Below, one piece after another: positions 1 to 64,000 of a stretch of DNA of 64,000 bases. The DNA comes from Deferribacteraceae bacterium V6Fe1. Its GTDB lineage: Bacteria; Chrysiogenota; Deferribacteres; Deferribacterales; Deferrivibrionaceae. Location of the stretch: the NCBI GenBank assembly GCA_022813675.1, contig CP063375.1, forward strand, positions 124,001-188,000, given 5' to 3'. Below the pieces are notes generated by a model. That model saw only the letters and a program-made list of their open reading frames with translations. It was not told the origin of the DNA and searched no databases. The position numbers and the translations under genes were made by a program. Positions within the stretch are counted from its first letter, which is position 1; every line of letters begins with the position of its first letter.

Positions 1-245
1 GTAATATCCATTGTATCCGTTTTAATCCCTAACCTGACTGAGGCTATATACTCTTTATCCTTAGCCATCAGGTAATCTGACAATTTAGTTGCCTGATTGA
101 TACATACAGGGAGCACCCCTTCTGCAATAGGATCAAGTGTCCCAATATGCCCACACTTCTTTGTTTTGAGGATTTTTTTCAACGATTCGACTACACTAAA
201 GGATGAACATCCACTCTCTTTATTGACGTTTACAATTCCGTTCAT
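1..245 (-). CDS. truB: tRNA pseudouridine synthase B, partial (3' part outside window)
   Basis: Makes pseudouridine 55 in the T-loop of tRNAs. About 81 N-terminal codons are visible, starting MNGIVNVNKESGCSS. The family signature HIGTLDPIAEGVLPV is present; its Asp is the catalytic nucleophile in TruB. The ATG at 245 overlaps the stop codon of rbfA (ATGA), so translation is probably coupled. It is the last visible gene of the rimP-nusA-infB-rbfA operon, the usual place for truB in bacteria. The rest of the gene lies beyond base 1. Confidence 0.93.
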   Translation of the reverse strand, partial: MNGIVNVNKESGCSSFSVVESLKKILKTKKCGHIGTLDPIAEGVLPVCINQATKLSDYLMAKDKEYIASVRLGIKTDTMDI

Positions 246-595
246 TTATCTTTGGAAACTTCCCTAATAAGGGACTCAATCTTCAGGGCATTATCAAGGG
301 TATCATCATAAAAAAACTCAAGATGGGGCACCTTCTTAAGCCTTAAAACTTTCATTAATTTCCCTCTGATAAAATTGGCACTATTGTTAAGGCCAATGAC
401 ACAACCATCCTTATCGCCATCAAGAAGAGTTCTCACATACACCTTAGCAACACTAAAGTCTTTAGCCACAACAATATCCGTAATCGAAACATTAACTACT
501 CTCGGATCTTTAAGCTCTTTAAATATTATATTCATAATTTCATGTTTAAGAAGCTCTCCAACCCTTTTATCTCTAAAACTTCCGCTATTTTGCAT
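242..595 (-). CDS. rbfA: 30S ribosome-binding factor A
   Basis: RbfA is a small KH-fold protein that binds the immature 30S subunit and helps 16S rRNA 5'-end maturation, notably in the cold. At 117 aa it has the normal length. The N-terminus (RDKRVGELLKHEI) and the segment LKDPRVVNVSITDI are typical of the family. It lies between ylxP and truB with a 4-base overlap to truB and starts directly after the ylxP stop, so it belongs to the translation operon. Identification is confident from both sequence and position. Confidence 0.95.
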   Translation of the reverse strand: MQNSGSFRDKRVGELLKHEIMNIIFKELKDPRVVNVSITDIVVAKDFSVAKVYVRTLLDGDKDGCVIGLNNSANFIRGKLMKVLRLKKVPHLEFFYDDTLDNALKIESLIREVSKDK

Positions 596-877
596 CTATA
601 AAATCTCCTGATTTATCTCCAACACGACCACATCATGTTGATTGTCGACAAAATCTACGACTTTGCCCAGCTGTTCATTACAAAAAGAGGTGTCATCGCT
701 TACAAGTACAACACCTATTTCCGCCCTATTCCAAATATCCTTCTCACCAATTTCAGCAACGGAAATATTGAATTTGCTCTTTAATTTTGCCTTGAGGCTA
801 TTTAAAACCCTTCTTTTCTCCTTTAAGGAAAACGCAGAAGGTATTTCAAGCAAAATATTCAATACACCTATAATCAT
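596..877 (-). CDS. ylxP: DUF503 family protein, YlxP-like
   Basis: A 93-aa protein of the DUF503 family. The N-terminus (MIIGVLNILLEIPSAFSLKEKR) and the later motif VAEIGEKDIWNRAEIGVV match this family, which has a ferredoxin-like fold. It commonly sits between infB and rbfA, as here. The Bacillus member YlxP is linked to ribosome biogenesis; the exact role here is unknown. The stop codon directly abuts the rbfA ATG, and it begins 6 bases after the infB stop. Confidence 0.87.
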   Translation of the reverse strand: MIIGVLNILLEIPSAFSLKEKRRVLNSLKAKLKSKFNISVAEIGEKDIWNRAEIGVVLVSDDTSFCNEQLGKVVDFVDNQHDVVVLEINQEIL

Positions 878-882
878 CTATA

Positions 883-3717
883 TTATTTAAGCTCTTTCAG
901 CTCCCTCTTCCTCTCTACCATTTCATAAACTTCAAATATATCGCCCTCTTTAATATCATTAAATCTGTCAATACCTACACCACACTCATAACCGGCAACG
1001 ACTTCTTTTGCATCATCTTGAAAACGCTTTAAAGAACCAACAGTACCGTCATAAACAACGATATTGTCACGAATAACTCTAACTTTAGCGTTTCTTGTAA
1101 TTTTACCTTCCAAAACATACGCACCGGCAATTTTGCCTATTTTAGGAACTGAAAATACCTGCCTTACCTCAACTCTGCCAATTACACTTTCATTAACTTC
1201 CGGCGACAACATACCTTCGATAGCACTTTTAATGTTATCTATTGCCTCATATATAACCGAATATAAGTTAATTTCCACATCTTCGCGCTCGGCAACTGCT
1301 CTTGCATTATTGTCAGGTCTTACGTTAAATCCTATAATAACCGCATTTGAAGCGGCAGCCAAAAGAACGTCAGATTCATTTATACCACCAACACCATCAT
1401 GAATAATATTTACTTTAACTTCCTGGTTTGACAACTTTAGCAAACTTGTCTTCAATGCTTCAACAGAGCCCTGAACATCTGCTTTTATGACTATATTAAG
1501 CTCCTGAATCTCACCTTCCTTAATTCTATCAAACAGATCATTAAGACTCACTTTGCTCTTCTCTCTTAACTCAGCCTCTTTCTGTTTTGCCATTCTAATC
1601 TCGGCAACTTGTCTTGCCACCTTTTCATTCGGCACTACAATAAAGGTTTGGCCTGACTCAGGAACAGAAGAAAACCCCATTACCTCAACAGGTACAGATG
1701 GGCCGGCAGTCTTTACTGACCTTCCCACTGAGTTAAACATGGCTCTTACTTTACCAAATGTTGGCCCTACCACAAAAAAATCTCCGTTTTTCAAAGTACC
1801 CTTTCTAACCAAAACGGTACCAACCGGGCCCCTCTGCTTATCAAGTTTTGATTCTATTATTATACCTTCGGCTAATCTGTCATAATCAGCCTTGAGCTCC
1901 AACATATCCGCTTCAAGGAGAACTCTTTCAAGCAAATCCTCAATGCCTATCCTGTTTTTAGCTGAAATCTCCTGAAACTGGTTTTCACCACCCCACTCTT
2001 CAGGAATTATGCCATATTCAGCGAGTTGCGTTTTGACCTTCTCAGGGTTTGCATTAGGCTTGTCAATTTTATTAACTGCAACGACTAACCTTACCCCCGC
2101 AGCTTTAGCATGGTCTATAGCCTCTTTTGTTTGAGGCATAACCCCGTCATCAGCCGCGACAACAAGGATTACAATATCAGTAACGTTTGCACCCCTTGCT
2201 CTCAATGTAGTAAAGGCCTCATGGCCAGGGGTATCAAGAAAAGTTATGCTTCTGCCATTAAGATCAACTTCGTAGGCACCAATGTGCTGAGTAATACCAC
2301 CGGCTTCACCCTCTGCAACCCTTGTCTTTCTGATTGCGTCAAGTAAAGATGTCTTACCATGGTCAACGTGCCCCATAACAGTTACAATAGGCGGCCTTGG
2401 CTTCATCTTCTCGGGGTTATCCTCATACTTTGGTAATAAATCATCTTCTGTGATAGTTTTTACTACCACTTCTATATCATATTCTGCACCTAATAGCTGG
2501 GCAGTTTCCGCATCAATCGCCTGATTTACTGAAGCCATAACACCCATGGCAAATAGTTTCTTAACAAGCTCAACAGCCTTTATGCCGAGCAAGCCAGCCA
2601 ACTCGTTTACAGTAATAGATTCACCTATTTCAACTTTTGTAATTTTAACAGGCTCTTGTTTTTTACTTTCCTTAGTTCTGTCTTTTTTCTTAGGCTTCTG
2701 CTGCCTTTTACCTTTATTTTTCTGAACAACCTCTTCAGCCTTTTCTGCAATTACCTCTTCATCTATAACAATCTCATCCTTTATTTCACCTTTAACTATT
2801 GCCTCTTCAAGCTCAAGCTCATCAAACCCCTCTAAAATATCTTTAACCAAATTTTTCTCTTTCTTCACACTTTTTTTAGCCTTAACTTTTTTAGGCTCAA
2901 TGTCTTCCTTCGGAGTTTCCTTTTTCTTATCTATATCTACTTTTTTCAATTTTTCAAAAGTCTCGGACGGCTTATCAATATCGTCCTGCTTCTTAAATGC
3001 AGCTTTACCCCTTGAATCATCCTCTCTTCTTGGCTTTTGTTCGGCTCTCTTATCTTTAAATTGCTTTGTTTCAGGTGTTCTTGTATCCTTCCTTGAATCG
3101 GAATGTTCTCGAGGTCTTCTATTAAAATCCCTTTGGTCATTTCTCTCTCTATGTACAGGTTTTGCTTTCTCTTCAGCTTTTTCACTTTGAGATGGTTTTT
3201 GAATCTCTTTTTTCTCTTCAGTATTAGCAGGCGCAACAACTTCTGTAGCCGAAGATGCAGATTCCTGAACGGTTTTCACGGTTTCAACAGTTTGAATTTT
3301 TTCTTGTTCCGTTTTAGCTTCTTCAGCCTCTTTCTCTTTATTTAGTTCTTCCTGCTTTACCTTGGCAACCTTTTCCCTTTCCTCATCCACCTTTTTCAAG
3401 GATTTTTCAAGCTCTCTCTTCTTTCGCAAAAGCTCTTCTTTGGAAATTCTTTTCGAACTGTCATCATCAGTTTTTTTTATCACAACCTCTTTTGGTCTGG
3501 AGTGTCTTTTATGTCTCTCAAGGGCTTTTTTCAAAAGCTCCTGCCTTTTATCTACACTAAGAACCTTAGGGTCAACACCTAAGTGGCTTACAGCTTTTTC
3601 ATTCACCATGTCATCAGGTGATGAAACATCTATATTTATCTCTTTTAATTTTTCCGAAGCATCATCAAAACTTATTCCTGCCTTTTCAATAACTTCCTGC
3701 AACTTAAATTTACTCAT
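883..3717 (-). CDS. infB: translation initiation factor IF-2
   Basis: GTPase that brings initiator fMet-tRNA to the 30S subunit and promotes subunit joining. The 944-aa protein has an IF2_N module at the N-terminus, a long Lys/Glu-rich linker (about residues 60-360), and a second IF2_N module (about 365-415). The G domain follows, with GHVDHGKT near residue 446, DTPGHE near 494 and NKID near 547, then domains II-IV. The charged linker is low-complexity and varies between species, so unusual composition there is expected. It lies between ylxR (14-bp gap) and ylxP. Confidence 0.98.
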
Positions 3718-3731
3718 ACCAAAAGCACTCC

Positions 3732-4178
3732 TTAAAAGTTTAACTGCTTAATCTTATCCAATCGACTAAGCATTATGTCAATATTTTCAACATTTATATG
3801 TTTATTTTCCATCTCTCTCAAGAAAGCTAAAAAACTCTCCTTATCTTTCAAAAACAACTCAAAACATTCATCTTTTAACTTCTTATTCAAACTACTTAAA
3901 TGATTAAAAATAATCTTTTCTGTCTCTTCATAAAGGTAACTTAAAAGAGCACTTTTTTCAACACCTGTTATCTTTTTGAGTGCGGAATCTTTAACGCTCA
4001 ACAAATCCTCGTAACAAATGTAAAACCCTCTTCCCGGTATATTATGCTCTACATCAACCCTTACTATTTTATCCTCTCTTACGAATCTTAACAATTCTTT
4101 TTTTTCAAATTTGCACTTACAAACAATACACGTTCTGATATTTTTACTCTTCTTCCGAATCTTCTGTAAAGTCGTCAC
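3732..4178 (-). CDS. ylxR: YlxR (DUF448) family RNA-binding protein
   Basis: The N-terminal 90 residues carry the YlxR fold signature: RTCIVCKCKFEKKELLRFVR followed by PGRGFYICYEDLL. YlxR proteins bind nucleic acid and have been linked to RNase P modulation and ribosome function. About 60 extra residues, mostly charged helix, follow the usual domain. No ATG start exists in frame. The reading frame opens at a TTG at 4193 inside nusA; I prefer the GTG at 4178, which leaves about 16 residues before the first Cys as in relatives. The start is therefore uncertain. Neighbours nusA and infB are diagnostic. Confidence 0.85.
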   Translation of the reverse strand: MTTLQKIRKKSKNIRTCIVCKCKFEKKELLRFVREDKIVRVDVEHNIPGRGFYICYEDLLSVKDSALKKITGVEKSALLSYLYEETEKIIFNHLSSLNKKLKDECFELFLKDKESFLAFLREMENKHINVENIDIMLSRLDKIKQLNF

Positions 4179-5469
4179 CTTCAAGCTCTGCAAGTTTTGA
4201 ACTTAAATAATCGATGGCACTGTTTATTATATTTATTGCTTCCTCGTCACTTATTTCAAGAGCGGCAGCCACTTCTTCCAAGTTGGATGTAGAAAGTTTT
4301 TCGACATCATCAATACCAGCATCGACAAGTCTTCTCACCATTTCGTCAGTCAAAACGTCAATATGCTCCAGATTATAAAGTTCATCAAATTCCTTAAACT
4401 CTTGCTCCTGCTCTACAAGTCTTACTTTTCTTATTTCGTTATATTCACTTTCTTTCAATACATCCAATCTCCAGCCGGTAAGCATAGCAGCCAATTTAAC
4501 ATTTTGCCCTTTCTTACCGATGGCAAGTGAAAGTTCATCATCCGGCACCACTACCTCAATAGTCTCTTCATCTTCAAAAATATTTGTCAATAAAACTTGA
4601 GCAGGGGAAATGGCATTACATACATATTTTACCGGGTCTGGTGACCACTCTATCACATCTATCTTCTCACCTCTCAACTCCTGGCTAATCGAATTAATCC
4701 TAACACCCTTAAGCCCAATACATGCCCCTACGGGGTCAATGTTTGAATTGGTTGAATAAACAGCAACTTTCGCCCTGTCACCCGGTTCGCGAGCAACACC
4801 TTTTACATCTATAATACCTTCATAAACTTCAGGGATTTCCATTTCAAAAAGTTTTTTAAGAAATTCAGGATGAGTCCTGGACAATATCAACTGAGGCCAA
4901 CCTTTAACAACTCTTATTTCAAGCAACAAGGCTCTTACGTAATCACCCCTGCCAAAGAAATCAGCGGGAATACTCTCCCTTTTGGGTAAAATAGCTTCCG
5001 CCTTACCAATATTTACAACCAAATTATCTCTTTCGGTTTTTAAAACAGTGCCGTTTACAATTTCGCCAACTTTATTTTGAAACTGTTCATAAATTACCTG
5101 TCTTTCGGCATCTCTTATCTTTTCCAAAAGTTTGTTCTTTGCTGCAATTGCTGCCTGTCTGCCAAGAGCTTCAAGGGTCGTAGGCACCATTACAATATCC
5201 CCAAGCTGAGGATTCTCTTTATACTTTTTAGCTTCTTCAATACTTATTTCATGCCATTTGCTGTCAATCTCTTCAGAGACTTCTTTCGGAATCAAAATTT
5301 TTATAGTCCCCTTTTCTATGTCAACAGTTACCTCAGGTTCACCGTACTTACCAATCTTTTTATGTACTGCAGTTACAATCGCTTCCCTTAATACCTCACT
5401 CAACATACTGCGGCTTAGCCCTTTTTCTCTTCCAAGCTCGTCAGCCACTTTAGCAAATTCTTTGATCAT
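4144..5469 (-). CDS. nusA: transcription termination/antitermination factor NusA
   Basis: Binds RNA polymerase and nascent RNA to modulate pausing, termination and antitermination. The 441-aa protein shows the N-terminal RNAP-binding domain (about 1-125), an S1 domain (about 130-200), tandem KH domains (the second with IGKKGQNVKLAAMLTGW), and a C-terminal helix-hairpin-helix part followed by an acidic tail (GDDFTEDSEEE). The ATG follows a clear TAGGAGG site. Its 3' end overlaps the start of ylxR, and rimP is 8 bp upstream. The operon order rimP-nusA-ylxR-infB is the classic bacterial one. Confidence 0.98.
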   Translation of the reverse strand: MIKEFAKVADELGREKGLSRSMLSEVLREAIVTAVHKKIGKYGEPEVTVDIEKGTIKILIPKEVSEEIDSKWHEISIEEAKKYKENPQLGDIVMVPTTLEALGRQAAIAAKNKLLEKIRDAERQVIYEQFQNKVGEIVNGTVLKTERDNLVVNIGKAEAILPKRESIPADFFGRGDYVRALLLEIRVVKGWPQLILSRTHPEFLKKLFEMEIPEVYEGIIDVKGVAREPGDRAKVAVYSTNSNIDPVGACIGLKGVRINSISQELRGEKIDVIEWSPDPVKYVCNAISPAQVLLTNIFEDEETIEVVVPDDELSLAIGKKGQNVKLAAMLTGWRLDVLKESEYNEIRKVRLVEQEQEFKEFDELYNLEHIDVLTDEMVRRLVDAGIDDVEKLSTSNLEEVAAALEISDEEAINIINSAIDYLSSKLAELEGDDFTEDSEEE

Positions 5470-5477
5470 CTTGCCTC

Positions 5478-5951
5478 CTAAAAATCTATTTCTAATTTAG
5501 CCTTTTTTATGTTTTTTATATCTATGTCAAAATGTTTACTTTCTTGCTCAACATAAATAGTAACTTTATCGTCAGTCACATCCAAAATCTTACCCTTAAA
5601 ATTCTTCCTGCTGTCTTGGGCAGGGTTAATAAGGGTAATTTTACAAAGCTTCCCTTTATATCTTAAAAAATCACTCTGATTTCTAAGCGGTCTGTCAACC
5701 CCGGGCGTAGAAACCTCAAGAGAGTATTTACCCTCTATCAAATCCTCGTTATCCAGCCATTCGGACACAAAATTACTCACTTTAGCGCACTCTTCAAGCC
5801 CGATATCTTCACCGTCAATAATGACCCTCAGGACATTACCGCCCCTTTCTCTTCTATAAGTAACATCAAATATTTCAACACCATCAAAGGGTAAATTATT
5901 CTTCAAATAATCCCTGACTGTGTGTTCAATTTTTTTGTGGACTATGCTCAT
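5478..5951 (-). CDS. rimP: ribosome maturation factor RimP
   Basis: Assists assembly of the 30S subunit. The start MSIVHKKIEHTVRDYL is chosen at 5951. A longer frame to 5999 would add a hydrophobic stretch encoded by a hairpin and is not family-like. This gives 157 aa, the normal length. Family features include LRVIIDGEDIGLEECAKVS and EVSTPGVDRPLRN. It is the first gene of the operon into nusA. A strong hairpin (5976-6007) lies just before the start codon and no good ribosome-binding site is visible. Confidence 0.94.
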   Translation of the reverse strand: MSIVHKKIEHTVRDYLKNNLPFDGVEIFDVTYRRERGGNVLRVIIDGEDIGLEECAKVSNFVSEWLDNEDLIEGKYSLEVSTPGVDRPLRNQSDFLRYKGKLCKITLINPAQDSRKNFKGKILDVTDDKVTIYVEQESKHFDIDIKNIKKAKLEIDF

Positions 5952-5975
5952 GATTGTTTGACAAACCCTATACAA

Positions 5976-6007
5976 AAAAATAAGTGGGATAATACCCACT
6001 TATTTTT
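5976..6007 (-). terminator. rho-independent terminator after iorB / leader hairpin before rimP
   Basis: A perfect 13-bp inverted repeat: AAAAATAAGTGGG (5976-5988) and its complement (5995-6007), with a 6-nt loop. On the minus strand the stem ends in a run of seven T, so it is a proper intrinsic terminator for the ior operon, whose last stop is at 6068. It also lies between a promoter-like sequence (6025-6052) and the rimP start, so it could act as a leader attenuator. Confidence 0.82.
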
Positions 6008-6024
6008 CTTTTATCATATATAAA

Positions 6025-6052
6025 ATTATAATTCAAGAACTTTTTATTTCAA
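6025..6052 (-). promoter_or_regulatory. candidate sigma-70 promoter for the rimP-nusA-infB operon
   Basis: On the minus strand, TTGAAA (6052-6047), a 16-bp spacer and a perfect TATAAT (6030-6025). Predicted transcription start is near 6018, 67 nt before rimP. The region is AT-rich, so a chance match is possible, but no other candidate lies between iorB and rimP. Confidence 0.5.
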
Positions 6053-6067
6053 GCCATTTATTTAGTT

Positions 6068-6637
6068 TTATGCACGAAAACCTGTTTCAAAAGCTCTGAT
6101 ATTGCTCTCGATTGTTTTTGGAGGAACTTTACTCTCAATAATCTTTTTCCACACATCTTTTTCAAAAGGGAGCATCTTTGCCAAAGCACCTACGACAGCC
6201 ATACCGGCAACTTTTATATTTCCGGACTCTTGGGCTATCTTCAAAGCATCAATCTGACTTACGTCTTTAAACAACTTTAATTTTTGCTTAATAATCTTTT
6301 CAGGATACTCTTCCTTACCTGATAAAACACCAGGAGGAAAAATCTTGTTTGTATTCAAAACAAGAAGTGTTTCACTGTTAACATATTCCATATACCTCAA
6401 AAATTCCATGTATTCAAAAGATACCATAATATCTGCTTCTCCAAACGAAATAACAGGGGAATAAACTTTTTTAGCTATTCTTACATGACTGACTACACTG
6501 CCGCCACGTTGAGCCATCCCGTGAATTTCACTTTTCTTGGCATCATAACCGCTCTCAAGTGCAACTTCACATACAATATCACTGGACAACACAGTCCCCT
6601 GACCGCCTACCCCAAACATAAGTATATTAAAACTCAT
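6068..6637 (-). CDS. iorB: indolepyruvate:ferredoxin oxidoreductase, beta subunit
   Basis: Gamma/beta-type subunit of the 2-oxoacid:ferredoxin oxidoreductase family. It pairs with IorA to oxidise arylpyruvates such as indolepyruvate to aryl-acetyl-CoA with ferredoxin as electron acceptor, or to run in reverse. The N-terminus GVGGQGTVLSSDIV is the typical nucleotide-binding glycine motif, and HGMAQRGGSVVSHVR is the family signature. Length (189 aa) is normal. The start overlaps the iorA stop by 4 bases (ATGA), so the subunits are translationally coupled. A terminator follows. Confidence 0.95.
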   Translation of the reverse strand: MSFNILMFGVGGQGTVLSSDIVCEVALESGYDAKKSEIHGMAQRGGSVVSHVRIAKKVYSPVISFGEADIMVSFEYMEFLRYMEYVNSETLLVLNTNKIFPPGVLSGKEEYPEKIIKQKLKLFKDVSQIDALKIAQESGNIKVAGMAVVGALAKMLPFEKDVWKKIIESKVPPKTIESNIRAFETGFRA

Positions 6638-8373
6638 TTGGCACCCCTTTGAGAAATTGCATCAAACCTGCAAACTTTTGGGCAAAGCCCGCATCCCGTA
6701 CAAAGAGATTCGTCAATCATTGCTATTTTTTTCTTTTTATCCCAAGCTATTGCAGGGCATCCAAGCCTTGTACAAGCAGTGCAACCGGTACATTTGTCTT
6801 CATCTATGAAATATGGATTTGTAATCACAGTCCTATCGGCAAAAATACACGGTCTGTTAGTAATAATCACGCTCAACTCGTCTTTGGAAGTCTCCTCTTT
6901 TAGCACCCTAATACATTCATCCACATCAAACGGGTCAACAGTTACCACATTTTTAATTCCAAAAGCTCTGCACAAAAGCTCAAAATTAATTCTCGGGCTT
7001 TCTTCCCCTTTTATCGTTATCCCTGTACCGGGATTAGGCTGATGACCTGTCATCCCCGTTATTCTATTGTCAAGTATGATAACAGTAGAGCACCCTTTAT
7101 TGTAAACAGAGTTAAGCAACCCATTGATACCAGTATGAAAAAATGTAGAATCACCTATCACTGCCACACTTTTCTTAGCATATTCTCCACCACTTGCCCT
7201 ATCAATACCATGTGCCATTGAAATACTTGCACCCATACAAACGGTAGAATTTATTGCAGATAAAGGGGGCAAAAGACCAAGCGTGTAACAACCGATATCA
7301 CCCGCAGCAAAAAGTTTCAACTTACTTATCGCATAAAACATACCTCTATGCGAACAGCCTGGACACATATTCGGCGGCCTGTTTGGAAGCTCTTTAACCG
7401 CAGCTTTGCATCTATTTACCTTCAATCCAAAAAGTTTTTTAACAGCATCAACTGATAACTCCCCTGTAAGCGGTCTTTTTAACTTTTTTAGTTTTACCCC
7501 TTGTGCCAACAACTCGGTCTCAATTATTGGGTCAAGCTCTTCAACCACATAAAGTTTTTTTACTTTTTTAGAAAACTCCACAATCTTATCCAAAGGCAAA
7601 GGCCAAACCATACCAAGCTTAAGCACAGATGCCTCAGGCAATGCCTCTTTTACATATTGATAAGGGATACCTGAAGTTATAATGCCTATTTCATTGCTAT
7701 TTATTTCTTCAGCAACTAAGTCCGATTTGCTGTTAAATGCCTGAAGCTCTTTCAATCTTTCTTCAACAAATACGTGCCTAACTCTTCCGTTTGCCGGTAC
7801 CATTACCCACTTAGGAATATTATTTTCCAACCCCTTAGATGCAGTTTCCACCCTTTCACCCAAATCAACTGCTGACATGCTGTGAGAAAGCCTTGTTACT
7901 GACCTTACAATTACAGGTGTGCAAAATTTCTCTGATATTTCAAACGCTTTTTTTACGAATTCTTTTGCCTCATTACTATCCGAAGGCTCCAATAAAGGCA
8001 CCTTTGCAAACCTTGCATAATTTCGGCTGTCTTGTTCATTTTGAGAGCTAAACATATTAGGGTCATCCGCCACAAGAATTACAAGACCGCCATTTACGCC
8101 CGTATAACTTAAAGTCATGAGTGGGTCAGCAGCCACATTCAACCCCACATGCTTCATACATGTCATCGAACGTCTGCCAGCCAAGGAAGCACCTATGGCA
8201 ACCTCCAAAGCCACCTTTTCATTTACTGCCCACTCGCAATAAATGTCGTCATATCTTTTAACAAAATCGGTAATTTCACTACTCGGGGTACCGGGATAAG
8301 AGCTGACAACTTTTACTCCCGCTTCATATGCACCTCGGGCTATCGCCTCATTTCCGGATAAAACCTTTCTCAT
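6634..8373 (-). CDS. iorA: indolepyruvate:ferredoxin oxidoreductase, alpha subunit
   Basis: TPP- and FeS-containing catalytic subunit (579 aa) for aromatic 2-oxoacid oxidation in anaerobes. Visible parts are the N-terminal pyrimidine-binding domain (VSSYPGTPSSEITDF), a middle domain, and a TPP-binding domain with CPGCSHRG, GDIGCYTLG and GDSTFFHTGI. The C-terminal ferredoxin-like tail has CTGCTACTRLGC and CTGCGLCPKVC for two [4Fe-4S] clusters. It overlaps iorB by 4 bases and lies 3 bp from the upstream TPR gene. It probably serves aromatic amino-acid fermentation or reductive synthesis. Confidence 0.96.
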   Translation of the reverse strand: MRKVLSGNEAIARGAYEAGVKVVSSYPGTPSSEITDFVKRYDDIYCEWAVNEKVALEVAIGASLAGRRSMTCMKHVGLNVAADPLMTLSYTGVNGGLVILVADDPNMFSSQNEQDSRNYARFAKVPLLEPSDSNEAKEFVKKAFEISEKFCTPVIVRSVTRLSHSMSAVDLGERVETASKGLENNIPKWVMVPANGRVRHVFVEERLKELQAFNSKSDLVAEEINSNEIGIITSGIPYQYVKEALPEASVLKLGMVWPLPLDKIVEFSKKVKKLYVVEELDPIIETELLAQGVKLKKLKRPLTGELSVDAVKKLFGLKVNRCKAAVKELPNRPPNMCPGCSHRGMFYAISKLKLFAAGDIGCYTLGLLPPLSAINSTVCMGASISMAHGIDRASGGEYAKKSVAVIGDSTFFHTGINGLLNSVYNKGCSTVIILDNRITGMTGHQPNPGTGITIKGEESPRINFELLCRAFGIKNVVTVDPFDVDECIRVLKEETSKDELSVIITNRPCIFADRTVITNPYFIDEDKCTGCTACTRLGCPAIAWDKKKKIAMIDESLCTGCGLCPKVCRFDAISQRGAK

Positions 8374-8376
8374 ATT

Positions 8377-8931
8377 TTAAGACTCCCAATTTTTTATTAA
8401 CTCCGCCAAATTTGAGTTTGGATACTTATCCAAAAAGCTTTTAACATCCCCACCCGCTAAAGCTTTTCTATAATCCCAAATTATATGCAGTCTTGAATCC
8501 TCATTGTACTTTGGAGCAACATTTGCATCACCAAGGTCATACATAAGACTGTCTGAAAGCTCTTTCAGCTTGCCATCGACTTTCGAAAGATAACCTTTTG
8601 CTTTATCAATGTTACCTTTATTAATATACATTTGAGCAACTTTTAAATATATATAATCTTTTTGGTCAGAGAAGCTTTCCGCTGCCTTTCCGTAGGCTTC
8701 CAAAATATCTTCGCTAACATTCTGCTGCGCTATAGAAACTTCATAGTTTCCGAGATTGTCAAGTTTTGCAATTTTACTACTCTGAATATTCTTATAAACC
8801 ATATAGACCACAAGAATCAAAACGATAACACCCGCAACACTTGAAATAATAACTTTAAAATTTTTGTTTAAAAAACTTTCAACCTTATCAATAGGTGCTT
8901 CTTCACTTATTTGATTATTTTTTTTTGTCAT
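8377..8931 (-). CDS. membrane-anchored TPR-like protein of unknown function
   Basis: 184 aa. A charged N-terminus precedes one transmembrane helix at about residues 28-46, followed by a soluble part with TPR-like helices (LEAYGKAAESFSDQKDYIYLK, then AQMYINKGNIDKAKGYL). The arrangement resembles YfgM-type single-pass TPR proteins, which act at the inner membrane, but I cannot assign a specific family. Its ATG overlaps the stop of the PHP gene (ATGA) and it ends 3 bp before iorA, so it is in the same operon. A role in complex assembly is only a guess. Confidence 0.85.
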   Translation of the reverse strand: MTKKNNQISEEAPIDKVESFLNKNFKVIISSVAGVIVLILVVYMVYKNIQSSKIAKLDNLGNYEVSIAQQNVSEDILEAYGKAAESFSDQKDYIYLKVAQMYINKGNIDKAKGYLSKVDGKLKELSDSLMYDLGDANVAPKYNEDSRLHIIWDYRKALAGGDVKSFLDKYPNSNLAELIKNWES

Positions 8932-9602
8932 TTTAATCCTCCTAATCCTTTATTAAAAATTTTTTCATTATTTCCAAAAATAGTTACAATCTCTTCATCA
9001 TTTATGCCGATACCTTTTAACACTTTAACCAACATTTCTATACTCAGATTATCACCCGGAGAATGAAAATCGTTATTTAATACCAGATTTGCTCCAAATC
9101 TTTTGGCAAGATTATAAACATGACCATTCGTATAAGAATGCCCTTTCCTGGTGGTAATCTCAAGCGCAACACCATTTTCAGCAGCAAGCTTTACTTCCTC
9201 TTCCGTTATAAGCCCTGGGTGCGCAAGTATGTCAGCGCAAGCCTCAATGGCCGCCCTGTTTGTACCCTCTTTTACCGGCTCCACAATTGTTTCACCGTGG
9301 ACGACAATTATATCTGCCCCAAACTTTCTTGCTTCAGGGATAATTTTTTCAAGCAAAACAGGTTTGACATGAGTAAACTCGACCCCAATAATCACCTTAA
9401 AGTCTGATACCTTATTAAAACTTTTTTGAAACTCTTTCTGTTTTTCAATTATAAACTTAAAGTTTGAATCATCAGCATGGTCAGTGATTGCAATGCCTGA
9501 ATAGCCTATCACTTCAGCCCTTCTTGCAGATTCGGCTGGGATCAACACTCCATCGCTAAATGTAGTATGCGTATGTAAATCGTAAAATTTTAAATTTTTC
9601 AT
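8928..9602 (-). CDS. PHP-domain metal-dependent phosphoesterase (histidinol-phosphatase-like)
   Basis: 224 aa. The N-terminal motif DLHTHTTFSDG and the downstream GIAITDHAD are PHP-domain metal-ligand motifs, followed by GVEFTHV, VVHGETIVEPV, ILAHPGL and a final NNDFHSPGD. This pattern places it with the PHP histidinol-phosphatase-like hydrolases. The substrate is unknown; no his genes are nearby. It lies one base after the LOG gene stop and overlaps the next gene by 4 bases, inside the operon leading to iorAB. Confidence 0.88.
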   Translation of the reverse strand: MKNLKFYDLHTHTTFSDGVLIPAESARRAEVIGYSGIAITDHADDSNFKFIIEKQKEFQKSFNKVSDFKVIIGVEFTHVKPVLLEKIIPEARKFGADIIVVHGETIVEPVKEGTNRAAIEACADILAHPGLITEEEVKLAAENGVALEITTRKGHSYTNGHVYNLAKRFGANLVLNNDFHSPGDNLSIEMLVKVLKGIGINDEEIVTIFGNNEKIFNKGLGGLK

Positions 9603-9603
9603 G

Positions 9604-10272
9604 CTACACCTTCAAAAACTGTTTGATGCACGACATAATCTCATCTGTCTCATCCACAATTTTTATCAAAGATAAATCGTCAGGAGCAATAAAACCATTT
9701 TCAAGCATAGTATTTTTTATCCATTCAATCAACCCGCTCCAATATTGACTATCAACAAGTATCAAAGGAAAATATTTTATCTTTCTGGTCTGAATAAGAG
9801 TTAGCGCTTCAAAAAATTCATCAAGCGTGCCAAACCCGCCGGGGAAAATTACAAAAGCGCTGGCATATTTTACCAACATCACTTTTCTTACAAAAAAATA
9901 ATTAAACGTTACTACTTTTTTTGCATACGGATTTGGTTTTTGTTCAAAAGGAAGCTCAATGTTTAGTCCAATCGATTGACCGCCCCCTTCAGCCGCCCCT
10001 CTATTTGCAGCCTCCATAATTCCAGGGCCGCCCCCTGTCAAAACAGTAATACCACTTTCGGCAAGCATCCGCCCAAGCTGCCTTGCTTTTTTATAGTCTT
10101 TATGGTCTTCTTTCGCCCTAGCTGACCCGAAGATACTTACTGCAGGCTCAACATGGGCTAAGCTTTCAAAACCTTCTACAAATTCAGATAAAATCTTAAA
10201 CATCCTCCATGTATCACCAACCTTAAATTCATCAATCAAATACTGATTTACAACATTATTCTCACTTTTCAT
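9604..10272 (-). CDS. LOG family protein (TIGR00730-type Rossmann protein)
   Basis: 222 aa. The diagnostic motif PGGFGTLDEFFEALTLIQTRK is present, with GGGPGIMEAANRGAAEGG upstream. LOG-family enzymes cleave nucleoside 5'-monophosphates (as cytokinin riboside monophosphate phosphoribohydrolase), and bacterial members often have unclear physiological roles. The ATG is preceded by AAGGAGG. It is the first gene of the operon running to iorB. It is divergent from the small cytochrome gene at 10374. Confidence 0.9.
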   Translation of the reverse strand: MKSENNVVNQYLIDEFKVGDTWRMFKILSEFVEGFESLAHVEPAVSIFGSARAKEDHKDYKKARQLGRMLAESGITVLTGGGPGIMEAANRGAAEGGGQSIGLNIELPFEQKPNPYAKKVVTFNYFFVRKVMLVKYASAFVIFPGGFGTLDEFFEALTLIQTRKIKYFPLILVDSQYWSGLIEWIKNTMLENGFIAPDDLSLIKIVDETDEIMSCIKQFLKV

Positions 10273-10323
10273 AAAATCTGCCTCCTTGAGTCAGAATTAG
10301 GATATTAAATTATTTTTTTTATA

Positions 10324-10351
10324 TTTACAAGAAATACTGTTTTACTATAAT
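10324..10351 (+). promoter_or_regulatory. sigma-70 promoter for the mini cytochrome c
   Basis: TTTACA (10324-10329), a 16-bp spacer and a perfect TATAAT (10346-10351). The predicted start near 10358 leaves about 16 nt to the ATG, with AGGAGGG in between. It overlaps an upstream in-frame ATG at 10350 and so rules that start out. Confidence 0.7.
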
Positions 10352-10373
10352 GAAAAAAAATCAGGAGGGTGGT

Positions 10374-10619
10374 ATGAAAAAAATAATTTCCTTATCTTTA
10401 CTATTGCTTGTCGCAAATATGATTTATGCTACTTCAGATGAAGAGCTTTTTTACACAAAATGTACGCAGTGCCATGGCGAAGGGATAATTTTAAACAAAA
10501 AGTATGATAAAAGCACATGGAAAAAAACAGTCAAAAAGATGAAGTCTTACGGAGCAAATATTTCCTCATCCGAATCTAAAAAGATAGTGGATTATCTCGT
10601 TAAAAATGCAGGAGAATGA
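10374..10619 (+). CDS. small monoheme c-type cytochrome, periplasmic
   Basis: 81 aa with a clear signal peptide (MKKIISLSLLLLVANMIYA) and one heme motif, CTQCH at residues 30-34. A Met in the segment WKKTVKKMKSYG is the likely distal ligand, as in small class-I cytochromes. It probably shuttles electrons in the periplasm. The start at 10374 follows AGGAGGGTGGT. Its TGA ends one base before the stop of the convergent histidine kinase gene, with no terminator between them. Confidence 0.88.
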   Translation: MKKIISLSLLLLVANMIYATSDEELFYTKCTQCHGEGIILNKKYDKSTWKKTVKKMKSYGANISSSESKKIVDYLVKNAGE

Positions 10620-13600
10620 TTATATGCTCTCTAAAATTTTATTAATTTCTTCCACATCAAAAGGCTTGGAAAGTATAGATTTAAATCCGTAAGACAAATA
10701 TTTTTTAATTTCGCTACTATCGGCGTAGCCACTCATCAAGACGACAGGTATGTGCTTGTCGATTTTCTTCACCCTGTCAAGCAGATCAAGTCCGCCTTTC
10801 CCTCCAGGAATGGTCAAGTCAGTAATTATCAAATCCACTTTTTCACCATTTTCTCGAGATTTATCAAGAAAAACAATCGCCTCATCCGAATCCTTTGCAG
10901 CTTTCACATTGCACCCAAATATCTCCAAAAGACCTTTTAAAGAGTCGAGAATGTCAATCTGGTCATCGACAATTATCACATTGAGGTTTTTGGGAGCTGT
11001 TTTATTTGCAATAACAGCCTCATAGTCTCTTTTGGGAGAATCGGAAACACCTGAAGATTTCAAATATATTACTACCGTTGTCCCTTTGCCAATTTCAGAA
11101 TCAATACTTATCTTTCCTGAAGCTTTTTCAATTAAAGATTTAATAATAAATAGTCCCAAACCTGACCCTTTTTCTTTGGTAGTAAAATACGGATCAAAAA
11201 TCTTTCCCAATATCTCTTTTTCAATACCTTTTCCAGTATCTTTGACGGTTAACTTTACATACTTTCCGGGCTGAAGCTCTTTATCAGCTTCCACATCCAT
11301 ATTTTGTGCGTCAACTGACACCTTCCCCGCGCCATCTATTGCCTGCACGGCATTTAAAAATATATTATGAAGTATTTGAGATAACTGATTTGCATCAATC
11401 AAAACATTCCAAATATCGTCATGAATATTGTTTTCAAATACAATTTCTGTCCCTGAAAAAACAAAAAGCCCAACCTCTTCGGCGACATCTTTTATATTTG
11501 ATACACCTTCCTTTTTAGCTCCACCTCTTGTAATGCCAAGAAGCTCCTCGGAAAGATACCTTGCCTTATTTAGCACCCTAAATACATTTTCAATATAACT
11601 TTTTTGAACCTCATCAAGCTGAAATTCCAAAGTATAAATCATCAGATAATTATAAATAGCACTTAACATATTTTTAAAATCGTGTGTAAGTCCGCCGATA
11701 ATCTTTGAAATGGATTCTGTCCGCTCGGAAACTGCCAATTTACTCAAAATCAGATTCATCTCTGTTTCGTCCCTGAAAGTTAACACAAACATCCTTTCAC
11801 TTGTAAAATTAAACTTGACGGCAAGACCTACATAAAATAGGTCTTTATGCTCATTATTCATATTAAACACATTGATTCTGCCGTAAACCTTTGATATATT
11901 GTCATCATTTATTAAAGTATCCAGATTATCGGCAAACTCTGACATAGACTCATCCGGCATAAACCTCAACAAATCTTCCAAAGACTCAAGTTTGCAAAAA
12001 TTATCCCCGCAAAAAATTAACTTTCTTAAAAACTCATTAGCATAAATTATATTTCTACTTTCATCCAATACTATTATCCCTTCTCTAAGGCTGTCAATCA
12101 CATTACTCAAAATATTTTTCTGTTTTTCAATCTCATTTGTAAAATTTTTATATTCGGTTATATCCCTTGCTATCCCTACTATAAATTCAACTTCACCATG
12201 CTCATTAATAAGCGGGGTTTTATAAACTTCTACAATCCTCTTTGTGTTACCTTTATTAAACTCTATCTCATACTTTAAAGACTTTTTGTTTTCTAATATC
12301 CACCTTTCTTTTTTAATTATATATTCTCCAAACTCGACAGGATAAAGCTCCGTTTCTCTTAACCCCTTTACAAAATCAGGTCTAAACCCTGTAAATTCAA
12401 CAAAAGCTTTGTTGACATCCACATACCTGAGATTTCTATCCTTAATAAATGCCATCTCAGGTATAGCATCAAAATAGCTCTCTATTAACATTTTTTGTGC
12501 TTTAATAACTTCTACTGCTTCCATCTCCTTCTGCATATCCTGAATAATTAGCATTATGAATTCCAAACCGATAGGGACAACATACATGCTTACACAATTT
12601 GACAAATGCCTGATACCAAATTCAGCATTCACATCTATACTATAAAAATATAGAGGCTCTTCTATTTCACTGAAGAGGCGTACCAATTTATCTTTTTTCT
12701 CCGGCTTACAAAATAAGTTTAAAAATTGCTCACCTGTAACCTCGGTCAATCTGCCATCGGTATTTTTGAGAAAATTTTTATTGATATATTTAATTTTAAA
12801 GTATTCCCTTTCAATAAGGGCAATATCACTTGGAAGAAAATCAAGCATTGTAAAAAGAAGATTGCTCTGTTTTTCTAACTTTTTTAAGAGCTCTTCATTT
12901 TTAGAGATATTTTGTTTTACATTTGCAGCAACATCTTTGAATTTTGAGGCCAACAACCTAATCTCGTTGTCAGGGAAAAAATGCAAAGAATAATCTGTAA
13001 ATGAATTTGGAAATCCGCCCACAACATTAGCTAACCTTTCCAACGGTTTTGAAAATCTTCTTGAATAAAAATAGATAAATACCACTGCAATCAAAAAAAG
13101 AAAAATACCTAACAAGCCCAAATAAAAAATACTTTTTAACAGATATTTTTCTATAACCTTATTGTGCACAAATATCCCTACGTACAAATTTTCAAACAAT
13201 TTACTGTTACCGTAAGTGGCAAAATATACATCGCTTGAATTTGTCAGGCTGTTTTCTAATTTTACTCTAAGGGAATTATAGGTGTAGGCAAAGTCATTAT
13301 TTTTGAAATCTTTAATTGCACTCATGCCAAACATAGCAGAATAATCGGAAAAAAATAAAACTTTACCATTTTTGTCAAAAACTCCGAGGTTATATTCAAA
13401 AGGGATAAGACTTGCGTAAGTCTGCAAGATTTTTAAAATTGGCATATAGTAAATTATACTGTAATCATCTACAAAAAACTCTTTTACTAATGTTAACTCG
13501 CCATCCTCAAACGTCACTACTTTACGTAAATCTTCATTTATATCATCCTCTACTTCCGAAATAATGTCATATTTGGAAAGCCCCAAAATAAATTTTTCCC

Positions 13601-13898
13601 CTTTAATCAGGTATACTTTCACCAAAAGCTCATCATCATAAAAATTCATTCTGAGATTCTTAAAATCATCACCTGAGTTTATATCTGTGACAAGAGAATG
13701 GCGAAGCATTTCATAAACTGAGCCGGGTAAAAGGGTAAGTTGATTATTTAAATTAGTAAGGCGTTCGTATGAATTTTTTTCAAGCTCTTTTTCATAATTA
13801 TACTTTAAAACAATAATGACACCTATAAATGCGCACACTATTAGCAGTATCGCAATAAACATATACCTAAAAAAAAGCTCTTTAAATATTTTATTCAC
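10620..13898 (-). CDS. membrane hybrid sensor histidine kinase (PAS, HisKA, HATPase, REC)
   Basis: 1092 aa. A transmembrane helix (about 10-32) and a second one (about 255-280) enclose a periplasmic sensor region. Then come a HAMP-like segment, about three PAS-like regions (340-700), and a histidine phosphoacceptor motif GGLTHDFKNML (His near 738). The ATPase domain has DTGKGIEKEI and GSGLGLFIIKSL. A C-terminal receiver domain carries ITDLTIPGGKGG (Asp near 1027). The GTG start comes directly after the stop of the binding-protein gene, so the two are surely co-expressed. No DNA-binding regulator is nearby, so the output partner is unknown. Confidence 0.93.
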   Translation of the reverse strand: MNKIFKELFFRYMFIAILLIVCAFIGVIIVLKYNYEKELEKNSYERLTNLNNQLTLLPGSVYEMLRHSLVTDINSGDDFKNLRMNFYDDELLVKVYLIKGEKFILGLSKYDIISEVEDDINEDLRKVVTFEDGELTLVKEFFVDDYSIIYYMPILKILQTYASLIPFEYNLGVFDKNGKVLFFSDYSAMFGMSAIKDFKNNDFAYTYNSLRVKLENSLTNSSDVYFATYGNSKLFENLYVGIFVHNKVIEKYLLKSIFYLGLLGIFLFLIAVVFIYFYSRRFSKPLERLANVVGGFPNSFTDYSLHFFPDNEIRLLASKFKDVAANVKQNISKNEELLKKLEKQSNLLFTMLDFLPSDIALIEREYFKIKYINKNFLKNTDGRLTEVTGEQFLNLFCKPEKKDKLVRLFSEIEEPLYFYSIDVNAEFGIRHLSNCVSMYVVPIGLEFIMLIIQDMQKEMEAVEVIKAQKMLIESYFDAIPEMAFIKDRNLRYVDVNKAFVEFTGFRPDFVKGLRETELYPVEFGEYIIKKERWILENKKSLKYEIEFNKGNTKRIVEVYKTPLINEHGEVEFIVGIARDITEYKNFTNEIEKQKNILSNVIDSLREGIIVLDESRNIIYANEFLRKLIFCGDNFCKLESLEDLLRFMPDESMSEFADNLDTLINDDNISKVYGRINVFNMNNEHKDLFYVGLAVKFNFTSERMFVLTFRDETEMNLILSKLAVSERTESISKIIGGLTHDFKNMLSAIYNYLMIYTLEFQLDEVQKSYIENVFRVLNKARYLSEELLGITRGGAKKEGVSNIKDVAEEVGLFVFSGTEIVFENNIHDDIWNVLIDANQLSQILHNIFLNAVQAIDGAGKVSVDAQNMDVEADKELQPGKYVKLTVKDTGKGIEKEILGKIFDPYFTTKEKGSGLGLFIIKSLIEKASGKISIDSEIGKGTTVVIYLKSSGVSDSPKRDYEAVIANKTAPKNLNVIIVDDQIDILDSLKGLLEIFGCNVKAAKDSDEAIVFLDKSRENGEKVDLIITDLTIPGGKGGLDLLDRVKKIDKHIPVVLMSGYADSSEIKKYLSYGFKSILSKPFDVEEINKILESI

Positions 13899-14885
13899 TT
13901 AATAACACCTTTCAGCATAATAAAAATAGTATCTGTCATATTGATTCTGAAAATATTTCAGTGCAGTTTTGTTGATATAAATTCCTATTTTATCCGGCAA
14001 TTTTACCGGGATATCCGAAGCATTTGCACCTTTAAAAATCATATCCATAATATATGCACTTTGCCTACCTATGGAATAAAACTCGGGAGCATAAGTAAAG
14101 GCCGCACCTCTTGCCACAAGACTTGCATCCATAGGTATAAGAGGGATTGAAGCCCTATAAGAAATATCTCTCAAACTATTGAAATTTCTTACAAGCTCAG
14201 GGCTAATTCCAAAAACTATAATACTTGCAGAATTGTCAGCTTTGGAAATATTCTCAATAAAATCATTGTAGGCTTTGCCGTTAAAGTCTATGACATTAAT
14301 CTTCATATTAAGCAAACGCTCCGTTTCATGGATCTGCTTATCAAAACTTTCAAGCCCTTTCTCCACACTGCCTGAAAGATAATAAATGGTTTTAGTTTTA
14401 TTGAAAAATTCAGTGGCGACCTGAATCCTTTTTGGCGTCATACGAAATGCAGCATGTGATACGCCGGTAAAATTTCTCCCGGGTTTATCCAATGTATTAA
14501 CAAGACCAGACAACACGGGGTCAGCAACCTCATTAAACACAACTTGAAACTTGTATTTGTCGTTAATCGCCATTACTTTTTCAGCTATCGGTGTAGTAGT
14601 GACAAACAAAACTTTTACCCCTTCATTGTTAAATTCTTCCATTATTGTAGGTATTTTCTCCAAATCCCCATTTATAATTTTCACATCAAAATAAACTTCT
14701 TTTTCATTGGCATAACCCAAATGTTTAAGACCGGCTTTTAACCCTTCAACACCTACGCTGAACTCTTCGGAATAAAGAATTGCCCCGACTTTTAGAGGGA
14801 TTTTAAATGTCGATGAAAAGGAATAACCTAATAACATACTGGCAGTTAATATAATTATAAAAAAAACTTGATATAAGGTTTTCAT
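13899..14885 (-). CDS. ABC transporter substrate-binding-like periplasmic protein (ABC_sub_bind type)
   Basis: 328 aa with an N-terminal hydrophobic signal segment. It resembles the ABC_sub_bind (TrpX/YtrE-like) periplasmic proteins: LKVGAILYSEEFSVGVEGLKAG, FVTTTPIAEKV, FNEVADPVLSGLV, NFTGVSH and IPLIPMDASLVARGA. No permease or ATPase gene is near. It abuts the hybrid kinase with no gap, so it more likely feeds ligand information to that kinase than a transporter. The ATG has no ribosome-binding site and sits 6 nt after a -10 box, suggesting a leaderless message. Confidence 0.87.
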   Translation of the reverse strand: MKTLYQVFFIIILTASMLLGYSFSSTFKIPLKVGAILYSEEFSVGVEGLKAGLKHLGYANEKEVYFDVKIINGDLEKIPTIMEEFNNEGVKVLFVTTTPIAEKVMAINDKYKFQVVFNEVADPVLSGLVNTLDKPGRNFTGVSHAAFRMTPKRIQVATEFFNKTKTIYYLSGSVEKGLESFDKQIHETERLLNMKINVIDFNGKAYNDFIENISKADNSASIIVFGISPELVRNFNSLRDISYRASIPLIPMDASLVARGAAFTYAPEFYSIGRQSAYIMDMIFKGANASDIPVKLPDKIGIYINKTALKYFQNQYDRYYFYYAERCY

Positions 14886-14891
14886 ATTATT

Positions 14892-14919
14892 ATTCTACAG
14901 TAATTTTTATTGTTTTCAA
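14892..14919 (-). promoter_or_regulatory. promoter of the binding-protein / hybrid-kinase pair
   Basis: On the minus strand, TTGAAA (14919-14914), a 16-bp spacer and TAGAAT (14897-14892). The ATG at 14885 comes only 6 nt after the -10 box, so transcription would begin at or next to the start codon. Confidence 0.55.
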
Positions 14920-14961
14920 CAAAATATAATGCACATAAACAAAAATAAATATATTTTTGTA

Positions 14962-14994
14962 TTGACCCTATAACAAAAGATTACTATTTTTGTT
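14962..14994 (+). promoter_or_regulatory. promoter with inverted repeat upstream of the FAD/FeS dehydrogenase
   Basis: TTGACC (14962-14967), a 17-bp spacer and TATTTT (14985-14990). A 7-bp inverted repeat, AACAAAA (14972-14978) and TTTTGTT (14988-14994), straddles the spacer and -10 box and could be a repressor site. The repeat is AT-rich and might be fortuitous. Confidence 0.45.
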
Positions 14995-15030
14995 CTAACT
15001 TAAAACAATTCAACAAAAAAGGTGAAAACT

Positions 15031-17859
15031 ATGCCGCAGCTAACAGATAACATTTTCGAAGAATTATCAGAAATATTTGAAGGTGACATATATACTGATA
15101 AATTAAGAAGGAATATGCTTGCCACCGACGGCAGTATCTTCAAAGTTGAACCTGCCTGTGTGGCATACCCGAAGAACGATTCTGATGTAACCAAAGTCAT
15201 AAATTTTGCGAGAAAATACGGACTCTCCGTACATAGCAGGGGTGCAGGAAGCGGGCTTTGCGGCTCAGCTATCGGAAAAGGGATAGTCCTTGATTTTTCC
15301 AAGTATATGAACAAGCTGATAAAAATAGATTTTGAAAGAAAGTATTTTGAATGTGAACCGGGATATAGATTTGGAGAGTTAGAGGAATTGTTAAAAGGTA
15401 AAGGACTATTTTTCCCCCCTGATCCGTCAAGCGGGGAATACGCAACATTTGGAGGGATGTTTGGCACAAATGCCAGCGGGGCCCATTCGGTAAAGTACGG
15501 GAACGTATCCGATTATATAATTGATGCGGAATTTATATTAAGTAACGGCAGAAAATATTCTCTGTCAGCAATATATAACACACCATACGAAAATCTGGAC
15601 GAACCTTTCAAGTCAATATTTGAAATATATGCAAGCTTTTCTGACAAAATAGAAAAATCCTACCCCCACGTAAAATACAATGTTGCCGGCTACAACCTCA
15701 GGGGGATGATTGAAAATGAAAAACTTTTTTTAGGCAAACTGTTAGGCGGTTCTGAAGGGACACTCGCAGTAGTAACAAAATTAAAATTTTCCTTAAAAGA
15801 AAAACCAAAATATGATTCTTTGGTAGTGGCATATTTTGATGATATAATATCCTCTGCCAAAGCCGTTCAAAAAGTATTGCCCCTTGGCGTCAGCGGGATT
15901 GAAATAATGGATAAGTCCCTTTTGCAGCTTGCAAAAGAAAATGACGAAAAGTTAAGAGACAAAATACCTGACGGCATCGATAATGTTTTGTTAATAGAAT
16001 TTGACTCTTTTAGCCTTGAAGAAACAGAAAGTCTCGCTAAGAAAGCAAGAGAAATATTGTTTGATCACAATCTGACTGAAAATGCCCACATAGCTGTCAG
16101 TGAAGAGGAAAAGGAAAAGTTTTGGGCAATTAGAAAGGCTGCAGTGCCAATTCTCTACAAGCTGAAGGGGAGAAAAAAGATTCTTGCACTGATAGAAGAT
16201 GCTGCTGTGCCAATAGATAAATTAGTGGAGTATTTTGAAGGGGTTTACAAAATACTTGATCAAAATAAGCTAAATTTCGTAGTTTACGGCCATATCGCAA
16301 AAGGATTAATGCACACAAGGCCATTGATGGATTTAAAAGACCCTCATGATGTGGATTTACTAAAAAAAGTGGCCGATGAGTTTTTCGAGCTGATCTTTTC
16401 CCTTGGGGGGACTGTTTCAGGGGAGCATGGAGACGGAAGAATTAGAAGCTGTTATATACAAAGACAGTATAAGGATATCTACCCTCTATTTGCGGAAATC
16501 AAGCATTTGATGGATGAATACAATATCCTTAACCCCGAAATAAAAACATATCACGACCCAAATCAGGTAAAGAAGTTTTTGAGATATGGTAGTGACTATC
16601 GCAGTGTTGAAGTATTTGACAAACTGTTAAACTGGCCTGAAAACTTCTTGGATGAAGTGGAAAAGTGTCACGGTTGTTCAAAATGTACTACCGTCACAAC
16701 TGCCACAAGAATGTGCCCTATTTATAAATTTACAAGGGATGAGACAGCAGCACCAAAAGCAAAGGCCAATATTTTAAGGGCACTTATTAGCGGTGCAATT
16801 ACCGAAAAAAGTCTGTACGAAAAATCTTTTCAATACGTTATTGACAGATGTGTAAATTGCGGCAGCTGCTACAAAGAATGTCCATCAAACGTCAATATTC
16901 CCAAAATGGCTATTGAAGCAAGAAGCAAATATGTCGAAAAATATGGAGCTACTCTTGAAAATAGACTTATTGTTAGCGCAGAGTTTGCCGCAAGAGTCAC
17001 CAGAAAATTTTCCAAACTTCTTGGCAAGCCGATGAAACTAAAAATGCTAAGAAAAGTGGGGGAAATCTTTACAGGTGTAACAGCGGAAAGGGAGTTTATC
17101 GCATTTGAGTCAAAGTCACTTTTTGAAAGATTTGATAAATCCATTGGCACTTCCGAAAAAAGTGTAATGTTTTTTTCCGGCTGTTACGCCGGGTATATTA
17201 AACCACAGATAGGTGAAGCTGCCGTAAAGGTGTTGGAAAAAATTGGATATAAGGTATTTTTGCCCGAACAAAATTGTTGCGGACTTCCAATGCTATCCAA
17301 AGGGATGACAAAACAGGTCAAGGATAAGGTAGAACAAAATCTTGAAAATTGGGAAAAACTAATCGACAGTGTTGACTATATAGTTGTAACCTGCTCATCA
17401 TGCGGTCTTTCATTAAAGCAAGAGTGGAAATATCTTTTAAACAATGACACAATAAATAAGATTGCGAAAAAAACCATTCATATCAGCAGTCTCGTCAATA
17501 TGCATTTTGATAAACTAAATATAGTCAAAAACGATATTTCCGTATCTTACCATATGCCTTGCCACCTTAAAATCCAAGAAGACTCAGGCTCATCCGTTGC
17601 AATGCTTAAAAAGATAAATCCGGATGGAGTCGAAGATTTAAAGAGCCACTGTTGCGGTATGGCTGGGAGTTGGGGGATATCAGCTAAAAATTACGATTTA
17701 AGTGTTGAAATCGGTTCCAATATGATAAATAAACTTAACGCCAGTGCAAAAAAGGTCGGTGTTACAGATTGTCCAACCTGCCGAATGCAGATGGAACATC
17801 TGAGCACAAAAAAAATCAAACATCCTATTGAGGTTTTGGCAGAGTGTTTGGCAGATTAA
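15031..17859 (+). CDS. FAD/FeS D-lactate-type dehydrogenase (GlcD-GlpC-like fusion)
   Basis: 942 aa. The N-terminal half is a GlcD/Dld-like FAD enzyme: HSRGAGSGLCGSAIGKG and PPDPSSGEYATFGGMFGTN are FAD-binding motifs, and GEHGDGRIR is the C-terminal oxidase signature. The second half has two cluster motifs (CHGCSKCTTV...CP near 545 and CVNCGSCYKECP near 606) and two CCG domains (NCCGLP near 748, HCCGMAGSWG near 872). Such fusions oxidise D-lactate or D-2-hydroxyglutarate at the membrane and pass electrons to quinone or cytochromes; the substrate here is not fixed by sequence. I chose the ATG at 15031, after AAAGGTGA. Confidence 0.92.
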   Translation: MPQLTDNIFEELSEIFEGDIYTDKLRRNMLATDGSIFKVEPACVAYPKNDSDVTKVINFARKYGLSVHSRGAGSGLCGSAIGKGIVLDFSKYMNKLIKIDFERKYFECEPGYRFGELEELLKGKGLFFPPDPSSGEYATFGGMFGTNASGAHSVKYGNVSDYIIDAEFILSNGRKYSLSAIYNTPYENLDEPFKSIFEIYASFSDKIEKSYPHVKYNVAGYNLRGMIENEKLFLGKLLGGSEGTLAVVTKLKFSLKEKPKYDSLVVAYFDDIISSAKAVQKVLPLGVSGIEIMDKSLLQLAKENDEKLRDKIPDGIDNVLLIEFDSFSLEETESLAKKAREILFDHNLTENAHIAVSEEEKEKFWAIRKAAVPILYKLKGRKKILALIEDAAVPIDKLVEYFEGVYKILDQNKLNFVVYGHIAKGLMHTRPLMDLKDPHDVDLLKKVADEFFELIFSLGGTVSGEHGDGRIRSCYIQRQYKDIYPLFAEIKHLMDEYNILNPEIKTYHDPNQVKKFLRYGSDYRSVEVFDKLLNWPENFLDEVEKCHGCSKCTTVTTATRMCPIYKFTRDETAAPKAKANILRALISGAITEKSLYEKSFQYVIDRCVNCGSCYKECPSNVNIPKMAIEARSKYVEKYGATLENRLIVSAEFAARVTRKFSKLLGKPMKLKMLRKVGEIFTGVTAEREFIAFESKSLFERFDKSIGTSEKSVMFFSGCYAGYIKPQIGEAAVKVLEKIGYKVFLPEQNCCGLPMLSKGMTKQVKDKVEQNLENWEKLIDSVDYIVVTCSSCGLSLKQEWKYLLNNDTINKIAKKTIHISSLVNMHFDKLNIVKNDISVSYHMPCHLKIQEDSGSSVAMLKKINPDGVEDLKSHCCGMAGSWGISAKNYDLSVEIGSNMINKLNASAKKVGVTDCPTCRMQMEHLSTKKIKHPIEVLAECLAD

Positions 17860-19019
17860 TTTTAATACTTCTTCTTTTTGTATCTTTAGGTTACACCACA
17901 CCGGACGATTATCTGGTAGGACTCAGCGCGTTTGAAGACGGGCTTTATGATGTGGCCGCCGAAACTCTTGAAGATTTTTTAAAGTCTTCACAAGACAATG
18001 AGAAAAATTCTTACGCTAAATATATACTTTACAGATGTTACCTCTTTGAAAAAAATTATGAAAAGTCACTAAAATTAATAGAAGAAGTAGAAAAGACAGA
18101 TGATAAAAGGTTTGACAAGAATCTTATAAAAAAAGACAAAGTCTTTTTGCTTACTCAAACTGACTGCAATAAAGCGATTGCCGAATCTCAAGATGACAAA
18201 GAGCTCGCCGGCATAGTAATAAACTCTAAATGTAAACCAAATGAAGCATTTGTAAAAAATGTGGTTGCATTAAACTTAAATACCAATGATATGCTGACCC
18301 TTTTTTACAAAACTGCAGACAATCCCGAAGATGCCTCTCAAATATTTAAAAAATTATCATTAAAAGATGTCCCCGATAAAGATAAGGATTATTTGGCAAA
18401 ATATTTCTATAAACATAGCAATTATGATAATTTTTGGGATATATATAAAGTTTATAAAAATGATGACTTAGTCAATCTTGCATTAAGCAGACTTTATGAA
18501 ATAGAGAATTACGAGGGTTTTATATCGAGTTTTAATTATAATGCAAACTATAAGCTCTCAAGGACAAACTACTGCCGACTTATCAAATCCCATGAAAGAC
18601 TAAACAAAAATTATGACTGCAATCTTTTAACAAAATGTATTGACAATAAAAATGAGTTACTAAGGCTTCAAACTGCATGTTTTATAAAAAATGGCAATAT
18701 GCCAAAGTATACTGACTTTTTATACTCTCTTAATGATAAAGAGATTGGTTTAATCTGCAATGACATCAGTTACTCAATTATAAACGGTTTTTATGACAAC
18801 GATGTTATAAACAAATTTAAACTGTGTAAAGATAAGTTAGACACGGCAAAAGCATTATTTAAAAATGGGAAGTATGAAGATGTAATACAACTTTTAAAAC
18901 CAGGTCAAACAGATGATGAGTATATTTTAATTGCTGCCTCTTACGAAAAATTAGGAAATTTGGAAAAATCCAAAGTATATCTTGATAAAGTTAAAAATAA
19001 GTCTAAATTCAATAATTAA
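17844..19019 (+). CDS. secreted or periplasmic TPR-like protein, unknown function
   Basis: 391 aa. A GTG start overlaps the end of the dehydrogenase gene by 16 bases. The N-terminus (MFGRLILILLLFVSLGYT) looks like a signal peptide. The body is helical with repeats such as FEDGLYDVAAETLEDFLKSS, YRCYLFEKNYEKSLKLIEEV and a C-terminal AASYEKLGNLEKSKVYLDKV, typical of TPR. No lipobox Cys follows the signal. It is Lys- and Asn-rich. I do not recognise the family. It lies between the dehydrogenase and another TPR gene ahead of miaB. Confidence 0.8.
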   Translation: MFGRLILILLLFVSLGYTTPDDYLVGLSAFEDGLYDVAAETLEDFLKSSQDNEKNSYAKYILYRCYLFEKNYEKSLKLIEEVEKTDDKRFDKNLIKKDKVFLLTQTDCNKAIAESQDDKELAGIVINSKCKPNEAFVKNVVALNLNTNDMLTLFYKTADNPEDASQIFKKLSLKDVPDKDKDYLAKYFYKHSNYDNFWDIYKVYKNDDLVNLALSRLYEIENYEGFISSFNYNANYKLSRTNYCRLIKSHERLNKNYDCNLLTKCIDNKNELLRLQTACFIKNGNMPKYTDFLYSLNDKEIGLICNDISYSIINGFYDNDVINKFKLCKDKLDTAKALFKNGKYEDVIQLLKPGQTDDEYILIAASYEKLGNLEKSKVYLDKVKNKSKFNN

Positions 19020-19021
19020 TT

Positions 19022-19744
19022 ATGAAAAAGATTATCGGTTTATCACTAATCATTGGGATTTTTGCCGCTTTGTTTCTTTACCTGAAGTTTGACGAAAGTT
19101 TTAAGCTTTATTACGAAGCCGAAAAGCTTTATGAAGAAGGGAAAATAAATCAAGCGTATGAAAAAATTAAGGAAGCGGTAGAAGTCAATCATTTTAATAA
19201 GAAGGTTTTGATTTTAAAGGCGAAACTTTATAAGATCGTATCAAATAATGAAAAACTTGAAAAGGCTGAGAAAATTTACAAAGAGAGTAAAAAGGCTTTT
19301 TTTGAGGAAGATTACGAAAAAGCTAAAATACTAATTTCCACTGCCTATGAACTCGTATTATCCATTCCAGAAAGTGCCCACAATAAAAAAGAGGCTCTTG
19401 TTCTTCAAAAAAAGATTGAAAACGATATCACGAGAATACAGAGTGTAGAGCCCTCAATATATTATCAAAGGGCGCTAAAATTAGCCGAGAAAAATGATTA
19501 TATCGCTGCCTTTGAAATGCTCAGCAGGCTTAATACAAATGATGAGAAGCTGTTAAGTCTAAGAAGTGAATTTGCTTTCAAAATCGGGACTTCACGATAC
19601 ACTTCTATTTTAAAAAAACAAAATCCGAGCGAAACGGAAATTTTGGATGCAATTTACTGGCTCAACAATGTTGACAAAAAAAATCCAAACTATAAAACCG
19701 CTGAAAAATACATACAAGTATTGAAAAATTATTTAGGGAGATGA
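19022..19744 (+). CDS. membrane-anchored TPR-like protein, unknown function
   Basis: 240 aa. One N-terminal transmembrane helix (KKIIGLSLIIGIFAALFLYL), then helical repeats such as YYEAEKLYEEGKINQAYEKI and AKLYKIVSNNEKLEKAEKIY, typical of TPR. It starts 2 bases after the previous stop and ends 1 base before miaB. Together with the preceding gene it forms a pair of helical-repeat proteins of unknown job. The charged composition fits its neighbours and gives no sign of transfer. Confidence 0.8.
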   Translation: MKKIIGLSLIIGIFAALFLYLKFDESFKLYYEAEKLYEEGKINQAYEKIKEAVEVNHFNKKVLILKAKLYKIVSNNEKLEKAEKIYKESKKAFFEEDYEKAKILISTAYELVLSIPESAHNKKEALVLQKKIENDITRIQSVEPSIYYQRALKLAEKNDYIAAFEMLSRLNTNDEKLLSLRSEFAFKIGTSRYTSILKKQNPSETEILDAIYWLNNVDKKNPNYKTAEKYIQVLKNYLGR

Positions 19745-19745
19745 A

Positions 19746-21041
19746 ATGAGTAAGGTCTACATCAGAACTTTTGGCTGTCAAATGAATACTTACGATTCAG
19801 AAAGGATAGCTGCAATTTTTAAAGATATGGGATTTGAACAAAGCGACAATCCTGAAGAAGCCGAATTTGCAATTATAAACACTTGCAGTGTAAGAGAAAA
19901 ACCTCAAATAAAAGTGCAAAGCGAAATAGGAAGACTTAAAAGCGTAAAAGGTATCAAAATAGGTGTCTGCGGTTGCGTAGCTCAGCAGGAAGGTGAAAAA
20001 TTCTTGGAAAATTACAAGGATGTAAGCTTTGTTTTCGGGACAGATGCTATTGGCAGACTTTACGAGATAATCGACCTTGTCCAAAAAGGGGAAAGGATTT
20101 GTGACACAGCTACAAACGATAGCGAAATCTCCATCCCTACATTTTCAAGAGCGACATCCGTAAGCTCATTTGTAACTATTATGAAAGGTTGTGATAATTT
20201 CTGCAGCTATTGTATCGTGCCCTATGTGAGGGGAAGAGAGAAGAGTAGAAAGACAGAAGAAATAATGGATGAAATAAAATATCTCGTAAACAACGGGGTA
20301 AAAGAGGTAACACTCTTAGGGCAAAATGTTAATTCTTACGGAAAAAACCTTGACGAAAACATAAATTTTCCCAAACTTTTGTATATGGTTAATAATATTA
20401 ATGGACTTAAGCGGATAAGATTTGTAACCTCTCATCCGAAAGATTTTTCAGATGAACTGATTGATGCAATGAAAGATAACAAGAAAGTAATGCCTTATCT
20501 TCATCTTCCGCTTCAAGCGGGCTCCGACAGAATATTATCCAAAATGAACAGAAAATATTCATACGGAGAATATCGTGAAAAGGTCTTAAAAGCCAAAGAG
20601 ACTATACCAAACCTTACCTTATCCTCCGATTTTATAGTAGGATTTCCGGGTGAAACGGACAGTGACTTTGAAGATACGATAAAAGCGATAAAAGAGATAG
20701 AATATGAAACGATTTTTGCCTTTAAATATTCCCCAAGGCCAAAGACAAAGGCGTTTTCCCTTGAAGATGATGTCCCGGAAGATGTCAAATCCCAAAGATT
20801 AACCATACTCTTACAGGAGCAAGAAAAAATTTCAAACAAACTATTGCAAGGATATGTCGGAAATAGCTCTGAAGTACTTGTAGAAGGGTTGAGTAAAAAA
20901 GATAAATCAACATATTCCGGCAGAAATCCGCAAAATAGGATTGTAAATTTTAAAAGTAGTAATAAATTAGAAATTGGTGATATTGTTAATGTCGAAATTA
21001 CCGAAGCGAAAAAAAATTCATTATTTGGGAAATGTAACTAA
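19746..21041 (+). CDS. miaB: tRNA-2-methylthio-N6-dimethylallyladenosine synthase
   Basis: Radical-SAM methylthiotransferase that adds a 2-methylthio group to i6A37 of tRNAs reading codons starting with U. In 431 aa there is an N-terminal MTTase domain with Cys11, Cys47 and Cys77 (FGCQMNTYDSER, INTCSVREK, CGCVAQ) for the auxiliary cluster. A radical-SAM CDNFCSYC motif has Cys149, 153 and 156. A C-terminal TRAM domain (about 370-431) follows. The segment YGEYREKVLKAKETIPNLTL fits MiaB rather than RimO. It starts one base after the TPR gene. Confidence 0.96.
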   Translation: MSKVYIRTFGCQMNTYDSERIAAIFKDMGFEQSDNPEEAEFAIINTCSVREKPQIKVQSEIGRLKSVKGIKIGVCGCVAQQEGEKFLENYKDVSFVFGTDAIGRLYEIIDLVQKGERICDTATNDSEISIPTFSRATSVSSFVTIMKGCDNFCSYCIVPYVRGREKSRKTEEIMDEIKYLVNNGVKEVTLLGQNVNSYGKNLDENINFPKLLYMVNNINGLKRIRFVTSHPKDFSDELIDAMKDNKKVMPYLHLPLQAGSDRILSKMNRKYSYGEYREKVLKAKETIPNLTLSSDFIVGFPGETDSDFEDTIKAIKEIEYETIFAFKYSPRPKTKAFSLEDDVPEDVKSQRLTILLQEQEKISNKLLQGYVGNSSEVLVEGLSKKDKSTYSGRNPQNRIVNFKSSNKLEIGDIVNVEITEAKKNSLFGKCN

Positions 21042-21064
21042 TTTTTATCGGAGGTTTTTTGTCA

Positions 21065-21544
21065 ATGTATGAGGTAAAAGTAAAATGTGTTTTAAGAGAG
21101 CCTCTTGCCAACAGATATGTTTTGATACTTGAATCATTGGACGGCTCTTATTATATACCGATAAATATAGGCGTATTTGAAGCAGAAGCTATTTATACTG
21201 AAATTAGCGGGATTAAGTGCCCTAGGCCTCTTACCTATGACTTTTTCTCACTTATTTTGGAAAATATTAACAGTGTAAAAGTTGATAAAGTCGTTATTTA
21301 CGATAATTCCGACAATATTTTCAAAGCCAAAATCGTCATTAACAATAATGGCTCATGCAAAGAAATTGATTGCAGGCCGTCTGATGCTATTGCTTTGGGT
21401 TTGAGGATAAAATCCCCCATATTTATTGAAGACATCGTATTAAAAAATAAAAAATGTATAAACAAAGATTGCATAAAAGGTACTGACAAAATGATTCTTG
21501 AGCATATCATTACCGACCAAGCTACAACTTATTGGAATGTATAA
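21065..21544 (+). CDS. bifunctional nuclease family protein (DUF151)
   Basis: 159 aa of the BFN/DUF151 family: VLILESLDGSYYIPINIGVFEAEAI, a central EISGIKCPRPLTYDFF and the motif CRPSDAIALGLRIKSPIFI are typical. Members include a plant wound-responsive protein with DNase and RNase activity; the bacterial role is unclear. A GGAGG lies at 21050-21054. I prefer the ATG at 21065 over a TTG at 21059, which is too close to that site. The TAA overlaps the next ATG (TAATG). Confidence 0.9.
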   Translation: MYEVKVKCVLREPLANRYVLILESLDGSYYIPINIGVFEAEAIYTEISGIKCPRPLTYDFFSLILENINSVKVDKVVIYDNSDNIFKAKIVINNNGSCKEIDCRPSDAIALGLRIKSPIFIEDIVLKNKKCINKDCIKGTDKMILEHIITDQATTYWNV

Positions 21545-22281
21545 TGCAGGTTAATCTACTTCAGATACATGTGGAAGAATCACCGGAAGCAAATATTGAA
21601 AAGGTAATTAATCTCACTAAAGAAGTTAAAGGCCGAATTTTTATATTGCCTGAGCTTTTCACCACAGGGTTTAATTACGATCATGTAAAAAGACATGTGA
21701 AGTCTCAGCCTGAGCTGTTGAAAAAACTCCCCGACTCAAATACCTATATCGGCTCCATTGCAAGACAGGCAGATAACAATATCTACAACTCATTTTTTGT
21801 AAAAAAAGGGGATAAACTTGACTTTATATATGACAAAATACATCTGTTCCCTTTGATGGATGAGCATATACATTTTAAAAGCGGGAATAATACGAAAATA
21901 TTTGAGCTTGACAATTTTAAATGCGGCTGTGCCATATGCTTTGATCTCAGATTCCCTGAACTATTCAGGCAATACTTTTTGAATAACGTAGAAGTTGTTT
22001 TTATACCGATGCAATGGCCTCACTCAAGGGTCGGGCAAATGATACCTCTTGCCACTGCAAGAGCGATTGAAAACCAATGTTATGTTGTGATATGTAATGC
22101 TGTTGGCACTATATGGGGTTCATATTTCGGCGGTAATTCGATGGTAATATCTCCAACGGGTGAACTACTTGTATCTGCCAAAGAAAATATAGATAAAGTT
22201 TATTCTGCAACCTTAAAAAAAGATGTAATAAATGACTTTAGGAAATCAATGCCCATTGCAAATTGTTTAAAGCTATTGTAA
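21544..22281 (+). CDS. carbon-nitrogen hydrolase (nitrilase / omega-amidase family)
   Basis: 245 aa. The nitrilase-superfamily catalytic triad is complete: Glu37 (LPELFTTGF), Lys98 (YDKIHLFP) and Cys132 (CAICFDLRFPELFR). Motifs are closest to omega-amidases of the YafV/Nit2 group, which hydrolyse 2-oxoglutaramate-type amides in the methionine-salvage or glutamine-transaminase pathway. The precise substrate is inferred. The ATG overlaps the preceding TAA; a longer frame from 21532 lies within the upstream gene and is unlikely. Confidence 0.91.
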   Translation: MQVNLLQIHVEESPEANIEKVINLTKEVKGRIFILPELFTTGFNYDHVKRHVKSQPELLKKLPDSNTYIGSIARQADNNIYNSFFVKKGDKLDFIYDKIHLFPLMDEHIHFKSGNNTKIFELDNFKCGCAICFDLRFPELFRQYFLNNVEVVFIPMQWPHSRVGQMIPLATARAIENQCYVVICNAVGTIWGSYFGGNSMVISPTGELLVSAKENIDKVYSATLKKDVINDFRKSMPIANCLKLL

Positions 22282-22290
22282 GGAATATCC

Positions 22291-22659
22291 ATGGAAAATA
22301 AATATATTTATGTCGCCGGTTTTGGTGACATTGAATTTGATATCATAAAAAAGATGGCTGAAGAAAATGGTTATCCTCAGCTAATCAGAATTTTTGAGAA
22401 CCATCTTGATGTAAAGATACAAGACTTAAAAGTGGATCCTCAAACAAAAGGTAATACAATTAAGGTCAGAGTAATTCTTTTTGAGAATATGGATAATAAA
22501 ATAATCATAGAATTTATAAATAAATTCAAAAATCTCAAGCTTCCGCCATCAATTTTTGCCATAGTTACCGAACATAACAAACAATGGACTTTCAAGGAGC
22601 TTGCATCTCACTTAATCAAAGAACACCAGGAAATGCAGCAAAAGAGAAAAAATGTTTAA
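22291..22659 (+). CDS. small protein resembling DUF3783
   Basis: 122 aa, no signal peptide or membrane helix. Segments such as VILFENMDNKIIIEFINKFK, the C-terminal SIFAIVTEHNKQWTFKELAS and the terminal Glu/Lys-rich tail resemble DUF3783 proteins, a family without a known function. The resemblance is by eye and unproven. It overlaps the next gene by 8 bases, which suggests coupling with the rhodanese. Confidence 0.75.
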   Translation: MENKYIYVAGFGDIEFDIIKKMAEENGYPQLIRIFENHLDVKIQDLKVDPQTKGNTIKVRVILFENMDNKIIIEFINKFKNLKLPPSIFAIVTEHNKQWTFKELASHLIKEHQEMQQKRKNV

Positions 22660-23344
22660 CATATTTAAAAGAAAAAATATCAACCCAAAAGAGATATATA
22701 TAGAAGAGCTTATAAACAACATCTCCCTCGACAGTATGTTGGTGATAGATTCCAGAAATCCGTCCCTGTATAATGAAAATCATATTGACAAGGCCATTAA
22801 TATACCAGATTTGGAATTTGAGAAAAATATTGACAAGCTGCCACTTGATAAGCTTTATCCCGTCGTATTTTACTGTAAAAATCCTGAATGCAGCATATCC
22901 ATTAACTCAGCAAAAAAGGCCATTGATTTAGGATATAAAAATATTTACCTTTTTAGGGGTGGCATTGACGCATGGAATGCATACCACAATATAAAACAAA
23001 AAATAAATGAGTGTGAAAACGCACTTAACGTAGAAACTTTTAAAAATTTTTATAAACTGAATAAAAATGCCATAATGCTTATAGACCTTAATAGTGATGA
23101 AGAATACAGCGAAGGACATTTAAAGGGCGCCGTATCTTTGCCCTTTGGGAAATTGGGGACAAGCTTCGAAAAACTTCCAAAAGACAAAAACATAATCTTC
23201 TATTGTCGCACTTCCACAAAGGCCTATGAAGCTTATCTTTTTCTCAGGGAAAAGAAGGGATTTGAAAAAGGCAAGATATTATGCCTTAAGGCCGGAGTTA
23301 CTTTTGATAACGGGAAGGTAATTTTTAATGAAACCACACAATAA
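22652..23344 (+). CDS. tandem rhodanese-domain protein
   Basis: 230 aa with two rhodanese-like domains. The first carries a candidate active Cys at residue 75 (VVFYCKNPECS), the second at Cys185 (IIFYCRTSTKAYEAY). Both have the typical preceding Asp and DSRNPSLYNENHIDKAINIP-like strand. Rhodaneses carry persulfide sulfur; the acceptor here is unknown. No signal peptide is visible, so it is likely cytoplasmic. It overlaps the preceding gene by 8 bases and is followed by the Cys/His-rich mini protein. Confidence 0.9.
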   Translation: MFNIFKRKNINPKEIYIEELINNISLDSMLVIDSRNPSLYNENHIDKAINIPDLEFEKNIDKLPLDKLYPVVFYCKNPECSISINSAKKAIDLGYKNIYLFRGGIDAWNAYHNIKQKINECENALNVETFKNFYKLNKNAIMLIDLNSDEEYSEGHLKGAVSLPFGKLGTSFEKLPKDKNIIFYCRTSTKAYEAYLFLREKKGFEKGKILCLKAGVTFDNGKVIFNETTQ

Positions 23345-23399
23345 ATCTTTGTTTTTACATTAGATTTATTGAAAAAATACAAAAGTATAAGGAGAAAAT

Positions 23400-23651
23400 A
23401 TGGGCTGCGGATGCAATCATAATCATGACAAAAAAGGCAGTTGCGACTGTAACGATGAAGCTGCAATACTTATCGACCCAAACAAGGTAGGAGAAATTTC
23501 CCTTGGCGAAGATGGGGTAGTAACATTAATCATGCTTGATGATAATGATGAAGTCGAACAAGAGCTTGCTTTAGAGTTTGACAGTTACGAAGCTGCTGAA
23601 AAATGGCTACAAGAAACATTCGGTGACAGATTAATGGAAATCGAAGAGTAA
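23400..23651 (+). CDS. small protein with Cys/His-rich N-terminus
   Basis: 83 aa. The N-terminus MGCGCNHNHDKKGSCDCND contains four Cys and two His within 19 residues, followed by an acidic domain (IMLDDNDEVEQELALEF...) with a final helical part. The Cys/His cluster probably binds metal or sulfur. The ATG follows ATAAGGAG. I do not recognise a family. It ends 5 bases before a strong terminator. Position after a double rhodanese suggests a sulfur- or metal-related role, which is inference. Confidence 0.82.
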   Translation: MGCGCNHNHDKKGSCDCNDEAAILIDPNKVGEISLGEDGVVTLIMLDDNDEVEQELALEFDSYEAAEKWLQETFGDRLMEIEE

Positions 23652-23656
23652 TAATC

Positions 23657-23683
23657 GGGGGCTTATAGCCCCCTTTTTTATTT
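23657..23683 (+). terminator. rho-independent terminator
   Basis: A perfect stem GGGGGCT (23657-23663) and AGCCCCC (23667-23673) with a 3-nt loop, then TTTTTT. It ends the plus-strand run that starts at the dehydrogenase. Its T-tract overlaps the stop codon of the convergent hydrolase gene. Confidence 0.93.
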
Positions 23684-24226
23684 TAACATAGACGATATAG
23701 CCTTAAACTCGTCTGTTTTTGCTTTTTTAAGCAGCATGAATAATGCAATTTCGGTAGTAGTAATCATTGCACCGGCATCAGACATATAATCAAGCCCAGC
23801 TAACCAATTTTCTTTACTTCTTGATTGCACGGCATCCTTAACAACAAATACATTATAATAATTTAATAGGTCTAAAACCGTTTGCAACACACATACATGT
23901 GTTTCCATGCCAAATACAATCACATTTTCCACATTCAGACTATTTAATTTATCCATAAAGGTATCTTCTCCGCAACATGAAAAGGTAATTTTTTCAAAAT
24001 ATAATGCTCCTTCAAGATAATGACTAAGCTCATTTACGGTGCGCCCTAACCCTTTGACATATTGCTCAGTGAACAACACCGGCATATTTAATATTTTCGC
24101 TGATTTGAGAAGTATTTCCATATTTTTTAATTTTTTCCCGTAAACTTTTTCATCCATTGCTTTGACTAACTTTTCTTGAACATCAATAAGTAAAAATGCA
24201 GTATTCTTAACGTCTATGGTAAACAT
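23678..24226 (-). CDS. isochorismatase-family cysteine hydrolase
   Basis: 182 aa of the isochorismatase-like hydrolase superfamily. The predicted catalytic triad is complete: Asp15 (LLIDVQEKL), Lys79 (YFEKITFSCC) and Cys112 (GMETHVCVLQTV). The substrate is unknown; such enzymes act on nicotinamide, isochorismate and other amides or esters. The start at 24226 follows GGAGGATTTT. The longer frame to 24238 would use that site as coding DNA. It is convergent to the Cys/His-rich gene, sharing its terminator region. Confidence 0.9.
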   Translation of the reverse strand: MFTIDVKNTAFLLIDVQEKLVKAMDEKVYGKKLKNMEILLKSAKILNMPVLFTEQYVKGLGRTVNELSHYLEGALYFEKITFSCCGEDTFMDKLNSLNVENVIVFGMETHVCVLQTVLDLLNYYNVFVVKDAVQSRSKENWLAGLDYMSDAGAMITTTEIALFMLLKKAKTDEFKAISSMLK

Positions 24227-24840
24227 AAAATCCTCCACACATGTAGTTGAACTAATTTACCAAATTTTATTTATTTTAAAAAGCATTTTGTTTTTGAAAA
24301 ACTATCCTATAAAAAGTAAATCTATTTACCAACAAAATATTACAAAATTATTATTTAAAAAAAAGTGTATAGTTCATTACATAAAACAAAAATCATAATT
24401 TTACACATAGTTCAGATTATTAATCTAAAATTTAATCATTCTACCCAATAGAACATATTTTTAAATCAAAAAGAAAAACATATTTTCTCTCAGCCATTCT
24501 GCAACGCTCTACAAATTTTAATATAGACCTATAAAATTTTAAAAATATCACAAATAGCCTTCAGTTAAATAAAATACAATTTAAATAATATACATACTTT
24601 TTAAGTAGTTATAAAATACATACATATTATTATTTACTAATTATTAAACATATTATTTTAATTTTAAATTAAAACATCATAAATGATAACCACACGCAAG
24701 ATACTGATAATAATTATCTTAAAAAAATAGTTGACTATTCTTAAATAATATGAGATTTTATTTTTACAAAAAAATAAAAGCGTTTTAAAATGGTCGGTAA
24801 TAATTACTTAATAATCAATAAAATTATCAAGGAGAGTCTT
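24227..24840. other. 0.6 kb AT-rich non-coding region before the actP operon
   Basis: Very AT-rich. One 60-codon plus-strand open frame here starts in the upstream gene and is low-complexity Lys/Ile/Asn, so I do not call it. Visible items are a palindrome AGATTA-T-TAATCT (about 24414-24426), two copies of ATAGTTCA, a Fur-box-like palindrome (24705-24719) and a promoter (24763-24791). The plain length of the gap suggests a multi-site control region for acetate uptake. Confidence 0.6.
24763..24791 (+). promoter_or_regulatory. promoter of DUF485-actP
   Basis: TTTACA (24763-24768), a 17-bp spacer and TAAAAT (24786-24791). Predicted start near 24798, giving a leader of about 43 nt to the ATG at 24841, which follows AAGGAGAG. 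Confidence 0.55.
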
Positions 24841-25137
24841 ATGAGTGAAAATTATCAAAAAGTCTTAAATTCCGAAAGATTCAAAAAGCTTATCAAAAAA
24901 CGCTGGACATTTAGTTTTTTTATGCTTGCTGTATTGTTTGTAGTCTATTACGGCTACATCTTCATGATTGCCCTAAACAAAGATTTTGTTACTAAAAAAG
25001 TAGGTGTTTATACCAATGTCGGAATTATTATGGGGGTAGGAGTAATATTAGCCGCGTGGATTCTGACATACGTCTACGTACTGTGGGCAAACAATGTTTA
25101 CGATAAAGAAGTAGAAGAAATTAAGAAAGAACTTTAA
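24841..25137 (+). CDS. DUF485 family membrane protein, partner of ActP
   Basis: 98 aa with two transmembrane helices (FFMLAVLFVVYYGYIFMIAL and VGIIMGVGVILAAWILTYVY). DUF485 proteins (YjcH-like) usually precede SSS-family acetate symporters, as here. I place the start at the ATG at 24841 after AAGGAGAGTCTT, which drops an upstream AT-rich extension. It ends 12 bp before the symporter gene. Its function is not settled; a small accessory subunit or regulator is likely. Confidence 0.9.
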   Translation: MSENYQKVLNSERFKKLIKKRWTFSFFMLAVLFVVYYGYIFMIALNKDFVTKKVGVYTNVGIIMGVGVILAAWILTYVYVLWANNVYDKEVEEIKKEL

Positions 25138-25149
25138 TCGGGGGATGAG

Positions 25150-26706
25150 ATGGAATATAAATTTGGTGAACCTAATTTAGTGGCCATAGGCTGCTTTGTT
25201 GCGGTTGTTATTCTTACACTAATTATTACCTTTTTAGTTGCAAGAAAACAAAAACAGTCCGCCAGTAATTATTATACTGCAGGCGGCGGGATTACAGGTT
25301 TTCAAAACGGTCTTGCTCTTGCAGGGGACTATATGTCAGCTGCATCTTTTCTTGGTATTTCAGGCCTTGTTGCTCTAAAAGGTTATGACGGGATGATTTA
25401 TGCGGTAGGTTGGCTTGTAGGTTGGCCTGCACTTATGTTTTTAATAGCAGAGCCTCTTAGAAACCTTGGCAAATACAGCTTTGCAGATGTGGTTGCCTAC
25501 AGATTAAATCAAGGTCCAATCAGGACAGCTTCTGCCATTGGCGGATTATTAGTGCTTCTTTGCTACACTATCGCACAGATGGTTGGCTCAGGAAAGCTTA
25601 TTGAGCTGATGTTTGGTATCCCTTATATTTGGGCAGAGATAATTGTAGGTGCGGTAATGTTACTTTACGTCTTATATGGCGGTATGCTTGCCACCACTTG
25701 GGTGCAGATTATTAAAGCGTGCCTTCTTCTTTTCGGTGTTACAATTTTAACTCTTTTGGTCTTAGCTAAATTCAACTTCAACCCAGGCAATCTATACGGT
25801 GCCGTTCAGGAAACTTATGGTGTTGAAATGCTAAACCCTGGTGGTTTGGTAAAAGGCCCTGTTGAAGCCCTTTCCTTGGGTCTTGCACTAATGCTTGGTC
25901 TTTTGGGATTGCCACATATTTTAATGAGATTTTTCACTGTACCTAATGCCAAAGAAGCAAGAAAATCAGTCGTGTATGCTACGACATTTATCGGATACTT
26001 CTACCTTATTATTCCGATAGTCGGCTTTGGTGCTGCGGTATTGGTTGGCAAAAGCGCAATCATGAAAATTGGAAGCGGTGGTAACATGGCTGCCCCTATG
26101 CTCTCTCAGCTGCTTGGCGGGACCCCATTTTTGGGATTTATAGCTGCAGTTGCATTTGCCACAATTTTGGCAGTTGTTGCAGGTCTTACATTAGCTGCTT
26201 CAGCGGCACTTGGAAATGACTTATATGTAAGCACATTTAAGAAAGGTAATGTAACAGAATCAGAAAAATTAAAAGCGGCTAGAATGTCTACTGTGATTTA
26301 TGGTGTTGCTGCAGTTGCTCTTGGTATTGCTTTTCAAAAGCAAAATGTTGCTTTTTTGGTTGCCCTTGCTTTTTCAATAGCTGCAAGTGCTAATTTTCCA
26401 TCACTTTTTCTTTCAATCGTATGGAAAAAACTAAGCACTACCGGCGTAGTAATGTCAATATTGTTTGGCGGGTTATCTGCTGCAATCCTAATCGTTTTAA
26501 GCCCTACTGTTTGGGTTACTATACTTGGGAATTCTGCTGCAATTTTCCCATATAAATTCCCAACAATCATTTCGCTACCACTTGCTTTTATCGGTGCTTG
26601 GATAGGCTCTGTGCTTGTGCCCGACAAGGCAGCACAAGAAAAATATGAGCAAGTTAAAATCAGGACATACTTAGGTGTAGGTATATCAGACGCAAGTGAC
26701 CATTAA
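25150..26706 (+). CDS. actP: sodium:solute symporter, cation/acetate type
   Basis: 518 aa, about 13 transmembrane helices, SSS family. The sequence resembles ActP-type cation:acetate symporters: YYTAGGGITGFQNGLALAGD, ISGLVALKGYDGMIYAVGW and NFPSLFLSIVWK. Presence directly after a DUF485 gene supports acetate or another short carboxylate as substrate. The ATG follows a GGGGGATGAG site. A terminator lies 28 bp after the stop. Pyruvate or propionate transport cannot be excluded. Confidence 0.92.
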   Translation: MEYKFGEPNLVAIGCFVAVVILTLIITFLVARKQKQSASNYYTAGGGITGFQNGLALAGDYMSAASFLGISGLVALKGYDGMIYAVGWLVGWPALMFLIAEPLRNLGKYSFADVVAYRLNQGPIRTASAIGGLLVLLCYTIAQMVGSGKLIELMFGIPYIWAEIIVGAVMLLYVLYGGMLATTWVQIIKACLLLFGVTILTLLVLAKFNFNPGNLYGAVQETYGVEMLNPGGLVKGPVEALSLGLALMLGLLGLPHILMRFFTVPNAKEARKSVVYATTFIGYFYLIIPIVGFGAAVLVGKSAIMKIGSGGNMAAPMLSQLLGGTPFLGFIAAVAFATILAVVAGLTLAASAALGNDLYVSTFKKGNVTESEKLKAARMSTVIYGVAAVALGIAFQKQNVAFLVALAFSIAASANFPSLFLSIVWKKLSTTGVVMSILFGGLSAAILIVLSPTVWVTILGNSAAIFPYKFPTIISLPLAFIGAWIGSVLVPDKAAQEKYEQVKIRTYLGVGISDASDH

Positions 26707-26733
26707 ACATATTGTAAATTAGGTAAATATAGG

Positions 26734-26762
26734 GCCGCCTTTTAAGGCGGCTTTCTTTCTTT
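26734..26762 (+). terminator. rho-independent terminator after actP
   Basis: A perfect 8-bp stem GCCGCCTT (26734-26741) with AAGGCGGC (26744-26751), 2-4-nt loop, then TTTCTTTCTTT. It also sits at the 3' end of the convergent exonuclease gene. Confidence 0.92.
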
Positions 26763-27360
26763 ATAGCAAATTCGATAAAGTCAATTCCACCCCTAAAAAT
26801 TGCATTTTTTCAACAGCTTTCAGGAAAACTACCGATGTATTGACAGCATCAAATAACGCCCTATGCCTGAAGGAGTTTTCAATCTTCACATCAATATTGA
26901 AATATCGTATCAAAGCATCAAGGTTATATCTTCCGATATTTGGGAAAAACTTTTTTGCAATATTTACCGTATCAAGAATACATATAAGTTTACAATCAAT
27001 GGAGTGCTTTTTCATGTAATAATTTATAAAGGTAAAATCAAACTTTGCATTGTGTGCAATAAAAACCGTATTTTCAGCAAACTCAGCAAATTTTGGTAAT
27101 ATTTCATGAACTACAGGCGCATTTTCCACCATTTTATCATCAATACCATTGATTTCGATGGTCTTGCTTGGAATCGGTTTTTCAGGTTTTATAAGGGTTG
27201 TAAAGTGATTATTCAAATCAAGCTTGAAATCGCTGTTTATCCTAACCGCGCTAATCTCCAAAAGCTCAGCCCCTTTATAAGGGCTCAACCCTGTAGTCTC
27301 GGTATCTACAACGGTAAACGTATATTCATTTAATGGTTTATTAAGACCTAAGATACTCAT
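26761..27360 (-). CDS. DnaQ-like 3'-5' exonuclease (DEDDh family)
   Basis: 199 aa. Exo I motif VVDTETTGLSPYKGAELLEI, later FIAHNAKFDFTFIN and the closing FRHRALFDAVNT are the DEDDh exonuclease motifs of the DNA polymerase III epsilon family. It is a stand-alone exonuclease domain, so it could be either the pol III proofreader or another DNA or RNA exonuclease. The start overlaps the end of rsmA by 20 bases, in the order pdxA-rsmA-exonuclease. Confidence 0.9.
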   Translation of the reverse strand: MSILGLNKPLNEYTFTVVDTETTGLSPYKGAELLEISAVRINSDFKLDLNNHFTTLIKPEKPIPSKTIEINGIDDKMVENAPVVHEILPKFAEFAENTVFIAHNAKFDFTFINYYMKKHSIDCKLICILDTVNIAKKFFPNIGRYNLDALIRYFNIDVKIENSFRHRALFDAVNTSVVFLKAVEKMQFLGVELTLSNLL

Positions 27361-28150
27361 AAAAACTTATAAACTCATCTAATTTTAACTCTTCGGCTCT
27401 CACATTATCATTACCAAAGAAGTCTTTTATCTTATCTTCAATATTTTCAATATGCTTAAGATTATTTTTAAGAGTCTTTCTCTTAAGGACAAAACAGCTC
27501 TTTATAAATTTAAGAAAATCTTTTTCAACACTATCTTCCTTAAAATGCCTTTCTTTTGGCAAAAACTTTAAAATAGTTGATTCTACCTTTGTAGTAGGCC
27601 AAAAGTTTTTTCCTGACAAATGTTTCACCTTAGATATATCAAAATAGTATTGGCAAAAAACCGAAAGTGAAGAATATGTCTTATTTTTTGGCAATGAAAC
27701 AATCCTGTCCGCCACCTCTTTTTGAAACATAAAAACCATACAATCAATGTTATTATGAAAATTAACCGTGTGCTCCACTATTTTGGTGGACACATTATAA
27801 GGCAAGTTGCCCACAAACTTTATTTTTTTATCGGTCTCAAAATCTGTCCGATTTGTTAACATAAAGTCTTTATTAACGATATTAAAGTTGCCATAAATGT
27901 GCAGATATCTCCTTAAGAAATGTGCAAGGTCTCTATCAATCTCCACACACAAGACATTTGCATTTCGTTCGAGAAGCTCATAAGTAAGCACACCGCACCC
28001 AGGCCCTATTTCGACGACGTAATCGTCCGATTTTATCTCAGCTTCTTCACAAATAACAGACAATATATGTTTATTTACGAGAAAGTGCTGTCCAAACGAC
28101 TTTTTCGTATGGCCAAATTCGGACTTAAATATTTGTATTAGATTTAACAT
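27341..28150 (-). CDS. rsmA: 16S rRNA (adenine1518/1519-N6) dimethyltransferase
   Basis: 269 aa. Dimethylates two adenosines in helix 45 of 16S rRNA. Motifs: HTKKSFGQHFLVN at the N-terminus, VVEIGPGCGVLTYELLERN for SAM binding, and FVGNLPYNVSTKIVE, the NLPY catalytic motif. The C-terminal helical domain follows. It overlaps pdxA at the start (26 bases) and the exonuclease gene at the end. The pairing pdxA-rsmA is common in bacteria. Confidence 0.95.
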   Translation of the reverse strand: MLNLIQIFKSEFGHTKKSFGQHFLVNKHILSVICEEAEIKSDDYVVEIGPGCGVLTYELLERNANVLCVEIDRDLAHFLRRYLHIYGNFNIVNKDFMLTNRTDFETDKKIKFVGNLPYNVSTKIVEHTVNFHNNIDCMVFMFQKEVADRIVSLPKNKTYSSLSVFCQYYFDISKVKHLSGKNFWPTTKVESTILKFLPKERHFKEDSVEKDFLKFIKSCFVLKRKTLKNNLKHIENIEDKIKDFFGNDNVRAEELKLDEFISFYEYLRS

Positions 28151-29096
28151 TGTTCACCATCATATCCGCTACTTCAATAGCTCTTTTAAGACTACTCTCA
28201 CTTGCAACCCCTTTTCCGGCTATATCATATGCCGTCCCGTGATCAACACTCGTCCTGATAAAAGGTAAATTAAGAGTAACATTTACGGCACTTCCAAAGC
28301 TCTCCATCTTGACAGGTATAAGCCCTTGATCGTGATACATCACAACCGCAATATCAAACTCCCCTTTCAACATCCTTGCAAAAAGTGTATCGGATGGGAT
28401 AGGCCCATGCACATTCACCCCTTTTTCAACACACTTATTAACTGCAGGCGAGATAATCTGCAACTCTTCCAAAGCAATTGCCCCGTTATCCCCTGCATGG
28501 GGATTTAAGCCTGCCACGGCGATTTTAGGATTTGGACTACCAAAAAATTTACCCGCATTGTGACTGTTTGTTATAGCTTTGATTATTTTATCTTCTGTAA
28601 TACTTTCAGCTACTTTCCCAATAGGGATATGAGTTGTCACAAGGACTACCTTTATCTTATCCCCCACAAGCATCATTGAAAAGTTATCACTTTTGCTTAA
28701 AAAGCCAAGATATTCCGTATGCCCCGGATATTTTAACCCTGCAAGATTAATTGCCTTTTTATTTATGGGGCAGGTTACCATAGCATCCGCTTCCCCTGCT
28801 TTTATCAGATTAAAAGCTTTTGCAATATATTTTATTGATAATCTTCCGTTTTCAGGTGTCAAAACTCCCGGGGAATAGGATATTTTATCTTTCCCTGTAA
28901 CATCTATAAAATTGCACTCAGGAAGCAAGTCAATAGAAAATACGCTTTTAAAGGTCTCTTTCAGAATAGTTTTGCTGCCTACAAAAGTCAGGTCATATTT
29001 ACTGCAAAATTGTTTATCAAGAATCAATTTGCAAATAATCTCAGGGCCAATGCCGGCAGGGTCGCCCATAGTAACGACAATTTTATTTAAACCCAT
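28125..29096 (-). CDS. pdxA: 4-hydroxythreonine-4-phosphate dehydrogenase
   Basis: 323 aa. PdxA oxidises 4-phosphohydroxythreonine in pyridoxal-phosphate biosynthesis, with NAD and a divalent metal. Motifs: TMGDPAGIGPEIICK at the N-terminus, CPINKKAINLAG, YPGHTEYLGFLS, GLNPHAGDNGAIALEE with a metal-ligand His, and YHDQGLIPVKM. Length is normal. It is followed by rsmA with overlapping frames. A gap of 51 bp separates it from the LysM gene. Confidence 0.95.
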   Translation of the reverse strand: MGLNKIVVTMGDPAGIGPEIICKLILDKQFCSKYDLTFVGSKTILKETFKSVFSIDLLPECNFIDVTGKDKISYSPGVLTPENGRLSIKYIAKAFNLIKAGEADAMVTCPINKKAINLAGLKYPGHTEYLGFLSKSDNFSMMLVGDKIKVVLVTTHIPIGKVAESITEDKIIKAITNSHNAGKFFGSPNPKIAVAGLNPHAGDNGAIALEELQIISPAVNKCVEKGVNVHGPIPSDTLFARMLKGEFDIAVVMYHDQGLIPVKMESFGSAVNVTLNLPFIRTSVDHGTAYDIAGKGVASESSLKRAIEVADMMVNNVKSNTNI

Positions 29097-29147
29097 AATG
29101 TTACATTATTTCCTATTGTGTATATAGCAACAAGTAAAATATTTATA

Positions 29148-30140
29148 CTAATAAACAGCTACTTTTACAAGCTTGACTTCATCACCCCTTGTTATCTCAA
29201 GAGTGCTGCTTAAAATCGCCGCAGTAGCATAATCTTCATTTACATAAAGCACTTGAGCTTCACCCACTTTCACCTCTCTGTAAAATCCGCCGTCACTCTT
29301 GATACGGACGACTTCTACAATATCACCCTGCTTTATGCCTTCTTTAAAACCCTTATCAAAAACTATCCTATACCCGTCACCGGAAATTGTCATAGATTGA
29401 GAAAGGTATACCACTTTACCTTTTCTGTTTGACCTTACTTCAACAAATTGGTCAGACACTTTCATCATATCTTCATCTTTTTTAGCCTTTACATAAAGTC
29501 CTTTGCTGATGGAGTCAAAAGCCTTTTTTACTCTCACAACTGCATTGTCTTTTTCTACCTTTTCTACAATACCATAGCCATCTATTTTCAATAGCTCGCC
29601 GTTTTCAAAGCTTTCCAAATGTCTTAGAAAAGTAATTTCCTGACCTTCAGCAAACTTTTCTTTGGCAATACTCACTCTTAAAATATCCCCATCTGACACA
29701 AAATATTTACCCTCTTGAGTAGCTATTACCTTTTCGGATGGCAGTTTTTTTAACACTAACTCATAATCACTTAATTTTACAACCTTACTTGCACCTACAT
29801 TGGCAATATTAGCACTTTCTTTATTCGCTACAGTGCCGGCAGCTGCTTCAACCCCTTTTTTAGTTGAATCGCCAATTTTAAAGGTAGCTTCATCTGTCAA
29901 CTTCAGCACTTCACCATCATTTACAATAACAGGTATATTCAGCTTCTCTTTTGGATAAATGAGGTCAGGATTGTTGATATGGACATTATACTTCCATATT
30001 AACGGCCATTTAAAGTTATCCTTATAGTATTTTTCAGAAATATCCCAAAGGGTATCACCCTTTTTTACTACATGCACATCTTGTGCAAAACCGTTCAAAG
30101 CAAATAAAGCCAAACTTAAAGATAATAATATTTTTTTCAT
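29148..30140 (-). CDS. secreted LysM-domain protein
   Basis: 330 aa with a signal peptide (MKKILLSLSLALFALNGFAQ). A LysM domain at about residues 22-72 (VVKKGDTLWDISEKYYKDNFKWPLI, PKEKLNIPV) binds peptidoglycan. The rest (about 120-330) has no catalytic motif and resembles the C-terminal part of many LysM periplasmic proteins of unknown role. It starts 3 bases after the CpoB-like gene. A link to envelope maintenance is likely; no more can be said. Confidence 0.88.
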   Translation of the reverse strand: MKKILLSLSLALFALNGFAQDVHVVKKGDTLWDISEKYYKDNFKWPLIWKYNVHINNPDLIYPKEKLNIPVIVNDGEVLKLTDEATFKIGDSTKKGVEAAAGTVANKESANIANVGASKVVKLSDYELVLKKLPSEKVIATQEGKYFVSDGDILRVSIAKEKFAEGQEITFLRHLESFENGELLKIDGYGIVEKVEKDNAVVRVKKAFDSISKGLYVKAKKDEDMMKVSDQFVEVRSNRKGKVVYLSQSMTISGDGYRIVFDKGFKEGIKQGDIVEVVRIKSDGGFYREVKVGEAQVLYVNEDYATAAILSSTLEITRGDEVKLVKVAVY

Positions 30141-30143
30141 AAT

Positions 30144-30905
30144 CTACTCCAACCCTTGCAATCTGCTCTTGGCAGTCTTAGCTGCGTCACTATCCGGATA
30201 CAATGAAATCAGTTTATTGAGTGTATCCTTTGCCCCTTGAATATCCCCCATCTCTTTTTTTGCCAAAGCAATTTTGAGATAAGCATCAGGCACTTTGTTT
30301 GCATCGGGGTATTTTTGTATTAAATTAGTTAATGTATCTATACACTCTTGATATTCGTTATTTGAATAGTGTATCTCTGCAATCCAATACATTGCATTAT
30401 CAGATAAATCATCATTTGGATACAGAGCCAAAAATTCTTCAAACTTCTTTTTGCTTTCAAATAGTTTTCCCGAATTAAAAAGCTCATAAGCATATGAGTA
30501 AAGACTTGATTTATCGGAAAAGTTATCCTCGATAACAATTATCTGATTTTCATTATTGCCGGCCTGCGATTTCGTTTGGTTTAAATTATTAACGTTTGCA
30601 TTTTGCATATTGCCAGATTTTGAAACGCTATCCACCTTAGTCTTCATGATTGTCACTTCATTTGTAACGTATGACATATCATTTCTAACCTGTGCTATTG
30701 CCTTTGAGTTGCCGTTTATCTTTTCTTCGTTAATACTGATTTTCCTGTCAAGCTCATCAACATTTACTTTCATATCGGCTATCGATTTTTGTAGATTGAT
30801 GATTTCTTCATTAAGATTACTTATACTCTGCTTTATCGCCTGATTATCCTGAGCACAGGCAATAAAAAGAAAAGGTAAAACAAATGTTACTATCCCCTTT
30901 TTCAT
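30144..30905 (-). CDS. CpoB/YbgF-like periplasmic coiled-coil TPR protein
   Basis: 253 aa. An N-terminal signal segment ends in FIACAQD, which may be a lipoprotein signal, although the lipobox is not canonical. Then comes a long coiled coil (about 25-90) and C-terminal TPR motifs: YSYAYELFNSGKLFESKKKFEEFLAL and YWIAEIHYSNNEYQECIDTL. This is the architecture of YbgF/CpoB of the Tol-Pal system. No tol or pal genes are nearby, so the assignment rests on sequence. It lies 8 bp after cheV. Confidence 0.87.
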   Translation of the reverse strand: MKKGIVTFVLPFLFIACAQDNQAIKQSISNLNEEIINLQKSIADMKVNVDELDRKISINEEKINGNSKAIAQVRNDMSYVTNEVTIMKTKVDSVSKSGNMQNANVNNLNQTKSQAGNNENQIIVIEDNFSDKSSLYSYAYELFNSGKLFESKKKFEEFLALYPNDDLSDNAMYWIAEIHYSNNEYQECIDTLTNLIQKYPDANKVPDAYLKIALAKKEMGDIQGAKDTLNKLISLYPDSDAAKTAKSRLQGLE

Positions 30906-30913
30906 AACAGCTC

Positions 30914-31801
30914 CTATATTACATATTTATCTATCGTATTTATAACAATTCCCAAATCAGGCTTACCGATAAACTCATTGGCACCAATCCCCAAAACTTT
31001 CAGCTCATTTTCCTCACTTGCAAGGGAAGAAAATACTACTATCGGCAGATGTTTTAGTGCATCTGACTCCCTAACCTTTCTTATTAAGAATGTCCCGTCA
31101 GCCACAGGCATCTCCAAATCGGTCACGATAATATCCGGCACCTCTTTAGTCAAAGCATTCAGCAATAATTTTCCATTCTCAAATGCATTAACGGTGTAGC
31201 CTGCTTTTTCGAGGTTATTTTTCAAAAGCTTACGAATAACATCAGAATCTTCAGCCAAAAATATCTTTTTGCCACGCCTTAAATGCTGCTTTGTATAGTC
31301 TATTTCAACATTATGCATTGAAGTTAAAGGATTAATCTCAGCAACAATTTTTTCAAAGTCTAAAAGCTGCACAAGCCTGTCATTAATATTTACCACGCCC
31401 AATACGGACTCAGCCAAATTTATGTCACTAATTGAAGCATAATCATTGATATCCGCCCAGGTAATCCTGTGAATCCTCGTAATATCGTCCACCACAAACC
31501 CATTATATTGATGGTTAAAATAAGTAATTATTACTTTTGACTTTTTTGGATCGTAATCATGCTTTATATTAAGCCAATAAGACAGATTTATTATAGGTAT
31601 TAACTTTTGCCTGACATTTGCCGTCCCTATTACAGCGGGGTGTGAATCAGGGACTTTGACGATTTCAGGGAAAAGGATAATCTCCCTGACTTTTGCTACA
31701 TTTATGCCGAAATAATGCTCTTTTTCGCCCCTAATAATAAACTCAACAACTTCAAACTCATTTGTGCCTACTTCAAGCAAAATTTCATGATCAATTCCCA
31801 T
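30914..31801 (-). CDS. cheV: chemotaxis protein CheV
   Basis: 295 aa, a CheW domain (about 15-165, with FGINVAKVREII and IPIINLSYWLN) fused to a response-regulator domain (about 172-293, with VTDLEMPVADGTFLI carrying the phospho-Asp). CheV couples chemoreceptors to CheA and can tune adaptation by phosphorylation. It is alone; no other chemotaxis gene is in the window. It leads into the CpoB-like and LysM genes. Confidence 0.93.
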   Translation of the reverse strand: MGIDHEILLEVGTNEFEVVEFIIRGEKEHYFGINVAKVREIILFPEIVKVPDSHPAVIGTANVRQKLIPIINLSYWLNIKHDYDPKKSKVIITYFNHQYNGFVVDDITRIHRITWADINDYASISDINLAESVLGVVNINDRLVQLLDFEKIVAEINPLTSMHNVEIDYTKQHLRRGKKIFLAEDSDVIRKLLKNNLEKAGYTVNAFENGKLLLNALTKEVPDIIVTDLEMPVADGTFLIRKVRESDALKHLPIVVFSSLASEENELKVLGIGANEFIGKPDLGIVINTIDKYVI

Positions 31802-31894
31802 AATCTTCTCCTAACAGAAAATATCATACAAACCGATGGCATTCAAGGGAAATATAATTATTTTTTTAGAAAAGTGTAAAGAAAAAATTCATAA

Positions 31895-31918
31895 CAAAAA
31901 AGGCGGCTAAGCCGCCTT
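31895..31918 (-). terminator. rho-independent terminator after the periplasmic rhodanese
   Basis: On the minus strand, a perfect stem AAGGCGGC / GCCGCCTT (31918-31900) with a 3-nt loop, followed by TTTTTTG. It lies 8 bp after the stop of the rhodanese gene and separates it from cheV. Confidence 0.9.
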
Positions 31919-31925
31919 AAAATTA

Positions 31926-32417
31926 TTATTCAGCACACCCCGTAAGTTCATATGGAACCATTTTAAATGTTCCAAGCGGATTAGTTACAGGAAAACCTGC
32001 CTCAATCCATCCTTTTATACCACCTTTAAGATTTACAACATTCTGATAACCCAACCTTTTTAATGTTTCTGCGGCCAATACCCCTCTACCGCCAACTTTA
32101 CAATAAGTAACAATGAGCTTATCAGTCGGGATATTCATCTTTGGTAGCATAAATTCGATCAAACCTCTGCTAATATTGTAATACTCTTTAGCCTCAATTT
32201 TTGCTGCAGGCACCTCTTCCTTTGTCCTAACATCGATAAGCACAAAATTTACCTTGCCTTTAATTAAGTCCATAAGCTCCTGAGGGGTTATCTCCTTAAC
32301 CATTTGCTTTGCAGCACTTACCATCGCTTTGCTGTTGTCAGCAACAGGGTTTGCCTCAGCAAATACGCTAAAGCTAAAAGCCATCAAACAAAATAATGCT
32401 AATAAAAATCTTCTCAT
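31926..32417 (-). CDS. periplasmic rhodanese-like protein
   Basis: 163 aa with a signal peptide (MRRFLLALFCLMAFSFSVFAEA). One rhodanese domain: VLIDVRTKEEVPAAKIEAKEY and active-site Cys106 in VTYCKVGGRG, with LKRLGYQNVVNLKGGIKGW. Such exported rhodaneses can carry polysulfide sulfur to periplasmic sulfur reductases. The start is the ATG after CAGGAGGTGG, which drops 18 upstream residues of a longer frame. An own terminator follows. A sulfur-respiration link is only suggestive. Confidence 0.92.
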   Translation of the reverse strand: MRRFLLALFCLMAFSFSVFAEANPVADNSKAMVSAAKQMVKEITPQELMDLIKGKVNFVLIDVRTKEEVPAAKIEAKEYYNISRGLIEFMLPKMNIPTDKLIVTYCKVGGRGVLAAETLKRLGYQNVVNLKGGIKGWIEAGFPVTNPLGTFKMVPYELTGCAE

Positions 32418-32527
32418 ATTCCACCTCCTGAAATATAATAAAATATACCACATAAAAAAAAATCTTGTCAACCTATCTGTTCATTTATTTACAAATTGTT
32501 AAAAATTATAAACATAATCTTTTAATT

Positions 32528-32555
32528 TAAAAAGCATTCATCCTTATTGATGAAT
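32528..32555 (-). terminator. terminator after wrbA
   Basis: On the minus strand, stem ATTCATC / GATGAAT (32555-32536) with a 6-nt loop, then GCTTTTT. It is 8 bp beyond the wrbA stop at 32563. The stem is short but the T-run is clear. Confidence 0.6.
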
Positions 32556-32562
32556 AATTGTC

Positions 32563-33177
32563 TTAACATTTTAGTCTTTTTGCTATTTCTGCAACATGAC
32601 GCCCCTGAAATTCTGCGATGGCAAGCTCATTATCACTTGGCATCCTGCTCCCATCATGATCAGCTATTGTGGTAGCTCCGTAAGGTGTGCCGCCGGTAAT
32701 CTCTTTCATATTAAGTAGTCTTTGCTCCGAATAAGGCACACCGACTACTATCATTCCATGATGTAGTAGCACTGTGTGAAAGCTTGTCAACGTCGTTTCC
32801 TGACCGCCGTGCTGAGATGCGGTAGAGCTAAATACTGAACCTACCTTGCCAATAAGGGCACCTTTTGCCCATAGACTGCCCGTCTGATCTATAAAATTTT
32901 TCATCTGAGAAGCCATGTTTCCAAATCTTGTAGGTGTCCCAAATATAACGGCATCAGCCCCTGCCAAGTCTTCCACACTTGCCACCGGCACATGGGAAAA
33001 GCTTTTCTTAGCCTCAAATGCACCTGCATTTTTTAACTGCTCTTCAGTCATAAGCTCAGGCACCTGTAACAGTTTAACGCTTACACCATCAACTGATTCA
33101 GCCCCCTTTTTAACTGCTTCGGCTAATTTATAAACATGCCCGTATAAACTATAAAAAACAACATACACTTTTACCAT
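32563..33177 (-). CDS. wrbA: NAD(P)H:quinone oxidoreductase, WrbA family
   Basis: 204 aa flavodoxin-fold protein. The N-terminus [20 protein letters not shown] is the FMN phosphate-binding loop. [22 protein letters not shown] and [15 protein letters not shown] are WrbA signatures. The enzyme reduces quinones by two electrons with NAD(P)H and protects from oxidative stress. It is monocistronic, with its own terminator, and divergent from the hotdog gene. Confidence 0.94.
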
Positions 33178-33307
33178 AACTTCCTCCTATCAATTCATAC
33201 TGTTTTAATAAGATATGGCTAATATTTTAAAAAGCAAGGGTAATAATTTATATTTACTCCACTGCAAACTGCTTAATTTTAGCCGACTTATGTATAATTA
33301 AAATTAT

Positions 33308-33336
33308 TTGACAACTCTTTTTAAAATAGTAATAAT
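33308..33336 (+). promoter_or_regulatory. promoter of the hotdog-fold gene
   Basis: A perfect -35 TTGACA (33308-33313), a 17-bp spacer and AATAAT (33331-33336). Predicted start near 33343, giving an 18-nt leader with GAGG before the GTG start. Confidence 0.65.
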
Positions 33337-33360
33337 CTTAAAAATTTTAGAGAGGATGAT

Positions 33361-33810
33361 GTGTATTTTTCACCGAAGGTAATGAGATTTTTGCTGAATA
33401 TCTATCCGCCATATGTTGGTGCTGGGGTAAAAATTGAATATATCAGAGATGATTGGAAAGAATTAAAAGTATCGATGGTGTTGCGTTGGTATAATAGAAA
33501 TGCCGTTGGCACGCATTTCGGCGGCAGTCTTTACTCAATGACCGACCCGCATATTATGCTGCTGCTTATGAATTCCCTTGGCAGAGATTATATCGTGTGG
33601 GACAAATCAGCCGAAATCGACTTTATAAAGGCAACAAAGGCAAAGGTTTACTGCACTGTTTCAATAACCGATGAAATTATAAATGAGATAAAAGAAAAGA
33701 CTGCTGACGGAGATAAATTTTACCCGGAGTTTACTCTAAATATTGTCGACGGTAAAGATAATCTGATAGCAAGGGTGAAAAAGATACTTTATGTGAGAAG
33801 AAAGTTCTAA
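33361..33810 (+). CDS. DUF4442 / hotdog-fold thioesterase-like protein
   Basis: 149 aa. The central NAVGTHFGGSLYSMTDPHIMLLL segment with the surrounding strands resembles DUF4442 hotdog proteins, related to PaaI/YiiD thioesterases. No substrate can be assigned. It begins with GTG after AGAGG; no in-frame ATG lies at a better place. Its stop codon is inside the first unit of a heptamer repeat array that continues downstream, so the repeat touches the C-terminus of the protein. Confidence 0.85.
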   Translation: MYFSPKVMRFLLNIYPPYVGAGVKIEYIRDDWKELKVSMVLRWYNRNAVGTHFGGSLYSMTDPHIMLLLMNSLGRDYIVWDKSAEIDFIKATKAKVYCTVSITDEIINEIKEKTADGDKFYPEFTLNIVDGKDNLIARVKKILYVRRKF

Positions 33811-33863
33811 GTTCTAAGTTCTAAGTTCTACGTTCTACGTTCTACGTTCTACGTTCTACGTTC
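33803..33863. repeat. tandem heptamer array (A/C)GTTCTA, about 8.7 copies
   Basis: Four units of AGTTCTA (33803-33830) are followed by four of CGTTCTA (33831-33858) and a partial CGTTC. The single-base change splits the array into two blocks, as if each had expanded separately. The first unit contains the TAA stop of the hotdog gene. Confidence 0.97.
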
Positions 33864-34007
33864 GGGGTTAGATATTTTGTTTTAGATGTCAATATTTTTT
33901 GGGAAAAATATACAATCTTTTATTTTTAAAAAAAGCCTTATAAGACTTTGAGTGAAACTTGCAAACGGACTTTTCCATCGCGACTTGCAAGCATTGTCTA
34001 AATAATA

Positions 34008-34037
34008 AAAAAAGGCCGGGAAACCCCGGCCTTTTTT
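34008..34037. terminator. bidirectional rho-independent terminator
   Basis: A perfect 13-bp stem: AAAAAAGGCCGGG (34008-34020) and CCCGGCCTTTTTT (34025-34037), loop AAAC. Followed by T on either strand, it can end both the porin transcript (minus) and any plus-strand read-through from the hotdog gene. Confidence 0.95.
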
Positions 34038-34054
34038 AGTATGTAAAAATTATA

Positions 34055-35767
34055 TTAGAATCTGTAAGTCATCTTAAGGTAAAATTGGTCAACCTTATCA
34101 ACTACAGGCATCAAAGTATTGAAAGCTGTAGCATCTTTAATCTTAACAGGCTCACCCATATAGTTACCGCTGTTAGTGTACTCGTAATCATAGTGGATGT
34201 AACCAAGTGTAGCAAAGAAGTTGTTACCAACGATCGGCTGATGATAGTATACCTCATACACATCACCGCGTGTAGCAAGCTTCTGTGCATCATAAGTAAG
34301 GATAAATGGCTGCCAGTATTTGGTACCATGGTTGTATTCTACACCAAGTTTACCGCCTAAGAATGGCAATTCTGGAGTCATAACACCAAGCCAGATAGAG
34401 TGACCTGTACCATCCATCATTTTATCCATGCCCATAAATTGATACATTGGGTTAGCTGACTGGTTGGTTGGGTCAGTTTTACTCATAGAATAAGCAGCAA
34501 ACCAGCTGAAGTCAAATGTATAACCTTGAGCTATAATTGAGTGAAGGTCTATATTACCAACCTCTGACATTGGCTCTACACGAGAAACAAATCCACCATA
34601 GTTAGGATTGATAGTATAATTATCATAAATTCCATCTAAATTTGTATCTGAACCTGATACATAGAATGGAAATACAGCAGTACCGATAAAGCCGTCAGTC
34701 AAACCGTAGCCGTGAGCCCAGTTGTAAATCACTTTGTAATCTTCGTTATCAAAAAGTTTAACGATAGCACCAAAGAAGTGAACATCATTTACATCTGCCT
34801 GAGCATTCATAGAGTTAAGTGTGCCGTAGCCACCTTCATAACCCTGACCGTAGCAAAACTTAACATTAAGCCCTGGTATACCGGTCAAGTCAGCAAGATC
34901 AAATCCTAATGAACCACCATCAAAGTTCATTTGAATGATTGTGCCGGCAGGTGAGCCACCAAGTACTGCATTTTCATGGTTTTCCATACCATAACCGTAA
35001 GCGGCAGGACGACGACCAAAAGAGAAATGCCAGTGAACATCCCCGATACTGTTTCTATATACGAAATAAGCTCTTTCTACTCTCAAAGAATCATCTGTAG
35101 GTACCTGAGCAGAGTTTGCATCAAGAGCCATACTCCCCATAGTGCCGTTAAAGAAATGGAAAGGTGTAGAGTCACCAAAAGTCTTAAACATTACCAAACG
35201 ACCGCTGAAAGAAAGGTTTTCGTTTACTTTTGAAGAAAGCCTTAAACGAAGTCTGTTAGTAAGCATAAAGTCGTTGTTTGTGTCGTATTTTTTAGGAGTA
35301 ACCATGCCAAAAAGCTTGCCAATCTTTTCAGCATCTGTTCCACTAAGAGTAGTACTCTCTACAGCATCAGGCACACCATTTGAATTAGAGTCAGTAGTCA
35401 AACCCACAAGTCCAAACATTGTAGGCAACTGAGAAGCTTCTGCAGGATATTTCGAAGCAAATGCACCATAATCAGAAACTGAAAAACCACTTCCATCCAT
35501 CCACAAAGACATAAAATCACTTGCCCAGTCAGGCAATGCCCTTACATTCTTATACTGAGTGCTGTCAAGTCTTGACATAAACTCAGCACTGATAGAAAGC
35601 TTGTCTGTAGCTGTGTGTCTTGTGTTTTTAGACACAAATTTGTTCATAGTGTCTACCTGAGTCTGAAGGTCAGCAATCTGTTTCCTGAGCTGATCAAGTT
35701 CAGAATCGGCAAAAGCGAAAGTTGATGCTAATAAAACCCCTAAAACGATAGATAAAAGTTTTTTCAT
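34055..35767 (-). CDS. outer-membrane porin-like protein, DUF3373-like
   Basis: 570 aa. A signal peptide (MKKLLSIVLGVLLASTFAFA) is followed by a short coiled coil (about 21-50: ELDQLRKQIADLQTQVDTM) and a long region of alternating aromatic and polar strands. The C-terminus ends LKMTYRF, a typical terminal Phe of beta-barrels. The coiled coil plus barrel is the DUF3373-like type, common in anaerobic metal- or sulfur-respiring bacteria; its channel function is not known. The ATG at 35767 follows GGAGG. Its promoter appears to overlap the preceding terminator. Confidence 0.88.
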   Translation of the reverse strand: MKKLLSIVLGVLLASTFAFADSELDQLRKQIADLQTQVDTMNKFVSKNTRHTATDKLSISAEFMSRLDSTQYKNVRALPDWASDFMSLWMDGSGFSVSDYGAFASKYPAEASQLPTMFGLVGLTTDSNSNGVPDAVESTTLSGTDAEKIGKLFGMVTPKKYDTNNDFMLTNRLRLRLSSKVNENLSFSGRLVMFKTFGDSTPFHFFNGTMGSMALDANSAQVPTDDSLRVERAYFVYRNSIGDVHWHFSFGRRPAAYGYGMENHENAVLGGSPAGTIIQMNFDGGSLGFDLADLTGIPGLNVKFCYGQGYEGGYGTLNSMNAQADVNDVHFFGAIVKLFDNEDYKVIYNWAHGYGLTDGFIGTAVFPFYVSGSDTNLDGIYDNYTINPNYGGFVSRVEPMSEVGNIDLHSIIAQGYTFDFSWFAAYSMSKTDPTNQSANPMYQFMGMDKMMDGTGHSIWLGVMTPELPFLGGKLGVEYNHGTKYWQPFILTYDAQKLATRGDVYEVYYHQPIVGNNFFATLGYIHYDYEYTNSGNYMGEPVKIKDATAFNTLMPVVDKVDQFYLKMTYRF

Positions 35768-35808
35768 CGAAAAACCTCCAAATAAATTTTTTCCCACTTT
35801 TAGAGTAG

Positions 35809-35837
35809 GCTATAGTTTCTAAAACAAAGGGGGACAA
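35809..35837 (-). promoter_or_regulatory. promoter of the porin gene, -35 within a hairpin
   Basis: On the minus strand, TTGTCC (35837-35832), a 17-bp spacer and TATAGC (35814-35809). The -35 box lies in the loop and 3' arm of the terminator hairpin of the upstream cytochrome gene. Confidence 0.45.
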
Positions 35838-35845
35838 TCCCCCTT
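35820..35845 (-). terminator. rho-independent terminator after the CX3CH cytochrome
   Basis: On the minus strand, a stem of AAGGGGG / CCCCCTT (35845-35827) with a 5-nt loop, then TTTGTTTT. It is about 21 bp beyond the cytochrome stop codon at 35867. Confidence 0.88.
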
Positions 35846-35866
35846 AATTAACCGATATTTCTAATT

Positions 35867-36187
35867 CTAACCGCAAGTTTCTGGCTGGTCAGAGTCAAGT
35901 GCGTGGCTGTGAAGATATTCAAACATATCTTCTACGTCCTGATCGCTAAGACCTGCTTTAGCAGAGCACTCTTTAATCTTTGGAAGAGCTGCTTTCCACT
36001 GAGCCTGAGTCTTTGACACAGGGCTAAGTGCAGCTACACCTGCTTTTGAGCCGTCATGGCAAGCAAGACGACAGCTTTTTTTCCATACTCTCTTACCTTT
36101 TCTTGCATTACCAGCAGCGTAAGCTGAAGTAACTGCAAAAATTGCAATTGTCGCTAAAACCAAAGCCGTAAAAAGTTTCTTTTTCAT
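35867..36187 (-). CDS. small c-type cytochrome with a CX3CH heme motif
   Basis: 106 aa. A signal peptide (MKKKLFTALVLATIAIFAVTSAYA) leads to a mature chain with SCRLACHDGS at residues 38-47. The heme motif is Cys39-X3-Cys43-His44, one residue longer than CXXCH. The bases encode it directly, so it is not a reading error in the frame given. Two more Cys (74 and 105) are present. It would be exported and perhaps heme-bearing. It lies after torD and before the porin gene, each with its own terminator. Confidence 0.87.
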   Translation of the reverse strand: MKKKLFTALVLATIAIFAVTSAYAAGNARKGKRVWKKSCRLACHDGSKAGVAALSPVSKTQAQWKAALPKIKECSAKAGLSDQDVEDMFEYLHSHALDSDQPETCG

Positions 36188-36267
36188 ACATGCCTCCTTA
36201 TATTTGGCTTATCTGCCTTGTTTTATTTGTATATTCAGAATAATCAATATTGACCCTATAAAAAATG

Positions 36268-36951
36268 CTATTCACTGAAAACCTCTTCGACGATTCCATC
36301 CAAATCGTTAATAAATTCCAATAAACCCAATGCCAACACTTTATAAAAATCAAGCTCGGCACTCTCGATAATTTTCTTACAAAATTTTTCACACATTGGC
36401 AATACCAAACCGTAAGCTACAAGAAAAAAACCTTTTGCCGCGCTAATCCCGTCAACATTAAGTCTGCCTATCATAATCGACATATATTCAAGCATTATAT
36501 GGATATTGTCTTCCAAATCTTTATAATCTTCTTTAAGCTCAAACCCTGTCTTTAGCATCAAATCTCTTAATTTTAAAAGATGGTCGCTAAACAGTAGCCC
36601 GTCATCACTAAGATACACAGATGCATACGGGCTGGCAGGCACTCCGTCTTTATTGGCCACAAAAAGTCTTACATACTCCACCTGCATATCATCAGCTTTT
36701 TCAACGTGGAGCGTTTTGCCTGCATAGGCCTCGAAAAAATCATCAAAATATTTTGCTGACTCTTTAAGTCTCGAGTAAACTTTCACATCTGGATATCTGA
36801 AGGCAAGGGATAAAAACATCAATGTATTGCTTAGATTAATTACCGCTGTCTCATCGTATGAATCAAAATTTATTACAACATCGTCCCAATCCCCTTTTAG
36901 TGCAATTTTTTTTACCTTTTCCAAATCAACCGGGACTTTAAACTCTGTCAT
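36268..36951 (-). CDS. TorD/DmsD-family chaperone for molybdoenzymes
   Basis: 227 aa helical protein. The TorD-type signature VEYVRLFVANKDGVPASPYASVYLSDDGLL is recognisable, with EYMSIMIGRLN later. These chaperones bind Tat signal peptides and insert molybdenum cofactor into respiratory oxidoreductases such as TMAO, DMSO or other reductases. No molybdoenzyme gene is in the window, so its client is elsewhere. It is 81 bp upstream of the CX3CH cytochrome gene, likely co-transcribed. Confidence 0.85.
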   Translation of the reverse strand: MTEFKVPVDLEKVKKIALKGDWDDVVINFDSYDETAVINLSNTLMFLSLAFRYPDVKVYSRLKESAKYFDDFFEAYAGKTLHVEKADDMQVEYVRLFVANKDGVPASPYASVYLSDDGLLFSDHLLKLRDLMLKTGFELKEDYKDLEDNIHIMLEYMSIMIGRLNVDGISAAKGFFLVAYGLVLPMCEKFCKKIIESAELDFYKVLALGLLEFINDLDGIVEEVFSE

Positions 36952-36992
36952 TTGTTCCCCTTAAATTTCACTACGTTTCACCAACAGTAGTC

Positions 36993-37020
36993 ATATTAAA
37001 TAATCTATTTTTTTTGTAAA
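36993..37020 (-). promoter_or_regulatory. promoter of torD
   Basis: On the minus strand, TTTACA (37020-37015), a 16-bp spacer and TAATAT (36998-36993). The predicted start near 36986 leaves about 35 nt to the torD ATG at 36951. Confidence 0.5.
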
Positions 37021-37050
37021 GACTTTTTTGTATACAATATGCAATTTTTT

Positions 37051-38190
37051 CTATAATAACTTTTTGTGCGCAAATAGATTTAAGAGCAAAATTACTCCTG
37101 CCATTGAAGATAATAGCATCAAAAAGCTACTCCACCCATATTTTTCATAGATAAGCCCTGGCAGGTATGAGCCAATAATTCCGCCAAAATAATAAAAGGA
37201 TACATACATGCCGTTTACAATCCCCTTATTTTTATCTGCATTTTTATTCACAAACCCAGACCCAACGGAGTGGAGCATAAACATCCCGCCGCAAAAGATA
37301 AACATATTGATATATATCCACAGTAAATTGTCCATCTGAAATAGCAGCAGAGCCGTTATATAAACTGTCGAACCTAAAATAAGGGATTTTCTATACCCGA
37401 ATATTCCTATAATCTTCACTGACAATAGGCTTACAATGACACCCATCAAATATCCGGAATAGGCAAGCCCCGTTTTCAGCTCATTGGATTTGCTACTTAA
37501 TTTTGAAAGATGGTCAGGCAAATAATTTAAAAGACCGGCAAAACAGAAAAATGACAGAAAAATCGAGATATACACAACCATAAATTTTTTATCTTTAAGC
37601 ACCACAAAAACATCATTAAATCTTGGTTTGGTAACGCTCAGATTAACATCTTTCTCAAGCGATTTCACAAAATATACCAATAAAATCAGGCACAACCCCA
37701 AAAACAAAAAACTAACCCGCCAATTAAAAAGGTAAGATATTAGCCCTGATACGGCTCTGCCCGCAAATCCGCCGACAATGGTTGATGCGATATAAATCGA
37801 CATAACCCTTTGAATATTCTCACCGTTTGAAAGTTTGGAAACATATGTCATAAGGGACGTCAAAATTGCAGGGATTAAAACCCCTTGAAAAAGCCTTATG
37901 CCAAGTATCTGATAAAAACTTACCGCAAACCCTAACATTATTTCACTCAACCCCAAAAGAAGCAGTGCCATCAAGATTATCTTCCTCGCCGATACGGTTT
38001 CCAATATTATCCCGTATAAAAACGGTGAAAAACTAAGTGGAATAAGGGTAAAAGTTATTATAAGACCTGATGTGGAAGCAGAAAGGTTAAACTCTTTTGA
38101 AAGTATTGGCAATAGGGGCTGAGGAGCGTATAGTGCAGAAAAGGTTAAAACAGCTGAAAAAACAATTAGAATCGTATTTTTAAAATTCAT
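37051..38190 (-). CDS. MFS transporter
   Basis: 379 aa with about 12 transmembrane helices. The start LLPILSKEFNLSASTSGLII, the central VSARKIILMALLLLGLSEI and GYRKSLILGSTVYITALLLF are typical of the YnfM/AraJ-type drug or metabolite exporters. Substrate unknown. It lies between torD and the flagellar-rod-like gene, separated from the latter by 27 bp, so co-expression with that gene is possible. Confidence 0.9.
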   Translation of the reverse strand: MNFKNTILIVFSAVLTFSALYAPQPLLPILSKEFNLSASTSGLIITFTLIPLSFSPFLYGIILETVSARKIILMALLLLGLSEIMLGFAVSFYQILGIRLFQGVLIPAILTSLMTYVSKLSNGENIQRVMSIYIASTIVGGFAGRAVSGLISYLFNWRVSFLFLGLCLILLVYFVKSLEKDVNLSVTKPRFNDVFVVLKDKKFMVVYISIFLSFFCFAGLLNYLPDHLSKLSSKSNELKTGLAYSGYLMGVIVSLLSVKIIGIFGYRKSLILGSTVYITALLLFQMDNLLWIYINMFIFCGGMFMLHSVGSGFVNKNADKNKGIVNGMYVSFYYFGGIIGSYLPGLIYEKYGWSSFLMLLSSMAGVILLLNLFAHKKLL

Positions 38191-38217
38191 CTATTTGGCA
38201 TCTTGTATTTTAATAGC

Positions 38218-38844
38218 TTAAGATTTGATATCCAAAATATATCCTAACATCTCATCAGTCGTTTTGACAGTTTTCGTGTTTGCCTGCACATATCTCAGGT
38301 CAACGATATTATTGACAATCTCTTTGGCCAAATCTACATTTGAAGCCTCAAGAAAACCGGACATTATTTCGTATGAATCCTCAGGGGCAGGATTGTTATT
38401 ATCGTTAAAAATATCGATTTTAAATACCTTCTCTCCGTTTACCAATAAATTACCTTTTGTGTCTATACTTATTTCGTCATTATTATTATTTAGATTGAGC
38501 CCGTCGGTAAGCCTCTCCCCGTTTGCATTTACTATCTCTCCGTTTTTATCAAGATAAAAATTGCCTTCTCTCGTGAGATTTTCACCGTTTTCACCGTAAA
38601 CTTTAAAATAGCCGTTTCCGTTTATTGCAAGGTCAAGATTTCTACCCGTATGGATAAGATAGCCTTGAGACTTATCGCTATTGACAGAAATTACCTTTAC
38701 TCCCCCTTTTGAAAGCTCAGACAAAACCGAATATTGTGACTTATACGAGGTGGAGTTTACATTTGCGATATTATTGGCGGTAACGGAGATCCTGTTATCA
38801 CCCGCCACAATCGCACTTAACGCCGAATATAATCCCTGAATCAT
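38218..38844 (-). CDS. flagellar rod/hook family protein (FlgG/FlgF-like), orphan
   Basis: 208 aa. The N-terminus (MIQGLYSALSAIVAGDNRI, ANNIANVNSTSYKSQ) and the C-terminal EIVNNIVDLRYVQANTKTVKTTDEML are conserved in rod and hook proteins. It is short: FlgG is about 260 and FlgF about 245 residues. The middle LDLAINGNGYFKVYGENG is also typical. No other flagellar gene is near. It may be a diverged FlgF/FlgG homologue or a stand-alone rod component. Confidence 0.88.
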   Translation of the reverse strand: MIQGLYSALSAIVAGDNRISVTANNIANVNSTSYKSQYSVLSELSKGGVKVISVNSDKSQGYLIHTGRNLDLAINGNGYFKVYGENGENLTREGNFYLDKNGEIVNANGERLTDGLNLNNNNDEISIDTKGNLLVNGEKVFKIDIFNDNNNPAPEDSYEIMSGFLEASNVDLAKEIVNNIVDLRYVQANTKTVKTTDEMLGYILDIKS

Positions 38845-38907
38845 TTGCTTTCTCCTTATTTTTATATTATATTACATAAGCGAATTTTTTACAATAGGGA
38901 GGTCGAT

Positions 38908-39324
38908 ATGGTTCAAATATCCGATGATTTTTTGAAAGAATTTTTAAAAAAGGCTAAAAATATCATAATCGTAGGTGCTTCAAACAGACCTGAAAGAGCA
39001 AGCAACCATATAATGAAATTTTTGATGGACAAAGGGTATAACTGCTACCCTGTAAACCCTATGGAGGATGAAGTCTTAGGTGTCAAAGCTTATAAATCAA
39101 TAAAAGATGTGCCTGTTACCCCTGATTTGGTAGATGTATTTCGAAAAAGTGAAGCATGCCCGGAAATCGTCAAAGAGTCTGTCGAAAAAGGTGCAAAGTT
39201 TATTTGGTTGCAAGAAAATGTTTACAGCGAAGAGGCAAAAAAGATTGCTGACGAAAACAATATCCCTATTATTATGGATAAATGCATTTATAAGGAATTT
39301 TTAAGGCTTAAAGTGGTAGGTTAA
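38908..39324 (+). CDS. CoA-binding (YccU-like) domain protein
   Basis: 138 aa. The Rossmann CoA-binding fold is recognisable from IIIVGASNRPERASNHIMKFL and NCYPVNPMEDEVLGVKAY, ending in IPIIMDKCIYKEF. YccU-type proteins bind CoA; their function is not known. The start at 38908 follows GGGAGG. It is 5 bases before marC, so an operon is likely. It is divergent from the flagellar-rod-like gene. Confidence 0.88.
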   Translation: MVQISDDFLKEFLKKAKNIIIVGASNRPERASNHIMKFLMDKGYNCYPVNPMEDEVLGVKAYKSIKDVPVTPDLVDVFRKSEACPEIVKESVEKGAKFIWLQENVYSEEAKKIADENNIPIIMDKCIYKEFLRLKVVG

Positions 39325-39329
39325 TATTT

Positions 39330-39932
39330 ATGGGGTTAATATTTTCTTCTTTCATACATGTCTTTTTAAAGCTTTTTTTCATATTAACCCCATTTTTTGT
39401 CCTTTCCACATTCCTTGTCATGACAAACGACTTTACTGAGGCGGAAAGGAAAAAGACTGCTGTCAAGGTTACTTTTGCAGTCCTCTTAATCACTTTTACA
39501 ATGTATCTTTTCGGCAAATACATATTTATGGTATTTGGCATTACCATCGATGCCTTCAGGATAGGTGCAGGGGTGCTTTTATTCTTATCGTCCGTAAGCC
39601 TTGTCCAGGGGAAGACAATCAGCCAGAGCAGTCAAAAGGAAGATATTGCCGTCGTCCCTTTGGCACTTCCCGTGACGGTAGGGCCTGGGACAATAGGAAT
39701 TTTGCTTGTAATGGCCGCCGAAAACAAATCGATAACATTAAAGCTCATAGATTGTGCAGGTCTGTTCTTTGCTGTTTCAGCTATCGGAATACTGCTACTT
39801 TCATCTGTTAAAATTGAGAAAATTATCGGTCAAAGAGGGCTTGCCATATTAAGCAAAATAACAGGCCTGTTTATTGCATCTATTTCAGCCCAACTGATAT
39901 TTACAGGTATAAAAAATTTCTTATTCAGCTGA
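39330..39932 (+). CDS. MarC family integral membrane protein
   Basis: 200 aa with about six transmembrane helices. Family motif: DIAVVPLALPVTVGPGTIGILL. The MarC/UPF0056 group has no firmly known transport substrate. It lies directly after the CoA-binding gene. Its stop codon overlaps the convergent acyltransferase gene by 8 bases, so no terminator separates the two. Confidence 0.92.
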   Translation: MGLIFSSFIHVFLKLFFILTPFFVLSTFLVMTNDFTEAERKKTAVKVTFAVLLITFTMYLFGKYIFMVFGITIDAFRIGAGVLLFLSSVSLVQGKTISQSSQKEDIAVVPLALPVTVGPGTIGILLVMAAENKSITLKLIDCAGLFFAVSAIGILLLSSVKIEKIIGQRGLAILSKITGLFIASISAQLIFTGIKNFLFS

Positions 39933-40710
39933 TAATCTCCTTATGTCCCCATTTTTTTAAATGCTCTTTAATAAATGATATAATAGCTTCGTGCTCTTCA
40001 TCCCCGCGTCCGGTAATCTCCATCGGCTTACCAAAAGCAAACATTACCTTTCTTTCAGGATAAATTTTACCAAAATCTTTTATTAACTTGCCGTTTGTCC
40101 AAGCATCAGTCTTAAGGGCTACGGGGACAACTTTTACACCGGCTTTTTTTGCCAATTTTATACCTATTGTGTTAAACTGCTTCGAATCAAACACAGGTGT
40201 CCTTGTGGTCTGTGGAAACACAATAACCGATACCCCTTTACTCAATTTTTCCGTGCCGTCATTTAATACAGTTTTTAAATCTTCTCTCGGATTATCCCTG
40301 CTTACTACAATCGGGTCTCTTGCAACCATTATATGTCTAAATACAGGATACTCCACGAGACTCTTCTTAACCACAAATGTAACAGGCTTTTTAGGCTGAA
40401 TAAGGCATGGCAAAATAAACGTCTCAAGTGTGCTCATATGGTTACCAATAAATACAACAGGCTCAGGCTCATTGGCAAAGTTTTCGACACCGGTAACCTC
40501 TATCTCGCATCCGACACTTTCAAGAAATCGAAGTGTATCGTAGCTACTTTTAACCCATTCATCATCGTTGTATCCCCCTTTTTTTGCAATACTGCTTGAG
40601 CTAAACACAACTCTCAAAAGGCCGATATAAAATGTGACAGTAGGGAAATGTTTGCCGAAAAATCCTATCTTTTTCTTTTCTGTTTTATAGTTATCTTTTA
40701 ACGTTATCAT
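39925..40710 (-). CDS. lysophospholipid (1-acylglycerol-3-phosphate) acyltransferase family protein
   Basis: 261 aa of the PlsC superfamily. The segment FIGNHMSTLETFILP has the family's first block, but the motif is HX4E (His91, Glu96), not the usual HX4D. Other blocks, VIVFPQTTRTPV and AGVKVVPVALKTDAW, are in the normal order. It probably acylates a lysophospholipid or related lipid in the inner leaflet. Whether the Glu substitution keeps full activity cannot be seen here. It is convergent with marC. Confidence 0.85.
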   Translation of the reverse strand: MITLKDNYKTEKKKIGFFGKHFPTVTFYIGLLRVVFSSSSIAKKGGYNDDEWVKSSYDTLRFLESVGCEIEVTGVENFANEPEPVVFIGNHMSTLETFILPCLIQPKKPVTFVVKKSLVEYPVFRHIMVARDPIVVSRDNPREDLKTVLNDGTEKLSKGVSVIVFPQTTRTPVFDSKQFNTIGIKLAKKAGVKVVPVALKTDAWTNGKLIKDFGKIYPERKVMFAFGKPMEITGRGDEEHEAIISFIKEHLKKWGHKEIIS

Positions 40711-40738
40711 AAAATTTACCTCGTAAGCTTAAGTTTGC

Positions 40739-40766
40739 TTGACTTAAAATGCTCAGCGATTATAAT
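40739..40766 (+). promoter_or_regulatory. promoter of the carbonic anhydrase gene
   Basis: TTGACT (40739-40744), a 16-bp spacer and a perfect TATAAT (40761-40766). Transcription would begin near 40773, giving a 24-nt leader with AGGGGGAAG before the ATG at 40797. Confidence 0.7.
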
Positions 40767-40796
40767 TTATTTACTCTTAAAATCAAGGGGGAAGAG

Positions 40797-41426
40797 ATGG
40801 AAAAACTTATTCAAGGGCTTGTAAAATTCAAATCGGAAGATTTTGAAACTTACTCGGATGTTTTCAGTAATCTAAAGGACAAACAAAATCCTCATACACT
40901 TTTTATAGGCTGCTCCGACTCAAGGGTTGTGCCCACACTTATTACCAATGCAATGCCGGGTGAGCTTTTCTTACTAAGAAATATTGCAAATATTGTTCCT
41001 CCTTACAGGGAGGATGACCAATATTTTGGGACGCAGGCTGTTATTGAATATGCTGTAAACATGCTCAATGTTGAAAATATTGTTGTTTGCGGACATTCAA
41101 ATTGTGGAGGTTGTAACTCACTTTTAAACTACCACAAACAAGATTTCAGTAACATTAAAAGTGTAAAGAAATGGCTCAGCCTTGGGCTGCCTGCACTTAA
41201 CAAACTTAATGAAATTGCTAAAGAAAAATCTTTGCCTGTCAAAGAGTGGATGATTGAACAACTTAACATTATAGAGCAGATTAAAAATCTGCTGACTTAC
41301 CCTTATATTGCTGAAAAATATAAAAATAATACAATCAATATTTACGGCTGGTATTACCTGATTGAGAAGGGTGTGATATTCAATTATAACAAGGAAACAA
41401 ATTTTTTCGAGCCGATTAATCTGTAA
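40797..41426 (+). CDS. beta-class carbonic anhydrase
   Basis: 209 aa. The zinc ligands are all visible: Cys39 (FIGCSDSRV), His100 and Cys103 (VCGHSNCGGC); Asp41 and Arg43 form the catalytic dyad. It interconverts CO2 and bicarbonate. The start at 40797 follows AGGGGGAAG. It is monocistronic with its own promoter. The downstream hairpin lacks a T-run on this strand. Confidence 0.95.
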   Translation: MEKLIQGLVKFKSEDFETYSDVFSNLKDKQNPHTLFIGCSDSRVVPTLITNAMPGELFLLRNIANIVPPYREDDQYFGTQAVIEYAVNMLNVENIVVCGHSNCGGCNSLLNYHKQDFSNIKSVKKWLSLGLPALNKLNEIAKEKSLPVKEWMIEQLNIIEQIKNLLTYPYIAEKYKNNTINIYGWYYLIEKGVIFNYNKETNFFEPINL

Positions 41427-41451
41427 AAAAGGCGGCCATTAGAAGGCCGCC
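41425..41451 (-). terminator. rho-independent terminator of the atp operon
   Basis: On the minus strand, a 7-bp stem GGCGGCC / GGCCGCC (41451-41431) with a 7-nt loop, then TTTTTT. It lies 7 bp after the atpC stop. On the plus strand there is no T-run, so it mainly serves the atp genes. Confidence 0.9.
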
Positions 41452-41458
41452 ATATAAT

Positions 41459-41875
41459 TTATTTTTTATACCTTTCAGCTACAGAAACTCTCAAAAGCTC
41501 CCTTCTCAGTTGAGCTTCTACTTTCCTAAATTTAACTTCGTCTTCGTGTCTTGCAGCTTCAAGCTCTTTTTCAGCCTCAAGCTTACGCCTGATAGCTTCT
41601 TCAAGGTCAATTTCACGACCAAGCTCGGCACTTTCAGCCAAAACGGTCACCTTGTCATTGACCACTTCAAAAAAACCTCTGTCAATGGCAACATAATCCT
41701 CTACCCCATTTTGCTTATAAACAAGCTCTCCGACTCTTAAAGCCGTAAGAAACGGGGTGTGACCCGGCAAAACACCGAAATCACCTTCCACACCCGGAGC
41801 AACCACTTCATCAACTTCTATATCAAGTAGCTGCTTTTCAGGTGATACCAATTCCAACTTTAGCTTTTCAGCCAT
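41459..41875 (-). CDS. atpC: F1 ATP synthase, epsilon subunit
   Basis: 138 aa. The N-terminal beta-sandwich (LELVSPEKQLLDIEVDEVVAPGVEGDFGVLPGHTP) and the C-terminal helical hairpin are normal. Part of the central stalk; it limits ATP hydrolysis. It is the last gene of the atp operon, 2 bp after atpD, and a terminator follows. Confidence 0.97.
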   Translation of the reverse strand: MAEKLKLELVSPEKQLLDIEVDEVVAPGVEGDFGVLPGHTPFLTALRVGELVYKQNGVEDYVAIDRGFFEVVNDKVTVLAESAELGREIDLEEAIRRKLEAEKELEAARHEDEVKFRKVEAQLRRELLRVSVAERYKK

Positions 41876-41877
41876 GA

Positions 41878-44155
<2,278 letters not shown>

Positions 44156-44167
44156 TTAGGTTCCCCT

Positions 44168-45676
44168 TTAAGCAGAAAACTGCTTTTTAAACTCTAAAAC
44201 AGCCTCTTTCATTTTAGCAGTAAGCTCGTCACTCAAAGCCTTTTTCTCTCTGATTTCCTGTAAAATTTCAGGTTTGTTTGTCTTAATATATGTCAATAAC
44301 TCTGCTTCAAACTTTGTAACACTCTTTGTCGGGATATCATCCACAAGCCCGTTTACACCGGCAAAGATTGATATAATCTGCTCTTCAACCGGTACAGGCG
44401 AATATTGGCCTTGCTTTAAGATTTCAACCAACTTTTCACCTCTGTTAAGCTGAGCTTGTGTAGCTGCATCAAGGTCACTACCAAACTGTGCAAACGCTGC
44501 CAACTCTCTAAACTGAGCAAGCTCAAGTCTTAATCTTCCCGCAACCTGCTTCATCGCCTTAATCTGAGCAGAACCACCAACCCTTGAAACTGAAAGACCA
44601 ACGTTAACAGCCGGTCTGATACCTGAATAGAACAGGTCACTTTCAAGGTAAATCTGACCGTCAGTAATAGAGATAACGTTTGTCGGAATATACGCAGAAA
44701 CGTCACCCGCCTGAGTTTCAATAATCGGTAGCGCAGTCAATGAACCGGCGCCAAGCTCGTCATTTAATTTTGCAGCCCTTTCAAGAAGTCTTGAGTGCAA
44801 ATAGAAAACGTCACCAGGATATGCCTCACGTCCAGGCGGCCTTCTAAGAAGAAGTGAGAGCTGCCTGTAAGCAGTTGCCTGCTTAGAGAGGTCATCATAT
44901 ATTACAAGAGCATGCTTACCCCTATCTCTAAAATATTCACCCATCGTACAACCGGAGAATGGTGCGATAAACTGTAATGGCGCAGGGTCACTTGCAGTAG
45001 CAGAAACTATTATTGTGTAATCCATAGCCCCGTGTTTCTCAAGTGTATCTACCACCCTTGCAACAGTTGATCTTTTTTGTCCGATTGCAACATATACGCA
45101 GATAACATCCTTACCTTTCCGGTTAATAATAGTATCCAAGACAACGGCAGTCTTACCTGTCTGCCTGTCACCAATGATAAGCTCCCTCTGACCTCTTCCG
45201 ATAGGAATCATTGAGTCAATAGCTTTGATACCTGTCTGCAAAGGTTCGTGAACAGGTTTTCTTGCAACAATACCGGGAGCAATTTTTTCAATTACGTCAT
45301 ACTCATTTGTCTCGATGGGACCTTTTCCGTCAATAGGCTGTCCCAACGGGTCAACAACCCTTCCGATAAGTGCTTCACCGACAGGCACAGATGCAATCTT
45401 ACCTGTCCTTTTGACTGTGTCACCTTCCTTGATATGAGTATATTCACCCATAATAACGATACCAACGTTATCCTCTTCAAGGTTGAACACAATGCCGTAA
45501 ACTCCGCCCGGCAATTCAAGAAGCTCACCAGCCATAGCATTGTCAAGGCCATAAACCTTAGCAATACCGTCACCGGCACTTAATACCGTGCCAATTTCTT
45601 CCATTTGAACTTTTTGTTCAAAATTCTTAATCTGTTCTTTAATGACCTTGCTTATCTCTTCTGCCCTGATTTGCAT
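44168..45676 (-). CDS. atpA: F1 ATP synthase, alpha subunit
   Basis: 502 aa. Non-catalytic nucleotide-binding subunit with GDRQTGKT as P-loop and the usual [17 protein letters not shown] and [20 protein letters not shown] take the start [12 protein letters not shown] at 45676, after GGAG; a TTG three codons upstream is less likely. It follows atpH by 21 bp and precedes atpG. Confidence 0.98.
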
Positions 45677-45697
45677 ATCACGCAACTCCTTTTTTAT

Positions 45698-46237
45698 TTA
45701 TCCTATTATACTATCTTTTAATCTATCTAACTGACCTTTTACAGACGCATCAAACTGGACACTTTTAATTTTCGCAACAAGCCCCGCAATAATCGATTTA
45801 TCAACTTTCAAATCCAAAGATACCTTTTTCCCCGAAACTTTCTCCAAGGAAGCCTTAATTTCATTTTTAATGTCGTCATTTACCTCAAAAGCCGTGGTCA
45901 CTTCCGCTATCACTTCACCTTTGTCTTCCATATCAAGAAAGTTCATATATTCATATATTTCAGGAAGCAGGGAAATTCTCCCCTTATTGATGAGCAACAC
46001 AAGAAAATTATACAAATCGGATGTTATCTTCCCATCATTTTTAAGCTTTTCAAAAAATGAAACTTTCTCATCCCTTTTTATAAGAGGGGATTTAATAAAG
46101 TTTAAAAAATCCTGGCTTTCCTGCAGCACGGCAACCATCTCTTTCAGCTGCGAAAAAACAGAGTCAAACTTTCCACCCTCTTTCAAGGTTTCATAAAATG
46201 CCTGTGCATATCTCTTGGAAACAATATCGACTCTCAA
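45698..46237 (-). CDS. atpH: F1 ATP synthase, delta subunit
   Basis: 179 aa. The start VSKRYAQAFYETLKEGGKFD and the C-terminal KVDKSIIAGLVAKIKSVQFD are conserved in the delta subunit, which ties F1 to the peripheral stalk. The ATG overlaps the atpF stop by 4 bases (ATGA). Confidence 0.95.
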   Translation of the reverse strand: MRVDIVSKRYAQAFYETLKEGGKFDSVFSQLKEMVAVLQESQDFLNFIKSPLIKRDEKVSFFEKLKNDGKITSDLYNFLVLLINKGRISLLPEIYEYMNFLDMEDKGEVIAEVTTAFEVNDDIKNEIKASLEKVSGKKVSLDLKVDKSIIAGLVAKIKSVQFDASVKGQLDRLKDSIIG

Positions 46238-46791
46238 TTTATCGCTCCTATCTTTTTAATATATTCCTGCATTAATAATTTTTGTCTGTCACCAGAAAGC
46301 TCGTTACCAAGCTTTTCCTCAGCCAACTTTAAAGCAAGCCTAAAAGTCTCTTTTCTTAACTCTTCTTTAGCCCTATTCAAATCGGATTCTATCATATTCT
46401 CGGCAAAGCTTCTCAATTTGTCTATATTATTGCTTGCTTCCTCTAATATTCTTTCCTTTTCAGCCTCAGCAGATTTCATTGCTCTCTCTTTCATATCTTC
46501 AAGCTCTTTATTCATCTGAGCAAGCTTTGATTTGTATTCTTTTAACTCCGTTTCTGCTTGCTCTTTAGCCTTTTGAGCATCTGCAATGGCCTTTTCAATA
46601 TCTGCTGTCCTTTTTGTCAGAAAATCGTTCAAAGGCTTTTTTAAAACTTTAACCAAAATAAAGGCAAAAACTGCAAAAACAATAATTCTCCAAAAAAGAC
46701 CCATATAATCAGGCCCATGACTTTCAGCACCTTCTGATGCCAACGCTATATGTGGTATCACAAAAATAAGTAACGAAAGTATCCTCTTCAC
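46234..46791 (-). CDS. atpF: Fo ATP synthase, b subunit
   Basis: 185 aa with an N-terminal hydrophobic segment, a further membrane helix (about 30-48: LFWRIIVFAVFAFILVKVL), and a long charged coiled coil forming the peripheral stalk. The start is GTG. The first segment looks like a signal peptide, as in b subunits of several delta- and epsilon-type bacteria. It pairs with the b' subunit encoded just upstream. Confidence 0.94.
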   Translation of the reverse strand: MKRILSLLIFVIPHIALASEGAESHGPDYMGLFWRIIVFAVFAFILVKVLKKPLNDFLTKRTADIEKAIADAQKAKEQAETELKEYKSKLAQMNKELEDMKERAMKSAEAEKERILEEASNNIDKLRSFAENMIESDLNRAKEELRKETFRLALKLAEEKLGNELSGDRQKLLMQEYIKKIGAIN

Positions 46792-46800
46792 TATTACCCC

Positions 46801-47226
46801 CTAAGCCACTTTGCCCAAAATTTTTGCTACAATTTCATCTGCAAGCCCGTTAGCTTCCGTTTCAAGTGAGACTTTTGCTTTCTCAACCTGTATCTCAAGC
46901 TCCTTTCTCGCTGTTTCTATCTTTTTATCTATCTCTTCCTTAACTTTAGATACTTTTTCATATGCCTCAGTCACAGCTTGTTGTCTAATCTTACCTTGAT
47001 ACTCTGCAACCTCTGCCCTTACTTGCTGTAACTTCTCTTCGTACTCTTTTTTATTTTTCTCAACCTCAGCCCTTAAATTGCCAGCTGATTCCAATAGGCC
47101 CTTGATCTTACTATCCCTGCTGTCAATGTTTGACAACATTGGGTCATAAATCAGCTTCTTGCCTATAAAAAATATTATTAAAAAGTTTATCATTTGGATT
47201 AACAGAGTATAATCAATACTAATCAT
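46801..47226 (-). CDS. Fo ATP synthase, b' subunit (second b-type subunit)
   Basis: 141 aa with an N-terminal membrane helix (LLIQMINFLIIFFIGKKLIY) followed by a long charged coiled coil. It is the first gene of the F1 operon and shorter than the b subunit that follows; the b/b' pair makes a heterodimeric stator stalk. atpB and atpE are not present here, so the membrane part of Fo (a and c) must be encoded elsewhere. Confidence 0.92.
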   Translation of the reverse strand: MISIDYTLLIQMINFLIIFFIGKKLIYDPMLSNIDSRDSKIKGLLESAGNLRAEVEKNKKEYEEKLQQVRAEVAEYQGKIRQQAVTEAYEKVSKVKEEIDKKIETARKELEIQVEKAKVSLETEANGLADEIVAKILGKVA

Positions 47227-47292
47227 TACACCTCTCCTTTAAAAGAAATTATCAATGCGGTATACTGTATACAATTTATAATTATCGCGCAG

Positions 47293-47321
47293 ACAGTATC
47301 AAAATAACCCGCTTTTGTCAA
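47293..47321 (-). promoter_or_regulatory. promoter of the atp operon
   Basis: On the minus strand, a perfect TTGACA (47321-47316), a 17-bp spacer and TACTGT (47298-47293). Transcription would begin near 47286, with about 60 nt of leader to the b' gene. A tandem GTATAC palindrome (47260-47272) lies within that leader. Confidence 0.55.
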
Positions 47322-47345
47322 CATTAAAAATAAGTTTTATTATTG

Positions 47346-48521
47346 TTAAATTTGCTCCTTCAGCACATCTATTCCGGGCAAATGTCCAAGTTCAATATAC
47401 TCAAGAGAAGCACCGCCACCGGTTGAAACATGCGATAACTTGCTATCAGCACCGATTTTTTTAACAGCACTCACAGAGTCTCCGCCACCAACAACCACAA
47501 CAGCATCAAGCCCAGCCAACAGTGTGGCAATTTCAAATGTCCCCTTAGAATACCTGCTATCTTCAAAAACACCCATCGGACCATTCCATAACACTGTTTT
47601 ACATTCTTTAAGCTCCTGACTATACAGATTGACAGTCTTCTCACCTATATCAAGCCCCATAAGCTCCGCCGGAATATTAACATCGTTTACATAAACAGGC
47701 TCACCACAAAACTCTTTCGAACAAACATGATCAATAGGCGTAAATATTTTTACACTTTTCTCTTCAGCTTTTTTATAAATTTTCTCTACAGTAGCAATAT
47801 GCTCTTTTTCAACCAACGAAATTCCCACATTGTAACCTTTATATTCTAAGAAAGTATAAGCCATTGCCCCGCCGATAAAAATCTTGTCAACCAAATTAAT
47901 AAGGCTTTCAATGACACCAATCTTATCGCTGACTTTCGCACCACCCAAAATGGCACCAAAAGGTTTTTCGGGAGACTTTAAGAGCTTTTCAAAATAATCA
48001 ACTTCTTTTTGAACTAAAAAACCGGCATATTTTTCTTTAACCCTTAACGGCAATCCGTAAACAGAAGCATGTTTTCTATGACTTGTCCCGAAGGCGTCAT
48101 TCACATATATTTCGGTAAACTTAGCCAGCTCTTCAACAAAGGCTTCCTCATTTTTCTCCTCACCTTTATAAAACCTCAAGTTTTCAAGAAGTAGCACTTC
48201 ACCGGGTTTTAGCTCGTCAACTGCTTTAATAACCTTTTCACCGACACAGTCATCAACAAACTTTACCGGGAAAAAATTTTCATTGATGTAATTTGCCACA
48301 GGCTGAAGAGAAAATTCCTTTTTAAATTCACCCTTCGGTCTGCCAAGATGGGAAGCAAGGATGACTTTCCCTTTTTTCTCTTTTATAAAATTAATGGTCT
48401 TAAGAGCCTCTCTTATACGAGTATCATCCGAAACTTTACCATCCTTAATAGGCACATTAAAGTCAACTCTTACAAATACTTTTTTATACTCAAAATTACA
48501 AGATTGTAGTGACTTAACCAT
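47346..48521 (-). CDS. pgk: phosphoglycerate kinase
   Basis: 391 aa. Transfers a phosphate from 1,3-bisphosphoglycerate to ADP. Motifs: VRVDFNVPIKDGKVSDDTRI, LLENLRFYKGEE, GGAKVSDKIGVIESL and the nucleotide site NGPMGVFEDSRY...GGGDSVSAVKK. The ATG at 48521 follows GGAGGTTTT; a longer frame from 48563 is unlikely. A hairpin with a T-run (48551-48579) lies between it and gapA. Confidence 0.97.
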   Translation of the reverse strand: MVKSLQSCNFEYKKVFVRVDFNVPIKDGKVSDDTRIREALKTINFIKEKKGKVILASHLGRPKGEFKKEFSLQPVANYINENFFPVKFVDDCVGEKVIKAVDELKPGEVLLLENLRFYKGEEKNEEAFVEELAKFTEIYVNDAFGTSHRKHASVYGLPLRVKEKYAGFLVQKEVDYFEKLLKSPEKPFGAILGGAKVSDKIGVIESLINLVDKIFIGGAMAYTFLEYKGYNVGISLVEKEHIATVEKIYKKAEEKSVKIFTPIDHVCSKEFCGEPVYVNDVNIPAELMGLDIGEKTVNLYSQELKECKTVLWNGPMGVFEDSRYSKGTFEIATLLAGLDAVVVVGGGDSVSAVKKIGADSKLSHVSTGGGASLEYIELGHLPGIDVLKEQI

Positions 48522-48541
48522 AAAACCTCCGTAAATTAATA

Positions 48542-48579
48542 TAAAGAAAAAGCCTGCAGTCAAAAACTAACAGCAGGCT
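48542..48579 (-). terminator. hairpin with T-run between gapA and pgk
   Basis: On the minus strand, AGCCTGC / GCAGGCT (48579-48551) with a 15-nt loop, followed by TTTTTCTTT. It looks like a weak terminator and would give less pgk than gapA message, or act as an mRNA 3'-end stabiliser. Confidence 0.65.
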
Positions 48580-48591
48580 CATAGGATACTT

Positions 48592-50898
<2,307 letters not shown>

Positions 50899-50902
<4 letters not shown>

Positions 50903-51588
50903 CTAAAATGCCCTTTTGCCAGAACAAAGCAGTCAATATTTTTGGCGCCGCTCTCTTTTAAAGCCCTGGCACATTCGTTTATCGTTGCACTTGTGGTTAT
51001 TATATCATCCACCAATAAAATATTCAAACCTAAAGTGTCTACTTTGCATCTTATACTATTTTTTACATTTTTCATTCTTTCTTTTTTCCCATACTGCCAC
51101 TGAAACTTTGTGTATCTATGTTTGTAAAGAATATTTGAATACTTTGCTCCTGACAATAAAGCAATATCTTTTGCAAGCATTTCAGACAAATGCACAAACC
51201 GCATAAATCGTCTCCTAAAACTTACAGGCACAGGAACAATAAGATCATAATCTGAAAAATGATAACCCTGAACATAGTTGTCAAAAATCTTTTTTACGAA
51301 GAATTTCTCTTTAACAGAAAATTTAAACTTTATATTTTTTATGGCTTCTCTAACATACTTTTCATACCAACACGCCACATAAAGTTTGCCGTAATTTTTA
51401 GGTGCAAAACAGTTTTTGCAAGAGGAAACTTCTATTTCAAGAGGGTAACCGCAGTTATTACATACAAATTTTACAAAACTTACTTCATTTTTAAAACAGT
51501 TATCACACAGATAATCAAGAGATGAGATTTTGCAACCGCAAGCTGCACATTCGGAATAAAAAACTTCATCTAATAATGAGTGATTCAC
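50899..51588 (-). CDS. ComF family phosphoribosyltransferase-like protein
   Basis: 229 aa. An N-terminal zinc-finger-like set of Cys pairs (SECAACGCKI, YLCDNCFKNE, FVCNNCGYPL, SSCKNCFAP) is followed by a phosphoribosyltransferase fold with LLVDDIITTSATINECARALK. ComF proteins act in DNA uptake in some bacteria; their exact role is unknown. It overlaps gpmI by 23 bases and the PAS gene by 4. Confidence 0.9.
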
Positions 51589-53086
51589 CTGTCATCTGCT
51601 CTGGCTTACTTATACCCATTATATCCAAAATAGTCGGAGCTATGTCAGCTAATTTTACATCTTTATGCTGTTTTAGTTTACAGTCGTAATTATAGACAAT
51701 AAAATGAACGGGATTTGTCGTATGGGCAGTGTGTGGCTGATTATTTTCAAAATCCCACATCTGCTCACAATTACCATGATCAGCAGTAACAATCAAAACG
51801 GAATCGGTCTTATCGGCAATCTTTATTACCTTTCCGAGGGCATTATCAACAGCCTTGCAAGCCTTTATGGCAGCCTCTTCAACCCCAGTGTGGCCAACCA
51901 TATCGGGATTTGCAAAATTCATTACAACCAATTGAATATTTTCATTGAGATAGATATTTTCAAACTCTTGAACCACTTTATCAACACTCATCTCAGGTTT
52001 TTTATCGTAAGTAGCGACTTCCTTCGGAGAAGGTATTAATATCCTCTTTTCATTATCAAACTCAACCTCACGCCCACCGTTAAAGAAAAAGGTAACGTGA
52101 GCATATTTTTCCGTCTCCGCAATTCTAAGCTGAGTAAGTCCATCATTACTAATCACTTCGCCAAGTGTATTTTTCAAATCTTCCGGCGGAAACGCTATAT
52201 CAAAGTTAAAGTTTTCATCATACTCGGTCATTGTAATATATTCGACTTTGACAACCTTATCTCTCACAAAACCATTAAAATCCTTATCTGTTATAGCCGT
52301 AGTAAGCTCTCTTGCCCTATCAGCTCTAAAATTAAAGAAAAATATCCCGTCGCCATCTTCAAGCCCTTTATAGTTTACCATAGAGGCAGGCTCAATAAAC
52401 TCATCCGTGATATCATTTCCATAAGATTTTAAAATATATTCAGAAGGGGTTTCTAAAACCTTTCCTTCAGCCCCAACTATTGCGCTATAAGCCTTTTGAA
52501 CCCTGTCCCATCTTTTGTCTCTGTCCATCGCATAATATCTGCCTGATATGGTAGCAATCTCGCCGTAACCGATAGTATTAAGATATTCTTGCAATTCACT
52601 TATATAATTTTTACCGCTTTTAGGAGGAGTATCCCTACCATCCATAAAAGGGTGGATATAGCTTTTTTCAACACCAAAATCTTTTGCCATTTTTACAAGT
52701 GCCTTTAGGTGGTCGATATGGCTGTGGACTCCACCGTTACTTAAAAGTCCAAGAAAATGTGCACTTTTACCTTTACTTTTAAGTTTTTCAAAAAATTTTA
52801 CAATGTTTGTATTTTCATATATCTGATTAGTCTCAACAGCTTTGTTAATCCTTAAAAAATCCTGATAGACCACTCTTCCCGCACCAATATTCGTATGCCC
52901 GACTTCAGAGTTGCCCATCTGCCCTTTCGGCAAACCAACCCACTCTTCGCTGGCATTCATAATGGTCCATGAAGCATTTGCCAAAAGAAAGTTATAATTT
53001 ACGGGATTTGACAATTTTATGGCATTATGCTCGCTACTTTCTCTGACACCCCAACCGTCAAGGATTAACAAAATAACTTTTCTCAT
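51566..53086 (-). CDS. gpmI: 2,3-bisphosphoglycerate-independent phosphoglycerate mutase
   Basis: 506 aa. Interconverts 3- and 2-phosphoglycerate using two Mn ions. Motifs: LILDGWGVRESSEHNAI, GLPKGQMGNSEVGHTNIGAGR with catalytic Ser, and later ADHGNCEQMWD. It lies in an operon with comF, the PAS gene, gapA and pgk, but no enolase. It starts 5 bp after the dksA-like stop. Confidence 0.97.
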   Translation of the reverse strand: MRKVILLILDGWGVRESSEHNAIKLSNPVNYNFLLANASWTIMNASEEWVGLPKGQMGNSEVGHTNIGAGRVVYQDFLRINKAVETNQIYENTNIVKFFEKLKSKGKSAHFLGLLSNGGVHSHIDHLKALVKMAKDFGVEKSYIHPFMDGRDTPPKSGKNYISELQEYLNTIGYGEIATISGRYYAMDRDKRWDRVQKAYSAIVGAEGKVLETPSEYILKSYGNDITDEFIEPASMVNYKGLEDGDGIFFFNFRADRARELTTAITDKDFNGFVRDKVVKVEYITMTEYDENFNFDIAFPPEDLKNTLGEVISNDGLTQLRIAETEKYAHVTFFFNGGREVEFDNEKRILIPSPKEVATYDKKPEMSVDKVVQEFENIYLNENIQLVVMNFANPDMVGHTGVEEAAIKACKAVDNALGKVIKIADKTDSVLIVTADHGNCEQMWDFENNQPHTAHTTNPVHFIVYNYDCKLKQHKDVKLADIAPTILDIMGISKPEQMTGESLIIR

Positions 53087-53091
53087 GAAAG

Positions 53092-53457
53092 CTACATCCT
53101 TATTACACCTTTTTTCTCAAGCTCACTTTTACAATCGGTGCAATATCTTGCAAAAGGCACATATTCGAGTCTCTTCTCTTCAATATCTTCGCCACACTCA
53201 ATACAAACTCCGTAAGTACCTTCTTCAAGCCTTTTCAAAGCCTGCTGCACCAATCTTAATTTAAGGGCATCCGTTTCAACTCTACCCAACATCAAATTTT
53301 TATTGTATAAATTATAAGCTTCGTCAGCCGAGTCATTCCCATCATTGTCTTCGCCCAAGCTGATGGCTTCTTCATATCTTGATTTTAAAGACGCCAATAG
53401 CTCTTTTTTCATCTTTAGTAATCTTTCACGGTACATCTCTGTTTTTTTAGGATCCAT
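53092..53457 (-). CDS. DksA/TraR-family zinc-finger protein
   Basis: 121 aa. A coiled-coil N-terminal half and a C-terminal zinc finger with GVCIECGEDI and YCTDCKSELE. Members bind the RNA polymerase secondary channel and mediate stringent-type responses, or only resemble DksA structurally. Coiled-coil tip sequence NDGNDSADEA contains acidic residues as in DksA-type proteins. It lies between rlmH and gpmI. Confidence 0.9.
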   Translation of the reverse strand: MDPKKTEMYRERLLKMKKELLASLKSRYEEAISLGEDNDGNDSADEAYNLYNKNLMLGRVETDALKLRLVQQALKRLEEGTYGVCIECGEDIEEKRLEYVPFARYCTDCKSELEKKGVIRM

Positions 53458-53489
53458 TTGTTCCTCCTAATAGTCTTAAGATCTGTCTG

Positions 53490-53945
53490 CTACTTATGAT
53501 AGGGATGACCAAACTTAATTGTCATTCCCCTATATATCTGTTCAGTTAACACCACAAGTGCCAACTGATGTGCCAACGTTAGCTTTGATAATGAAATTAC
53601 TTCATCACAATTTTCTGTCAAGGTATTATCGTGCCCGTGAGAGCCGCCAATCAAAAAAGCCAGTTTCTTTTTATTTTCCAACAAATTGTTAAGCCATTTT
53701 GAAAACTCGAAAGAGTCAAAAACTTTTCCTGTTTCATCAAGAAGTATCCTGTAAAATCCGTTTGAAGCATCTTTCAATCTCTTGCCATCTTCACGCTTTA
53801 CAATAGCCGGGTCACTGAAATTTGAGCTTTTGAAGTCGGTAAAATCAATTTTTACATATCCCGACAATCTTTTAGCATATTCTTTGAACATATTTTGAGC
53901 CGCCTTATCACTCAATTTAGAGGCCATTACAATCTTAATTTCCAT
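53490..53945 (-). CDS. rlmH: 23S rRNA (pseudouridine1915-N3)-methyltransferase
   Basis: 151 aa SPOUT methyltransferase. Family motifs: IRVxK-like start MEIKIVMASKLS, FLIGGSHGHDN for SAM binding, and the C-terminal EQIYRGMTIKFGHPYHK. I take the ATG at 53945; an upstream ATG at 53960 overlaps a -10 box. There is no ribosome-binding site and the message may have almost no leader. Confidence 0.93.
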   Translation of the reverse strand: MEIKIVMASKLSDKAAQNMFKEYAKRLSGYVKIDFTDFKSSNFSDPAIVKREDGKRLKDASNGFYRILLDETGKVFDSFEFSKWLNNLLENKKKLAFLIGGSHGHDNTLTENCDEVISLSKLTLAHQLALVVLTEQIYRGMTIKFGHPYHK

Positions 53946-53957
53946 AAATTGCGGTAA

Positions 53958-53986
53958 CATATATATGACAATGGGTATGGTGTCAA
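53958..53986 (-). promoter_or_regulatory. promoter of rlmH
   Basis: On the minus strand, a perfect TTGACA (53986-53981), a 17-bp spacer and TATATG (53963-53958). The transcript would begin near 53951, a few nt before the ATG at 53945. Confidence 0.6.
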
Positions 53987-54026
53987 TATCTTTATTGTCT
54001 GACCATATATTTGTAATAATTAAAAT

Positions 54027-55850
54027 TTATAAAAACCTATTACCTTTAAGCTCTTGAATTAAATTTTGAAGTATATTTTCCGGTATCCCTGTTTTCTGAG
54101 AAACATCTTTCAAGTCTGTGCTTAAAACATTTTTTATATCTGGATATTCAATTAAAAGTTTCTTAGCACGTTTTTCCCCGATACCCTTGATTTCCGTCAA
54201 ACCTGACTTTTTCAAGTTGCTCAATGCACTTTTTCTTGCATACTCTATTACAAAACGGTGGGCTTCATCCCTTATCTTTTGCACAAACAAAAGAAAAGCG
54301 TCATTTTTTTTAAAATTTAACGGATTTTTTCTATTGTGTATAAAAATATATTCGGGGGAAACATCGCTTTCAATCTTTTCATCAAATCCTTTACTTCTCC
54401 CCTTAGCAATCGCTATAATTGATGCAGCAATATTGCATTCTTCAAACCCCTTAATCGCTGCGTTAAGCTGCCCAAGTCCGCCATCAATTACATAAAGGTC
54501 ACTTTTCTCCTCTTCACCAGCTACTATCTTTTCCCCTTTTCTTTTCATAACCTGATAAATACTCTCAAAGTCATTATTGGTTATATCTCTTATTTTATAC
54601 CTTCTATACCTGCTCTTATCAAATTTCTGTTCGTTAAAATCAAAACATACGGAAGCCCCGACAGTAAAATTCCCGTAGATATGCGAAATATCAATACACT
54701 CTATGTTTTTAACATCTTTTTCTCCGACAATCTTCTTAAAAGCGGATTTAATTTTATCTATTCCAAGCTCACTCTCCAAAAACTGCTTAACGGCAAGCTC
54801 GCTGTTTTTCTTCAAGATTTCAATCATCCCTACAGGTATCTTTTTTCTTAATTCTACTTTTTTACCTTTAAGCTCTGAAACGGCTTCTGCTACCATATCC
54901 TCTGAAAAGTCATCATCATATTCAAGCAGCGATATACTGTCAGGTATTTGTCCCGTATTCTTATAAAAATTCAACACTATTTCTGAGCAAGACAACAGAT
55001 CATTACCCCCAAAACACTCCGAATCTATCCCGGTAATATTGCCATTTCTGACAAACATCTTTGTTACACTGAATATATCTTTATAATTGAAATAAAAAAT
55101 ATCGGTATTTTTTGCGAAATTAACCACTGTGGACTGCTTGGCAAAAATATTTTTCAACGATTTTAACCTATCTCTGTATTGAGCCGCCTTTTCAAACTTG
55201 AGGTTTGCGGCATAATCTTTCATCAGCTCGTTATATTTATTCTCCAGCTCATCAACATGACCGTTAAAAAAAAGTTTTACGTCCTCAACTATTTTCATAT
55301 AATCTTCTTGGGTAATTAGCCCCTCGCAAGGCCCTTCACACTGCTTCATCTGATAATAGATACAAACTTTGCTCTCTTTAAATTTGGAATTTTTGCAACG
55401 CCTTAAAGGGAAAATATAATGAAGGTCTCTCACAATATATCTTAAATCTCTGACATTCACGTATGGACCGTAATAAGTTGCCTCTTTGTCATCAGTATTT
55501 CTTGTCACTATAAGTTTCGGATATGATTCTCGCGTTATTTTGATATACGGGTAACCTTTTGCATCTTTAAGCTTTACATTAAATCTCGGCTTTTCCGTTT
55601 TTATCAGGCTTGCTTCTAAAAGAAGCGCTTCTGTTTCCGTATTTGTAACATAATACTTAAGATCAGCAACAAGCTCAAGCATCTTCAAAGTCTTAGGCTG
55701 TTTGAAAGAGCTGTCAAAGTATGATTTTAATCTTTTTATTAGTGAGACGGCTTTCCCTACATATATAATTGTCCCTTTTTTGTCGATAAAGGTATAAACA
55801 CCGGGAAGATTTGGCGCATTTTGAACCTTATTTATCACATCATTTTTCAA
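54027..55850 (-). CDS. uvrC: UvrABC system protein C, excision nuclease
   Basis: 607 aa. Makes the two incisions in nucleotide excision repair. GIY-YIG nuclease domain at the N-terminus (LPGVYTFIDKKGTIIYVGKAVSLIKRLKSYF), a UvrB-binding UVR domain (about 195-235), a central RNase H-like domain with ISHIYGNFTVGASV, and C-terminal helix-hairpin-helix motifs (SGLTEIKGIGEKRAKKLL). The start is TTG, after AGGTGA; no other start exists in frame. Confidence 0.96.
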   Translation of the reverse strand: MKNDVINKVQNAPNLPGVYTFIDKKGTIIYVGKAVSLIKRLKSYFDSSFKQPKTLKMLELVADLKYYVTNTETEALLLEASLIKTEKPRFNVKLKDAKGYPYIKITRESYPKLIVTRNTDDKEATYYGPYVNVRDLRYIVRDLHYIFPLRRCKNSKFKESKVCIYYQMKQCEGPCEGLITQEDYMKIVEDVKLFFNGHVDELENKYNELMKDYAANLKFEKAAQYRDRLKSLKNIFAKQSTVVNFAKNTDIFYFNYKDIFSVTKMFVRNGNITGIDSECFGGNDLLSCSEIVLNFYKNTGQIPDSISLLEYDDDFSEDMVAEAVSELKGKKVELRKKIPVGMIEILKKNSELAVKQFLESELGIDKIKSAFKKIVGEKDVKNIECIDISHIYGNFTVGASVCFDFNEQKFDKSRYRRYKIRDITNNDFESIYQVMKRKGEKIVAGEEEKSDLYVIDGGLGQLNAAIKGFEECNIAASIIAIAKGRSKGFDEKIESDVSPEYIFIHNRKNPLNFKKNDAFLLFVQKIRDEAHRFVIEYARKSALSNLKKSGLTEIKGIGEKRAKKLLIEYPDIKNVLSTDLKDVSQKTGIPENILQNLIQELKGNRFL

Positions 55851-55886
55851 TTTATGTCACCTTTTGCGTAAAAATCTCAAACATTC

Positions 55887-56225
55887 TTACAGAGTAAAAG
55901 CATTTTTTATATGCTCTATATTATCTTTAAAAATTGACACTACATCAAACCTGTAGAGTGAATTCAGATTATTTTTCACAATAAAATACTCTGCTGTCTT
56001 TATTATTTTTTTTATTTTGCCGTAAGTAACAGCATCCTTCGGGCTGCCGTAATCTTCTGACAATCTATATTTTACCTCTACAAACACAACCACTTCACCA
56101 TCTTTCATAACCAAATCAATCTCGCCAAACTTGCTTTTGAAGTTTTTTTCAATTAGTTCATAACCATTATTTTTCAGGTAGTTAAGAGCGAGCTCTTCCC
56201 CTTTCTTCCCCTTAAATAATTTCAC
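55887..56225 (-). CDS. YraN family (UPF0102) endonuclease-like protein
   Basis: 112 aa. Conserved N-terminus GKKGEELALNYLKNNGYELIEKN and active-site-like FGEIDLVMKDGEVVVFVEVKYR place it with the YraN family of Holliday-junction-resolvase-like nucleases. Function not proven. It starts with GTG and overlaps rnhB by 14 bases. Confidence 0.93.
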   Translation of the reverse strand: MKLFKGKKGEELALNYLKNNGYELIEKNFKSKFGEIDLVMKDGEVVVFVEVKYRLSEDYGSPKDAVTYGKIKKIIKTAEYFIVKNNLNSLYRFDVVSIFKDNIEHIKNAFTL

Positions 56226-56763
56226 CTAAAAAGCTCCTTCTATGAAGAGGTGTGACACCATATTTTTTTATAGCATCAATATGCTCTTTTGTGCCGTAGC
56301 CCTTATTCTTGTACCAAAGATATTCAGGGTAATATATATGCAGCTTTTTCATCAAATTATCTCTGTATACTTTTGCCAAAATTGAAGCTGCAGCAACGGA
56401 CAAAAATTTATCCTCAGCTTTAAACGGGTGCTCCATAGGTTTTTTGATATTATTCAATTTTACGGCATCCACAACAACTTTGTCATAATTTGACGTTATA
56501 CCGTTTATGGCAATGTGCATGGCCTGTTTAGTAGCATTTAAAATATTGACACTATCTATTATTTCATTGCAAATCACGCCGAAAGAATAATCGACGCAGT
56601 TGCTAATAATATAATCGTAAAGGCTGTCCCTTTTTTTTTCACTAAGCTTCTTTGAATCTTTTATCTCAGCACTGAAAAAATTATCATCCAATACGCATGC
56701 ACAAGCTACTACAGGCCCGGCTAGGCAACCTCTGCCAACCTCATCAACCCCTAATACCAGCAT
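56212..56763 (-). CDS. rnhB: ribonuclease HII
   Basis: 183 aa. Removes ribonucleotides and RNA from RNA/DNA hybrids. GVDEVGRGCLAGPVVACA includes the conserved Asp-Glu-Gly pattern, and KDSKKLSEKKR follows. The ATG at 56763 is used since the longer frame is buried in hypB. The gene overlaps hypB by 20 bases and yraN by 14. Confidence 0.95.
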   Translation of the reverse strand: MLVLGVDEVGRGCLAGPVVACACVLDDNFFSAEIKDSKKLSEKKRDSLYDYIISNCVDYSFGVICNEIIDSVNILNATKQAMHIAINGITSNYDKVVVDAVKLNNIKKPMEHPFKAEDKFLSVAAASILAKVYRDNLMKKLHIYYPEYLWYKNKGYGTKEHIDAIKKYGVTPLHRRSFLGEII

Positions 56764-57418
56764 GTTTCTCTTCAATCTTATTTTCAATAAAAGCAATTAA
56801 ATCATCAAGACCAGCTTTTGTCTTACAGGATGTCCTAAACTCTGCCAAATTTGGATTTATCCGCTTTGCATAGTCGATACATTTATCCACATCAAATTCC
56901 ATATACTCGGCCAAATCTATTTTATTTACTATTATTGCACTTGAAGCCCTTATCATAGAAGGATATTTGGCCGGTTTGTCGTCACCTTCGGGTGTGCTTA
57001 TAACAACAATTTTAAAGTCTTCACCCAGATCAAATGATGCAGGGCATACAAGGTTACCAACATTTTCTATTACCAACAAATCAAGATTATCCAAATCAAA
57101 ATTAGATAACGCGTTTTTAATGCCGAATGCTTCCAAATGGCAAGCCCCGCCTGTAGTTATTTGATGAGCTTTGATTCCGGCTTTTCTGATACGCTCTGCG
57201 TCATTTTCAGTTTCCAAATCACCTTCAATTACTGCCAATTTGTATTTTTCACTAAGTTTTGGTAAAATATTTTCCAATATGCTCGTCTTGCCGCTTCCGG
57301 GGGAAGATACAAAGTTTAATACCAATATTTTCTTATCGGAGAATAATTTTCTAAGCTCGTTAGCCAATTTATCGTTTTTTGATAATATCTTATCTTCCAC
57401 TTCAATTTTTTTATTCAT
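56744..57418 (-). CDS. hypB: hydrogenase nickel-incorporation GTPase HypB
   Basis: 224 aa. GTPase for nickel insertion into NiFe hydrogenase. P-loop GSGKT at residues 41-45, TGGACHLEAFGIKNALS for the metal site, and NKIDLAEYMEFDVDKCIDYAK with guanine motif NKID. It has no His-rich N-terminal nickel store. ATG at 57418 follows GAGGTGGAAG and overlaps hypA by 8 bases. No hydrogenase subunit or other hyp gene is near. Confidence 0.94.
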   Translation of the reverse strand: MNKKIEVEDKILSKNDKLANELRKLFSDKKILVLNFVSSPGSGKTSILENILPKLSEKYKLAVIEGDLETENDAERIRKAGIKAHQITTGGACHLEAFGIKNALSNFDLDNLDLLVIENVGNLVCPASFDLGEDFKIVVISTPEGDDKPAKYPSMIRASSAIIVNKIDLAEYMEFDVDKCIDYAKRINPNLAEFRTSCKTKAGLDDLIAFIENKIEEKHAGIRG

Positions 57419-57758
57419 CTTCCACCTCAATTTCTTTTATATTCAATTCCTCACCGGAAATAATTGTCACATCATATGAGCCGCAATTATGACAACTGAA
57501 TACGAAATTGTCATATTCATCTTCTAAACCACAGGCATTACATCTGCCCACAATTGGAATATCATTGATAATTAATTCTGCTTTTTCGGCAACCGTCCCT
57601 TCCTTTAAAGCATCAAATGCAAAGAGAAGTGAATTTTTTTCTACCGCTGCAAGCCTGCCGATATTCACCTCAACGGACAAAACAGATTTAACTGAATTTT
57701 TACGTGCGGTGTCAATAACCACATCGAGAAGACTTTGTGCTATACTTGCCTCGTGCAA
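57411..57758 (-). CDS. hypA: hydrogenase nickel-insertion protein HypA
   Basis: 115 aa. Starts MHEASIAQ, with His2 as the nickel ligand, and has a zinc site from CNACGLEDEYD and FSCHNCGS. The start codon is TTG after GGGTAGG. It delivers nickel to HypB for hydrogenase maturation. It comes 1 base after the GGDEF gene stop and overlaps hypB. Confidence 0.93.
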   Translation of the reverse strand: MHEASIAQSLLDVVIDTARKNSVKSVLSVEVNIGRLAAVEKNSLLFAFDALKEGTVAEKAELIINDIPIVGRCNACGLEDEYDNFVFSCHNCGSYDVTIISGEELNIKEIEVEDE

Positions 57759-57759
57759 T

Positions 57760-58983
57760 TTAACCTACCCTTTTGGACTCAAAAAATATGCAGTTTCGAC
57801 CGCCGGCTTTTGCCATATAAAGATTTTTGTCAGCCCTATCAATAGTCAGTTTTATATCTTCCTTTGGTTTGTATTTGGCAATCCCAATACTTACGGTAAT
57901 TATTTTAGTATCATTGTTTAATTTAAATTTGGTATTTTCCATGGTAAGCCTAATCTGACTTGCAACTGAAAATGCGTCATCATAACTCCCCTTAACAGTG
58001 ATTAAAAATTCTTCTCCGCCATATCTGAAAGCTTCAATACTTTCATTAGTAAAATTTTTTAAAATTTTCCCAAAATGTCTTAAAACATTGTCTCCCGCAA
58101 GGTGTCCGTATGTGTCGTTTACATCTTTAAACCTGTCAATATCAGACATTAGGATATAAAAATCTTCATCTTTTTTTATGGCGGCATTTTTAAGCTCAGC
58201 TAATACTTCAAGCATCTTATTTTTACGATAAAGTCCAGTCAACTCATCTGTAATGGATTGTTTTCTGTAATTTTCAATCTCTTTCTTGAGCTCTTCATAC
58301 TTGTCTTTGTAGCTTATAAAATCGCTCTCAATCTCTCCAAAAGCACTATTGATATTACGTTTAAAATTTTTCTTGGAATAAATCTTCTGCTCAAGTATTT
58401 CAGTAAGAGAATTTGTAAGCTCAGCTACCTGCTTTTGCAGATTATCTATCGACTGATTTTTTTCAAGATTTTCCCTCAATCCTTTAACACTTGAAAGGAT
58501 ATTTTCATCCTTTGCACTATCTTCATCAATAAAGCTTAGATTTTCCTCTTTAAGATTTTGCACCACATTTTGCGTATTTGTAATCTTTTGAGAAAATTCT
58601 TTTATAAACGAATATATTTTTTCAAGGGTAACTTCATAGTCACTGTAATATTTCCCCAAAATTGCAATAATTTCACTCATTTCATTAAGTAAATTGTAAC
58701 TATTCAGCTTTTCAAGTTTTTTACTGATAAGTTCAATATCTTCAAAATCAAGATATTTTTTGAGATTATGGCTGTTATTATTAAATGCCTTTTTAATATC
58801 CTCTACAAAGTTAGTGGAAGATTTGTTCAAATCATTAGTCAATGACTGAAGCTCTGCATCAGAAGCCAAATATTTCTTAATAGTTGCAGGGGTTAACTGC
58901 TCACCTTTGTTCTTAATTTGCTTTAATATTATCAATATCTTTGTTGATAGTACATTAAAATAGTTTGAATATTCTCTTTCCAT
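57760..58983 (-). CDS. soluble GGDEF-domain protein, likely diguanylate cyclase
   Basis: 407 aa with a long helical N-terminal region (about 1-235), no membrane helix, and a C-terminal GGDEF domain (about 245-405). The active site RYGGEEFLI is intact and RxxD (I-site) is not seen at its usual place. It should make cyclic-di-GMP; product inhibition may be absent. It is first in the operon to hypA-hypB-rnhB-yraN-uvrC and divergent from the DAHP synthase leader. Confidence 0.91.
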   Translation of the reverse strand: MEREYSNYFNVLSTKILIILKQIKNKGEQLTPATIKKYLASDAELQSLTNDLNKSSTNFVEDIKKAFNNNSHNLKKYLDFEDIELISKKLEKLNSYNLLNEMSEIIAILGKYYSDYEVTLEKIYSFIKEFSQKITNTQNVVQNLKEENLSFIDEDSAKDENILSSVKGLRENLEKNQSIDNLQKQVAELTNSLTEILEQKIYSKKNFKRNINSAFGEIESDFISYKDKYEELKKEIENYRKQSITDELTGLYRKNKMLEVLAELKNAAIKKDEDFYILMSDIDRFKDVNDTYGHLAGDNVLRHFGKILKNFTNESIEAFRYGGEEFLITVKGSYDDAFSVASQIRLTMENTKFKLNNDTKIITVSIGIAKYKPKEDIKLTIDRADKNLYMAKAGGRNCIFFESKRVG

Positions 58984-59019
58984 AGGGCATTTTTAACAGC
59001 TTTCACTGAAAAAAACAAG

Positions 59020-59048
59020 TTGACTTTAAAAATTTTAACGATTATAAA
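59020..59048 (+). promoter_or_regulatory. promoter of the DAHP-synthase leader
   Basis: TTGACT (59020-59025), a 17-bp spacer and TATAAA (59043-59048). The transcript would begin near 59055, exactly at the ATG of the leader peptide, which has no ribosome-binding site. Confidence 0.7.
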
Positions 59049-59054
59049 TTTGTT

Positions 59055-59153
59055 ATGAAAAATTTAACCTTTGGGCTATTCAAAAAATCTGCTGACTCAT
59101 TTTTCTTTAACTTTTTCTTTTTTTACTTTTATAAGTTGAGGTATACCGCCTGA
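59055..59153 (+). CDS. Phe/Tyr-rich leader peptide of the DAHP synthase gene
   Basis: A 32-codon open frame ending in TGA at 59151-59153. Codons 16-26 read FFFNFFFFYFY, giving ten Phe and three Tyr in 32 residues. It lies between a good promoter and a transcription terminator in front of an aromatic-biosynthesis gene. This matches leader peptides of pheA and pheST operons, where translating ribosomes stall at Phe codons when charged tRNA-Phe is short. Too short for gene-finders and easily missed. No ribosome-binding site is visible. Confidence 0.83.
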   Translation: MKNLTFGLFKKSADSFFFNFFFFYFYKLRYTA

Positions 59154-59202
59154 GGGTGAGCCTATAAATATTAAAATAATAAAGGCCACAGGCGGTTATA
59201 CC
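59140..59202 (+). promoter_or_regulatory. antiterminator pairing of the DAHP synthase attenuator
   Basis: GGTATACCGCC (59140-59150), which covers the last codons of the leader peptide, is complementary to GGCGGTTATACC (59191-59202) with one bulge. That second arm is the 5' inner arm and loop of the terminator, so the two structures exclude each other. Confidence 0.75.
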
Positions 59203-59218
59203 GTTTGTGGCCTTTTTT
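59181..59218 (+). terminator. attenuator terminator before the DAHP synthase gene
   Basis: A perfect 10-bp outer stem AAAGGCCACA (59181-59190) / TGTGGCCTTT (59206-59215), five more inner pairs (two G-U), a 5-nt loop, and TTTTTT ending at 59218. It ends 15 bp before the ATG of the gene. Such a terminator upstream of a gene points to attenuation. Confidence 0.93.
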
Positions 59219-59233
59219 GTTATGGAGGATTGT

Positions 59234-60247
59234 ATGATAGTAGTAATGGAAATTGGAGCAACCGAACAACAATTAAAGGATGTCTGCACAAAAGCGGAAG
59301 AGTTTGGGTTCAAACCACACATTATTTTCGGAAAAGAGAGAAATGTAGTGGGTCTTATCGGTCTTAGCGACAAAGACCACATTGGGCTTATCGGAGATAT
59401 GCCGGGAGTTGACAAAGTGCTCCCAATCACCAAGCCTTATAAGCTTGCAAGCCGCGAGGTAAAAAAAGAAAAATCTGTCATTGATGTTGCAGGCGTAAAG
59501 TTTGGGGGGGAAGAGATTACGGTTATTGCAGGACCTTGCTCTGTGGAAAGTGAAGAACAAATTATCAAATCAGCCGAATATGTTAAAGCTGCCGGTGCTA
59601 AAATGCTCAGAGGTGGTGCATTTAAACCAAGGACTTCACCTTATGCATTTCAAGGCTTGGGAGAAGAAGGTCTAAAACTTCTTGCAAAAGCAAGAGATGT
59701 AACAGGGCTTCCTTTTGTTACTGAAGTCGTCAATCCGAGGGATGTGGATGTGGTCTACAAATATACCGATATGTTTCAGGTAGGTGCAAGAAATATACAA
59801 AACTTTGCACTTTTGTCACTTTTAGGAAAAACCAAAAAACCTGTGCTTTTAAAAAGAGGGATGGCTACAACCATAGAAGAATTTTTAATGGCGGCGGAAT
59901 ATATTCTTTCTGAGGGGAACAGCAATGTAATCCTTTGCGAAAGAGGTATCAGGACTTTTGAAACAGCCACAAGAAATACCCTTGATATTAGCTGTGTACC
60001 CGTTGTTCAGGAAAGGTCACATTTGCCAATAATAATTGACCCGAGCCACGCAGCAGGTCATTGGCATTATGTCACACCACTTGCAAGAGCTGCCATTGCA
60101 GTTGGCGCTGACGGTATAATTGTAGAGGTGCACCCTGAGCCTGAAAAAGCACTTAGTGACGGTGCGCAGTCTTTAAGACCTGACCAATTTATCAAGATGA
60201 TGGGCGAACTAAAAGCAATAGCCCTTGCCGTTGGCAGATATATGTAA
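59234..60247 (+). CDS. aroF: 3-deoxy-7-phosphoheptulonate (DAHP) synthase, type with N-terminal ACT-like domain
   Basis: 337 aa. First enzyme of the shikimate pathway. An N-terminal ferredoxin-like/ACT-like domain (about 1-70), as in Thermotoga-type enzymes, would give feedback control by Tyr or Phe. The catalytic barrel has [44 protein letters not shown] and [19 protein letters not shown]. The ATG at 59234 follows ATGGAGGATTGT. It is controlled by the attenuator upstream. A good terminator follows, and it is convergent with the multiheme cytochrome gene. Confidence 0.95.
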
Positions 60248-60251
60248 AAGT

Positions 60252-60277
60252 AGGGGGCAAAAGCCCCCTCTATTTTT
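60252..60277. terminator. bidirectional rho-independent terminator
   Basis: A perfect stem GGGGGC (60253-60258) / GCCCCC (60263-60268) with an AAAA loop, flanked by an extra A-T pair, then TCTATTTTT on the plus strand. It separates the convergent aroF and cytochrome genes. Confidence 0.9.
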
Positions 60278-60281
60278 ACCA

Positions 60282-62207
60282 CTATTCCTTTTTAGATAAA
60301 TTTTCAAGCATCTTTTCTGCCAACTGTTGGTTATGAGGCAAGATAGCTTTAATTTTTTTCAGTTGTTCTGACGTTATTTTATCCTTATTAAACTTTAACC
60401 TCAAATCATGTATTTGGGCGTACAACATATTGTATTTATTTAACTGCTTCTCATACTTTTGGTCGTCAAATGGTATGGAAAAATCTATACCTTTAACGTT
60501 CCAAGCCTTGCCATCGTATACAAACGGTGCAAAATCGTCCGCATTTCTTCCTTTTACTGGTAGTATTTCACTAAAGTTAATATCACTGAACATCAAACCA
60601 TCTTTACCTGCTTTAATAAAATACGAACCATAAAAAGGTTTCTCAACATCAGTTTTCACATCATAAGCAAACCAACTTGTAGCAACCTGTTCGTGGCTTG
60701 CATGGCAACTGTTGCAACTCCTACCACTTCCTATAGCATGAGACATTTTGTCCATCTGAATCCAGGCCAGCATGTTATCGTTATTTTTTAAATTTTTAAA
60801 CATTCCGGTTAATATATACATATCATTTACTTCATCAGATTTTCTTTCAACAATAAACTCTTCTGGCTCACCGATTTCGGTTTTTCCTTTTACAACGGTC
60901 TTTTTAATCTCCCTAAGTTTTAGACCTGTTTTTTCCACATCACCTTTAATGTTCATAACTGCCATAGGGTAGGGTTTAACAGGGATCCACTTCCCAGTTG
61001 TCGGATGTTTAATCAAAGTTGGCATACTTCTGGTACCATAATATTCTTTATGTTTAGCAAAATAATTAAATTGGCCTTCCGACATTCCAGGACCCCAGAA
61101 AGTAAACTGGTACGCGCCAACCTCTTTTATGTGGCAAGATGTGCAATCGACATTTTTGTGATCATCACTTGCCTTAATAGCTTCTACAACTTCATTATGA
61201 CAGCTTGAACATGACTCTTTAGCATCATTTGACGCCAAATGCCCGTAGCTGTGATTTTTCATTTTGTGACAATCGATACAATTTATACCATTTTTAGAGT
61301 GAACGTCTGTTGGCAACTCATTATACGGAAATGCAAATTCTTCACGGATATAACCAGCGCCCCTTCTTCTATCCATAGGACCTGCATGGCATATTGTCCC
61401 TTTTCCACTTCCGTAACAGCTTAAATTTTCGACTTTTTTGGCAAACAAATGCCTAGCATTTGACTTTTTAAATCCTTCATAGTGACAATCGTTACAACTG
61501 GCATGACATTTATTACAACCTCTATCTTTCCCAGCATTCATTAGCTCTGTAAAATCTTTGGTACACTCATCCTTTATCTTCTTGTAGTTATCCCCCCACC
61601 AAACACCGCAGTTTTGAGGTCCTGGAGGATTGGCCGTCCAATTAGTAAACCCCCTTTGATACTTATTAAGTCCCATTCCAGACTTATTATAATCCACCAA
61701 TTCATCCTCATGGCATTTACCGCATGTTTCTTTTGCAATTTTAGGTGAATAGGCCATAGTTTTAGAATCGTGATCATGGTAGAAAAGTTGAATTATCTTT
61801 TTAATTCCATATTTTTCTTTAGCCTCTTCAGTAGGTTTCCTAATCAACAATTTCGTTCTGTCATCTCCTTTTGGCTGAATGGGGTCAAAGTTCGTAACTT
61901 CCCTGCTCACAGCTTCATATTTGTGATTTTTACCAACTGCCGCATAAAAAGGTCTTGGCATATCCTTGTGAGCTTCATCCTTATCCATTGTTTGATTGTT
62001 ACCTAGGTGACAATCCACACAAGTCGGAACACCTTCCATGTTAACTTCTTTGTCCACTTCAGTCGGGTCAAGATACATTTGAGGATATCCTAACTTTTCC
62101 AAAGCTTGCTTGTCAGAATGACATTTGACACAGCTGGAATCAGGGTCATACGCCATTACCATACTACAAGTAAAAATAAAAATAAAACAAAATAAAATCT
62201 TCTTCAT
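60282..62207 (-). CDS. secreted multiheme c-type cytochrome (nine CXXCH plus one CX8CH)
   Basis: 641 aa with a signal peptide ([19 protein letters not shown]). Nine CXXCH motifs start at residues 26, 63, 162, 231, 238, 310, 333, 355 and 498; two of them abut ([12 protein letters not shown]). In addition Cys264 and Cys273-His274 form CX8CH ([11 protein letters not shown]). Two more Cys (200 and 215) lack a His. The C-terminal third has no heme motif. The protein is periplasmic or extracellular and probably respiratory, but I cannot assign an enzyme family. The gene has its own sigma-54 promoter and GGAGG site. The family could be reductase, HAO-like or purely electron-carrying. Confidence 0.88.
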
Positions 62208-62240
62208 CTATACCTCCTTCGAAAGTTTATTCGTTTTTTT

Positions 62241-62254
62241 GCAAATAAAATGCC
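62241..62254 (-). promoter_or_regulatory. sigma-54 promoter of the multiheme cytochrome gene
   Basis: On the minus strand TTGGCATTTTATTTGCA matches the -24/-12 consensus: GG (62254-62253) and GC (62242-62241) are separated by exactly 10 nt. The start would be near 62230, 22 nt before the ATG at 62207, with GGAGG between. The adjacent gene encodes a sigma-54 activator. Confidence 0.82.
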
Positions 62255-62273
62255 AAAATATCTGTTCAAAGAA

Positions 62274-62342
62274 TGTTGTATTTCTTAAGGTTAATTTATA
62301 AAGATGTTGGATTTTGAGAATTAAGTGTCTTAAAATGCAACA
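62274..62342. promoter_or_regulatory. three TGTTGNATTT repeats, candidate activator-binding sites
   Basis: TGTTGTATTT (62274-62283), TGTTGGATTT (62305-62314) and, on the other strand, TGTTGCATTT (62342-62333). The spacing is about 31 and 28 bp, close to three helical turns. They lie 20-90 bp upstream of the -24 box, the usual place for enhancer sites of NtrC-type activators. Binding by the neighbouring regulator is inferred. Confidence 0.6.
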
Positions 62343-62352
62343 CAAATATTAT

Positions 62353-63651
62353 TTATTGTAAATTATATTCTTTCAATTTTCGATAAAGTGTTGATCTGTC
62401 AATCTGTAAAATAGAGGCAGTTTTTACTTTATCATAATTATTTTTCCTAAGTACATTCATGATGTGACGTTTTTCCATATCTGAAAGACTCAAGTCTTTC
62501 TCTTCGTACTCAAATGTTTTTTCTGTAATTATTGAAGTACTAGTGATAGTGCTTTCATTACTTTCGATTATCATTGCCCGTTCTATAATATTAGACAATT
62601 CCCTTATATTACCCGGATAATCATATGACAAAAGCTTACTCTTTGCCTTTTCTTCAATGTCTATAATTGTTGGGTTTAAACTTTTAAATTTTTTAATAAA
62701 GAAATATGCCAGTGGTAAAATATCTTCTTTTCTTTCTCTTAAAGGTGGTATTTTTATTTTAACTACACCAATCCTATAATACAAATCATCCCTAAAACCA
62801 CCATTTTTAACTAACGTGTTCAAGTCCATATTAGTAGCGGTAATCAGCCTTATGTCACTTTTTTCAATACTTTCCGAACCCAAAGGGTAAAAAGTTTTAG
62901 TTTCAATAAACCTTAAAAGTTTAGACTGAATAGTAAGAGGAATTTCACTTATTTCATCTAAAAACAATGTACCGCCATTTGCGACTGAAATAAGACCTCG
63001 CTTATTTCTATCAGCGCCAGTAAACGCTCCTCTTTTAAAACCAAATAATTCACTTTCAAATATGTTTTCCTGAAAATTTGCACAATTAATCGATATTATA
63101 GAATTATTATTTCTTGGGCTATTTTCATGAACAAATCTAGCAACAAGTTCTTTCCCTGTTCCACTCTCTCCTTCGATTAAAATATTAGAATCTGTTTTGG
63201 CTACCTTCTGAGCAAAAGCAAGTAGTTGTGCCATAACACTTGAGTTATACACGATGTTTACTTTATTGGCCTCCAAAAGAATTCTTCCTTTTATATTTAT
63301 TGCTTCTGAAATTTGAGATAATTTTAACTTTAATACTTCTATATCAACAGGCTTAAGCAAATAATCATAAGCGCCCGATTTAATAGCATCAACCGCTTCC
63401 TCAACGGTACCATATCCAGTTATTAACATTACATATATATCACCTGATATCTCTTTTATTTTTTTTAATAAATCAATTCCATTAATTTTAGGCAACTTTA
63501 TATCTGATATTACCACATCAATGAACTCGTTTTCCAGATGGTTTAAAGCTATTTCAGGGTCAGTAGTCCCATAAACGTCATAATAATTCTGAAGACTTCT
63601 TACTAAAGTATTGTTTAATACTTTATTATCTTCAATTATCAAAACTTTCAT
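62353..63651 (-). CDS. NtrC-family sigma-54-dependent response regulator
   Basis: 432 aa. Receiver domain with Asp50 (VVISDIKLPKING), an AAA+ domain with Walker A GESGTGKE at 161-168, the GAFTGA loop at 208-213, and Walker B GGTLFLDE. The C-terminal Fis-type helix-turn-helix has TASILQIDRSTLYRKLKEY. All sigma-54 contact features are intact. The ATG at 63651 overlaps the end of the histidine kinase gene by about 20 bases. It most likely activates the adjacent sigma-54 promoter of the multiheme cytochrome. Confidence 0.95.
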   Translation of the reverse strand: MKVLIIEDNKVLNNTLVRSLQNYYDVYGTTDPEIALNHLENEFIDVVISDIKLPKINGIDLLKKIKEISGDIYVMLITGYGTVEEAVDAIKSGAYDYLLKPVDIEVLKLKLSQISEAINIKGRILLEANKVNIVYNSSVMAQLLAFAQKVAKTDSNILIEGESGTGKELVARFVHENSPRNNNSIISINCANFQENIFESELFGFKRGAFTGADRNKRGLISVANGGTLFLDEISEIPLTIQSKLLRFIETKTFYPLGSESIEKSDIRLITATNMDLNTLVKNGGFRDDLYYRIGVVKIKIPPLRERKEDILPLAYFFIKKFKSLNPTIIDIEEKAKSKLLSYDYPGNIRELSNIIERAMIIESNESTITSTSIITEKTFEYEEKDLSLSDMEKRHIMNVLRKNNYDKVKTASILQIDRSTLYRKLKEYNLQ

Positions 63652-64000
63652 ATTTATCAAACCTCAAAACAAATTCCGTCCATTCACCTTTCTTGGATTT
63701 TACTTCAATTTTTCCATTATGATCGGATACAATTTTGTGTACAAGACTCAACCCCAAACCCATACCTTTTTGTGGATTTTTTGTAGTATAAAACGGTACA
63801 AAGATATTGTTTATCGTTTCCTCATCCATACCTCTTCCGTTATCCCTTATAACTATCCAGACTTCACCATTTTTTTCAAAAACCTCAATAGTTATCCTAC
63901 AATTAACATCAGAGGCTTCAATTGCATTTAGCAAAATATTAAATATTACTTGATTCAATAATACTCTATTACCTAAAATATTACAATCCACCAAGTTTGA
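63632..64000 (-). CDS. sensor histidine kinase, partial (5' part outside window)
   Basis: About 122 C-terminal residues of a histidine kinase. The HATPase domain shows N-box NILLNAIEA, G1 DNGRGMDEE, F-box FVPFYTTKN and G2 GMGLGLSLVHKI, and the frame stays open to the window end. It overlaps the response-regulator gene and is the likely cognate kinase. The sensor and phosphoacceptor parts lie beyond base 64000, so the signal is unknown. Confidence 0.9.
   Translation of the reverse strand, partial: SNLVDCNILGNRVLLNQVIFNILLNAIEASDVNCRITIEVFEKNGEVWIVIRDNGRGMDEETINNIFVPFYTTKNPQKGMGLGLSLVHKIVSDHNGKIEVKSKKGEWTEFVLRFDKYESFDN

Follow-up and report, generated by a model that had tools for sequence, protein, structure and literature searches.

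According to the usual view, heme lyases gauge the spacing of the CXXCH motif. A heme peptide with the longer spacing CXXXCH has been seen by mass spectrometry for MmcA of Methanosarcina acetivorans, as described in PMC11024163, and the Ccm machinery of this organism is reported to be without CcmD, CcmH and CcmI (PMC9084895). CX3CH motifs, one in each protein, are also reported from the sequences of ImcH and two CymA homologues (PMC6295460). A set of maturation proteins that combines a cysteine-type CcmE with the absence of CcmH has been named System I* (PMC3601427), and the active-site heme of TsdA is described as having a cysteine ligand by which the enzyme works (PMC4423706). In the open-access literature we found neither a paper on the cytochrome family studied here nor an electron carrier described for the DUF3373 outer-membrane protein or the PhsA-like gene clusters.

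The gene under study lies in a window (the whole stretch of DNA that was analysed) of 64,000 nucleotides and encodes a protein of 106 amino acids. With a probability of roughly 0.66, we read it from comparative sequence evidence as a real CX3CH cytochrome c that would be matured by System I* and would take part in sulfur-linked electron transfer in the periplasm. For the window protein, we infer heme attachment, ligation, partner and substrate as follows: heme would be attached through Cys39 and Cys43 of the CX3CH motif with His44 as the proximal ligand, and the cytochrome may act together with the DUF3373 outer-membrane protein and with a PhsA-like molybdoenzyme served by TorD, passing electrons to or from sulfur compounds. 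The features of the locus are these:

35867..36187, minus strand: CX3CH monoheme cytochrome-like protein of 106 aa (ORF call, translation, Pfam)
36056..36073, minus strand: CRLACH heme-attachment motif, residues 39-44 (translation; conserved in relatives)
35966..35968, minus strand: Cys74, a possible distal heme ligand or half of a disulfide (putative role)
35873..35875, minus strand: Cys105, the penultimate residue (present in 74/74 rows)
36268..36951, minus strand: upstream neighbour, TorD/DmsD-like molybdoenzyme chaperone, PF02613 (Pfam; order conserved)
34055..35767, minus strand: downstream neighbour, predicted DUF3373 outer-membrane protein, PF11853 (Pfam; putative location)
35827..35845, minus strand: terminator-like stem-loop between the cytochrome and DUF3373 genes (consensus match only)
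34008..34037, minus strand: terminator-like stem-loop downstream of DUF3373, where the operon probably ends (consensus match only)

The cytochrome gene starts with an ATG codon that is preceded by an AAGGAGG ribosome-binding site. The translation agrees in full with what a sequence-only reading of this DNA, which named no strand, had reported: an open reading frame from 35867 to 36187 for 106 residues with the order Cys39-Arg-Leu-Ala-Cys43-His44, two more cysteines at positions 74 and 105, and no CXXCH. The protein had also been called exported, and its predicted export is based on a putative signal peptide, read by eye from a hydrophobic N-terminus and a cleavage site between SAYA and AG; the mature part begins AGNARKGKRVWKKSCRLACHDGSK. 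In a scan of all window ORFs of at least 60 aa, this was the sole ORF with CX3CH, and CXXCH was found in two others: a small cytochrome of 89 aa with one such motif (10350-10619, plus strand) and an exported multiheme cytochrome of 641 aa with nine (60282-62207, minus strand). The 106-aa protein matches the cytochrome c profiles PF13442 (29.6 bits at a cut-off of 27, E 8.8e-7) and PF00034 (23.3 bits at a cut-off of 21.3, E 1.6e-4). At the level of predicted structure, the AlphaFold2 models of the window protein (pLDDT 78, pTM 0.65) and of its CXXCH relative L041 (pLDDT 74, pTM 0.62) weakly match mainly class I cytochromes c: Foldseek gave no match at E 0.001 and E values above 0.1 for both models, the top PDB matches being mostly cytochromes c and the best E for the window protein being 0.34, and the best VIA-align scores were weak as well (Z 6.0 over 75 residues at 3.3 A with cytochrome c6 for the window protein, Z 6.2 over 69 residues at 2.8 A with c546/556 for L041).

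The conservation of the motif among homologues had been proposed as a check on the heme site, and it holds for the close relatives. A search of 59 related genomes at a threshold of E 1e-3 gave matches in 26 of them, with two matches in the own genome, G000. The 16 best matches (L001-L016, with L001 being the window gene itself) all keep CX3CH, in the forms CRLACH, CRTVCH, CRTACH, CRTTCH, CREACH and CRLTCH. The motif is present as CYKECH in the paralogue L028 of the own genome, in paralogues of the same order (e.g. CHKTCH, CYQMCH and CYKQCH), and in two Calditrichota genomes (CRVACH and CRLACH). Altogether, 32 CX3CH proteins were read, i.e. 27 within an alignment of 74 rows and five more paralogues (L177-L181), and all of them share Cys39, Cys43 and His44. 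In nine close pairs, dN/dS was 0.02-0.28, and these pairs have synonymous changes inside the motif codons together with purifying selection. The conservation in 16/16 close orthologues, the low dN/dS and the shared triad indicate that the gene is not decayed, and a pseudogene was rejected given the purifying selection. Of the two outcomes that the sequence-only reading had left side by side, the unusual but real heme site is thus the favoured one, supported by the conserved CX3CH branch and the two profile matches, whereas a decayed or non-heme protein is disfavoured for the window gene and fits some motif-less relatives.

CXXCH at the same place in close homologues would have spoken against this view; it is absent from the close homologues and present in distant ones, in Desulfobacterota loci and also in G048 of the same phylum. 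In the set of 74 rows, CX3CH occurs in 27, CXXCH in 31 and neither motif in 16, so that within this family of monoheme cytochromes CX3CH is a variant specific to one lineage. When the motif columns were removed, a tree of 54 rows still had one branch that set all CX3CH rows apart (99/90 support, recovered in 100% of 200 bootstraps), and the same split was weaker in the tree of all 74 rows (73/67 support, 72% of the bootstraps), in which the CXXCH protein L055 is labelled motif-less. One residue that would have been inserted (or deleted) once between the CX3CH and CXXCH branches explains the split, the root of the tree being arbitrary. The window protein thus looks like an inherited, functional-looking CX3CH variant of the CXXCH monoheme family. 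These counts refer to the 74 rows. Outside them are L031-L035 and L050, whose genomes are already represented by other rows; likewise L142, L143 and L145, from the genomes of L041, L046 and L045; L159, a near copy of L158; L067, an unrelated multiheme protein; the remote relatives L165-L171 (E 1e-13 to 1e-17), of which L166-L171 have CXXCH; the CX3CH paralogues L177-L181; L183, which is a copy without the motif in G048; L186 with CXXCH; and L182, L184 and L185. A wider family search gave weaker matches in most of 85 genomes, outside the rows that were read.

The rows with neither motif bear on the question of whether the protein binds heme at all. Loss of the YHTKCADG-like kind is found in eight rows from the Deferribacterales, which belong to two genera of a single family, and loss of the VYKSCYKRG-like kind in seven Desulfobacterota rows; L026 is motif-less likewise. 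Motif-less members with the C-terminal cysteine arm are L017-L024, L026, L053, L054, L155-L157, L162, L163 and L183. All 16 motif-less rows retain Cys43, Cys105 and the C-terminal segment, as would be expected of a non-heme protein that is a cytochrome by ancestry only and uses the cysteines of CX3CH for a disulfide or for binding something other than heme. However, Cys39 is gone in 16/16 and His44 in 13/16 of these same rows, whereas Cys39, Cys43 and His44 are kept together in every CX3CH protein read; moreover, a histidine beside the second cysteine has no role in a disulfide, and the CX3CH proteins still score as cytochrome c. We therefore regard a non-heme window protein as improbable. Even more improbable, in our view, is an attachment of heme by a single cysteine (Cys43, with His44) as in AXXCH-type sites, which would leave Cys39 free or paired. 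Such an attachment would suit the non-standard spacing, and in a side branch of the Desulfobacterota a tyrosine stands for the first cysteine, with the Cys-His remaining (Tyr-x-x-Cys-His) in L155, L156 and L162. Yet Cys39 is present in 27/27 CX3CH rows, and MmcA provides a precedent for heme at CXXXCH, whether by one thioether or by two (PMC11024163).

In the reading that we prefer, a heme cytochrome, a distal ligand has to be found as well. No conserved methionine is present among the rows of the family. Counted from the tryptophan of the TQxQW block, 9 of the 27 CX3CH rows have a cysteine at W+10, the remaining 18, which are the long-linker relatives, have a histidine at W+15, and the two never occur together in one row. 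This region is presumably where class I cytochromes place their distal methionine, and the alignment suggests that the distal ligand is probably Cys74 in the window protein and histidine in the long-linker relatives. Conservation of the second cysteine pair, which had been named as a further check, thus holds for Cys105, found in all 74 rows, and fails for Cys74, in place of which most CX3CH rows have the histidine at a nearby position. Cys105 is nevertheless not invariant in remote relatives, since four of the six that were read (L166, L167, L170 and L171) lack a C-terminal cysteine. A cysteine in the region of Cys74 is kept in 16/16 motif-less rows, which suggests that Cys74 would not be a heme ligand only; the retention of this cysteine and of Cys105 in these rows indicates that the cysteines have some role without heme.

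How could heme be attached to the longer motif? The ccm operon of the own genome encodes CcmE, CcmF, CcmA, CcmB and CcmC (CcmA and CcmB named by eye). CcmE contains the stretch LLAKCPSKY and is of the cysteine type, and PF01578 matches at three places in the genome, including one CcmF and one CcmC. A search with PF03918 gave no match to CcmH in G000 at E 0.001, and a profile search found no ResB there. With a cysteine-type CcmE, CcmF and CcmC and no detectable CcmH, G000 has the composition of System I*. It is likely that System I* attaches the heme, i.e. that the ordinary Ccm of the host, with its cysteine-type CcmE and without detectable CcmH, would do so with no dedicated lyase. For G000, we rejected the idea that CX3CH is handled by a System II lyase or by one of its own: there is no ResB, the three PF01578 matches include one CcmF and one CcmC, and nothing lyase-like adjoins the gene. 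The adapted lyase of the sequence-only reading thus survives in a refined form: a dedicated enzyme was not seen, and CcmF, CcmC and the cysteine-type CcmE of System I* are present.

The distribution of CcmE is in agreement with this idea. CPSKY was found in 30/30 CcmE loci read, out of 51 genomes with a CcmE match. A cysteine-type CcmE is present in 19/19 CX3CH hosts as compared to 4/32 CXXCH hosts (Fisher's exact p 2e-10); given the kinship of the rows and the single origin of CX3CH, this is an association that amounts to about one evolutionary event rather than to 19 independent ones. CcmE was detected in five of the 32 CXXCH hosts, four times as the cysteine type and once as the histidine type, and ResB, which was searched in the first CXXCH set, is present in 16 of the first 17. 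The four CXXCH hosts with a cysteine-type CcmE imply that System I* does not force CX3CH. Among the 17 Deferribacterales CX3CH hosts, to which the count of CcmH refers (G059 and G078 are outside it), four have CcmH and seven a full-length ResB. The CcmH genes of four Deferribacterales genomes (L103-L105) each have another CcmF-like gene close by, and this second gene may encode a separate lyase. It is tempting to speculate that this family amounts to a test, run by nature, of the specificity of heme lyases, in which System I* accepts a longer heme motif and CX3CH is confined to its hosts, and that the truly conserved part is the C-terminal Cys105 arm rather than the heme: the family would then consist of periplasmic sulfur-handling proteins whose heme, with His/Cys ligation here and His/His ligation in the long-linker relatives, was respaced or lost. 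We consider this far-reaching combination to be quite improbable.

The proposed link to sulfur is derived from the gene neighbourhood. Among the main-copy loci L001-L016, DUF3373 adjoins the cytochrome gene downstream in 16/16 and TorD upstream in 15/16. A promoter scan at the locus found sites no more frequently than in shuffled sequences. In the window, the trio of TorD, cytochrome and DUF3373 stands alone: no match to PhsA, TusA, YedE or the octaheme protein was obtained anywhere in the 64,000 nucleotides, and the sulfur link is thus borrowed from relatives. A Rhodanese-domain protein with a signal-like N-terminus is encoded about 3.4 kb from the cytochrome (31926-32471, minus strand). In some genera, the trio is followed by genes for a PhsA-like molybdoenzyme and for iron-sulfur and NrfD-like proteins and is preceded by a sulfide-quinone-reductase-III-like gene with a diheme protein, with NCBIfam scores below the cut-off. 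The Desulfobacterota neighbourhoods contain DUF3373, YedE-like, TusA and DsrE-like genes (DsrE by eye) as well as PhsA-like genes or octaheme genes of the tetrathionate-reductase family, the latter above the cut-off. One or more matches to genes of these kinds (DUF3373, PhsA-like, octaheme, TusA or YedE) are present in each of the 20 loci L036-L055. The motif-less Deferribacterales genes L080, L081 and L086 lie outside the TorD-DUF3373 pair, still within a few kilobases. In L084 and L085, also from Deferribacterales, a CX3CH paralogue has as neighbours two molybdoenzyme operons and a gene resembling those for tungstate-binding proteins (WtpA family, with a score below the cut-off).

The isolated trio would also suit a generic small periplasmic electron carrier that serves a TorD-assisted molybdoenzyme and has no special link to sulfur, and so would the PhsA-type matches in the relatives, which reach 507 and 524 bits and thus stay below the curated thiosulfate-reductase cut-off of 694. 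Against such a carrier, the neighbours in the relatives are repeatedly sulfur genes (PhsA-like, the octaheme genes above their cut-off, TusA and YedE), and this points to the respiration of sulfur compounds. A generic carrier thus seems rather unlikely to us, although it deserves to be taken seriously. The CX3CH and CXXCH branches of this small family, with the matching differences in the maturation systems of their hosts, would be a clean pair of substrates to study how CcmF, with or without CcmH, reads the spacing. Moreover, a monoheme cytochrome is now placed beside the DUF3373 outer-membrane protein and the PhsA-like gene clusters.

The closest known systems include the CXXCH members of the family itself in the Desulfobacterota and the sister class (L041, L158, L025): they have the K-G-K, TQxQW and DSxxPxxC blocks in common with the window protein, and many have a DUF3373 neighbour; their heme motif is one residue shorter, and most of their hosts are without CcmE. 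With class I cytochromes c, the window protein shares PF13442 and PF00034 matches above the curated cut-offs, the order Cys...Cys-His and the weak fold matches, whereas it has CX3CH rather than CXXCH and no conserved distal methionine; having CRLACH without CXXCH, it is called a variant rather than a standard member. SoxA and TsdA resemble it in the cysteine at the candidate distal position and in the sulfur genes in the neighbourhood of its relatives, and they differ in that the window protein is a CX3CH monoheme protein with putative cysteine ligation; TsdA is among the fold matches, weakly only. The Desulfobacterota neighbourhoods resemble the YTD cluster as described in PMC9751629 and PMC8780430, and the window, in which neither YedE nor TusA has a match, does not have the combination of yedE, tusA and dsrE beside the gene. 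The short protein of sulfur disproportionators mentioned in PMC8780430 was rejected as a counterpart, being FlhB-like and not of this cytochrome family, and ExtI/ExtJ of Geobacter, as reported in PMC5877670, were considered as a possible pair of a porin and a small protein. The ImcH and CymA homologues have CX3CH in common with the window protein and are, unlike this monoheme protein, multiheme membrane proteins. Geobacter uses System II, and CX3CH in the ImcH homologues thus argues against a general rule that ties CX3CH to System I*. Finally, MmcA, a heptaheme protein likened here by its description, resembles the predicted site of the window protein both in the CXXXCH motif and in a Ccm machinery without CcmH.
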